Virus record (IMG/VR): IMGVR_UViG_3300005340_000062
Coordinates: 1 to 35,102 of that record
From: a virus
Length of the DNA stretch: 35,102 nt
Strand: one strand, 5' to 3'
The notes under the pieces were generated by a model, which saw nothing but the letters and a program-made list of their open reading frames with translations, was not told the origin of the DNA and searched no databases. This document shows, piece by piece, positions 1-35,102 of this stretch. The translations under genes and the position numbers were made by a program. Position 1 is the first letter of the stretch. Every line of letters starts with the position of its first letter.

Positions 1-374
1 GCTATCTGCCCGAACACGATGTCCGCCCCATATCCGATAGCAGCGCCCACGGCATTGGCAGTGGCCGGCAAATCAACCTTCAGGCCGCCCGAGCCCGTGC
101 CAGCAGTGGTGACGACGGTCGAGGTGCGAAAATGGATGATCTTGCCGATAGCGATGAAGGCCGCCGTTGTGGTCTTGGTTGTGATTGAGCCCGAGGCCGA
201 TGTGGCCGTAGCGGTATAGGCCGTCCAGGCTGCGGTAATGGCATCGACGACGGCGCCGGCCGCCGCCGCCGATGCGCTCGCTGCGGCTACGCCGCTGTAG
301 AGTTCGGTAAAGTTATCGTCGATTGATTTGAAGCGTCCGGCTTTCTCAATGGACGAGATTGGCACCTGCGTCAT
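1..374 (-). CDS. Tail-fibre-like protein, C-terminus cut by window edge
   Basis: The reading frame starts at ATG 374-372 and stays open to the window edge, so only the first ~124 residues are seen. The start overlaps the stop of the upstream gene by one base (TAATG), which indicates translational coupling. After an Ala-rich helix-like stretch (residues ~32-50) comes a Thr/Ser/Gly-rich beta segment with AAWTAYTAT, SGSITTKTTT, IGK and VDLPATAN. The same landmarks in the same order occur in the C-terminal half of the upstream protein (374-1147), so the two are paralogues. Such low-complexity beta domains are typical of phage tail-fibre or receptor-binding proteins. The role is inferred from that resemblance and from the position at the end of the virion gene block. 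Confidence 0.7.
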   Translation of the reverse strand, partial: MTQVPISSIEKAGRFKSIDDNFTELYSGVAAASASAAAAGAVVDAITAAWTAYTATATSASGSITTKTTTAAFIAIGKIIHFRTSTVVTTAGTGSGGLKVDLPATANAVGAAIGYGADIVFGQI

Positions 375-1147
375 TATTGCTTCTCAAACACGCCAGACGC
401 GATAAAAGTATCGTTCACCGTGAGAACGGTTGTCCCGCTGACGTTGAGAAATTTCACCTGTGCGGAATTGGCGGTAATGACGCCTATAACGGCAAACTTA
501 GTCCCGACGCACCATGCACTCACAACAGCAGTCGTGTTCGCCGTTGCCGGCAAGTCGATAATGAGGTCGGCGGCACCGCTGCCTCTGTTGGAGATGACGC
601 AGGAGAGCTGGAAGAACTGCGTTTTGCCGATGCTTTTCTGTTTCGCCGTCGTCGTGGCGGTGGTGATGGTACCAGTCGATGCGGTGCAGGTCGCTGTATA
701 TGTCGCCCATGCGCTTCCGGTGTCGCCTGTGCCCCCATAGGCCAGCGCCAGAGGCGTTGTCAGGGCTAGCGAGCTTGCCGTCGCGTCATGGAGTACGACT
801 GTGCCAGCAATGGCCGTTGTGGCTGTGCCGACATCAATGATCGTGGCACCACCGCAATCAATCCCAATTTCGTTTGTGCCGATACGATGAATGCCAGTAT
901 CGGTGTCGGCCGTGAAATTGATTGCCGGCGTTCCCGCCGAGCCGTCCGACATGCCGATGCCGACTGCAAACGGAATGCGCACCGTGGTCGTGGTCTGCCC
1001 GTCCTTGCAGATGACGTTGGAGAGGCCAGTCGCAAAGCCGTCATCCTCGGTATCGACGCGCGATGCCGTGATGTCTATGTTGTTGCCGGCGTCCGTTACC
1101 CAGTTGTAGCTACGGACATACGTGCCCGATCCGTTAAACCCGGCCAT
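374..1147 (-). CDS. Putative tail fibre / receptor-binding protein
   Basis: 257 residues. An AGAGG-type ribosome binding site lies 8 bases before ATG 1147. The N-terminal part has the pattern INFTADTDTGIHRIG, seen in many phage tail-fibre proteins. Residues ~143-257 form a second domain (WATYTAT, TITTATTTAKQKSIGK, IDLPATAN) that recurs in the next gene downstream. No transmembrane segment or enzyme motif is visible. It is the penultimate gene of the leftward structural operon seen here and follows the internal virion protein genes. A host-recognition fibre or a virion surface decoration is the likely role, from composition and position only; the receptor is unknown. Confidence 0.6.
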   Translation of the reverse strand: MAGFNGSGTYVRSYNWVTDAGNNIDITASRVDTEDDGFATGLSNVICKDGQTTTTVRIPFAVGIGMSDGSAGTPAINFTADTDTGIHRIGTNEIGIDCGGATIIDVGTATTAIAGTVVLHDATASSLALTTPLALAYGGTGDTGSAWATYTATCTASTGTITTATTTAKQKSIGKTQFFQLSCVISNRGSGAADLIIDLPATANTTAVVSAWCVGTKFAVIGVITANSAQVKFLNVSGTTVLTVNDTFIASGVFEKQ

Positions 1148-1171
1148 CAGGTCTGCCTCTTTGAGTTGATG

Positions 1172-2653
1172 TCAGCGCGCGGTGAGAAGCGAACGGATTA
1201 GCGCAGCATTGCGGACGGCAGCAGCGTTATTGGGCGTTGCCGCAGCGGCAAGTTCGCGCGATTGATACAACGGAGAACGCTGCGCTAACATTTCGGCGAG
1301 CTTATCAGCTTGCCTTGATGTGAGGGCGGAGCCAAGCTTACGAGAACCGTAGTTCGCCGCTACTGAGAACGGAACGCTGAGCCCCAATGTCCCGAGCCCG
1401 GCTAGCCCGTGAACCGTCATTGCTGGAATGCTGCGGCTACCGAGAAGATCGACAACCTTGCCGCCCGCAGCATTTACTTTGTAAAGCTGTTCACGCTCCG
1501 CTTGCGTAAATCCAGGCGTGCGCTCGGGATAATTTACCTGGCCGCGGAACTGATTTTTTAGTTGCGATCCATAGGTGACGTTGGGCCGACTTTCGTAATT
1601 CCTCGTGGCCCGGAATATCCGATCCTCGGCCGACTTGGTTCGCATGGCGGCGGCGTAGTTGGCGTTTGCCTCGTTGATCGCATTTGAATAGGCGCGGGCG
1701 TCGCCAGCCACAATATGAGACGCAGGAATGTTCTCGGTATAGCTGCGAAGGTCATTAAGAGCGTCACGGGCAGCGAGCGCGTCTTGGGTGGGTCGGGTGA
1801 CGCCTGCGGCGTTTGTTGTCGTCTCTGAAGCTCGGCGGCCCAGAGTTGTCCTAAGAGTGTCAAGGTTCGCGGCGGTGATGGTCGAATTTGCGGGAGGCTG
1901 CTGGAGGGACTGAATATCTCCAAGGGTTCCCTTGGCGGTTCCGTTAGGTCCACCTGTGAAACCCTTGGCGTTGAGTCTCTGTTCGATGCCATACGCCACC
2001 GGAGCGACTTTGGTCGGGTCGAGTTCAAGGCCCGACGTCAGCGCCCCTTGATAACCGCCGAACTGGCTTTCAGTCCCCTGCTGAGCTGCGGCCTTGAGTT
2101 CCGCAGCCTTCGGGGTTGCCGCCTCGATTGCCCTTGGCCCGAGAACCCGATTGGCTCCCGCGCCGCCGAGCACTGAGCCTACAATAGCCCCCGGCTTGCC
2201 CGCAACGTCCTCGCCAGCCTGCCCAGTTAGGCCGGACGTGGCCGCAGTGGCGAGTTTGAGCGGGACGCTACCAGGGCCGAGATAAGAAATTGGGTTAGTT
2301 AGGCTTTCCGTCGCCGCGCCCGCATAGCGCCCCGGCGTGGTCTGTGCCTCGTATAGCGGCCCCGTCACCTTTTCGGCCGCCCCGCGCAATGTGGCCGAAG
2401 TTGGCAATTGCGGGGGCTCTAGGAAATTCCGGGCTTTTTCGAGGTAGGACGTGAATGTGCCCGGTGCGGATGGAGCTAATTCCGGCTTTGCCTGCAAGTC
2501 GCCGAACAGCCCCAGTCCCGATGTCACCCCCCGCACCGCGGCAGACGGGATAGTCTTGGCGATGTCCTGGCCGACTGAGGGCGCCGGCAAATCATCGAAC
2601 ATCAGCCGCTTATTGCCTTCCGGCTGCGGCAGATCATCGAACATCAGCGGCAT
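1172..2653 (-). CDS. Putative internal virion (DNA ejection) protein
   Basis: 493 residues, Ala/Gly-rich and mostly helical in character, with no catalytic motif. The N-terminus carries a short tandem duplication, LMFDDLPQP followed 14 residues later by LMFDDLPAP. There is a hydrophobic, Gly/Ala-rich segment around residues 405-440 (MTVHGLAGLGTLGLSVPFSV) that could contact or cross a membrane. It starts two bases after the stop of the transglycosylase gene, inside a run of three large genes of the kind podoviruses use for proteins ejected with the DNA. The function is inferred from position and composition. I recognise no specific Pfam family. Confidence 0.5.
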   Translation of the reverse strand: MPLMFDDLPQPEGNKRLMFDDLPAPSVGQDIAKTIPSAAVRGVTSGLGLFGDLQAKPELAPSAPGTFTSYLEKARNFLEPPQLPTSATLRGAAEKVTGPLYEAQTTPGRYAGAATESLTNPISYLGPGSVPLKLATAATSGLTGQAGEDVAGKPGAIVGSVLGGAGANRVLGPRAIEAATPKAAELKAAAQQGTESQFGGYQGALTSGLELDPTKVAPVAYGIEQRLNAKGFTGGPNGTAKGTLGDIQSLQQPPANSTITAANLDTLRTTLGRRASETTTNAAGVTRPTQDALAARDALNDLRSYTENIPASHIVAGDARAYSNAINEANANYAAAMRTKSAEDRIFRATRNYESRPNVTYGSQLKNQFRGQVNYPERTPGFTQAEREQLYKVNAAGGKVVDLLGSRSIPAMTVHGLAGLGTLGLSVPFSVAANYGSRKLGSALTSRQADKLAEMLAQRSPLYQSRELAAAATPNNAAAVRNAALIRSLLTAR

Positions 2654-2655
2654 GG

Positions 2656-4839
2656 TTATTGGACCGGAATGGCTTCGCCGTTAGGACCGCGGCGATAGGC
2701 TTTGCCGTTCAAGTAACGGATTTCACCGGAAGGCTGCGATGGCGCATTGGGCGCCGCCTCTGCCCCACCGCGGAGCGCGGCGATGTTGCGGTCGATAGTG
2801 GCGATGTCTGCTTTGACCTCTGGCGTAAACACGGGCTTACGGGCGAGAATATCCGGCCCTAGGTCGCGAGCGATCTGGCGTTCTTTTTCCTGCAGGCGCC
2901 GGACCATCAAATCGCGCTCAGCCTGCATGTAGCCAGCTTGCTCGGCTCCGGTCTTATAGTTCGGGTTAACGGCTGAGCCCGCTGAACCGCGCTCCCCTTC
3001 GGTTCCCCCGCTGCCGACATAGAACTTGGTCGATTCTTCGCCGTATTTCTTGGCGGTTTCGAGCGCTTCGCCGATCTTGTTTTTTGTTCCGGCAGTGGGG
3101 AAAAGCACATTGCCGAAATAATTGCCCATTTCGCCAAGGTGCGCACCACCCCGCACGTTTGGGCCGCTAGAGTTGCCAATGTCGGCAAGATTTTGCGAGA
3201 GATGCGCTAAATGGCCGATCGCAGAGCGCCCGTTGTCGAGCAGGCCGCCAAGGGTATTTGGTTCAGAGCCGGCAAGCTCATTCTGCATTTTGCGCTTATT
3301 CGCATAGGTCGTGTCATTGACCTCTTGGCCGGTATCCTGCCCGTATTTCTGGGCGATAGTCTTAGCGAGCGACGCAATGCCCTGCTGACGCGGGTTGCCC
3401 GTAGGCATGACATCGCCGCGCATGTAGGCTCGGACCGCCGCCTGAACTTCCGGGCTGAATTGCGCCAAATAAGCGGTACCCTGCTTCTCGGAATCGAGTT
3501 GCGTTACGCCTTTCGCAAGCATGCCGTTGCTGACCATACCGGGAGCGTTGGGCGGGGCGCCGTTGCGCTCGGCAAGTGATTTCGTCTCGCCGGTTGCGTC
3601 ATTGACCCAAAGCAAGTTCGGCTGGCCGAGCATATCCGTCCCGAATTGCTTAAGCTGCCATTGCGGGTTTGCACGTTGGCTGCTGTATTGCTCCAAGAGT
3701 TTAGCGGCCGTTGCCCGTTGTGCGGGATTGCCGTTCTTGGCCCAATCATCGAGTTGTTGCAGGACTTGCGGGGTATAGCCCCCGACCTGGCCGGTGGCCG
3801 ACTGCGGTGCCTGCGGTTGATTGACGGGAGCCAACTGCGGGCGGTCGGCCGGCGTCAACGGCCGCACAGGCGGCTGTGACGGCGCATAGGTCTGGGGATT
3901 AAAGGCGTCGGCGGTCGCCGGCGCGGGCGGCTGTGCAGGGAAACCGGCCTGCGGCTGTGGCGCGCCGTTGAATGCCATCGCCGTTCCCGGCTGGAGCTGC
4001 GCATCGAACTTGCGCATGTAGTTTGTGGTTTCGGCTGGGAGCGGACCACCAGAAGCTACCCGGCCCGGGCCGGCATTGTAAGCCGCGGCCGCCAGCGTCG
4101 GATTGCTGAACTTCTCGCGCTGCTGGGCGTAGTAGCGGGCACCCCCGTCGATGTTCTGAGCGGTATCGTTGGGATCAACACCAAGTTCCCGCGCGGTCGC
4201 CGGCATGAGCTGCATCGGGCCGATCGCGCCCGCCTTGCTTACGGCCCCAATGCCGTTACCCGCGCCCGTCTCATTGCGCTTAATCGCCATGAGTTCGGCT
4301 ACCGGCACATTATAGCGCTGCGCTGCCTCGGCGATCATGCGGCCGATCGAGGATGCCGATTGATCGTCCTCGGGAGCATAGGCGGTAGCCTTTGGCGCCG
4401 GCGGCACAGCGAGACGGTCAGCGAATGACGGTGCTCCGGCTACCGGAAGTTTATCGCCCTTTCCCGGCGCACCCTGGCTCGCAGCCGCATCGAATGATGG
4501 TGTGGGCGGCGGCACCCCGTTCGGTGGGAATGCCGCTGCATGTGCCTGGAGAAGCTCAGGGGTGAGCTCTGGATTAGAGGCCATGGGCGGTGGCGCAGAA
4601 GGCGCCGGGCTTACTGGCGGTCCTCCTGCGGGCGCAGGCGTCATCATGCGGGCGGCATCGGCCGCCGTGGTCGCGGCCTGCCGCTCGTCCGCGCCCTCGA
4701 AATAGCCGCCGATTCCGGCCGCCAATCCATTGAGGATGGCACCCGGCAGCGACGTGGTGGGTTGGCCGGCGTGCTTGAGCAGCGCCGCCGCCATTACTCG
4801 CCGCGAGTTCGGGAGAAGGTCAACGAGGTCTTGTGCCAT
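2656..4839 (-). CDS. Internal virion protein with SLT lytic transglycosylase domain
   Basis: 727 residues. Residues ~160-278 form a soluble-lytic-transglycosylase (SLT/lysozyme-like) domain. The likely catalytic Glu is E190 in KRNETG, followed by the family signature SKAGAIGPMQLMP (201-213) and AAAYNAGPGR (251-260). In this family the enzyme cleaves the MurNAc-GlcNAc bond with 1,6-anhydro product formation. In short-tailed phages such a domain sits in a virion protein that locally opens the peptidoglycan so DNA can enter. The flanks are Pro/Ala/Gln-rich linkers, and the C-terminal ~300 residues show no known domain. It lies between two other putative ejection proteins. The domain call is firm; its role in entry rather than lysis is inferred from size and location. 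Confidence 0.88.
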   Translation of the reverse strand: MAQDLVDLLPNSRRVMAAALLKHAGQPTTSLPGAILNGLAAGIGGYFEGADERQAATTAADAARMMTPAPAGGPPVSPAPSAPPPMASNPELTPELLQAHAAAFPPNGVPPPTPSFDAAASQGAPGKGDKLPVAGAPSFADRLAVPPAPKATAYAPEDDQSASSIGRMIAEAAQRYNVPVAELMAIKRNETGAGNGIGAVSKAGAIGPMQLMPATARELGVDPNDTAQNIDGGARYYAQQREKFSNPTLAAAAYNAGPGRVASGGPLPAETTNYMRKFDAQLQPGTAMAFNGAPQPQAGFPAQPPAPATADAFNPQTYAPSQPPVRPLTPADRPQLAPVNQPQAPQSATGQVGGYTPQVLQQLDDWAKNGNPAQRATAAKLLEQYSSQRANPQWQLKQFGTDMLGQPNLLWVNDATGETKSLAERNGAPPNAPGMVSNGMLAKGVTQLDSEKQGTAYLAQFSPEVQAAVRAYMRGDVMPTGNPRQQGIASLAKTIAQKYGQDTGQEVNDTTYANKRKMQNELAGSEPNTLGGLLDNGRSAIGHLAHLSQNLADIGNSSGPNVRGGAHLGEMGNYFGNVLFPTAGTKNKIGEALETAKKYGEESTKFYVGSGGTEGERGSAGSAVNPNYKTGAEQAGYMQAERDLMVRRLQEKERQIARDLGPDILARKPVFTPEVKADIATIDRNIAALRGGAEAAPNAPSQPSGEIRYLNGKAYRRGPNGEAIPVQ

Positions 4840-4844
4840 CGGCG

Positions 4845-5639
4845 CTACCGCTTCGCTAGGCCGTAGAGGCCGGCCCCGAGCACGCTACCGATCCCGCCGT
4901 ACAGGCCGGCATTCTGGGTCGCCGCAGCCTGTAATTGCGCTTGGTATGCCTGCTCGGCCACTTGCTGGTTCGTCATGTAGTAGTCGCCCACAGGCGTCGG
5001 CTGCACGGTGGGCGCGTTATACGGCGTGGCCCCCGGCACCGGGACTGCGCCCTCCATCGCCGCAATCTGCTGGATAGGCGCCATGCGCGCCGCAATCTGC
5101 TGCTGGAGCTCCTGGCCCTGATATTGCTGCCCGGCGAGCAATGCCTGGTTCACTTCGTCATTGTACTGCTGGCCGTAGATTTTCATGGCCTGATTGTAGG
5201 CGTCCGTCCCCGGCACGTAGCCTTGGCTTTGCAATTGCGTGTCGAGTTGCTTCTGCGCCAGATCGAGCGCCGGCTGCGCCCGCGACATGATCGCTGCGGT
5301 ATAGGAACTCGCGTCCTGAGGCGCATTAAATGCCGAAGTATCGACCGTGCCGGCCAGTTGCGCAGCGCCGCCTTGCAAACTCGATAGCGCGGCCTGGAGG
5401 TCCGGGTTGATCGTCTGCGTAGAGGTGTACTGCGGGAGCTGATAGGTGAGGCCGGTCGCCGGGTCAGTATAGCTGGTCGTGCCGGTTTGGCTGAATGTAG
5501 TACTTCCGTTCGGGCCAACGGTATTCGCGTTGCCGATGGTGGCGTTTGCGATAGCGGTGCTGAGATTGCTTTGAGACTGTTGCCCCGCCACTTGCGTCGG
5601 ATTGGGCTGCGGCGGCGGCGAGGAAGGGCCTTTGCTCAT
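4845..5639 (-). CDS. Putative internal virion / tail protein, Gln/Ala-rich
   Basis: 264 residues. A GGAG ribosome binding site lies 6 bases before ATG 5639, directly after the stop of the GNAT gene. The N-terminus is Pro/Gln-rich and disordered (SPPPQPNPTQ), then comes a Thr/Ser-rich piece containing GSTTFSQTGTTSYTDP. Residues ~110-200 are a Gln/Ala-rich helix (DLAQKQLDTQLQSQG). The C-terminus ends in a Gly/Ala/Leu hydrophobic stretch (GIGSVLGAGLYGLA). The architecture and position match small podovirus proteins encoded next to the ejection proteins. No enzyme motif is seen. The exact role is unknown. Confidence 0.55.
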   Translation of the reverse strand: MSKGPSSPPPQPNPTQVAGQQSQSNLSTAIANATIGNANTVGPNGSTTFSQTGTTSYTDPATGLTYQLPQYTSTQTINPDLQAALSSLQGGAAQLAGTVDTSAFNAPQDASSYTAAIMSRAQPALDLAQKQLDTQLQSQGYVPGTDAYNQAMKIYGQQYNDEVNQALLAGQQYQGQELQQQIAARMAPIQQIAAMEGAVPVPGATPYNAPTVQPTPVGDYYMTNQQVAEQAYQAQLQAAATQNAGLYGGIGSVLGAGLYGLAKR

Positions 5640-6161
5640 CTAAGTCTCCAGCCAACGGCATTCGCGCCGCAGCATTCCATAGAGAATACCGTCGTCATTG
5701 CCGAAACCACGACGAACACAGCCTTCCATGCGGAAGCCTAATCCCACGGTTACCTTGCGCGAGCGCTTGTTGCGCCGAGCCGCCATGGTGCCGATCCTCA
5801 TGCAACCGAGTTGCAGAAACGGATAGGTAAACAGCGAGCAGAGCACCGAAGGCGACAGCCACATCGGATCGTCAGCGGCAAAACTCGCCATGACGGACTT
5901 GTATTGCGGTCGAAACTCGTGGAACACCACGCCGCCAGCTAACTTGCCGCGACGAATGACGCCAATGGCCGCACATGCTCCGAAGTCCGGCGTATTTGTC
6001 CGCTCGGCAACGAAACGCGCGATTTCCTTATCGCGTCCGAGTACCAAAGGGCCGTCCGGCCACGTCCTGGCCAGTTTCAGAGATTGCCGCCGATCTCGTA
6101 CATTACGTCCGTGCTGTTCAGTTCTACCGTGTCCGATGTCGTCACTTGCGTTTCCAGTGAC
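5640..6161 (-). CDS. GNAT-family N-acetyltransferase in tail gene block
   Basis: The recognisable domain begins near W66 of the longest frame and runs to the stop. Typical GNAT features are the strand GACAAIGVIRRGKLAGGVVFHEF and the late motif GLGFRMEGCVRRGF, which corresponds to the 'LGFxxEG' element near the acetyl-CoA/acceptor site. GNAT enzymes move an acetyl group from acetyl-CoA to an amine. Phages carry relatives of this kind next to tail genes, but the substrate here is unknown. The start is not settled: GTG 6161 (chosen), ATG 6194 and TTG 6047 are all in frame, and the first two overlap the upstream gene, whose stop is at 6077-6079. The next gene follows immediately with a ribosome binding site inside this coding end. 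Confidence 0.7.
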   Translation of the reverse strand, partial: VTGNASDDIGHGRTEQHGRNVRDRRQSLKLARTWPDGPLVLGRDKEIARFVAERTNTPDFGACAAIGVIRRGKLAGGVVFHEFRPQYKSVMASFAADDPMWLSPSVLCSLFTYPFLQLGCMRIGTMAARRNKRSRKVTVGLGFRMEGCVRRGFGNDDGILYGMLRRECRWLET

Positions 6162-7627
6162 ACTGCCACGCCCGTCCCGTTGATCGTCTGCCATTGCGCT
6201 GTGAGCACCGGCGTTCCCGTTGTCCACGGCGATGTGTTCCAAGGTGACGTGTTCCATGGGCTACCTGTGACCGTATAAGGTTCGCTGACGACCACGATGT
6301 CCGACGTGTCATAGTCGATATGGACACCGACGCCGGGAATAAGCCCTTGCGGCGCCGTCACCACAGGCCGCGCCATCAGGAATTGCTTGATCGAGGCCGA
6401 GCCGCCCGTGGTAAACGCAGATGCAGACTTGGCCGAAATCGCCGTGCCGTTATCGGTTTTCGATGTGCCGTAGAGATAGACCTTGCCGTCCACGCCACCG
6501 AAATAGAGCTGATCTCCGAATGTCGCCCAACATTGGGCGTTCAGGTTCGTAAACCGGCACCACGCTCCGGTGAGCGTGTTCATGCAGAATTGGTGGATGG
6601 TCGTATTTTCGACCTGCGGCACGTTGATGACGAGCAACTGCTCGCGGGCATTCTCGATTGCCTGCCAGCCGAAAAATGCCGATCCGGCCTTATAGGCGCT
6701 CTGGAAGGCCCCGATGATCTTCGCTGTCGCCGCTACCTTCCCATCGCCGCCAGGCGATAGTGGCAGAATGTCGGATAGCGGAACCACCCCTCCCGATGTG
6801 ATCAGCGCGACATCCGCCCCAATCTGCGTGAAGCACCGACGCCCTATAGGTATCGGGATATTGAATACCCCAACCATCTGAAACAGCGTGTTCGAGGTCG
6901 GGTCGGTTCCCTGCCATAGGATTGCCTCGCCTTGGCTGGTGAGCGCCACAAGGATGTCGTCCATGCCGGCGCCGCCGTCGCGCGTCCAACTCGTCACGCC
7001 GACAAGATAGCCGCCGCGACGGCAGAATGGCGCGAGCTGAATGCGCGCCGCCGCACCCTGAACCGAGGATACCGGCAGATACCACATATCCAGCGTGTTT
7101 AATTGGGTGAACCAAAGCCGCTGAATATGCGTTGTGACGTTGACGAAAGTGCTGCTTCCCGCCGTGCATCCCGTTACTGAAGCCGTCGCCCATGTCGCGC
7201 CGTCGTAGAAGTGCGGCACGTCAGCGCCGTTGCATATCACGAGGAAATTTCCCGCCCCACTCCCTATCATCGTGTGTTGGAACTTGCCGTTGGAATACGT
7301 GTCGGTTGCCGTATTCGTCGCCGTGGACGTGGACACCAGCTCCATAATCTTGCCGCCGGACGAGGCAGCAAACAGCTTATTGGCTGACGGCGAGCTGTAT
7401 TGCATCAGGCTATCGCACCGGGTCCCCACGCCGGTCGCGAAGGTCGAATAGCCCATGCGAGTCGTAACGGTCGTCGTCGTCGGAATGAAATTTTCCAACG
7501 TAATCGCGTCAGTCGGCGGCATGGCGGTCAGCGCATCGCGCGCATTCCAGCCGCCGTAGGGTGCCGGTAGCGTAGTCGTGGCCGAACGCTGCTGCCCTGG
7601 TGCAGTCGGCTTCTTCGACTTCGCCAC
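6077..7627 (-). CDS. Putative packaged-DNA stabilisation / tail hub protein (P22 gp10-like)
   Basis: 516 residues from GTG 7627, chosen because GTG overlaps the upstream TAG by one base and has GGAG 9 bases before it. Longer starts would run into the upstream gene. The N-terminus (APYGGWNARDAL..MPPTDAITLENFIP) is typical of the phage stabilisation-protein family related to P22 gp10. It is followed by repeated Trp- and Gly-containing beta blades (YDGATW, WYLPVSSVQG, LYFGGVDGKVYLYG) suggesting a propeller. Near the C-terminus there is a threefold PWNTS/PWTT repeat (DNA ~6224-6262). It follows the adaptor gene, as gp10 follows gp4 in P22. The family call is from memory of the pattern, not from a search. 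Confidence 0.65.
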   Translation of the reverse strand: MAKSKKPTAPGQQRSATTTLPAPYGGWNARDALTAMPPTDAITLENFIPTTTTVTTRMGYSTFATGVGTRCDSLMQYSSPSANKLFAASSGGKIMELVSTSTATNTATDTYSNGKFQHTMIGSGAGNFLVICNGADVPHFYDGATWATASVTGCTAGSSTFVNVTTHIQRLWFTQLNTLDMWYLPVSSVQGAAARIQLAPFCRRGGYLVGVTSWTRDGGAGMDDILVALTSQGEAILWQGTDPTSNTLFQMVGVFNIPIPIGRRCFTQIGADVALITSGGVVPLSDILPLSPGGDGKVAATAKIIGAFQSAYKAGSAFFGWQAIENAREQLLVINVPQVENTTIHQFCMNTLTGAWCRFTNLNAQCWATFGDQLYFGGVDGKVYLYGTSKTDNGTAISAKSASAFTTGGSASIKQFLMARPVVTAPQGLIPGVGVHIDYDTSDIVVVSEPYTVTGSPWNTSPWNTSPWTTGTPVLTAQWQTINGTGVAVSLETQVTTSDTVELNSTDVMYEIGGNL

Positions 7628-8379
7628 TAGATCAGGCTCCAGTTCCCATCTGGAATGTTGACCCAATCGTAAGGTGCAGGCCCGACCGGGCCAGCCATAT
7701 CAATTGTCGGCGTTGCCAAGTCGGCCGCGACGTATTTGTCATAAAGCGCGTTGCGCTCGGCGATAAGGTCGGTGCTTGCCAAGCCCTTAGCCGAACGAAA
7801 CCGCCATTTTAGCTCTTTGACCAGCAGCAGCGGCTTGAAGATGGTCGTATCGGCGTCCGCCGCGAACTGGCTGGCCGCCGTTGATGTACCGCTCGACCAT
7901 ACCCAGTTTTTGCTGATGTAGAAAAACACCAACGTCTCGGCCGCTGTCGGCTCAGGATGCAGCGAAATCGTAGAGCCGCCGGTCGACGTAGAACTGACAC
8001 TGACAAAATACTCTTTCCGCGTTGCCGGCGCGATCACTGAGGACGAGAGCCAGAACTGATGCCGTTGCGGCGAGATACCACCAAGCATCGGGAAGTGGTT
8101 GGTCCGGTTCCAGCCGGTATCTTCAACCAATCGGTTAAAGTCGCTCGGCAGCGAATAGGTGGACGAAGCCGTGGCCGTGGTTATCGAGGCTGTGGCGATC
8201 AGCGCTGACCATTGATGGCTATCGCGCAATTCCCGGCCGGCCGCCTGCAATAGCGCCAGCATTTGCCGATCCTGCGGGAGCGACGAACCGATAACCCCGG
8301 CCGCACCGGGACGCTGCAAGCCCATTTCATCACAGGCTTGCGTGACGACTTCAAGCAGGCTCGATAGCGCCATTGCCAT
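7627..8379 (-). CDS. Head-tail adaptor / tail accessory factor (P22 gp4-like)
   Basis: 250 residues. The N-terminal half has the adaptor pattern: a helix with EVVTQACDEMGLQRP, then LLQAAGRELRDSHQWSAL, then TYSLPSDFNRLVEDTGW with WN contacts, and later a basic helical C-terminal segment (LVKELKWRFRSAKG). In P22-like and many other podoviruses such a protein docks under the portal ring and closes the head channel. The next gene resembles gp10, which supports this order of assembly. ATG 8379 overlaps the end of the upstream AT-hook protein gene by 29 bases, and AAGG lies just before it. No enzymatic motif is seen. Confidence 0.7.
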   Translation of the reverse strand: MAMALSSLLEVVTQACDEMGLQRPGAAGVIGSSLPQDRQMLALLQAAGRELRDSHQWSALIATASITTATASSTYSLPSDFNRLVEDTGWNRTNHFPMLGGISPQRHQFWLSSSVIAPATRKEYFVSVSSTSTGGSTISLHPEPTAAETLVFFYISKNWVWSSGTSTAASQFAADADTTIFKPLLLVKELKWRFRSAKGLASTDLIAERNALYDKYVAADLATPTIDMAGPVGPAPYDWVNIPDGNWSLI

Positions 8380-8977
8380 TAGCCTTTTTGCGTGGGCGGC
8401 CAGGGCCGCGTTTGACCGGCGGCTCCGCCGCTCGGTTAACCAACGCCGTTACCGCTTCCACGAGCTGATCCATGCGCTTGCCCTGCTCGGCAATCGCGCC
8501 TTCCAGAGCGGCAATCTTTTCGTCCGCTGCGGCAGCTTCCGGCGTCCGCACAGTTTCCATCATCTTGGAAACGTGATTGGCGGCCTTAATTCGCTCTTCC
8601 ATTCGCCGCTTCTCTACCAATGCCCTAGCTTCTTTGCGAAGAGTCGCCGTGCCATGCCCGAACGCTTGACACTGCATGTCGTTCAATGCAGCCACTTCCT
8701 CGACGTTATGGACGTTGCCGCGTAGAAAATCTTCTGCCCGTTCTGGCGGCACGAGTTCAGTTAATGAAATACCGGGACGTTTCTGCGGCGGCTTGCCATC
8801 ACAATAAGCAGCCCACTCCCTGTGAAATTTGGACATTATTTCAGGTGTGACGCGCTTTTTAATGGTATCCGGGGAACCAACGGACGAAATCTCCACCATG
8901 TCCTTGCCACTCTCGGCATAAAACTTAGCATTTTGTGGAAATCTCTGCACCTCGGGCAGTGTAAATTCCTCCATCAT
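8351..8977 (-). CDS. Coiled-coil protein with C-terminal AT-hook
   Basis: 208 residues from ATG 8977, which forms an ATGA overlap with the preceding stop and has GGAG 8 bases upstream. The middle is charged and helical (RKEARALVEKRRMEERIK), followed by a short heptad-like segment (KIAALEGAIAEQGKRMDQLVEAVTALV). The extreme C-terminus carries RGPGRPRKK (~190-198), a good match to the AT-hook core GRP flanked by basic residues, which binds the minor groove of AT-rich DNA. A DNA-binding protein in the middle of head-tail genes could be a packaged or DNA-contacting virion component. That role is inference; the AT-hook is seen directly. Confidence 0.65.
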   Translation of the reverse strand: MMEEFTLPEVQRFPQNAKFYAESGKDMVEISSVGSPDTIKKRVTPEIMSKFHREWAAYCDGKPPQKRPGISLTELVPPERAEDFLRGNVHNVEEVAALNDMQCQAFGHGTATLRKEARALVEKRRMEERIKAANHVSKMMETVRTPEAAAADEKIAALEGAIAEQGKRMDQLVEAVTALVNRAAEPPVKRGPGRPRKKANGNGAIEPA

Positions 8978-10476
8978 GCGGCTGTCTCCTGTTTTGGTCC
9001 GCTCGACCATGTTTCTTCGGGCCGCGCGCATTCCTGCCGCATCGAGAAGTAGTCAGTGCCAAAGCCCTCAGGCGGCGCCGTCTTTTCTTTCTCAATATAT
9101 TCCTTGCGCACCATCTTCTGAAACAGGCCGTCGCCCATGAAGTGGAACACGCAGCCGGGATAGCGGCCTTGCTGAATGTCTCGCACCATATGTTGCGCGT
9201 ATGTTATCATGACAGGCGCAGTCTCGAACCATTCGTCGTCGCCCTCAATCCGCACGCGCGTCGTCTTGAGCTTCTTGCCGGCATGTTTGCCGGCATGAGT
9301 TTCGCCCTGCGGGCCATATGAGCAATCGAAGCCATGGACGATGAAGCGTCTAAACCCGAGGAAATAGAGCATGACAAAGGTGCGCAGGCCGACGCTGCCC
9401 CCGCCGGGCATAAGCGCCTGATCCTTCTCCGAGGGCATATTGCGGATTTTATAGCTTTCTTCTCCGTTGAAGAGATGCCACAAGACGAGGTTATCCGGGT
9501 CGATGCGCTCGACGTACTTCGGATGACAACACGATGCCATAAAGTAATGCGTCTTGTCGGAAATACGCTTGACCATCTTCGACTTATGCAGGCGCGGGTC
9601 ACATTCGACGTGCCAATCAGGCGTGATGTCGTGTTTGAGCAAGAAATCATGCGTGCCGCTGACGGAAATTACTTTGTGATGTGGATTCGCCTCGATCTGT
9701 TCGGGCAATACCTTGATTGATTCTTTGATAGACGGGCCGTAGCAGCACACAATCGCGACAGTATCAGGCCGCAGCTCATGCCGGCGAATAAATGCTGGCG
9801 CGTCCATTGATACGCGCCCAGTACGCCAGTCTATCGGCGCCTGTGGCAGCCGATTCCACGTCCGGCCGATATTGGCGGCGGTGTGGGCGTTGCGCTCCTC
9901 GTCCGATAAGACACCGACAGCCTTTAACTGGGTCATCAACGCGATCGGTTCGAGCACGAGCAGCAGGTCTTTATCTTTCCCTAGCTGGCGTCCTTCGTGC
10001 GCTTGTTCCTCGATGCGCTCGATGCGGAACGCATTATGCAGTTTTTCCTTCCAGAACTCGGTGCCTTCCTGGATGAGATGGGCGTTGCGACCGTCCTCTA
10101 GCGTTTTGTTCGCCGGCCCCATATTGACGATGGCGATCAACCGATTTCTGGTGAGCGAGCGCAAATGGCCGATAACGTCGTCTAAGCATTCCGGCTCGAT
10201 ATGCTCTAGTACGTCTGCGCACACGACATAATCGGCCGGTTCGGGCGGCCCGTCCTTACCTTCAACGCAGGGATCATATTCCCGCACGTCAAAGCCGGGC
10301 ATGAAATCCTTTAGCCTACTGTTGGCCCCGGACCCGTAATCCAGCACCGAGGCGCCCGGCGCGGCCATGGCGGCAACAATGCCCGCGCATTGCGGGTAGC
10401 CTGAACTGAGTCCGTAATTGCCCTGCGCGTGCAAGCGGCGTTGCAGCTCATTGTACTCGCGCGTCATTAAGGGCAT
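8974..10476 (-). CDS. Methyltransferase-DUF115 (MptE-like) fusion protein
   Basis: 500 residues from ATG 10476, chosen because GAGG lies 7 bases upstream; the earlier in-frame ATG 10494 has none. Residues ~40-180 look like a class I SAM-dependent methyltransferase: VLDYGSGAN (44-52) is motif I, YDPC (67-70) is an acidic motif II position and ADVLEHI (87-93) is motif IV/post-IV. Residues ~235-460 match the DUF115/MptE-like fold: AIVCCYGPSI (241-250), VSGTHDFLL, PDWHVECDPR (286-295) and GGGSVGLRTF (358-367) with a following HGFDCSY. DUF115 proteins include pterin pyrophosphokinases and the Maf enzymes that transfer nonulosonic sugars to flagellin. Substrate and partner are unknown. The neighbouring glycosyltransferase suggests glycan or glycoprotein modification. 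Confidence 0.7.
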   Translation of the reverse strand: MPLMTREYNELQRRLHAQGNYGLSSGYPQCAGIVAAMAAPGASVLDYGSGANSRLKDFMPGFDVREYDPCVEGKDGPPEPADYVVCADVLEHIEPECLDDVIGHLRSLTRNRLIAIVNMGPANKTLEDGRNAHLIQEGTEFWKEKLHNAFRIERIEEQAHEGRQLGKDKDLLLVLEPIALMTQLKAVGVLSDEERNAHTAANIGRTWNRLPQAPIDWRTGRVSMDAPAFIRRHELRPDTVAIVCCYGPSIKESIKVLPEQIEANPHHKVISVSGTHDFLLKHDITPDWHVECDPRLHKSKMVKRISDKTHYFMASCCHPKYVERIDPDNLVLWHLFNGEESYKIRNMPSEKDQALMPGGGSVGLRTFVMLYFLGFRRFIVHGFDCSYGPQGETHAGKHAGKKLKTTRVRIEGDDEWFETAPVMITYAQHMVRDIQQGRYPGCVFHFMGDGLFQKMVRKEYIEKEKTAPPEGFGTDYFSMRQECARPEETWSSGPKQETAA

Positions 10477-10640
10477 GGAAACGCCTCTGGCCATGCGACA
10501 AACTTAACGCACGAAAGGGCAATCCACTCCCCATCTACAAATTTGTGCGCTGTTAGCTTAGACGGATTTTCTTTATTAATAGGAAACCATCCGATGGGCT
10601 TTTTATGGCTTTCCTCTAGGGTCGGGAACGTTAGGGGCAT
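10467..10640 (-). CDS. Small conserved-looking hypothetical protein
   Basis: 57 residues from ATG 10640 (GTG 10649 is an alternative). The start lies inside the end of the glycosyltransferase gene, and its own end overlaps the start of the methyltransferase-DUF115 gene by 10 bases, so it is sandwiched and translationally coupled between two modification enzymes. The sequence is compact with several aromatic residues (WFPIN, GEWIALSCVKFVAWP) and no signal peptide or repeat. Its DNA is visibly more AT-rich than its neighbours. The function is unknown. The tight overlaps on both sides suggest it works with these enzymes. Confidence 0.5.
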   Translation of the reverse strand: MPLTFPTLEESHKKPIGWFPINKENPSKLTAHKFVDGEWIALSCVKFVAWPEAFPCP

Positions 10641-11359
10641 GAGGCCCACCGCGCGAGTTCGCTACGCCATTCGTCGGCATAGGGCACGTTCTCAAAGCCG
10701 GTGAACCACGGGCCGCCATCGGTATAGTGAACCAACTTCGGCTCGTCGGCGATCTCGGTATGCCCGATGAGGAAATTCCATTTCGGGTGCAGTCTCCCGA
10801 CCTCGTCGTCCCCGAGCCAGCAGAATTGGTGCAAGTCCAGGCCGCGAGCGGAATTGACCAGCTCTAGCGTCAATCGCTTGTTCGCCGGATGGTCGAGGTC
10901 GAACACCATCAGAGATGACCAATTCTTGCGGGAATAAACGGTCTGCAGTTGGCCGTCCATTTTGGTGTCGGTGTTGGGGCGATGCTCATGCTGTACGCAC
11001 CACACAGCCTTTTTTTCTCCGGTAGAAACGATCTCACTGAAAAGCCGAACGAGATTGCCGCGAGCAAAAAAATCGCAATCCATAAATACAGCATAGCCAC
11101 TTCCCGCCGTGAGATAGGGGACGAGAAAACGGGAGATGGCGAACTCGGTGGCCATCGGAGCTTGGGAGATGACATCGAACAGCCGCCCTAGCCGTTGTTC
11201 TGTCGGCCGCCAATACAGCCCTTGCGCACGCAAGGAATGCAGCACCAGGCCACGAATGGGATACGGTAGCGTAAGCCTTCGCCTCAGCGACTCACGGCAG
11301 ACGGCGAAAGCCGCGGCCTCGCGAGGATCGAAGCCAACCCAGATGGTAACGTTTCGCAT
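10631..11359 (-). CDS. GT-A type glycosyltransferase (GT8-like)
   Basis: 242 residues from ATG 11359 (MRNVTIWVGFDPREA); upstream starts would overlap the previous gene. The N-terminal strand IWVGFDPREAAAFAVC, the ESLRRR helix, SRFLVPYL (77-84) and the metal/nucleotide-sugar binding motif FMDCDFFARGN (DCD at 94-96) are the standard order for phage GT-A glycosyltransferases of the 'VGFDPREA' group. A later basic and His-containing part (LGDDEVGRLHPKWNFL) likely forms the acceptor side. Such enzymes transfer sugar from a nucleotide-sugar donor; donor and acceptor are not predictable here. It is the first of three overlapping genes that end with the methyltransferase-DUF115 fusion. Confidence 0.8.
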   Translation of the reverse strand: MRNVTIWVGFDPREAAAFAVCRESLRRRLTLPYPIRGLVLHSLRAQGLYWRPTEQRLGRLFDVISQAPMATEFAISRFLVPYLTAGSGYAVFMDCDFFARGNLVRLFSEIVSTGEKKAVWCVQHEHRPNTDTKMDGQLQTVYSRKNWSSLMVFDLDHPANKRLTLELVNSARGLDLHQFCWLGDDEVGRLHPKWNFLIGHTEIADEPKLVHYTDGGPWFTGFENVPYADEWRSELARWASCP

Positions 11360-11366
11360 TAGCTGG

Positions 11367-11609
11367 CTAGCGGCCTTTGCTCGTCGTGGCAGGCGGGATC
11401 GGCGACAAAACGCCATAGCTCACCGGCGCGGATGGCGGCGATGAATTGGGCGAGCCGACGCCCACCGGGTAAGAAACCGGGCCCCGGGGGCCGAGTACCG
11501 TTTTGATGGTCGCAACGGGATATGGGCCGCACGGGCCGAGACGCGTCGAGGACGTAGATGCGTGTGATCCGGACGGACCAGCGGCCGGGCCATATCCAGA
11601 GCGGGCCAT
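11367..11609 (-). CDS. Small Pro/Ser/Gly-rich structural-type protein
   Basis: 80 residues. A strong AAGGGGG ribosome binding site lies 7 bases before ATG 11609, just after the terminator of the decoration-protein gene. The composition is very rich in Pro, Gly, Ser and Thr (GPAAGPSGSHASTSSTRLG, PVSYPVGVGSPNSSPPSAP), so it is probably extended or disordered. A second frame over the same DNA (11359-11670) ends in a TAATG overlap with the glycosyltransferase start but lacks a good ribosome binding site. The 80-residue frame is preferred for its ribosome binding site and codon use. The function is unknown; a small virion protein or a glycosylation substrate (many Ser/Thr) is possible. Confidence 0.5.
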   Translation of the reverse strand: MARSGYGPAAGPSGSHASTSSTRLGPCGPYPVATIKTVLGPRGPVSYPVGVGSPNSSPPSAPVSYGVLSPIPPATTSKGR

Positions 11610-11621
11610 AGCAACCCCCTT

Positions 11622-11657
11622 GAGAATGAAAGAGGGAGCGCCTTGCGACGCTCCCTC
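11622..11657 (-). terminator. Rho-independent terminator after decoration-protein gene
   Basis: Read on the minus strand: a perfect 9-bp stem (GAGGGAGCG / CGCTCCCTC, arms at 11649-11657 and 11632-11640) with an 8-base loop, followed by TTTCATTCTC. It lies 18 bases past the stop of the gene at 11676-12173. It would limit read-through from the highly expressed capsid genes into the glycan-modification genes. Confidence 0.75.
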
Positions 11658-11675
11658 CAGCCCCTGTCACCCCAC

Positions 11676-12173
11676 TTAGACGGTGAACGCTGCGTCAACC
11701 ACCCACAGCCCGGTGGCAACACCAACGGCAGTCGATGCCGAGGTGCCCGAAGCTGTGGTGATCAAGCGCATGTCGCCGATCTGCGCCTGCGTCGAGGCCG
11801 CCGTGCCGGTCAACTTGCCGGCCGTGCCGCTCGTATACAGACGCACGCCGACCGCGGTCGCGCCCGTGGTCTGAACAGTCAGACCACGCCCCTTAGTAGC
11901 GACCCAGCCGTAATTGGAGGCTGAAAACGCTACCTGGGCAATGCCGATCGCCGTGCCGAGGCGGGCAATGGTTACGTCGAGATTGGTCGCAGTGCCGGAA
12001 GCCCGGACCCCGACGACCGCCCCAACGCCAACCGCAGCCGATGAATAGACATACATCCATTCGCTGTTGTTGTTGCCCTTGACGGTCTCGTTCAGCGCGA
12101 AGTGCGCCGTACTGTCCACGTGGCCAAGATCAACGCCGATCTTGTCACTGGTACAAAACCAAGTGTTAGCCAT
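11676..12173 (-). CDS. Putative capsid decoration / head protein
   Basis: 165 residues. AGGAG lies 9 bases before ATG 12173. The sequence is rich in Ala, Gly, Thr and Val with short beta-like strands (VGVGAVVGVRASGTA, LTVQTTGATAVGVRLYTSG), begins MANTWFCTSDKIGVDLG, and has no membrane segment. It follows the major capsid gene by 39 bases and is followed by a strong terminator, so capsid and this protein probably share a transcript and high expression. Small beta-rich proteins directly downstream of the capsid gene usually decorate the shell. The call is by position and composition. Confidence 0.6.
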   Translation of the reverse strand: MANTWFCTSDKIGVDLGHVDSTAHFALNETVKGNNNSEWMYVYSSAAVGVGAVVGVRASGTATNLDVTIARLGTAIGIAQVAFSASNYGWVATKGRGLTVQTTGATAVGVRLYTSGTAGKLTGTAASTQAQIGDMRLITTASGTSASTAVGVATGLWVVDAAFTV

Positions 12174-12212
12174 TTGTTTGTTCTCCTGTGAATGTTCGGG
12201 TGAGTTATCCGG

Positions 12213-13172
12213 TCACTCGATCATCACGCCCTGTCGCTTGCGGTTGCTGACGGTCATATTGCCCGCCCACACAACCGGCATGACAAGCGCGTCCTGATTG
12301 ACCGAACTCTTTTCCCCGAGGGGAACAAACTCACGCCCCTTCGCCGGACGGACAAACAGATAGTCCGTATTGAGGAAGTACATATGATGCGACGGGCACT
12401 GGTCGTCGTAGATGACCGGCACGTCGCCGTGGTACACAAGGTTGGTGAAGCCGACGCCGGCGCCCTTGTCGTCCATGAACCGCTGATTAGGAGTCAGCGA
12501 CTCCAGATAGGCGATATACATGAACGAGTCGGCCGTCACGATGTCCGGCTTGTCGCTGCCGCGGATGACGTTGATCCAGGTGGTGTTCATGCCATGCTGG
12601 ATGTTGGTCGAGGTCGCGGACGCCGACACCACGCTGGAGAAGTCATACACGTAGTTCTGCCACCACGTCTGCGAGCTGGCAGAGATGCCGCCGATGGTGT
12701 TGGTGTTGGTGTCGGCAACGAGTGCCTGCAAGCCACCGAGGTCGAGGCCGCCCGAGCCCGTGCCGTCCGCATAGAGCGAAGTGGCAAGGGTGTTCTGCAG
12801 CGACTTTTCGAGCGTGCGCATCCGGCTCTTGAGGAGGTTATGCACCGCCTCTTTGCCGGAGTTCTGGATCTGCTCCAGGCCGGTGATGACCACCGAGCCA
12901 GCGAGCTGCTTATAGACGAACTCGGCCGCCGTGTAGGTGTCGGTCGGCGAGATGTCCAACGTCTGCGCGCCGGAATAGTACATCACGGTCGAGTTCTGCG
13001 CGTACTCGATCTCTTGCACGATGGACCGGCCGGTGGCCGGCGTCTTGTTGCCCTTCTTGTTGATCTGCCGAAAAAGGGCGTTGTGGTTGGTGATGTTGTC
13101 CGCCAACGTGCCACTATACCCCTGCAGGGTCGTGGTGATGATGTCGGAGAACGAACTATTGGGGAGAGCCAT
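12213..13172 (-). CDS. Major capsid protein
   Basis: 319 residues. AAGGA lies 9 bases before ATG 13172. It starts MALPNSSFSDIITTTLQGYSG, then an N-arm-like segment with NHNALFRQINKKGNKTP, a central helix with SRMRTLEKSLQNTLATSLYADG, and beta regions (YYSGAQTLDISP, VYHGDVPVIYDDQC). Length and order fit the HK97-fold capsid group found in many podoviruses that have a separate scaffold. It directly follows the scaffold gene and precedes a decoration-like gene. An extended antisense reading frame covers most of this gene and is a codon-bias shadow. No protease or fused scaffold part is seen. Confidence 0.85.
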   Translation of the reverse strand: MALPNSSFSDIITTTLQGYSGTLADNITNHNALFRQINKKGNKTPATGRSIVQEIEYAQNSTVMYYSGAQTLDISPTDTYTAAEFVYKQLAGSVVITGLEQIQNSGKEAVHNLLKSRMRTLEKSLQNTLATSLYADGTGSGGLDLGGLQALVADTNTNTIGGISASSQTWWQNYVYDFSSVVSASATSTNIQHGMNTTWINVIRGSDKPDIVTADSFMYIAYLESLTPNQRFMDDKGAGVGFTNLVYHGDVPVIYDDQCPSHHMYFLNTDYLFVRPAKGREFVPLGEKSSVNQDALVMPVVWAGNMTVSNRKRQGVMIE

Positions 13173-13202
13173 TTAAGGCGTTCCTTTCTCCAATAGCTCA
13201 GG

Positions 13203-14315
13203 TCAGAAATACTTATCCATTGCAGCGTTAAGGTGGTCATCCAGCGACTTCGGGTCTGCTCTGCTGGCGGGAATCGAGCCGGTTGACGAGCGCACAGGTG
13301 CGGCCTTCTTGGCCTTTTCGAGAGCGGCTTTCCTTTCATCCTCAGCCGCCTTCTGGCGGGTCGCCATTTCCTGCTCCATCAACTCCTTGAACGGAGCGAC
13401 GGCGAGGTCATAGGCTTGCTCCAGCGTGTCCGCTTGGCCGGCCTGCAGATAACTTGCCATGGCGGCCCGGACCCGATCGAGATGCGGGTATTTGGGCTGG
13501 CCGGCGTCGTCTTTTGCAGCGGCGAAGTCAGCAAGTTGCTGGTGAGAATGGTGAAGTTCAGCTTGCTCTTGCACCTGAGCGCGCCATTGCCGCTGTTCCT
13601 CTAGCTCGGCCTGGATGCGCTGTAGCTCTGGATTGTATTGAACCTGAGCGGGTTGCGGTTGAGCGGGCATCTGCCCGTTCGCGAAGGCTCGCAGATCAAC
13701 GCCGTATTGCTGGGCGAGCTGGGCGAAGGCGGCATAGCGCTGGTGCGGCTGGCCGGTCCTTAAAGCGTGTTCCGTCTGCAGGATTGCGTTGATCATCCCG
13801 GCCGGTGTCTGGCCGATTGATGGCGCAATCTGCGTCAGGTAATCGCTAAAGGGCTCGACCGCTTTGACGAGCGGGTCCGCGGTTCGCCGATACTCGGCAA
13901 TCTCGTTCGATCTGCGGGAATACTCGGCTTCGCGCGCCGCCTCGGATCGGCTCAAAAAGTCCTGAGCGTCACGCGGAAGCTTGGCGAACTGGGCCTTCTG
14001 TTCTGCCGTGTAGTTCCGTGGCGCCTCGATGGGCTTTGCAGCCGGATCGGGGGCCGCGGCCGCGGCAGCTTGTGGCGCAGCCGCAGCGGTCCCGGTCTGG
14101 GGAGGCTTTGGCTCGCCGGAAGCAAAACGGCCCCGATCATCTCGGGGCCGTTCGTCAGTCTGCGCCTTTGCCGGCGCCGCTTCCTTGTCGGGCGGCGCCT
14201 CGGGCTTGGGCGTATCCTCAAAGTCAGCGTCGTGCTTGCTGAGCGCGGCGCCAATGATGCTGTCTAATGTAACGGGCTCGGCGGTCTCAGTAGCCGCCTG
14301 GATTTCTTCCGACAT
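13203..14315 (-). CDS. Capsid scaffolding protein
   Basis: 370 residues. GAGG lies just before ATG 14315. It is strongly charged and helical with long Ala/Pro/Glu/Gln-rich tracts: an acidic N-terminus (DADFEDTPKPEAPPDKEAAP), a low-complexity Ala/Pro tract (~75-100), then coiled-coil-like helices (AELEEQRQWRAQVQEQAELHH, EQEMATRQKAAEDERKAALEK) and a basic C-terminal helix region ending DHLNAAMDKYF. Short basic C-terminal helices bind the capsid in P22-type scaffolds. Its place right before the capsid gene supports the role: guiding shell assembly and leaving before or during packaging. Confidence 0.8.
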   Translation of the reverse strand: MSEEIQAATETAEPVTLDSIIGAALSKHDADFEDTPKPEAPPDKEAAPAKAQTDERPRDDRGRFASGEPKPPQTGTAAAAPQAAAAAAPDPAAKPIEAPRNYTAEQKAQFAKLPRDAQDFLSRSEAAREAEYSRRSNEIAEYRRTADPLVKAVEPFSDYLTQIAPSIGQTPAGMINAILQTEHALRTGQPHQRYAAFAQLAQQYGVDLRAFANGQMPAQPQPAQVQYNPELQRIQAELEEQRQWRAQVQEQAELHHSHQQLADFAAAKDDAGQPKYPHLDRVRAAMASYLQAGQADTLEQAYDLAVAPFKELMEQEMATRQKAAEDERKAALEKAKKAAPVRSSTGSIPASRADPKSLDDHLNAAMDKYF

Positions 14316-14496
14316 GATTCCTCAATGCGTGAGCGAGACGGAGAGCATGGGGCGAGGGCGGCGCCGAGGCTTTGGCCTCGTCCGCCTTGGCAAATTCCTG
14401 GCCTACGCTCTGTGGAACGCCAGCTTCCCTGGCGAATTGTGGGTTGTGTGCCACCGCTTCCATGAAGCGGTGCTGCTTAGGAGAAACCGATGGCAT
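14287..14496 (-). CDS. Small conserved phage protein before scaffold
   Basis: 69 residues from ATG 14496, chosen because GGAGG lies 5 bases upstream. A longer TTG start at 14538 lacks one. The opening MPSVSPKQHRFMEAVAHNPQF..AGVPQSVGQEFAKAD is a pattern I recall from many phage genomes as a small hypothetical protein near head genes. It is basic and helical, without known domain. Its last 29 bases overlap the scaffold start, which suggests coupled translation. The function is unknown. Confidence 0.7.
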   Translation of the reverse strand: MPSVSPKQHRFMEAVAHNPQFAREAGVPQSVGQEFAKADEAKASAPPSPHALRLAHALRNHVGRNPGGY

Positions 14497-14556
14497 CCAT
14501 CCCTCCAATTTTCGGTCTGTTTTGGCGTCGGCGGCCAAGTCGGCTAATGTCGGAAC

Positions 14557-14829
14557 CTAGCGCCTCTTATAGTCCTCGAAGGGAACGCCGGCCCTATTCG
14601 CCTCTTGCAGACGATCCCAAAACGGTGGCTTTGCTGGCCCGCTCCAGTCGTTGCCGACCTGGCGCACACCGCGGCGGCGCTCGTACTCGCGCAGGCCGCT
14701 ACGCGATGTGATTTCGACGCCATCCTGTGTGCGGAACGGCGCGATGTCGCTCATAGCCTGGTAGCCAATGGGCGATGTTTGAGGCCGCTCGACCAGTCGG
14801 CCGTCCCGCATGACGTAGCGCGTGCGCAT
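14557..14829 (-). CDS. Small conserved-type phage protein
   Basis: 90 residues. ATG 14829 directly abuts the stop of the 45-residue gene upstream. It begins MRTRYVMRDGRLVERP, contains SRSGLREYERRRGVRQVGNDW (residues ~42-62) and ends in a charged tail. The RExERRxGVxQVGNDW pattern is seen in small head-region proteins of many phages. The high content of Arg and aromatic residues could fit nucleic-acid or capsid contact. No enzymatic motif. The function is unknown. Confidence 0.65.
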   Translation of the reverse strand: MRTRYVMRDGRLVERPQTSPIGYQAMSDIAPFRTQDGVEITSRSGLREYERRRGVRQVGNDWSGPAKPPFWDRLQEANRAGVPFEDYKRR

Positions 14830-14967
14830 TTAGGCTTTCCAAGGCAACCGCGGATCGTTCCATGGCTCGCCGTCCGCATAAGCAACGGGCAGGTTGCCTG
14901 CGGTGGGTGTCGCATTCCACGGCATAGAGGTATTTTTCCAAGGCAGCGCAGTGCTGTTCGATGGCAT
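14830..14967 (-). CDS. 45-residue Pro-Trp repeat miniprotein
   Basis: The frame starts at ATG 14967 with AGGAG 8 bases upstream and ends in TAA at 14830, immediately before the next ATG. It therefore fills the gap between two genes exactly. The protein has four Pro-Trp motifs: LPWKN, MPWNA, EPWND and LPWKA, the first and last nearly identical. There is no membrane segment. Spacing, ribosome binding site and codon fit support a real gene; the function is unknown. Similar PWN motifs occur in triplicate in the stabilisation-like protein at 6077-7627, which hints at a shared structural surface, as inference. Confidence 0.7.
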   Translation of the reverse strand: MPSNSTALPWKNTSMPWNATPTAGNLPVAYADGEPWNDPRLPWKA

Positions 14968-14968
14968 T

Positions 14969-15364
14969 TCAATTTCTCCTCAATCTCCATTGCTCAGCCT
15001 GCATCAAGGCCGAGGCGGCGCGCACTTTTGCTTCTTGACGTGCCGAGTGTATCGTCTGGAGCCAGGGATCAGCAGCTTGCCGCCGCTGCTCCATGACTTT
15101 ACGCATTGCGATGTCGCGTGCGAGCAAGGCTCTTTCGAGAGCCGTTTCGATCGGTTGCTCGTGCGGCTCGGCTTCCGGCTCAGGCTCGGGCGGCAGCTCA
15201 TCGAAATCGGACAGCCGCCCGAATAGGCCCGGCGAGCGCCGACGCCTTTGCTTCCCGAACCGCGGCGGATAGGCACCGCCGACTACAGTGACCGGCCGAA
15301 TGGCATCAGCGTCCGACGACAGTGCCCCAAGCGGCTCGGTGCCGAGCGGGAAATCACCTAGCAT
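14969..15364 (-). CDS. Small protein with AYPPRFGK module
   Basis: 131 residues. It starts MLGDFPLGTEPLG, a common opening of small phage virion proteins. Residues ~29-55 (VVGGAYPPRFGKQRRRR..GLFGRLSDFDELP) match the C-terminal part of the 279-residue protein at 17195-18034 (GGGAYPPRYGKK..GIVRNLSDLD), showing two copies of the same module in this gene block. The rest is a Pro/Glu linker (PEPEPEAEPHEQP) and a basic helix (ALLARDIAMRKVMEQRRQ). It ends with TGA two bases before the ATG of the Pro-Trp miniprotein. Role unknown; structural protein likely. Confidence 0.6.
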   Translation of the reverse strand: MLGDFPLGTEPLGALSSDADAIRPVTVVGGAYPPRFGKQRRRRSPGLFGRLSDFDELPPEPEPEAEPHEQPIETALERALLARDIAMRKVMEQRRQAADPWLQTIHSARQEAKVRAASALMQAEQWRLRRN

Positions 15365-15367
15365 AAG

Positions 15368-17185
15368 CTAGTTCCCCGCTATCACCTGCCAACTGTCGTC
15401 GCGAGATTTCAAGATTGCCCACTTGCCCGCAGTCCCGGCCAGGATAGCGCTTGTGCTGGATGCCGTCAGATCAGTAACGTTTGCTGTGGAACTAACCACG
15501 GTGTTATTTTGATAATTCACGAATTGGAGTTCACGCCCAACCCACAGGGAAGCGCTCGGCAGGACCACACTTGTTGCAGTGCCGGCTTCGCATAGGAGCG
15601 TAGTGTCGTACTCATCAACGGTGTACGGCGTTGATACAACGCGCGTGCAATCGCTGACCATCTCGGATTGCTCAATTATTCGCCAGTAAGTTCCGTCGCT
15701 CTTCAGCACGGCCCAACTTCCAGCGGCCTGCTTCTCTGAAATTATTACGCCGGTGACGGAGGGAGTGGCGCCGGTGATTGTCCGCACATCATCAAGAATG
15801 CTAACGATACGCTGCAGCCCAAGCACTGATATGAACTCTAATTCGCGCCCCACATTGAGGCTAGGGTCAGGCAGGGACACCGCTTGCCACGACGCAGGCG
15901 AAGGATCGTGAGCGATCACAGTGTCGGTTGACAGCACGGTATAGAACGGCGAGACGCCGGCAGTAAGCGTGGTGAGCGCAGTAAAATTACTATAAACCGG
16001 GTCCCGCGACCAAATCAAAAGCGGGGTCAAGGTGTTGGGGATCGTCAGGCTCGTACTGTCATCCACAAGGATGTTGTTCGTGCCAAAAAAATTGGCGGTG
16101 TTCAGCAGAACAACATCCGATGCCCCGGTAAGATGAACGGTGTTGGCAACTACCTCGCTGTCAACATAAGCGCAGATGCCCTGCGGATTATCACCTTCGA
16201 CTAGGATGCCATCCGTCATGCTCTCAAGGTGAACATCGCTAAACACAAACGAGCTGAGCGGCGCATCGCGCACATAGATGCCTGCCGTTGTGTTGCCAAT
16301 GCCACGCCCGCCAATAGTAATACGGTTGATGTTTATAGGCCCGACGTTATCGGTACCGTTCCCGATCTTAATGCCGTAGTTCGAATCGGCGTTGGTCAGA
16401 ATGATTTCGATATCAAAGTTACCAAAGTGTTCACACCCGCTGTCCCAAAACACTGCCGTGTCAAGTGAATTTTCAACAATGCAACGGAAAAGCCCGCAGC
16501 CCTCATTTGCCTGGTTGGAATATAGGCACAGCGAGCCAGCAATCAGATTGGCGTCCAGCCACATATCATAGAGCGCGGTGTCGAACACGGGACCGCTGGT
16601 GCCCCACTGAACCATCGCGGTATTTATTGGGAAACTGCTCAGGGCCTTGATCTTGGTCAGGCGCTTGTTGACGCCCTGAAGTCGCTGCGAACTCTCCATT
16701 ACGATCGTATCGCTAATCCCGTAAACCGTTGGGTTGCCGCCTGTATCCGGGAAAAACACCGTGCCGCCATTGGGTATCGATGCAAGAGCGGCATTGATTG
16801 CTGCCAGGTCGTCGGTTACGCCATCACCCACAGCCCCGTATTGCCTAACGTTGACCGACCCAGGAGGAGCCTCGAAGTCCGCGGCAAGGGGCGTCAACGT
16901 CACCAGCGGCGCGGACGCGAAGCTGACCGTCGCATTGCTATTGGAGGAGAACTGCACTGACCGGGTCAGAGTTGCCCCGGACGCCGTATAAGTGCCGGTG
17001 CCGACCTCCCACGCGCTGATATTACCCGAAGCGTCGGTTAATTGCGCCGCATACGAATAGAGCGCGCCATCGACCGCGTTAGCTGATGCCGGCGTCATAT
17101 AGCCCGCGGCCGCCGACGAAACCGTAAACGTCCCGACGCCGCCGGACGCCGCCCGGAACTTGCAGCGGTCAACTAGATTTGCCAA
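15368..17185 (-). CDS. Tailspike with pectate-lyase-like beta-helix
   Basis: 605 residues. Residues ~1-105 are a phage attachment-type head (MANLVDRCKFRA.., SAPLVTLTPLAADFEAPP). VNVRQYGAVGDGVTDD (111-126) is the classic entry motif of the pectate-lyase-3/right-handed beta-helix superfamily used by depolymerising tailspikes. Beta-helix-like strands follow to ~430. The C-terminus holds two related ~70-residue modules, each with SLxVGREL(E/Q)F..WA(V/I)LKS..W (about 445-515 and 545-605), probably for trimerisation or binding. Such proteins bind and often cleave surface polysaccharide; the cleavage residues cannot be picked by eye. Receptor specificity is unknown. Confidence 0.8.
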   Translation of the reverse strand: MANLVDRCKFRAASGGVGTFTVSSAAAGYMTPASANAVDGALYSYAAQLTDASGNISAWEVGTGTYTASGATLTRSVQFSSNSNATVSFASAPLVTLTPLAADFEAPPGSVNVRQYGAVGDGVTDDLAAINAALASIPNGGTVFFPDTGGNPTVYGISDTIVMESSQRLQGVNKRLTKIKALSSFPINTAMVQWGTSGPVFDTALYDMWLDANLIAGSLCLYSNQANEGCGLFRCIVENSLDTAVFWDSGCEHFGNFDIEIILTNADSNYGIKIGNGTDNVGPININRITIGGRGIGNTTAGIYVRDAPLSSFVFSDVHLESMTDGILVEGDNPQGICAYVDSEVVANTVHLTGASDVVLLNTANFFGTNNILVDDSTSLTIPNTLTPLLIWSRDPVYSNFTALTTLTAGVSPFYTVLSTDTVIAHDPSPASWQAVSLPDPSLNVGRELEFISVLGLQRIVSILDDVRTITGATPSVTGVIISEKQAAGSWAVLKSDGTYWRIIEQSEMVSDCTRVVSTPYTVDEYDTTLLCEAGTATSVVLPSASLWVGRELQFVNYQNNTVVSSTANVTDLTASSTSAILAGTAGKWAILKSRDDSWQVIAGN

Positions 17186-17194
17186 TGCGGGCCT

Positions 17195-18034
17195 CTAAAT
17201 AAGCAAAAACGTCTCATCGTCATCTTCGAGCATTTGCAGTTCGAGCAACCGCCGCGCTTCCTTCGCTTGTTCGATGAGCCGCGCGTGTATTTGCGCGTCA
17301 AGCGCCGACATGGCGTCTGTAAGCGCTTCGCTTACGTTCGATTGCTCGTTAGTCTCGACATCGGCAATCGGCTCGACGCCAATGACTTCTTCGGCAACAG
17401 CCTTCGGATCGAGGTCCGACAGGTTGCGGACAATGCCCGGCGTATGCCTTGGCTTCTTGCCATACCTCGGCGGGTAAGCGCCGCCGCCCGTGCCGGCCGT
17501 TGAATGTGTGCTTGCTGTTAGAGTAGCAGCAGTTCCAGTGAGCACATACGAACCTGAACCGGCGGCTAAACTCCAGCCATGAAGCAGAGATGCCGCCGTG
17601 CCCGAAAGCGTATAACTACCGGCACCCGCACTCAGCCGCCAAGCGTGCGTCGGTGTCGCATTAGTGCCCGTTAGGCTGTAACTGCCGCCCCCCGCAGCAA
17701 GCCGTTTTCCTAAATTTAGGTTAGCGTTAGTGCCGGTTAGCGCATATGAGCCGGCGCCTGCACTTAGCCGCCACGCATGAAGCGTGGAAGCCGCCGTACC
17801 CGTTAGCGTGTACGATCCCGCCGCGGCGCTCAGCCGCCAAGCGTGTTTCGGAGTGGCGGCTGTACCAGTTAACGCATACGAGCCGGCGCCGCCGGCGATA
17901 ATCCAAGCATGGCGTAGCGTCGCCGCCGTGCCAGTGAGCGCATACGAGCCTGCATCAGCCGGCAGTAGCTTATTGATCGCGATGCCACGGCCAATGATGA
18001 CCGGGCGAACATAGGTCCGGCCATATCTGGCCAT
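17195..18034 (-). CDS. Protein with seven 22-residue tandem repeats
   Basis: 279 residues. After a basic start (MARYGRTYVRPVIIGRGIA), residues 24-177 consist of seven 22-residue repeats built around GSYxLTGTxA and HAWRLSAGA. A Gly/Thr linker then leads to GGGAYPPRYGKK (also present in the protein at 14969-15364) and an acidic helical C-terminus. The repeats alternate short beta-prone (SYALTG) and turn segments, as in a fibre or solenoid. The gene lies between the tailspike and another virion-type gene, with four bases before it. A virion adhesin or spacer is likely. The repeat number may vary by recombination. Confidence 0.65.
   Translation of the reverse strand: MARYGRTYVRPVIIGRGIAINKLLPADAGSYALTGTAATLRHAWIIAGGAGSYALTGTAATPKHAWRLSAAAGSYTLTGTAASTLHAWRLSAGAGSYALTGTNANLNLGKRLAAGGGSYSLTGTNATPTHAWRLSAGAGSYTLSGTAASLLHGWSLAAGSGSYVLTGTAATLTASTHSTAGTGGGAYPPRYGKKPRHTPGIVRNLSDLDPKAVAEEVIGVEPIADVETNEQSNVSEALTDAMSALDAQIHARLIEQAKEARRLLELQMLEDDDETFLLI
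17504..17965 (-). repeat. Seven in-frame 66-bp tandem repeats
   Basis: DNA region that encodes the seven 22-residue units of the gene at 17195-18034. The unit is 66 bp. At protein level most copies keep GSY, LTGT and, in five of seven, H(A/G)W. Copy 4 has lost HAW (it reads LGK). Copies have diverged at DNA level, so the array is not a recent expansion. Confidence 0.85.
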
Positions 18035-18038
18035 AGGC

Positions 18039-18551
18039 TTACACTTGTACGATCATATAGGCGTAGGCATTAACTCCCGTGCCGAACTTCACGCGGATAC
18101 GAGCGAACTTCGACACCTGAATTACAGGCTCGCGACCCAGTGGGAATTGCTGGATGAACTGATTTGTGGGCGCGATAAGCTGCGGGCCGGCGAGGTTACG
18201 AACGGTTGTGATTGATCCTTCACCGCTTGCGTTGTAGCCGGTCGAGGTCGTGCCGACCACAATGAGATTTGTGGTCGGATCGCCACCATTGAGGGCGTCT
18301 CCGTCCAGTTTTGTAATGTCGTTGGCGACCGACGCCGTGACCGTAGCCGCCACGTCAGTCTCAATCAGCTCGATCTTGCCCGGCGTTGCCGCGGCCGAAC
18401 CATCGAATGAAATGCCCCACTCGGTGATTTTCGCGGTGATCGTCGCGGACGGCTTAACTTGCAGCAGCGTGATAATGCTGGTGCCGGTCGCAAGCGTGGC
18501 AAACGATGCCGTGGTCTGCATCGGGCCGCTGCCGATTAGATAGAGTGCCAT
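18039..18551 (-). CDS. Virion-type hypothetical protein
   Basis: 170 residues. It begins MALYLIGSGPMQTTASF, then a beta-rich stretch (GTSIITLLQVKPSATITAKITEWGISFDG), a middle part with LNGGDPTTNLIV, and ends FARIRVKFGTGVNAYAYMIVQV. The N-terminal opening and the closing strands are usual for small phage structural proteins in the tail-fibre region. No catalytic motif or membrane helix. It sits between the Gly-rich protein and the 22-residue repeat protein, with gaps of only 3 and 4 bases, so the three are co-expressed. The function is not known. Confidence 0.55.
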   Translation of the reverse strand: MALYLIGSGPMQTTASFATLATGTSIITLLQVKPSATITAKITEWGISFDGSAAATPGKIELIETDVAATVTASVANDITKLDGDALNGGDPTTNLIVVGTTSTGYNASGEGSITTVRNLAGPQLIAPTNQFIQQFPLGREPVIQVSKFARIRVKFGTGVNAYAYMIVQV

Positions 18552-18554
18552 TTT

Positions 18555-19796
18555 TCACCAAAAGCTTGCGCGTTTTGTCGCTTGCAAGAGTTCGACTATG
18601 CTTTGCTTTACTGCCGCGGGCGGCGTCCACGTTAGAACAACGATACCGTCACCACCCTTGCCGGTTGACGCTCGTGTGCTGCCGCCGCCGCCAGAGCCGC
18701 CATTAAAACAAGCGCCGCTGCCACCGCCATAGTTGCCGCCTGCGGCTGTTGATTGCGCGCTATTATTTGAGGCAGAAAATCCGCCGCCACCGCCGCCGGG
18801 ACCGGAAGTGACCGATGGCGATGTTTGCGTCCATGCGGTTCCCGTGCCGCCAGCGCCGCCAGGCGTGCCGAGGGTCGTAGATTTCGCGCCGTGCGTGCCG
18901 CCGCCTGTCGCTCCACCATCGCCGCCATCTGAGGGGCCGGAACCCGAGGCGAGGTCAACACCATTGCCTCCGACAGCCGTCGTGCCACCCGCGCCGCCGC
19001 CGCCCGTCGCGCCTGATGTAACTCCAGTTGCGACGTTGCCGCCGCGGCCGCCGGCATGGTGAGTGGTGCCGACGCCACCGGTGCCCGCAGTACCGCCCGT
19101 TCCCGCTGGTGATGTCGATGTCGCCTGCTGCCCCGCGCCACCATGGATTGCGCCGAGCGTAGCTCCCGCCTGCGTGGTGCCGTCCCACCAAGTATCGCCG
19201 CCATTGTTCCCAGTGGTGGCAACCGAGCCACCTACGGTCGGACTAAGACCTGCCCCACCTGCGCCAGTCTGCCATGTCGCTGTTGTCGTGCCAGGGGTAG
19301 CAAAACTGAAATTGGTCGTAGCGCCATATTCGCCGCCACCGCCGCCAGAGCAAAACCCGCTTGTCCCGATGCGCTGCAGCGATGCGCCGCTACCGCCGCC
19401 GGCAACGAGTTCGACAGAATTGTTGCTGTTGTTCCAGGTCGCGTCCGACGTATAGGTGTTGTTGGTGGTGAGCGGCGTGGTCAAAAAAACGACGGTTGAA
19501 ATAAAGACAAAATCCCGTTTCTGCAGCAATTCCCAGATTTCGGAATTGCTGAGATATTTTTCCGGAACGACATACTGCCATGACCGCAATGGATGCGAGC
19601 GCACCGGCTTGCCAGCCGCTACCATAGCCCCGACCAGCGCCGCAGAGGCCAGAAACGCGATGCACTTAATCCCCTGCGCGCCACTAATTGGCCGCGCGAG
19701 CCGAAAACGCCAGGGCGCGAGCCAAAGCCCCGTTTTGGGGTCTAGGCGATCATCCTCCCAATGCCGCTTGCGTTTGATCCAATCATCAATGCGCAT
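18555..19796 (-). CDS. Glycine-rich adhesin-like protein with N-terminal membrane segment
   Basis: 413 residues. Residues ~43-62 (IKCIAFLASAALVGAMVAAG) form one hydrophobic segment after a basic stretch. From ~100 onward the protein is dominated by Gly/Thr/Ser runs (GGGGG, GAGGAG, GGDGG) and closes with GGDGIVVLTWTPP, a common ending of glycine-rich phage fibre domains. Poly-glycine sandwich folds of this type form receptor-binding tips in some phages. A possible membrane segment in the same chain is unusual for a virion fibre. It may be an internal hydrophobic strand, an ejected part, or a sign that two genes have fused. Confidence 0.6.
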   Translation of the reverse strand: MRIDDWIKRKRHWEDDRLDPKTGLWLAPWRFRLARPISGAQGIKCIAFLASAALVGAMVAAGKPVRSHPLRSWQYVVPEKYLSNSEIWELLQKRDFVFISTVVFLTTPLTTNNTYTSDATWNNSNNSVELVAGGGSGASLQRIGTSGFCSGGGGGEYGATTNFSFATPGTTTATWQTGAGGAGLSPTVGGSVATTGNNGGDTWWDGTTQAGATLGAIHGGAGQQATSTSPAGTGGTAGTGGVGTTHHAGGRGGNVATGVTSGATGGGGAGGTTAVGGNGVDLASGSGPSDGGDGGATGGGTHGAKSTTLGTPGGAGGTGTAWTQTSPSVTSGPGGGGGGFSASNNSAQSTAAGGNYGGGSGACFNGGSGGGGSTRASTGKGGDGIVVLTWTPPAAVKQSIVELLQATKRASFW

Positions 19797-19803
19797 GACG
19801 CCG

Positions 19804-20067
19804 TTATCTTACTTCCCAGAAAGGGCGCACATCGTCCTGGCCGACGCAAAAGCGTCTATGCTTGCGGCCACACGTACAATGAAAAATGTAGATGTCGGGC
19901 GCTTTCTCTTTCTCAGAGGAGTAGAACGCCTCAACCTCATGGTTTTCAGGATGCCGGCAGCAATGCGCGATAAGCTGATTTTGCTCCAGCGCTTCGATGT
20001 ATTTGACAGGCAGCAGCCCCATCAGCTTGGCGACGGGGTGACGCTGACAGGCAAGGATATGAGACAT
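19804..20067 (-). CDS. Small Cys/His-rich protein
   Basis: 87 residues from ATG 20067, which overlaps the TAA of the upstream gene by one base (TAATG). Longer starts run through that gene. It contains C..H, HCCRHPENH and FHCTCGRKHRRFCVG, an arrangement of Cys and His pairs that could bind zinc, mixed with aromatic residues (VEAFYSSEKEKAPDIYIF). I recognise no named zinc-finger family. It lies in the adhesin block between the Gly-rich protein and a small virion-type protein. Role unknown; a small metal-binding domain is inferred from composition only. Confidence 0.6.
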   Translation of the reverse strand: MSHILACQRHPVAKLMGLLPVKYIEALEQNQLIAHCCRHPENHEVEAFYSSEKEKAPDIYIFHCTCGRKHRRFCVGQDDVRPFWEVR

Positions 20068-20495
20068 TACGTCATTGTCCAGAGCGATGCGCCAAAGTCC
20101 AGCGTCATTGTCTCGCCCGACGCCACAGTAAACGTTGAGGCGTAATCCCAATAGGCGGCGAGATAGTTGCCCGTGGAAGTGTCGTCGTAATACGAGAAAT
20201 AGCGGCCTGTCGTGCTGTTGCCCAAATTGCCGCCCGAAGCGGTCCACACCACGTCGGTCGCGGTTGCCGTCACGGTGCCGCCGGATCGTGTCGAGTTGAA
20301 TGTGATATCAGACCCGCCGGTGGTGTATCCGTTTGAGCCGCTGATTTCGGTGAGATCGGACAAGGCCGTGTCAGTCGCCACAACAGGCGCATCCGTGTGG
20401 ATGACCACCTTCCATGCGTCGGTCGTGCCAAAGGCGTCGATTTCCTTGTTGCACAGCACCTGCACAAAGTTTTCGTATTTGGTATAGGTCGCCAT
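20067..20495 (-). CDS. Small phage structural-type protein
   Basis: 142 residues. It begins MATYTKYENFVQVLCNKEIDAFGTTDAWKVVIHTDAP, an opening I associate with a widespread small tail/virion protein encoded near portal genes. The rest is Thr/Ser/Gly-rich with beta strands (GYTTGGSDITFNST, GTVTATATDVVW) and an aromatic run (YFSYYDDTSTGNYLAAYW). Its ATG overlaps the portal TAA by one base, so it is coupled to portal translation. The function is unproven; a virion component is likely. Confidence 0.6.
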   Translation of the reverse strand: MATYTKYENFVQVLCNKEIDAFGTTDAWKVVIHTDAPVVATDTALSDLTEISGSNGYTTGGSDITFNSTRSGGTVTATATDVVWTASGGNLGNSTTGRYFSYYDDTSTGNYLAAYWDYASTFTVASGETMTLDFGASLWTMT

Positions 20496-22873
20496 TATTG
20501 CACCGTCAGCGGCATATCATGAGCCTCGGTTATGCGCCCGTTTTCGTCGCGCACTGGGATACGGCGGCGAGGCGCTGAAAGAACTGCCCCGAGCTGCTTA
20601 TGGGATTGCCCAAGTAGAGCTGCCAATTGAGCGGCGCTCTGCTGCTGGGATTGGGCCAAGGATTCCGTTAATTGCTTCATTGCCTCAGCAAACACTTGCG
20701 CCAATTGCTCCATAGCCGGGGCTATGGCCTGTTCAATTGCCGGCCCCACAGCGTCCTTCACGCCCGAGCCGTCAATTGCGACAGTGGGCTTTTTGCTGGC
20801 TTCAATCTGGCGATTAGCAATATCGCCCTGCTGGGCTAGTTTTTGCTCTTCTAGCTCTCGGTCTTGGACAAGTTTTTGCCCATGCATTTCACGCTGCTGG
20901 CCCAGCTTGACGTGCTCCAATTCTATTGCACGCCCGTGCTTTTCGCGCTCGAACTCCATTTGCTGCGCGTGCTTCTCGCGCTCCAACTGCATTTCCTGAT
21001 TGGCCAGCGCCGCCTTATGATTCCGATCCAGTTCGGCCAAGGCCGACTTGTGATGGAGTTCCTGTTCGGCGAGCGCGGCTTGATTTTGGGCTTTGCCCTC
21101 CTCGATCTGCATCTCCATCTGCCGAGCCTGCAACTCGGTCTGCGAGCGTATCTGCTCAGGGCTTGGTGACGGTTGATATTGGTTTTGTGCGGCGCGCTGC
21201 TCCATGACTATCGCAGCCTGGTCGATCGCATCCTCAATCGGTCGCGTCGACTTGAAGCCGCCCAGCCCGAACTTCAACAGCTCGAACGCCAGCGGCATCA
21301 TCACCGGCTCTTGCGCCGTGATCGGCCCCCAGCCCTCGATAAAGGCGGTTAACGCCTGGATCATCTGCCCGCGCGACTGCTGCTCGAGCTGCTGATCCTC
21401 GAACACCGTGCTGTCGGTCTCGATGTCGATGCGGTATGAGCGCAGCTTGTCGGTGCGCAGCACTTGCACGACTTCCGGCGTGATAGTCTTGCCAGTGATC
21501 TGCTGCAGAATGTCGGGCTGGAAATGCTCGGCGATGATCTCCGCCTTGATGCGGTGCAAATCGCGTATCCAGCGCTGGATTGAGCGCTGGCGCCGCATCA
21601 TCCGCTGCGAGCCGTACTGCGACTTGAGCTTTTGGGCTCCTAGTGTTTCCTGAGAATCCGACGCGCCACGCATGATGTCGGCAATGCCGACGATTTCCCA
21701 AATGGACTGCAGCAAAGCGTCGCGCTGCTGGTAGAGCTGAACGAGGACGCCAGCCGTTACCGATATATCCTCGGCCTGGAAAGCGGCTTGCAGGCCGCCT
21801 TTCTGCATTAGCGAGCCGTAGTTCTCGACCGGCAGGAATTGGTTATCGGTTGCCGACGCGAGCCGCGACAGTTCCTTAATGCTTTGATCGTAAACACCGC
21901 GGCGCTTGAGCGCCTTGGTCAGTCGCGAAATACGCTGAATGATCTCGTCAAGATCGTCAGCTTGGTCCTTGTAGACAAAGAACTCGGGCTCGGGGACAAC
22001 GGTGTCAGTAGTGGCGTAATAGCTAATTGGTTCCGGACAGGGGAAGAAGCCCTCGAGCCCATAGGGATCGTCGTCGGATCGGAGGCAGCGCTTGTACGCC
22101 TCAACGATCCAATAGCGTTTGCGGGTGACAATATCCCAGATTTCCCAAACTTCGGCCTTTTTGGTGGAGTCCGGCGTGTTTTTGCGGTCATCAATCTCTG
22201 GCGCCCAATTTAGCGGAACATCTTTACCGTCCGCGCCGAAATTGGCAAGCAGCTCATCGCGGTTCATGCGATGGCGAAATGCGATCCAGCCGTTTTTCTC
22301 AATGTCGGCCCAAGTGCGGGCCGGCATGCAGCGAAAATCCTTCCAATAGATATAGCTCTCGCGGAGGATTTGGTCAGTGATGAACGTCTGCTTGGTGTCC
22401 GGGTCCTGGCGCAACACCGGCTCATAGTCGATCCGCACCGTACCGCGGCCGGGCAGCAGATAATCCTTTAGTGCGTCCTCGATCGGCTTGTCGCCGTAGG
22501 TTTCGTTGCAGTAGACGAGCGTCGACTCGATGATTTCAGCGACTTCTTCGCTTGTCGGGTCGCTTTGCGTATAACGGCGGCGAACATCAGGCGTTGCCAT
22601 CTTGCCGTACAGCGCTGCGAGCAGCAGTTCCGTGTTGCTGTAGAGCACATTGAAGCGCTTGGCATGGCGGCCACCAGAGCGCGTGTCGTCCGATTTCTCC
22701 GTCTTGTACCGGCGCAGCACCCGCTTGCCGTTATCGAGAAAGTCTTTGTGGTCCTTATGGCTGAGGTCTAGCTGCTCATCCCAATACTTCGCGAGCTGTT
22801 CCGGCGTTTTGGTTTCGGCCGCTGAGTCTGGCTGCTCCGTGTTCGAGGGAACAGCGTCGTTAATTGTGGCCAT
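20495..22873 (-). CDS. Portal protein
   Basis: 792 residues from ATG 22873, one base after the preceding TAG. A TTG 9 bases further up would overlap that gene. The N-terminal half has portal features: FNVLYSNTELLLAALYG, DALKDYLLPGRGTVRIDYEP, and a Trp/Arg-rich helical middle (KLKSQYGSQRMMRRQRSIQRWIRDLHRIKAEI). The last ~230 residues are an extended Gln/Glu/Lys-rich coiled-coil-like helix (~570-690) with repeated REKH motifs, then a Pro-linked tail. This length and helical barrel-like end resemble P22-type portals, in which a dodecamer forms the DNA channel and motor dock. The family call is by pattern. Confidence 0.85.
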   Translation of the reverse strand: MATINDAVPSNTEQPDSAAETKTPEQLAKYWDEQLDLSHKDHKDFLDNGKRVLRRYKTEKSDDTRSGGRHAKRFNVLYSNTELLLAALYGKMATPDVRRRYTQSDPTSEEVAEIIESTLVYCNETYGDKPIEDALKDYLLPGRGTVRIDYEPVLRQDPDTKQTFITDQILRESYIYWKDFRCMPARTWADIEKNGWIAFRHRMNRDELLANFGADGKDVPLNWAPEIDDRKNTPDSTKKAEVWEIWDIVTRKRYWIVEAYKRCLRSDDDPYGLEGFFPCPEPISYYATTDTVVPEPEFFVYKDQADDLDEIIQRISRLTKALKRRGVYDQSIKELSRLASATDNQFLPVENYGSLMQKGGLQAAFQAEDISVTAGVLVQLYQQRDALLQSIWEIVGIADIMRGASDSQETLGAQKLKSQYGSQRMMRRQRSIQRWIRDLHRIKAEIIAEHFQPDILQQITGKTITPEVVQVLRTDKLRSYRIDIETDSTVFEDQQLEQQSRGQMIQALTAFIEGWGPITAQEPVMMPLAFELLKFGLGGFKSTRPIEDAIDQAAIVMEQRAAQNQYQPSPSPEQIRSQTELQARQMEMQIEEGKAQNQAALAEQELHHKSALAELDRNHKAALANQEMQLEREKHAQQMEFEREKHGRAIELEHVKLGQQREMHGQKLVQDRELEEQKLAQQGDIANRQIEASKKPTVAIDGSGVKDAVGPAIEQAIAPAMEQLAQVFAEAMKQLTESLAQSQQQSAAQLAALLGQSHKQLGAVLSAPRRRIPVRDENGRITEAHDMPLTVQ

Positions 22874-22874
22874 T

Positions 22875-23078
22875 CTAAGCAAAACTCTGCGGTGCGTTGC
22901 TGAAACACGCGGCGCCGAGCGCCTGCGCGTCCTTCATTCCTGCCGGGACGCCGCGGGACACAAAAGCGGCCGCATCGGCCCAGCATTCGGTCATCGAGCG
23001 TTCCTCGATGCGCATATGCACGTCTCGCTCGCCTGGCGGCATGACGACCGTCAGCAGCAGAAAGACAGTGATGGCCAT
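22875..23078 (-). CDS. Small protein with N-terminal hydrophobic segment
   Basis: 67 residues. GGGGG lies 4-5 bases before ATG 23078, right after the U-tract of the upstream terminator. It begins MAITVFLLLTVVMPPGE, which could be a short signal or anchor, then a Cys-containing part (MTECWADAAAFVSRGVPAGMKDAQALGAACFSN). The stop is one base before the portal ATG. Small proteins with this arrangement lie near portal genes in other phages; the function is unknown. An exported product or a lysis-linked role cannot be excluded. Confidence 0.5.
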   Translation of the reverse strand: MAITVFLLLTVVMPPGERDVHMRIEERSMTECWADAAAFVSRGVPAGMKDAQALGAACFSNAPQSFA

Positions 23079-23090
23079 GTAGCCCCCAAA

Positions 23091-23113
23091 AGAAAAACCC
23101 CGCCGAAGCGGGG
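23091..23113 (-). terminator. Strong Rho-independent terminator with UUCG loop
   Basis: On the minus strand the stem CCCCGC / GCGGGG (23113-23108 and 23103-23098) closes a UUCG-type tetraloop and is followed by TTTTTCT. It lies between the coiled-coil gene and the portal-side genes, so the terminase and the portal/head genes are partly uncoupled. Read-through, antitermination or a promoter in 23079-23138 would be needed for the downstream genes. Confidence 0.85.
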
Positions 23114-23138
23114 CTAAGTCGTCAGTCTGGCTTAGTCC

Positions 23139-23312
23139 TTAGTGCCGATGCCGGCCGTGCGATTGCCGCGTCTGCCGCTTCATGGCGTGCTCAGCGATTT
23201 CGGCCGATGGCGCTTCCACTTTGGGCTCGCCGTTGGCTTGTTCCTTCAGGCTGGCGACCTCGCGCTTGAGTTCCGCCACCTTGATTTCTAGCGTCTTGAT
23301 CCGGTGTTCCAT
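23139..23312 (-). CDS. Small coiled-coil protein with His/Arg-rich tail
   Basis: 57 residues from ATG 23312, chosen because GAGGAG lies 4-5 bases upstream; ATG 23324 (ATGA overlap with the terminase stop) is the alternative. Residues ~1-27 form a clear heptad-type helix (EHRIKTLEIKVAELKREVASLKE), then a Pro/Ala linker, then a basic tail with HGRHRH. Such small coiled-coil proteins could multimerise with terminase or bind DNA. No known family. The strong terminator follows directly. Confidence 0.6.
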   Translation of the reverse strand: MEHRIKTLEIKVAELKREVASLKEQANGEPKVEAPSAEIAEHAMKRQTRQSHGRHRH

Positions 23313-23320
23313 TTGGCTCC

Positions 23321-24634
23321 TCATGCCGCTTCGTCGTCGAACGTGTCACGTATCATCTGTTCAATCGACTTCGGCTTGAGTAGTTCCGCAATCGGGTCTG
23401 GCTTGTCCTCTTCGCCTGTCATTTCGCGCCAAGCCATGGCGAGATAGCGAAAGGCGTCGGCTGAATGCGAGGTCCAATCGTGCCGCGGCTCATCGCGGAA
23501 CGTCTTTTTCATTGTGTCGTAGTCGGCCCTATACTGCCTTAGTGCTTCAAGGCCGTGGGCGCATTTAGTTCTGTCAAACACACAACGAGGCAGTGTGACC
23601 CGGGCGGCGTTGATTCCGTCCATTTTAGTATGCAAAGGGACGATCCGAGGTCTTCGGCCCAGCTGGATAAGTGTTTCAACGCGTGTGCGGCCAGTTCCAG
23701 GGTCTCTCATTCGAGCATCGTGTGGCAACCAATCGACCTCATAGCTATACGGTCGTCGGGCCAACTCGTCGGCATAGTGCGGAAGCGCCTTTCCAGAGTT
23801 TTCGTAGTGGTCGATTACATGGACAAGGCCATTAACCACCTGAAAGACCCAGATAGCAGTGGGATCGCCGATACCTAAATCCCAAGCCGTATGGACCGGC
23901 AAAGCGCTATCAACTGGTAGATTGCGTATCCGCCCGGTTCGCTCAGCGTCAGCCAGTTCGGACGCGAAATAAGCACCCCTGATCGCCGCCTCGAAGGAGC
24001 ATTCGAACTCTTGCTCGTATTCTTCCGGCGTCATGCTCTGGCGAGCGCTTTCAAGTTCGCCCGGCTTGAAGCCCGGCGCGCCCGTCACGCTCGCCGGTAG
24101 GACGACGCTGTACCACTCTTGCGGATGCGCCTTGGCTTCCTGCAGTCGTTCCCAGAATGCGTTTTTGCCCTTCGGCGTGCCGATATAGACCGACCATCCA
24201 TCGCGGCTCGCTAGCATCGGCCGCACGACCTCGCCCGCCACATTGCTATGCATGTCGGCGAACTCGTCCATCACCACGCCGTCAAGGTAGGCACCGCGGA
24301 GCCGGTCAGGGTTATCCGCACCGTGCAGGCGGATCGAAGCCCCGTTCACGAGCCTAACGCGAAGCTCGTTCTGGTTCACGTCCACCGCTACGTCCTTGGC
24401 GTAGCGTTGCAGATAATCCCACATGACTTCCTTGGCCTGGCCGAGGAGCGGGGCGATGTAGGCATAGCGCGAATGCGGGCGGCTTGAGCACAGCGCCCGC
24501 CGCAGCATGTCATTGATCGTCGCGACTGATTTCCCGCACTGCCGATGCGCCACCACGATCGCGTGACGCTGCGTCCTGGCATGGAACGGCCGAAAGATGT
24601 CCCGTGGCGAATACGGGATCGTGATGGTGCTCAA
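23321..24634 (-). CDS. Terminase large subunit (TTG start)
   Basis: 437 residues. Packaging motor ATPase-nuclease. Walker A is AHRQCGKS (29-36), Walker B LDGVVMDE (117-124) with the catalytic Glu, and a coupling motif follows near GTPKGKN (152-158). The nuclease domain has WDLGIGDPTAIW (251-262) and SHSADAFRY (389-397) with the expected acidic residues. The opening YSPRDIFRPFHARTQRHAIVVAHR is typical of this family, so the TTG start, which overlaps the previous TGA in a TTGA, gives a full-length protein. It lies downstream of a candidate small terminase and upstream of the portal block. Length is normal. Confidence 0.92.
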   Translation of the reverse strand: MSTITIPYSPRDIFRPFHARTQRHAIVVAHRQCGKSVATINDMLRRALCSSRPHSRYAYIAPLLGQAKEVMWDYLQRYAKDVAVDVNQNELRVRLVNGASIRLHGADNPDRLRGAYLDGVVMDEFADMHSNVAGEVVRPMLASRDGWSVYIGTPKGKNAFWERLQEAKAHPQEWYSVVLPASVTGAPGFKPGELESARQSMTPEEYEQEFECSFEAAIRGAYFASELADAERTGRIRNLPVDSALPVHTAWDLGIGDPTAIWVFQVVNGLVHVIDHYENSGKALPHYADELARRPYSYEVDWLPHDARMRDPGTGRTRVETLIQLGRRPRIVPLHTKMDGINAARVTLPRCVFDRTKCAHGLEALRQYRADYDTMKKTFRDEPRHDWTSHSADAFRYLAMAWREMTGEEDKPDPIAELLKPKSIEQMIRDTFDDEAA

Positions 24635-24939
24635 TACCCGCCCGGCCCCTTAGCCTGCAGCGCTCGCGCCATTGCCATCCGGTTCACCGGCGCGGCCATC
24701 GGTGATGGTGTTGCTCCCGGCATCCCGCCTGGAGGTTGTCCCATGCCCGGCGGCTGGCCTCCCTGCGGGGCAGAGAAGGCCGTGGGTGCGAGTGGTGCCG
24801 GTCCCTCGGCCGGCACAGGCGGAGCACCCGGAACGGGCATGGGTGACGTTCCTGGCGCGGAATTGACGGCAATGCCCGGAACGCCGGGACGGCGCATCGG
24901 TGCCGCATAGGCGCCGCTAGGATACATCGGCATGGCCAT
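24631..24939 (-). CDS. Small Pro/Gly/Met-rich protein
   Basis: 102 residues. AAGGA lies 7 bases before ATG 24939. Extremely rich in Pro, Gly, Ala and Met (MAMPMYPSGAYAAPMRRPG, QPPGMGQPPGGMPGATP), so probably disordered; the last ~20 residues are helical and basic (VNRMAMARALQAKGPGGY). The stop overlaps the terminase TTG by four bases. Proline-rich small proteins next to terminase genes occur in several podoviruses, with unknown roles. The GC-rich low-complexity DNA produces long shadow frames on the other strand. Confidence 0.5.
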   Translation of the reverse strand: MAMPMYPSGAYAAPMRRPGVPGIAVNSAPGTSPMPVPGAPPVPAEGPAPLAPTAFSAPQGGQPPGMGQPPGGMPGATPSPMAAPVNRMAMARALQAKGPGGY

Positions 24940-24942
24940 TCG

Positions 24943-25098
24943 CTATTCCTTCAGTTCAAAGCGTTCGGGATGTTCGGGATCGTAGGGTGGGATACCCAAC
25001 CGACGTGCTAAAGGATTTGGATTGAGCAATTCCTGCTTTTCCATCTCAACTATGCGCTTATCCAGCGCGTCGATGGCTGACTTCAGGAACTCGTCCAC
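24943..25098 (-). CDS. 51-residue protein, GTG start
   Basis: The frame begins at GTG 25098, directly after the TGA of the small-terminase candidate, with a perfect GGAGG 5-6 bases before it. It ends with TAG at 24943, three bases before the next ATG. It thus fills the gap exactly. The sequence begins MDEFLKSAIDALDKRIVEMEKQ (helix) and continues with LNPNPLARRLGIPPYDPEHPERFELKE, a small charged protein that resembles terminase accessory fragments. No further family is recognised. Confidence 0.65.
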   Translation of the reverse strand: MDEFLKSAIDALDKRIVEMEKQELLNPNPLARRLGIPPYDPEHPERFELKE

Positions 25099-25320
25099 TC
25101 ATTCCTCCCAGCGCACGATGAGCGCGCCTGTGTGTTCCAAGGTGCCGTCTTGGAGGGGCTTGCCATGGCCGCGATCAATCACATCCCGTGCCGCCGCCAC
25201 CCGCGCAGCCGGCGGAGCGCTTGGCTCATTGGCAATCCCAACAAGAACGCGCAGCATCGTCTCCGTGTGAGAACGTGCCATTGAGCGAATATCGACAACG
25301 GATTTAGCTTTTCGCGGCAT
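25099..25320 (-). CDS. Candidate terminase small subunit
   Basis: 73 residues. Basic start (MPRKAKSVVDIRSMARSHTE), then helix-turn-helix-like helices TMLRVLVGIANEPSAPPAARVAAARDVIDRGHGKPLQ. The pattern SxAARVxAAxxxxDRGxGKP is usual in the small DNA-recognition subunit that marks phage DNA for cutting. It is the first gene of the leftward packaging set, three genes before the large subunit, which fits. At 73 residues it is shorter than classic subunits, so a partial or accessory role is possible. Confidence 0.5.
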   Translation of the reverse strand: MPRKAKSVVDIRSMARSHTETMLRVLVGIANEPSAPPAARVAAARDVIDRGHGKPLQDGTLEHTGALIVRWEE

Positions 25321-25350
25321 GATACTTAGCGGAAATCAGGTTCCCTGGAG

Positions 25351-25362
25351 TTTCACGTGAAA
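25351..25362. promoter_or_regulatory. parS-like palindrome
   Basis: The 12-bp palindrome TTTCACGTGAAA lies in the gap next to the small-terminase gene. With its flanks (GTTTCACGTGAAAT at 25350-25363, on strand-aligned inspection) it matches the host ParB-binding site core GTTTCACGTGAAAC at 12-13 of 14 positions. A DnaA-box-like TTGTCCACA (one mismatch to TTATCCACA) is 14 bp to the right (25376-25384). The match may be chance, as 12-bp palindromes are expected a few times per window, but the specific sequence is rare. Confidence 0.4.
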
Positions 25363-25427
25363 TCGTAGCCTGCGATTGTCCACAGCACGAGGATAATGCC
25401 GATGCCGACTGCGATCAGGTTCGTCAT
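25353..25427 (-). CDS. Possible tiny membrane peptide
   Basis: A 24-residue frame from ATG 25427, MTNLIAVGIGIILVLWTIAG, plus four more residues; almost all of it is one hydrophobic segment. A longer version from an ATG 54 bases upstream (42 residues) is possible. No convincing ribosome binding site precedes either start, so this is weak. Its stop codon falls inside the parS-like palindrome. If real, it could be a small membrane or lysis-associated peptide. Confidence 0.3.
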   Translation of the reverse strand: MTNLIAVGIGIILVLWTIAGYDFT

Positions 25428-25533
25428 GTTGAGGTCTGTAACATTTCGTGAATCAGGGTGATCAATTTTGAGCAGCGCCATTGAGTGCTGCCGTCCGTTA
25501 ATCCGCCATTGCTTGCAACTTGGAGATTTCCCG

Positions 25534-25710
25534 ATGGACGACGATCCCGAACTATTCGTGCGTAATGCCGACATGTGTCTGCGCTGGGCGAGGACAGCCC
25601 GCGATGAGGAAGCTCGCGAGGCTTTCGTGAATCTGGCCCGCACTTGGCTTGTGGCCGATGTAACGAAAAGGGCGGCGCCCCAACAGGGGCCGCCCGCCAA
25701 GTCGCCATAA
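25534..25710 (+). CDS. Plus-strand cargo gene, RNADMCLRWA-type small protein
   Basis: 58 residues from ATG 25534, with GGAG 8 bases upstream; the longer start at 25468 has none. The sequence MDDDPELFVRNADMCLRWARTARDEEAREAFVNLARTWL has the pattern I know from many small chromosomal proteins of Bradyrhizobium-like bacteria (ExFxxxAxxCxxWAxxAxDExxRxAFxxxAxxW). It lies alone on the plus strand between two leftward transcription units, which marks it as an independently gained (moron-like) gene. A hairpin inside its end acts as a terminator for the opposite strand. Function unknown; likely cargo. Confidence 0.6.
   Translation: MDDDPELFVRNADMCLRWARTARDEEAREAFVNLARTWLVADVTKRAAPQQGPPAKSP
25664..25695 (-). 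terminator. Terminator for the leftward early operon
   Basis: On the minus strand a GC-rich hairpin (GGGCGGCCCC / GGGGCGCCGCCC, 10 bp with a 2-base bulge, loop of four) is followed by TTTTCGTT. It lies past the last gene of the leftward early operon (25796-25981) and overlaps the end of the plus-strand gene. It would separate early and late leftward transcription. Confidence 0.6.
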
Positions 25711-25765
25711 GGGAGGAAGTCCACTCGCAACACCTGCGAGCATAATCGCGCTAAGTGATTTGCCA

Positions 25766-25797
25766 GACCGCCGTCAAGATACCTTGACGGTCCGGTC
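25766..25797. terminator. Hairpin between convergent genes
   Basis: The inverted repeat CCGTCAAG-ATAC-CTTGACGG (25771-25790) has a perfect 8-bp stem extended by GACCG/CGGTC with a small bulge. It lies between the plus-strand cargo gene and the end of the RHH gene. No T-run follows on either side, so it may be a weak bidirectional terminator, an RNA 3' end stabiliser, or a protein site. Confidence 0.5.
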
Positions 25798-25981
25798 ATC
25801 CCATTTCCCCAAGTTGCTTGGCTATAGCTTCCTTCACTGCGCCCTCCAGCGATTCCACCTGCATTCCGCGCGTGATCATGGCCAGTATTTGCGAATTGCG
25901 AGAAATATCGGCTTCCTTTGCTCGTTTTTCTATTTCGCGGAGCAGTTTTTCGGGCACTCTGAATTTAACCTGAAAGCTCAT
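25796..25981 (-). CDS. Ribbon-helix-helix (Arc-like) DNA-binding protein
   Basis: 61 residues from ATG 25981, which overlaps the preceding stop as ATGA. The strand FQVKFRVPEKLLREIEKRAKEADISRNSQILAMITRG has the layout of the Arc/MetJ superfamily: a short beta strand that binds the DNA groove as a dimer, a helix, a turn with S-R-N-S and a second helix. It closes the leftward early operon. Likely a transcriptional repressor of phage genes; the operator is unknown. Confidence 0.75.
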   Translation of the reverse strand: MSFQVKFRVPEKLLREIEKRAKEADISRNSQILAMITRGMQVESLEGAVKEAIAKQLGEMG

Positions 25982-26550
25982 GCCATCCCCCACAACTTTG
26001 CCAAAGTCTGCAGGCATTCCCGCAGCCGACCCCCGAGATATTTCAGCCGCGCCTCGCGCATATCGCCTTGCAGGTAGGCGACTTGCTTGAGCGTCAGCCC
26101 ATCTGCAAGAGTGCTGCGGATTAGCATATTCCCTTCTTCGCCAAGCTCTGCCCTGGCCTTCTCTATTTCTCTGTACGCGTCCATTCGGCCATCGGTAATG
26201 TCCGCTCTAGTAGCCCCATGCCCGTCAACAGGTTCTTTGGTAGGGTCCATAGCCTGCAGAGCACCAATACCAGTACGATGCCAATACTCTTGCCAGCGAC
26301 GCCCAGCATCATGCTCGGTGAGAGTAATATAGCCGCGGTTTTTGTGGCTCCCGAGAATATCATAATCTAGCAGGCGCAAGGCGGCGATCTTGCCGCCAGC
26401 ATTGACATATTCCCCGCTTATGACTTCGCCGGGATTGTCTATTTCATCCAAAATTACATTTTTCCGCCCCGGCAAATCCTCCGCTATCCGGCGGTACGCG
26501 TCACGCCCGTATGGTGGTTGTCTGCGGCGCTTCGCCATTTCCATCCTCAT
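25978..26550 (-). CDS. Putative late regulator (DUF6456-like C-terminus)
   Basis: 190 residues. ATG 26550 overlaps the stop of the replication gene as ATGA; ATG 26538 with GAGG is an alternative. The N-terminus is basic (MAKRRRQPPYGRDAYRR). The C-terminal part, TLADGLTLKQVAYLQGDMREARLKYLGGRLRECLQTLAKLWG, has the helix-turn-helix-like spacing of DUF6456 proteins of alphaproteobacteria and their phages. It lies at the end of the early leftward operon, just before the RHH gene, where phages often keep an activator or antiterminator for late genes. The regulatory role is inference. Confidence 0.45.
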   Translation of the reverse strand: MRMEMAKRRRQPPYGRDAYRRIAEDLPGRKNVILDEIDNPGEVISGEYVNAGGKIAALRLLDYDILGSHKNRGYITLTEHDAGRRWQEYWHRTGIGALQAMDPTKEPVDGHGATRADITDGRMDAYREIEKARAELGEEGNMLIRSTLADGLTLKQVAYLQGDMREARLKYLGGRLRECLQTLAKLWGMA

Positions 26551-27200
26551 AGGGATTGCCTCATTTTTTCGTCGTGACGAGCACGCAACCGCGCAAATTC
26601 CTCATCGCTTACTACCACTCGCGGCGTGAGTTCAGGCCCTTCGTCCGCCCAGCGGCCAGCATTGAGCCAAGTCGCCGGATGCGGAATGAACTTCGGTTCC
26701 GTCCACAAAGGGGCTTGGCGAGCGACCGCTTCGATAATCGTGTCGATCGAGGTTTCCCTCAGCGCCTTCGCTAGCGCCTTCTCGGCCACCTTCTTTCCTA
26801 CCTTCCGTGGATAGCTTTCCCAAAATCGCTCAAACTCGTTTGAGCGAGATTCTTTCTCTTTCTCTACCTCTGTCTCTCTCTCTCTCTCTGGTGCATCATC
26901 ATGATATCGCGGCGATATCGCATTGATATCGTCCTGATACAGCCAATGAGAAAGCCTGATAAGCAGCTGTTCTGTCTTGGTTTCTGTCATGCGGAGGCGG
27001 AAAGAGAGTTTGCGAATGTCCGGAAGCGCACCCGTGTCCTCACTGGCTATCACCCAAATCATGGTAAGATGTTTTGCATCATCGCCATCCAGATCGTGCC
27101 AATCGGGATCATCCAAAATATCCCGATACAGCTTGATCCACGGCGGACGCCGGTCCTTAAAGTGCTGGAATTTATGCCAGTTCTTTATCCGCCACGTCAT
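26547..27200 (-). CDS. Phage replication protein (primosome-loader type)
   Basis: 217 residues from ATG 27200 (ATGA overlap with the preceding stop). The N-terminal part has WRIKNWHKFQHFKDRRPPWIKLYRDILDDPDWHDL and AKHLTMIWVIASEDTGALPD..LSFRLRM, the winged-helix pattern of phage replication proteins. The C-terminal part (FERFWESYPRKVGKKVAEKALAKAL..PHPATWLNAGRW) is a domain shared with DnaT-like or replisome-organiser proteins. An Arg/Glu-rich linker between them is encoded by the GA-rich run at ~26860-26890. It likely binds the phage origin and loads host helicase. Confidence 0.7.
   Translation of the reverse strand: MTWRIKNWHKFQHFKDRRPPWIKLYRDILDDPDWHDLDGDDAKHLTMIWVIASEDTGALPDIRKLSFRLRMTETKTEQLLIRLSHWLYQDDINAISPRYHDDAPERERETEVEKEKESRSNEFERFWESYPRKVGKKVAEKALAKALRETSIDTIIEAVARQAPLWTEPKFIPHPATWLNAGRWADEGPELTPRVVVSDEEFARLRARHDEKMRQSL
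26873..26889. repeat. TC/GA dinucleotide run inside replication gene
   Basis: A (TC)8 run, 17 bases, on the plus strand, reading GAGAGAGA on the coding strand. It encodes the ERERE part of the linker in the replication protein. Slippage here would frameshift the protein between its two domains. Confidence 0.85.
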
Positions 27201-27544
27201 CTGCGCATCTGCTCTAGTGCGGATTGGCCACTGCCTGGCTTCGGATCGCCGCAAAGAAGGCTGCCCATAGTGTCGGGAAGGTTCATTCGCCGATTGCGCT
27301 CCTCTAGGACCTCAGAGGGCGCCAAGTCCTTTTGCACGATAGGGCGATAGCTACCGCTCCCTGGCGTCGGCATCTGTATGCCCCGGCGCCGCAAACGACG
27401 CATCCGGCCCGCAACCGAATTTTCCGAGCGCCCTAAGCGTTTCGCTATCACCGGACCTGGAACGCCCCGCCGCCACATTTCCAGCGCCGCGCTACTTTCC
27501 TCACTTTTCCATTTTACTTCTCGGCTCATCGTATGCCCCGTCAT
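27197..27544 (-). CDS. GcrA-like HTH protein
   Basis: 115 residues. ATG 27544 overlaps the preceding stop as ATGA; ATG 27529 is an alternative. Residues ~10-54 (VKWKSEESSAALEMWRRGVPGPVIAKRLGRSENSVAGRMRRLRRRG) parallel the N-terminal HTH of the GcrA cell-cycle regulator (W..E....L..LW..G....IA..LG..xNxVxGxxxRL). GcrA acts with sigma-70 RNA polymerase at promoters methylated at GANTC in alphaproteobacteria. The C-terminal part is Pro/Arg-rich and lacks the rest of GcrA. It could retune host or phage promoters, as inference. A plain SANT/HTH protein is the alternative. Confidence 0.55.
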   Translation of the reverse strand: MTGHTMSREVKWKSEESSAALEMWRRGVPGPVIAKRLGRSENSVAGRMRRLRRRGIQMPTPGSGSYRPIVQKDLAPSEVLEERNRRMNLPDTMGSLLCGDPKPGSGQSALEQMRR

Positions 27545-28155
27545 GCCACGAAAGTTCCGTCATCACCTCGCACTGACGAAAATCTGCCCGCCGTATCCTT
27601 CCGGCGCGCGCGATACATAGAGAACGGGTACAGCTCGACACACATGCTCACCCATCGCTCAAGCGGGTCAGACCGCCGCAAAAGACTTCCAAGCTCCGCC
27701 CCCAACCACTCCAATTTGCGACACGCGTGCAACACCGTGGTATGATCACGGCCGCCGAATCGCCGCCCTATTTCCGGCAGACTGTCGTTGCGGAGCAATT
27801 TAGAAAGAAGCATGGCGACCTGCCGAGCCTGAACGATCGGCATATCGCGTCGCCGCGATGTCAGTTCATCAAAGCCAACGCCATAACCGCTTGCGCATTC
27901 GCGTTGAATTTGTCTGATTGACGGCCTGAGTTCTATCGCGAGGCCGGTAGCGCGTACCACGCTGGCAACTTGGTAGATTAGCTCCGCTGCGGACCTGCGC
28001 AGCCCCGCCTGATTGTAATAGTTCAAGCTCCACGCATTAAGCGGCGCGGCCGGTGCTGACTCTGGCGCCCGCATCTTGCGCCGCTCGCGCAAGGCTTTTG
28101 CATGGCGTCGGAAGTCCTCTGCCGTCCGAAGATCGGCAACAGCAATCTCAGGCAT
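27541..28155 (-). CDS. DnaA domain IV-like replication regulator
   Basis: 204 residues with a strong GGGAGG ribosome binding site just before ATG 28155. Residues ~92-150 match the DNA-binding domain IV of DnaA: VGFDELTSRRRD (93-104), VQARQVAMLLSKLL (108-121), SLPEIGRRFGGRDHTTVLHACRKLE (125-149) with the DnaA signature GGRDHTTVLHA. The AAA+ ATPase part of DnaA is absent. The protein may bind DnaA boxes and compete with or recruit host DnaA at the phage or host origin. It lies in the same operon as the replication protein. The AT-hook-free basic N-terminus is of unknown use. Confidence 0.75.
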   Translation of the reverse strand: MPEIAVADLRTAEDFRRHAKALRERRKMRAPESAPAAPLNAWSLNYYNQAGLRRSAAELIYQVASVVRATGLAIELRPSIRQIQRECASGYGVGFDELTSRRRDMPIVQARQVAMLLSKLLRNDSLPEIGRRFGGRDHTTVLHACRKLEWLGAELGSLLRRSDPLERWVSMCVELYPFSMYRARRKDTAGRFSSVRGDDGTFVA

Positions 28156-28190
28156 TTCCCCTCCCAGGGTTTGACTACACGACTAAACTC

Positions 28191-28502
28191 TCATTCGGAC
28201 CGAACCCAAACGATTGCCGACTTGCCGGACTTGTTCTGACGCCGCTGGCCGCTGTCTTTGATGAGAGACATGCGGGCGAGTTCAGCGACACGCGGGCGGA
28301 TGGTGAGAATGTCCTGCTTGAGAGCCGCCGCTACCTCATCGGCCGTCATTCCGGTGCCGCGCATGATGCGTATTTCAAATAGCGCGCGCTCGCGGAGATT
28401 GGCGGCTTTCGGCTGCACAGCATCGGCCGCGGCTTTCGATGTGTCCCGCGCTCGGAAGCCGGGCCAGTTGGGATAGTCGAGGAGTGATAATTGATCATCC
28501 AT
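28191..28502 (-). CDS. Winged-helix type phage regulator
   Basis: 103 residues. It overlaps the previous gene by 8 bases. The N-terminus is MDDQLSLLDYPNWPGFRARDTSKAA, then a winged-helix-like region (LRERALFEIRIMRGTGMTADEVAAALKQDILTIRPRVAELARMSLIKDSGQRRQ) with the usual TADEVA helix followed by recognition helix and wing. This is a small-family phage replication or transcription protein. Target unknown. Confidence 0.55.
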   Translation of the reverse strand: MDDQLSLLDYPNWPGFRARDTSKAAADAVQPKAANLRERALFEIRIMRGTGMTADEVAAALKQDILTIRPRVAELARMSLIKDSGQRRQNKSGKSAIVWVRSE

Positions 28503-28749
28503 CGCCGAATATCTCGTGCATCGTTGCTTCGACTACGCAGTACGGCGGCTCGAACTCACCACTGAGCCATCTGGCAGCAGTTCTCTCATTGACGCGAGCA
28601 ACAGACGCTAGGTGCGCAGCAGTTTTGAGCGGCCATAAGAACTTGGCGACCCTTCCGAATTTTCTGCTGACAATTTTGTCAGCCCCCTGCCGAATTTGCC
28701 GTTCGATTAGCCGCGCTTCGGCAACTCTTTCCTCGTACACGGAACGCAT
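28495..28749 (-). CDS. HTH protein with long structured leader
   Basis: 84 residues from ATG 28749, with GGGG 7 bases upstream. The start at 28785 would extend into the hairpin leader and is not preferred. The sequence MRSVYEERVAEARLIERQIRQGADKIVSRKFGR is basic and helical; LASVARVNERTAARWLSGEFEPPYCVVEATM is a helix-turn-helix with the NERTAARWLSG element of Xre/Cro-like proteins. Its upstream leader contains mutually exclusive inverted repeats, so it may be controlled at RNA level. A regulator of the early-left operon is likely. Confidence 0.6.
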   Translation of the reverse strand: MRSVYEERVAEARLIERQIRQGADKIVSRKFGRVAKFLWPLKTAAHLASVARVNERTAARWLSGEFEPPYCVVEATMHEIFGDG

Positions 28750-28767
28750 GACGCAACCCCATCCCCT

Positions 28768-28857
28768 TGCCTGCGGACACTGCACCCCCCGACACCCCCA
28801 CCGCAGGCAGAAGCGGGCGAGCTGGAGAAATCCGGCTCGCCCGTGGGGTGTCGGGGA
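28768..28857. promoter_or_regulatory. Overlapping inverted repeats in leader of HTH gene
   Basis: Three inverted repeats: TGCCTGCGG/CCGCAGGCA (28768-28776 and 28801-28809), a 14-bp repeat CCCCGACACCCCAC-like/GTGGGGTGTCGGGG (28787-28801 with one extra base, and 28843-28856), and CGGGCGAGC/GCTCGCCCG inside it (28814-28822 and 28834-28842). The first and second cannot form at once as plain hairpins. The plus strand continues into ATTTTTTC, giving terminator-like form in that direction. On the minus strand the first repeat abuts the AGGGG before the HTH gene. Confidence 0.6.
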
Positions 28858-28885
28858 ATTTTTTCAAGTGTCACAAATCGCACTA

Positions 28886-28904
28886 GACGTTGTGTCACAA
28901 CGTC
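28886..28904. promoter_or_regulatory. 19-bp palindrome, probable operator
   Basis: GACGTTGTG-T-CACAACGTC is a perfect 9+1+9 palindrome. GTGTCACAA also occurs once more at 28868-28876, 24 bases to the left. It is located in the gap between the Cro-like gene and the HTH gene. It looks like a binding site for a dimeric regulator; which protein binds it is unknown. Confidence 0.6.
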
Positions 28905-28966
28905 GTAACACTCTTTCTTGGAGGCGACCGACCAAGAAGGAATTGCAAAATGGGAGTATTGAAGTT

Positions 28967-29170
28967 TCATGCGGGCCATAGGTCCGGCCGAAGTTCCGTT
29001 CGCGGAACCCCAGTTTCACGCTCGATGGCTGACACGAACTCCGCGGGAACGCCCTTCTTAGAGCGCGTAAGCCAGTACCAGACCTGTGACTGCGTGGTGC
29101 CAATCCGGTCGGCCAAGGGCTTTTGCCCTCCAACGACCTCGCAGGCGCGGCGTAATGCTTCTGAAGCCAT
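28967..29170 (-). CDS. Cro-like repressor (YdaS-type HTH)
   Basis: 67 residues. MASEALRRACEVVGGQKPLADRIGTTQSQVWYWLTRSKKGVPAEFVSAIERETGVPRTELRPDLWPA has the YdaS/Cro layout: helix-turn-helix with QKPLADRIG..QSQVWYWL, then VPAEF..IE..TGV and the family-typical ending RTELRPDLW. It faces away from the CI-like gene and is the first gene of the leftward early operon. It likely represses the divergent promoters during lytic growth. The promoter -10 is only a few bases before the ATG, so the mRNA may be leaderless. Confidence 0.8.
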   Translation of the reverse strand: MASEALRRACEVVGGQKPLADRIGTTQSQVWYWLTRSKKGVPAEFVSAIERETGVPRTELRPDLWPA

Positions 29171-29175
29171 GCGTC

Positions 29176-29204
29176 TAGAAAACCCAAATTTGGGTAATTG
29201 TCAA
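29176..29204 (-). promoter_or_regulatory. Leftward early promoter with operator in spacer
   Basis: On the minus strand TTGACA (29204-29199), a 17-bp spacer, and a weak -10 TTTCTA (29181-29176). The operator ACCCAAATTTGGGT fills the spacer (29182-29195). A TTTAG-type element precedes the -35, as in the rightward promoter at 29600. The ATG of the Cro-like gene is at 29170, so transcripts would have almost no leader. Confidence 0.65.
29182..29195. promoter_or_regulatory. Operator O1 (perfect palindrome)
   Basis: ACCCAAATTTGGGT, a perfect 14-bp palindrome between the -35 and -10 of the leftward promoter. Related sites are at 29230-29243, 29587-29600 and 29609-29622. It is the strongest candidate for binding by the CI-like or Cro-like repressor. 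Confidence 0.7.
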
Positions 29205-29229
29205 CCTAAAAATACGTTGGCGACACGGA

Positions 29230-29243
29230 ACCTAGAATTAGGT
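29230..29243. promoter_or_regulatory. Operator O2 over repressor gene promoter
   Basis: ACCTAGAATTAGGT, arms ACCTA/TAGGT with a GAAT centre. It contains TAGAAT (29233-29238), a possible -10 for the CI-like gene with a poor -35, as in maintenance promoters. Start of transcription would be near 29245, eleven bases before ATG 29256. Binding here would allow the repressor to control its own level. Confidence 0.55.
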
Positions 29244-29255
29244 AGGTTCCCGCCA

Positions 29256-29588
29256 ATGGAACTTCGGGACAAAAAGGCGTTCGCGCGCCGCCTGCTAGAG
29301 CGCATGGATGAGATGCCGATTAATCAATCGGAACTCGCTATGGTCCTTGGGACCAATCAGTCCAGCGTTTACAACTGGCTTCAGGGCACCATTCCAAGAG
29401 GCGACCGACTTGAGGATCTGGCGGATGCCCTCAGCGTAACCACGCGCTGGCTATTAAAGGGCATTGAGCCGAAATTCGCCCGGGATGGCGAAAAAATCGA
29501 AACGGCGAAAATCACCGAGATTATTGAGACAGTTCCGCCGGACAAGCGGAAGCTGATTTTGCGGCTTGCAAAAAAGTTTGCCGCCTAA
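29256..29588 (+). CDS. CI-like repressor (short, no peptidase domain)
   Basis: 110 residues from ATG 29256. Residues ~8-65 are a lambda-repressor-like helix-turn-helix: AFARRLLERMDEMPINQSELAMVLGTNQSSVYNWLQGTIPRGDRLEDLADALSVTTRWLL, with recognition helix QSSVYNWL. The remaining 45 residues are helical and charged (ETAKITEIIETVPPDKRKLILRLAKKF) and could dimerise the protein. The LexA/CI peptidase domain is absent, so RecA-driven self-cleavage is not expected and induction must work by another route (for example Cro or an antirepressor). Flanked by two outward-facing promoters. Confidence 0.8.
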   Translation: MELRDKKAFARRLLERMDEMPINQSELAMVLGTNQSSVYNWLQGTIPRGDRLEDLADALSVTTRWLLKGIEPKFARDGEKIETAKITEIIETVPPDKRKLILRLAKKFAA

Positions 29589-29599
29589 CCAAATTTAGG

Positions 29600-29627
29600 T
29601 TGACACCTACCCAGATTTAAGTATGGT
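29600..29627 (+). promoter_or_regulatory. Rightward early promoter with operators
   Basis: TTGACA (29600-29605), 16-bp spacer, TATGGT (29622-29627). The site AACCAAATTTAGGT (29587-29600) overlaps the -35 and ACCCAGATTTAAGT (29609-29622) fills the spacer. The string TTTAGGTTGACA plus the following ACCCA..ATTT is shared with the leftward promoter at 29176-29204. Drives the plus-strand early operon. Confidence 0.75.
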
Positions 29628-29654
29628 GGCTCCCGTCCATTGGGAACGGGAGCC
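29628..29654 (+). promoter_or_regulatory. 5' hairpin of the rightward early transcript
   Basis: GGCTCCCGT-(9 bases)-ACGGGAGCC, a perfect 9-bp stem (29628-29636 and 29646-29654). The right arm includes the GGGAG ribosome binding site of the first gene (GTG 29659), so folding would hide it. The expected transcription start (~29634) falls within the left arm, so only part of the stem may form in RNA. It may also be a DNA site. Confidence 0.55.
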
Positions 29655-29658
29655 ATCA

Positions 29659-29748
29659 GTGACCCACGACATGCTGGTGTTTGGCGTCGGCTTTGCCTCG
29701 GCGGTCATTCTGATCGTCGGGCTCGTGATCACGCGGCCATGGAGATAG
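29659..29748 (+). CDS. 29-residue membrane peptide, first early gene
   Basis: GTG 29659 with GGGAG 6-7 bases upstream; TAG ends at 29748, two bases before the next ATG. The sequence is MTHDMLVFGVGFASAVILIV plus nine more residues ending RPWR. A single hydrophobic helix of ~21 residues is followed by a basic end. It is the first product of the rightward early operon. Function unknown; superinfection exclusion or membrane targeting are possible roles for such peptides. Confidence 0.6.
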   Translation: MTHDMLVFGVGFASAVILIVGLVITRPWR

Positions 29749-29750
29749 CC

Positions 29751-29924
29751 ATGGGCAATTACGACACCTGGAAAACCACCAACCCCGATGACGAATGGCT
29801 CGGCCCTGAACCGTATGCCGAGGCCTTAGGCGACCGCCCATGCGATTTCGAGACGTTCAGCGGTGAATGTCTGACCTGCGGCGCACGTCTCGGCGAGCCC
29901 TGCGAACTCGGATGGGAGGAGTAA
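29751..29924 (+). CDS. Small acidic Cys-containing protein
   Basis: 57 residues from ATG 29751, with GGAG 6 bases upstream. It begins MGNYDTWKTTNPDDEWLGPEP and contains DRPCDFETFSGECLTCGARLGEPCELGWEE, with four cysteines of which CLTC is a close pair. Strongly acidic. Could bind zinc. It has the look of small early proteins that act on host functions. Not recognised. Confidence 0.65.
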   Translation: MGNYDTWKTTNPDDEWLGPEPYAEALGDRPCDFETFSGECLTCGARLGEPCELGWEE

Positions 29925-29927
29925 GTC

Positions 29928-30536
29928 ATGGAAAGCGAACAGACTGCGGAACTCGCCACCGCGCTCGCCAAGGCGCAGAGCGCTATGGGGCCGGCAATCA
30001 TCAACCGAGTAAATCCGCACTTTAAGAACCGTTATGCGGACCTCGCGGCGGTGTTCACGGCTATCAAGCCAATCCACGACAACGGGCTTAGTTTTACCCA
30101 GACGACGCAGTTCCGGGATGGCGCCTTTATCCTGCGGACCACGCTGCGCCACACTAGCGGCCAATGGATCGCGAGCGAATATCCTCTTCCGCTGAACGCC
30201 AAGCCGCAGGAAGTGGGATCGGCGCTCACCTACGCCAAGCGCTATTCCCTGTCGGCGCTTGTTGGTATCGCCGCCGACGAGGATGACGACGGCGAGGCGA
30301 CGCGAAAGCGGAACGGTAACGGCGAGCACCACGTCGAGGAAACCGGGGAGCTGATAACCCCGGAGCAAATCCAGACGCTACGCGCCGCTCTCAAGGTTCG
30401 AGAACTCGACGAGGACGAATGGAAAAAGCGAGCGGGCAAAGCGCTCAAGGCCCCGATTGCGGATTTAGGCGACATCCCCGCTAGTGCTTTTCAACGGTGC
30501 TTGAATGACGTTCGCAACGCTGGAGCGCCGCAATGA
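29928..30536 (+). CDS. erf: ERF-family single-strand annealing protein
   Basis: 202 residues, GGAGG 8 bases before ATG 29928. Residues ~10-125 have the ERF pattern: LAKAQSAMGPAIINRVNPHFKNRYADLAAV (13-42), NGLSFTQTT, TTLRHTSGQWI (71-81), and GSALTYAKRYSLSALVGIAADEDDDG (97-122), which is the hallmark of the family. The protein binds ssDNA and anneals complementary strands in phage recombination and genome circularisation. Partner of the YqaJ exonuclease encoded next, with an ATGA overlap. The C-terminal 60 residues are variable. Confidence 0.9.
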   Translation: MESEQTAELATALAKAQSAMGPAIINRVNPHFKNRYADLAAVFTAIKPIHDNGLSFTQTTQFRDGAFILRTTLRHTSGQWIASEYPLPLNAKPQEVGSALTYAKRYSLSALVGIAADEDDDGEATRKRNGNGEHHVEETGELITPEQIQTLRAALKVRELDEDEWKKRAGKALKAPIADLGDIPASAFQRCLNDVRNAGAPQ

Positions 30537-31204
30537 ACGATCTCCAGCGCACGTCCGAATGGTACACCACGCGCCTCGGCAAGCTCACCGGCTCCCGCAT
30601 TGCTGATGCGACGGCAAAGACAAAAACCGGATGGGGCGCATCACGCGCCAACTATATGGCCGAGCTACTGATCGAGCGGCTAACGGGCCTGCCTACCGAA
30701 CGCTACACAAATGCGGCGATGGATTGGGGCACCCAATTCGAGCCGGAAGCGCTTGCCGTTTATGAAGGCCGCAGCCTCGACGTAATCACGCTGACCGGCT
30801 TCGTCCCCCACCCCGATATTCTCATGTCGGGATGCTCGCCGGACGCCCTGGTAGCCATAGATGGGATGGCTGAAATCAAATGCCCCAATACGGCAACGCA
30901 CGTCGACACTGTGCTCGGCGCGCCGATCGACGAGCGATACATCAAACAGATGCAATGGCAGATGGCTTGCTGCGGTCGCGCCTGGTGCGATTGGGTTAGC
31001 TATGATCCGCGCCTACCGGAAAAGCTTCGGATTGTCGTTCGCCGCGTCGACCGCGACGATAAGCTGATCGCCAAGCTCGAAGGCGAAGCCGGTATCTTCC
31101 TCGCCGAACTCGCCGAGAAGTGCCGTCGCCTCTCCGCAATGATCGAAGGCAATGACGATACCACGCTGCGCCAGCTTAAAGCCTCAGTGGGATTGACAGC
31201 ATGA
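30533..31204 (+). CDS. YqaJ-family exonuclease (lambda Exo type)
   Basis: 223 residues; its ATG overlaps the ERF stop. Residues ~8-130: EWYTTRLGKLTGSRIADA, GTQFEPEALAVYE (E70 region), MSGCSPDALV (D104) and MAEIKCPN (E114, K116), the D..ExK nuclease core of the lambda-exonuclease family, then YIKQMQWQMACCGRAWCDWVSYD, the conserved Gln/Trp region. It resects dsDNA ends 5'-3' to give 3' tails for the annealing protein. Tight coupling with ERF confirms a two-component recombination system. Confidence 0.9.
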   Translation: MNDLQRTSEWYTTRLGKLTGSRIADATAKTKTGWGASRANYMAELLIERLTGLPTERYTNAAMDWGTQFEPEALAVYEGRSLDVITLTGFVPHPDILMSGCSPDALVAIDGMAEIKCPNTATHVDTVLGAPIDERYIKQMQWQMACCGRAWCDWVSYDPRLPEKLRIVVRRVDRDDKLIAKLEGEAGIFLAELAEKCRRLSAMIEGNDDTTLRQLKASVGLTA

Positions 31205-31680
31205 CCGACCACGCCGCCTTCCGTGCCACATATAGCGATTTCCGCCTGATCAAAACGCGGAAGGTGGCGCAATTCGTCTTTGAAGTGCCGCTCGAAGACT
31301 GCAACACGGCTCTTAATGCCATGGGCGGGATGCCCAATCCAGCGGCGGAAGTATGGTGTGCAGTAGCTAGACTTGATCCGGCACAGAGCCACCCGCCGGA
31401 TCAGCCCGCGCCGGAGTTAAACCCCAGCACGACTCCCGCTCCGGCGCGGGTCACTTCTCTCGCACAGATAGCGGGAATCCTATGTACCGATCCGTTGTTC
31501 CAAAAATATATGGGATGCAAAGACGAGGACAGCGCTGCGCGCGCAGTCCGAAACTACTGCTACGTCAAATCCCGCTCGGAAATCAAAGTCGGGACTGAAG
31601 CGGGGGAGGCGTTTGAGGAGCTATGCCGCGAATTTCGCAACTGGCGCGACGCCGACAAATACGTGGAGAGACCAACATGA
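31201..31680 (+). CDS. Hypothetical protein of early operon
   Basis: 159 residues. The ATG overlaps the exonuclease stop. The N-terminal ~60 residues (AFRATYSDFRLIKTRKVAQFVFEVPLEDCNTALNAMGGMPN) form a compact beta/alpha segment common in phages of alphaproteobacteria, followed by a Pro-rich linker (~62-82) and a second domain with KYMGCKDEDSAARAVRNYCYVKSRSEI. The second part is like the C-terminal helical domains found in recombination-linked proteins of such phages. Function unknown; a recombination accessory is inferred from position. Confidence 0.6.
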   Translation: MTDHAAFRATYSDFRLIKTRKVAQFVFEVPLEDCNTALNAMGGMPNPAAEVWCAVARLDPAQSHPPDQPAPELNPSTTPAPARVTSLAQIAGILCTDPLFQKYMGCKDEDSAARAVRNYCYVKSRSEIKVGTEAGEAFEELCREFRNWRDADKYVERPT

Positions 31681-31892
31681 CCGAAAGTCACGCTCAGCGC
31701 ACCATTCGCCACGGCATCGCGGCGATACTTTCAGAAGAGCGCCTTACTGAGGACACCCTCAGGCTGGCGTACGCCATGCTGGGAAGTTTGATAGAGGGCC
31801 TACCGTTCCCAGTTACTCCTGAAGATTTGGACGCAATCGAATCTGCGTCATCGGCCACCCCCGATGGTCCCCCAGCCTCCCAAGGCCGGTGA
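31677..31892 (+). CDS. Small hypothetical protein
   Basis: 71 residues from ATG 31677 (ATGA overlap); a start at 31623 would overlap the previous gene. MTESHAQRTIRHGIAAILSEERLTEDTLRLAYAMLGSLIEGLPFPVTPEDLDAIES is helical and acidic with no known motif. It ends in TGA at 31890-31892, 61 bases before the HNH gene. Function unknown. Confidence 0.6.
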   Translation: MTESHAQRTIRHGIAAILSEERLTEDTLRLAYAMLGSLIEGLPFPVTPEDLDAIESASSATPDGPPASQGR

Positions 31893-31953
31893 TGCAGACG
31901 CCGGCCGGCGTGAACGTGGGTCCGCGTCGGCCGGCACCTTCGAGGACCGCGCT

Positions 31954-32286
31954 ATGAAGCGCCAGAAATCAGACGCTTACCTATCGTTTATCCGGCTGCT
32001 GCCGTGTGTCATCTGCGGCGATAATACTTCGGTGGAGGCTGCGCATATCCGATTTGCAGACCCGCGTGCCGCCAAGCGGCCAACGGGAATGGGAGAGCGA
32101 CCGGATGATGTGTGGGCACTTCCGGTCTGCGGGGATCACCACCGGTTGCAGCACACGGCCAACGAACGCCTGTTCTGGGAAAGGGCGGGAATAGACCCGA
32201 TCTTTATCGCGCTGGCGCTCAATCGGATAGCCGGGAACTGCGAACTTGGAACTGTCATCGTGGAGAATGCGGGGAGGGAGCGATAG
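31954..32286 (+). CDS. HNH-type nuclease / zinc-binding recombination protein
   Basis: 110 residues from ATG 31954, with GAGG 8 bases upstream; the longer ATG 31864 lacks a site. It contains PCVICG (zinc pair, residues 17-22), EAAHI (28-32), RFADPRAAKRPTGMGERPDDVWALPVCGDHHRLQH (33-67) with a second CxxxHH group, and WERAGIDP. This is the layout of small HNH-like proteins encoded in phage recombination operons (NinG/DUF968 relatives). Probably a DNA nuclease acting on recombination intermediates. An HNH label is from the motif only. Confidence 0.7.
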   Translation: MKRQKSDAYLSFIRLLPCVICGDNTSVEAAHIRFADPRAAKRPTGMGERPDDVWALPVCGDHHRLQHTANERLFWERAGIDPIFIALALNRIAGNCELGTVIVENAGRER

Positions 32287-32556
32287 ATGGAACTCACCAT
32301 AGCAGACGTAAACGACTTTATAAACCATGTTGACGAGGAGGTGCTCGACCAAATTGTTATAGCGGCAGTCCGAGCAAATAAAGTCGCGCTAGAGATAATG
32401 GACGAAATCGCCCATATAGCCCTGAAAAGTATAGTCGACAGTTGGCAAGCTAATTTTGATGACGGCTACGAAGGAGACAAAGAGATGGAGCGCAAAATGC
32501 TGCCCCATCTGAATTGCGTCATTGATTATCTTGAACAGAGGAAGGAAGAAAGATGA
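32287..32556 (+). CDS. Acidic hypothetical protein
   Basis: 89 residues; ATG directly follows the TAG of the HNH gene, GGGAGG ~9 bases upstream. The sequence is acidic and helical (LTIADVNDFINHVDEEVLDQIVIAAVRANKV) and its DNA is more AT-rich than its neighbours (ATA codons), suggesting separate origin. It is coupled to the next gene by an ATGA overlap. No known family. Confidence 0.6.
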   Translation: MELTIADVNDFINHVDEEVLDQIVIAAVRANKVALEIMDEIAHIALKSIVDSWQANFDDGYEGDKEMERKMLPHLNCVIDYLEQRKEER

Positions 32557-32771
32557 CCAGAGAGCGAGAGTACGACGTTTCTGTGAGGGCCATTCTCGCC
32601 CTTATCAGAAATGTCGCCAGGAGCGAAGGCAGGACGGCCGCGTTTAGGTACGTTTATGCCCATCACGACGCTGGGCTTATCTTTCTTAAGGAAGAAAGAG
32701 GCCAGGAACCGACATATAATTTCGCCCAGGGCCGCGCCGACGACATCATCACGCCGAGCCTAGCGAAATGA
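32553..32771 (+). CDS. Small basic/acidic hypothetical protein
   Basis: 72 residues, ATGA overlap at both ends of a small three-gene chain. MTREREYDVSVRAILALIRNVARSEGRTAAFRYVYAHHDAGLIFLKEERG is amphipathic and then acidic. No motif recognised. It is translated together with the acidic protein before it and the membrane peptide after it. Confidence 0.6.
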   Translation: MTREREYDVSVRAILALIRNVARSEGRTAAFRYVYAHHDAGLIFLKEERGQEPTYNFAQGRADDIITPSLAK

Positions 32772-32863
32772 GCCTGCACCATATCGCCGTAACGCATATC
32801 GCTTTCGCTCTGGCGATCGTCTTGGCCGTAGTTGTCATTGCTACGTCGAGGCCGACGCTATGA
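32768..32863 (+). CDS. 31-residue membrane peptide
   Basis: ATG 32768 overlaps the previous TGA, and its own TGA overlaps the ATG of the next gene, so both edges are ATGA. The protein starts MSLHHIAVTHIAFALAIVLA and continues VVVIATSRPTL, one hydrophobic helix of ~18 residues with a short polar N-terminus and basic C-terminal end. Probably a single-pass inner-membrane peptide of the early operon. Function unknown. Confidence 0.65.
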   Translation: MSLHHIAVTHIAFALAIVLAVVVIATSRPTL

Positions 32864-33675
32864 CTGAGTGCGCAGAGAACAACTGCGGGATAGCGAACAA
32901 CATGGACCTTACACGGTCAACCACTGCCGAGAAGAAAGCCATGGCAGCAGTGCTCTACAAAACTGGCAAATGGACGCTAGAGGGGCTAGGGAAGAAGTTC
33001 GGCGTGACGCACGTAGCTGTCAGTAAATGGTTAAATGTAACCGAGGTTACAAATCAAAAACACGCCAAGACCGCAGCCAATCCGAAGGGCGCTGGGCGCC
33101 CAAGGGGCAGGAAGAAAAAGGCCTCGCCCAAGATTGAAAAAGTTATCGACGCTGTTGAAGCGCGCGTGCGCGCCGGAGAGACGGTTCCTCGCAAGGATAT
33201 TGCCGATGCATTTGGTGTTGGTTCGCACACAGTCCAGATCGCCCACGCGCGGGTCATGGGGCGAATAGAGACCGAAACCGCTCAAATCCGGCCTGAAGAT
33301 TTATCGCTTACGGCGCAGCAAAAACTAGAGGTCGCCATACGCCAACGCGAGCGCGCGTTGGAGCGGGAGTTTAACCAGCGAGTCATGAAGGAAGTTGAAC
33401 ACCGAATGGAAACGATGGTCCTGCCCGCATGGAAAAAGACCATTGACTGGGCCAAGGCGGTGCGACAGCGCGAGAAAGGCATTCTGACTGCGGCCGAATA
33501 TAAACTCCTAAGGTCGTGCCTGCACCCCGACCGTGTTCAAGATGCCGACACAAAAACCAAGTTCACCGAAGCATTCAGCATCCTCGAAAGGATGGAAAAG
33601 TTTCTCTGTGCCCCAGAGAAAGAGCCTCCCGCCAAGTTTCCTCGCACTTGGCAAGAGGCGCAATCATTCGCATAG
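32860..33675 (+). CDS. AT-hook protein with HTH and HPD (J-like) motif
   Basis: 271 residues. Residues ~28-60 look like a helix-turn-helix (AVLYKTGKWTLEGLGKKFGVTHVAVSKWLNV). GRPRGRKKK (79-87) is an AT-hook. A second HTH-like segment (~108-132) is followed by a long charged helix (160-210). Near the C-terminus, AAEYKLLRSCLHPDRVQDADTKTKFTEAFSILERMEKF has HPD (222-224) in the position of the DnaJ J-domain loop. Whether it really recruits DnaK is open. A regulator or replication accessory that also binds DNA is likely. Confidence 0.6.
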   Translation: MTECAENNCGIANNMDLTRSTTAEKKAMAAVLYKTGKWTLEGLGKKFGVTHVAVSKWLNVTEVTNQKHAKTAANPKGAGRPRGRKKKASPKIEKVIDAVEARVRAGETVPRKDIADAFGVGSHTVQIAHARVMGRIETETAQIRPEDLSLTAQQKLEVAIRQRERALEREFNQRVMKEVEHRMETMVLPAWKKTIDWAKAVRQREKGILTAAEYKLLRSCLHPDRVQDADTKTKFTEAFSILERMEKFLCAPEKEPPAKFPRTWQEAQSFA

Positions 33676-33691
33676 CGAGAGGACAGCAAAG

Positions 33692-34036
33692 ATGAACATC
33701 GTAAACGTACCGAAGGACGGCAAGGACTTAGCGGCGCGCATCGGAAAAGGCGCAAAGCAATTGCCTCTGTCGCATTACACCCGCTCCTACCTCATTGAGG
33801 CTTACGACAATGGGGAACTGCGCCCCCTGGTATTGGCCTTCAATGGCGAGAACAGCCACGGCAGCGTAAAAAACGACGGGATCGTGTTGGCGACTGAAGT
33901 GATCCGGATGGCGCAGGAGAAAGCCGACCACAATATCCCCAACCACGCGGGACGTGTGGCGGCGGCCCTCAATCATAACCGTCGCCAAGGCGGGATCGGC
34001 CCCAAGCAACTCCTTCTAGCTTCGAAGGGCGAATGA
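33692..34036 (+). CDS. Hypothetical protein
   Basis: 114 residues from ATG 33692 (GAGG 9 bases upstream); a start at 33533 would overlap the previous gene. MNIVNVPKDGKDLAARIGKGAKQLPLSHYTRSYLIEAYDNGELRPLVLAFNGENSHGSVKNDGIVLATEVIRMAQEK appears globular with a Lys/Gly-rich beginning. Ends with TGA that overlaps the ATG of the excisionase gene. No known family. Confidence 0.6.
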   Translation: MNIVNVPKDGKDLAARIGKGAKQLPLSHYTRSYLIEAYDNGELRPLVLAFNGENSHGSVKNDGIVLATEVIRMAQEKADHNIPNHAGRVAAALNHNRRQGGIGPKQLLLASKGE

Positions 34037-34269
34037 TCGAACAGCTCCTTTCCAAGCGCCAGGTTTTTGAACGGTTGAGCGTGGGCAAATCCACGCTTGA
34101 CCGCTGGCGCCGCTATCGCTCCTTCCCTGCTCCGCTTAAGGTTGCGGGGCTGAATCGGTGGAGAACTTCGGAAATCGAGCAATGGCTCTCGGCTAACGCT
34201 GGGCTAAGGATGGATGCGGGTTTGCCGGGTCCAACAGGGTCTGGGGTGGTCCACGCAAATCCCAAGTAA
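34033..34269 (+). CDS. AlpA-family excisionase-like protein
   Basis: 78 residues; ATGA overlap with previous gene. LLSKRQVFERLSVGKSTLDRWRRYRSFPAPLKVAGLNRWRTSEIEQWL has the AlpA/HTH_17 layout: recognition helix STLDRW, wing with P-x-P, then R-W-x-x-x-E-I-x-x-W. Such proteins bind attachment-site DNA and turn integration to excision, or act as activators. It ends the plus-strand operon, near where an integrase and attachment site would be expected, but no integrase is in the window. Confidence 0.75.
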   Translation: MIEQLLSKRQVFERLSVGKSTLDRWRRYRSFPAPLKVAGLNRWRTSEIEQWLSANAGLRMDAGLPGPTGSGVVHANPK

Positions 34270-34373
34270 GACGATGATTTTCCTTGAGAATGGGGCGGTC
34301 TGGGCTGGCGTGGTCCGGCTACGCCGCTTAACCTTTTCTTAAAGAAAGCATTCTCGTTAAGTGATTGTTTTAT

Positions 34374-34398
34374 AATAGAAAACGCCTTAACGGGCGTT
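34374..34398 (-). terminator. Terminator for right-end minus genes
   Basis: On the minus strand AACGCC-CGTTAA-GGCGTT (34398-34381) is followed by TTCTATT. It ends transcripts of the minus-strand gene at 34433-34615. The 34270-34432 region has no gene; it also contains GGCGT-(9)-ACGCC followed by a T-rich stretch on the plus strand (34307-34340) that could end the excisionase transcript, a plus-strand TATAAT at 34371, and imperfect inverted repeats GTTGGCCA/TGGCTAAC to 34419 that may be part of an attachment site. Confidence 0.5.
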
Positions 34399-34432
34399 GG
34401 CCAGCTAAGGCATGGCTAACGTTCAGGCGCCG

Positions 34433-34615
34433 CTAGGGTGAATTTGTGACCAATGCCGCCGCCAGTGCCGCAGCCATTGCGGCGCGGCGGCATTGGTCAA
34501 CTGAATGCGCGTCCAGTCCGCGCCACGAATCCCAGACGGCGCGATATGCCTCAATGGCGATGTGCAGCCGCTTGTCACGGACCCGTATTTCTTCCTCTTG
34601 CTCAGCGACGGTCAC
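34433..34615 (-). CDS. Small hypothetical protein, GTG start
   Basis: 60 residues from GTG 34615 with AGGA 6 bases upstream, placed at the end of the previous small gene. The longer frame to 34693 lacks a ribosome binding site and would overlap that gene. The sequence MTVAEQEEEIRVRDKRLHIAIEAYRAVWDSWRGLDAHSVDQCRRAAMAAALAAALV is helical with a strongly hydrophobic Ala-rich end. Function unknown; holin-like or membrane-contacting helix is not excluded. Confidence 0.55.
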   Translation of the reverse strand: MTVAEQEEEIRVRDKRLHIAIEAYRAVWDSWRGLDAHSVDQCRRAAMAAALAAALVTNSP

Positions 34616-34623
34616 AACGGTTC

Positions 34624-34737
34624 CTAGTCCTTCAGTTTTGTTTCGCGAACTTTGTAGCAGGCGTGGACGATCCAGCCGCCGATGATGGCACATATGAGAT
34701 CATGGGCGATACTTGGACAACCCCACAGCCAATCCAT
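34624..34737 (-). CDS. 37-residue membrane peptide
   Basis: ATG 34737 with AGGAG 5-6 bases upstream; TAG at 34624. Sequence begins MDWLWGCPSIAHDLICAIIG and continues GWIVHACYKVRETKLKD: a hydrophobic stretch with three Cys and a basic end. The stop lies 8 bases before the GTG of the next gene. A small membrane protein; might belong to a lysis or exclusion cassette. Not recognised. Confidence 0.6.
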   Translation of the reverse strand: MDWLWGCPSIAHDLICAIIGGWIVHACYKVRETKLKD

Positions 34738-34757
34738 CAGCGCTCCTGCTTACCAGA

Positions 34758-34895
34758 CTAATTTGGCGAATAGTCGCCAGTTTCGTAAACGTCTAGCCAC
34801 GCATCGTCGGTCAAAAGGAATGGACCGGCGCAGAACACTTCCCAAAACCACAGCGGGGTGTCCTGGCGGAAGCATGGAGCCTTAATCGTTTTCAC
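34758..34895 (-). CDS. 45-residue acidic hypothetical protein, GTG start
   Basis: GTG 34895 with GGAGG 4-5 bases upstream, the best ribosome binding site of the group; TAG at 34758. The protein starts MKTIKAPCFRQDTPLWFWEV and continues to an acidic end (DDAWLDVYETGDYSPN). Rich in Trp and acidic residues, no membrane helix. Separated by 20 bases from the membrane peptide gene. Function unknown. Confidence 0.6.
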   Translation of the reverse strand: MKTIKAPCFRQDTPLWFWEVFCAGPFLLTDDAWLDVYETGDYSPN

Positions 34896-34915
34896 GGCGC
34901 CTCCTCGCTGCTAGG

Positions 34916-35035
34916 TTAGCATTCGTGAACAGATAGCCGCCGCCAGATAAAGCGCCAGCCTAGCAATTTGCGCACCCGCCAAAAGCCGAGACGCTCCGAA
35001 CAAAGACCGACAGCGCGGGGCGGCCTTACCGTCAT
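34916..35035 (-). CDS. 39-residue Arg/Trp-rich peptide
   Basis: ATG 35035 with AGGA 3-4 bases upstream; a longer start at 35101 lies at the window edge. MTVRPPRAVGLCSERLGFWRVRKLLGWRFIWRRLSVHEC is highly basic with Arg and Trp, suggesting RNA, DNA or membrane contact. It precedes three other small minus-strand genes. If the window ends were joined, this frame would be continuous with the partial gene at 1-374, so a different gene end is possible. Confidence 0.4.
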   Translation of the reverse strand: MTVRPPRAVGLCSERLGFWRVRKLLGWRFIWRRLSVHEC

Positions 35036-35102
35036 TTGTCCTAGAGGGCATCGGAAGATCACGCCGCCGAAGTCAGACCAAAAAATTCCCCATAGCTGCA
35101 TA

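Follow-up and report, generated by a model that had tools for sequence, protein, structure and literature searches.

A lambda-type switch and a candidate start-masking hairpin at pL in temperate phages of soil

Judged from sequence, the immunity region analysed here is an ordinary lambda-type switch, and a hairpin that begins directly past the -10 of its second early promoter, pL, most likely serves as a shield against read-through from cI, working like the hairpin of the T4 lysozyme gene. Taken together, switch and shield form a reading that we consider likely. The window, i.e. the whole stretch of DNA that was analysed, is IMG/VR virus record IMGVR_UViG_3300005340_000062 (35,102 nt, positions 1 to 35,102), and the features on which the argument depends are as follows.

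28967-29170, minus strand: Cro-like repressor, 67 aa, YdaS family (PF15943, Pfam E 2.7e-18)
29177-29204, minus strand: pR, -35 TTGACA (29204-29199), 16 nt, -10 TTTTCT (29182-29177)
29182-29195: OR1, ACCCAAATTTGGGT, a perfect 14-bp palindrome, motif rank 1 in the window
29204-29217: OR2, minus strand ACGTATTTTTAGGT, overlapping the pR -35, motif rank 6
29220-29248, plus strand: pRM, -35 GCGACA (29220-29225), 17 nt, -10 TAGGTT (29243-29248)
29230-29243: OR3, ACCTAGAATTAGGT, over the pRM spacer, 26 bp from OR2, motif rank 2
29256-29588, plus strand: CI-like repressor, 110 aa (HTH_3 and PHROG matches)
29587-29600: OL2, AACCAAATTTAGGT, overlapping the cI stop codon and the pL -35, motif rank 4
29600-29627, plus strand: pL, TTGACA, 16-nt spacer, -10 TATGGT (29622-29627)
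29609-29622: OL1, ACCCAGATTTAAGT, inside the pL spacer, motif rank 5
29628-29654, plus strand: pL hairpin (folding, covariation, arm-swap test)
29659-29748, plus strand: opening gene of the pL arm, a putative membrane peptide of 29 aa with a GTG start (ORF reading only)
29928-30536, plus strand: ERF annealing protein, pL arm (PF04404, E 5.9e-22)
30533-31204, plus strand: YqaJ exonuclease, pL arm (PF09588, E 2.1e-20)

Operators and promoters on both sides of cI

The gene content of the two arms corresponds to the pR side and the pL side of a lambda-like genome. The leftward arm is led by cro, whose product matches PHROG 35 'transcriptional repressor', and continues with a small HTH protein, a DnaA-domain protein and the replication initiation protein, after which come the packaging and structural genes. 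The recombination genes (ERF/YqaJ) lie on the pL side, and an AlpA-like excisionase is found near the rightward end of the window. The DnaA-domain protein (27541-28155, minus strand), a phage protein close to the replication initiation protein, carries a DnaA domain-IV DNA-binding module (PF08299, E 1e-23).

When the CI protein was used as the query, no relatives were obtained from viral or genome contigs because it is too divergent. Cro as the query retrieved 19 IMG/VR contigs (66-82 % identity) and, beyond these, one more distant contig (L070) and one genome locus; further prophages were found in genomes of the same order as a Rhizobiaceae MAG. An additional contig recovered by a DNA-pattern scan (L072) was discarded as an unrelated chance match.

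The first-pass annotation of this DNA had placed TTGACA -35 hexamers at 29204-29199 (minus strand) and 29600-29605 (plus strand), in two promoters on either side of the CI-like gene that have TTTAGGTTGACA-NN-TACCCA-R-ATTT in common, and both observations were confirmed. Exactly two copies of the pattern TTTAGGTTGACANNTACCCARATTT are present in the window, and 100 shuffles gave none, even when three mismatches were allowed. The four palindromic sites that had been listed, namely those here called OR1, OR3, OL2 and OL1, are also present at the positions given for them, and they ranked 1, 2, 4 and 5 when a motif trained on the relatives only was scored over every position of the window. That inventory had, however, overlooked a fifth site, OR2, which is kept in the relatives as ACAGATTTTTAGGT, 22 bp from OR1. 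Rank 3 went to TCCTAAATTTAGGT at 17708-17721 in a tail-region ORF, which scores on a par with the true operators and is perhaps a chance occurrence, perhaps a remote repressor site.

The arrangement of the sites is conserved. Measured from the cro ATG, OR1, OR2 and OR3 occupy -25 to -12, -47 to -34 and -73 to -60 in 16 of the 17 relatives aligned, the distance from OR3 to the cI ATG is 12 nt in 17 of 18 rows, and an OL2/OL1 pair, 22 bp apart, is found downstream of cI in nearly all relatives. The half-sites co-vary within one phage (for example, ACCGA/TCGGT types in L007, L014 and L020), as is expected if one protein pair reads all of the operators. The earlier suggestion that one repressor controls both arms thus gains strong comparative support from the recurring OR1-3 sites and OL2/OL1 pair and from the half-sites that change together. 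The description of the region as a duplicated immunity module was overstated. Divergent cI and cro genes with several related operators between them, and a further set of these operators at another early promoter past cI (29587-29622), are the standard lambda-type OL/OR layout, and the two modules are best described as OR/pR and OL/pL of a single immunity region in which operators flank cI.

The geometry of pR (-35, 16 nt, -10, 6 nt, cro ATG) is the same in 16 of 17 relatives. The -35 of pRM is weak and the cI ATG follows 7 nt past its -10; most relatives have a TAnnnT over the last base of OR3 and an nnGACn -35 at 17 nt spacing. TAGAAT (29233-29238) was considered as the pRM -10, and the site over it (29230-29243) is real, but this hexamer lies within OR3 and is not conserved as a -10; preference was given to the TAnnnT at the end of OR3, which is. 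In a consensus scan of 28600-30100, pL was the only sigma-70-like promoter, and its layout is common to the relatives. The pL discriminator (29628-29633) is G+C-rich because it is also part of the 5' arm of the hairpin; G+C-rich discriminators are typical of ppGpp-sensitive promoters. Since the gaps from -10 to ATG are short (6 nt for cro, 7 nt for cI), both messages are probably leaderless. Leaderless cI and cro mRNAs have been mapped in PY54, and in the part of the PY54/N15 telomere phage immB account considered here, PY54 Cro is reported to bind just one operator, the operators differ from those found here, and nothing was seen on read-through masking (PMC4488713).

Phage lambda (NC_001416) likewise has three OR sites that separate divergent cI and cro, its annotated operators being in the same order, OL sites at a promoter downstream of the cI operon, a cI gene read towards pL, a weak pRM -35, a leaderless cI and an OR3 centre near -19 from the cI start. 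The differences are that the operators here are 14 bp long and 22 and 26 bp apart, whereas those of lambda are 17 bp long and 24 and 23 bp apart, that two OL sites are recognised rather than three, and that, unlike lambda, cro is probably leaderless too and CI is without a peptidase domain. In addition, the OR2 centre is at -45.5 (45 bp upstream of the cI start) compared to -42 in lambda, and hence lambda-like activation of pRM should not be assumed.

A short CI repressor

The repressor had been described as having no cleavage domain, and none is recognisable in its 110 aa either by domain scan or in the predicted fold. The AlphaFold2 model (mean pLDDT 84.5) consists of a five-helix HTH (residues 6-68) and a two-helix C-terminal hairpin (83-109). 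The nearest solved folds are P22 c2, 434, SinR and 9iaq, and the HTH is close to that of the P22 c2 and 434 repressors. SinR and the arbitrium-controlled repressors (PDB 1b0n, 9iaq, 9sf2) combine an HTH with a helical C-terminus and are near the modelled CI in length and fold, but TM-scores of 0.50-0.60 and a full-length rmsd of 11-13 A make this only a lead, and no SinI or AimX partner is known here.

A domain search found no match to an S24 peptidase in the CI of the window, whereas the long relatives do have one. Short CIs account for 13 of 18 aligned rows (one of them frameshifted) and S24 CIs for five (L012, L014, L016, L017 and L018), the latter at similar operators. In L005 (1221-1463, minus strand), CI is only 80 aa long and apparently frameshifted relative to the near copy L002, which seems to reflect an assembly error or decay. 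The presence of CIs without the S24 domain beside these five S24 loci could suggest that truncation has left the short CI without function and that the phage is a degenerate prophage. That is extremely unlikely, as most relatives found have a CI of 110-131 aa with a folded two-helix C-terminus, the operators are intact, and on a tree of CI N-termini, albeit with weak support, one change is enough to separate the short and S24 forms. On this weakly supported tree, repeated swapping of the cleavage domain is not required.

Short HTH repressors of 135-136 aa without a cleavage domain or site are known from Gifsy-1/-2 (GfoR/GtgR) and Qin (DicA), and repressors of this class are inactivated by the antirepressors GfoA, GftA and Rem (PMC3121763, PMC10448788). 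The CI studied here likewise lacks the domain, though the proteins have only the HTH fold in common. As the short CI is not cleavable in the way lambda CI is, induction most likely needs an antirepressor or another signal. No antirepressor was recognised among the window genes scanned, and a LexA-box search returned a single LexA-box-like site (29036-29050), inside cro and at chance level.

The hairpin at the start of pL

The 5' arm of the hairpin, GGCTCCCGT (29628-29636), starts directly past the pL -10 as the pL discriminator, and the 3' arm, ACGGGAGCC (29646-29654), contains the Shine-Dalgarno sequence GGGAG (29648-29652) of the leading pL gene, the 29-aa peptide, whose GTG is 6 nt further on and for which a domain and family search gave no match. 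The hairpin has a folding energy of -21.8 kcal/mol compared to -9.1 for shuffles, and a z of -3.85 in a 114-nt context. The segment between the -10 and the start codon was folded for 21 loci, and in 17 of them it was more stable than 95 % of its own shuffles; the pR/cro control never reached this level (0 of 18), and 69 other genes taken from these contigs did so in 7 % of cases. Significance was not reached in L110, L012 and L116, and L017 has a weak hairpin or none. The more distant contig L070 (approximately 2035-2100, minus strand) has, downstream of an S24 CI, a longer hairpin in which the stem contains the AUG and the loop the Shine-Dalgarno.

The arms were aligned directly for covariation, and the stems of 16 loci exhibit double-sided changes at 7 of 7 positions, with a covariation of 1.145 versus 0.289 when shuffled. 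These stems were picked by folding and the count is therefore biased, a bias from which the arm-swap test is free. In this test the eight bases past each -10 were matched against the downstream regions of all other loci, and native arms paired better than swapped ones (0 of 20000 permutations reached the native value), while the pR control was not significant. The leading pL genes of different loci are non-homologous, and thus it is the structure, not the gene, that is kept. The inverted repeat, being symmetric and placed where a regulated promoter starts, might be a DNA operator for a third regulator. This is very improbable, since phages with CI/Cro operators in common differ in their arms, the variation takes the form of paired changes, and some stems (L006, L008, L015, L020 and L108) contain G-U pairs, which are of use for pairing in RNA but not for a palindrome in DNA.

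In most loci the start of the 5' arm is 1-3 nt past the pL -10, and this also holds where as much as 1.4 kb separates pL from cI. RNA from the predicted start, 6-8 nt past the -10, loses up to 6 stem pairs. The calculated cost of opening the Shine-Dalgarno has a median of 9.8 kcal/mol for read-through RNA and 3.7 kcal/mol for pL RNA (14.1 and 2.0 kcal/mol in the window), and it is lower in the pL RNA in all 19 of 19 loci. The same loss of pairs argues against an antitermination or stabilising element (nut/put-like) in the pL-started RNA. That the hairpin heads the pL operon across the family would fit such an element, but no Rfam family matches the hairpin either, and we give this explanation a slim chance.

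The gap between the cI stop codon and the pL -35 is only 11 nt in the window. Of 17 family members examined with a terminator detector, 13 had no intrinsic terminator in the interval from cI to pL, whereas the same detector recognised one after the cI operon in each of three coliphage-type controls, lambda, BTP1 and Tr60_Ab31. Most members have a candidate start-masking hairpin and no terminator before pL, while lambda has a terminator. An intrinsic terminator past cI was considered and rejected, there being no T-run behind the hairpin and no terminator found upstream either. Rho-terminated messages get trimmed back to stem-loops, and the hairpin, which lies just past cI in several loci, could mainly define the 3' end of the cI mRNA, with Rho-dependent termination downstream, exonuclease trimming back to the stem and masking as a secondary effect. 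We view this as rather unlikely, because a protective hairpin could sit anywhere past cI, whereas in most loci the 5' arm stays next to the pL -10, and the Shine-Dalgarno (in L004 the AUG instead) is contained in the 3' arm.

Read-through masking and its possible significance

The reading that we prefer is that the hairpin masks a start site in read-through RNA. The short CI, made from pRM, and the YdaS-type Cro, made from pR, would bind one set of 14-bp operators, and CI bound at OR and OL would shut both the replication and late arm (pR, leftward) and the recombination arm (pL, rightward). As cI points at pL and no terminator is present in the 11-nt gap, the cI message is expected to run into the pL operon. 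This read-through RNA would hold both arms of the hairpin and the start site of the leading pL gene would be hidden, whereas RNA started at pL would be without the 5' arm and the leading gene would be translated. Masking may in this way keep the lysogenic cI transcript from expressing the leading lytic gene of the pL operon. The later pL genes have their own start sites, and masking of the leading gene alone is insufficient unless polarity follows; Rho-dependent polarity perhaps extends the silencing to the operon. In two relatives, similar membrane proteins of approximately 62 aa are encoded between cI and OL (L003, 2377-2568, minus strand; L013, 1212-1400, minus strand), and these look like lysogenically expressed, exclusion-type genes.

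The precedent is in T4, where long transcripts of gene e (lysozyme), soc, 49 and I-TevI that start upstream fold a helix over the start site, and transcripts started within the helix, from a late promoter, have no 5' arm and are translated (PMC3014915). The pL hairpin has the same form, a helix over the Shine-Dalgarno with the promoter start, as predicted from the -10, inside the 5' arm. The difference is that in T4, a virulent phage, masking separates early from late timing, while here it would separate lysogenic read-through from lytic pL transcripts. In the literature searched, which is not the whole literature, no prior description of a start-masking hairpin in temperate phages was found, and the IS10/IS50 literature that was examined does not describe the same device.

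The alignment reveals three OR sites, two OL sites and two probably leaderless messages in a compact lambda-type switch for soil phages, probably of Hyphomicrobiales. The short, non-cleavable CI is the commonest form among the relatives found and close kin keep an SOS-cleavable one, raising the question of how the short ones are induced. The hairpin may in addition be a device that insulates lytic from lysogenic transcription. On whether the whole temperate-phage lineage insulates its pL operon mainly in this way, by a masking hairpin that is split by the pL start and that leaves untranslated RNA exposed to Rho and the operon silenced, we are evenly divided. If it does, the lysogenic message would pass through lytic DNA without effect.
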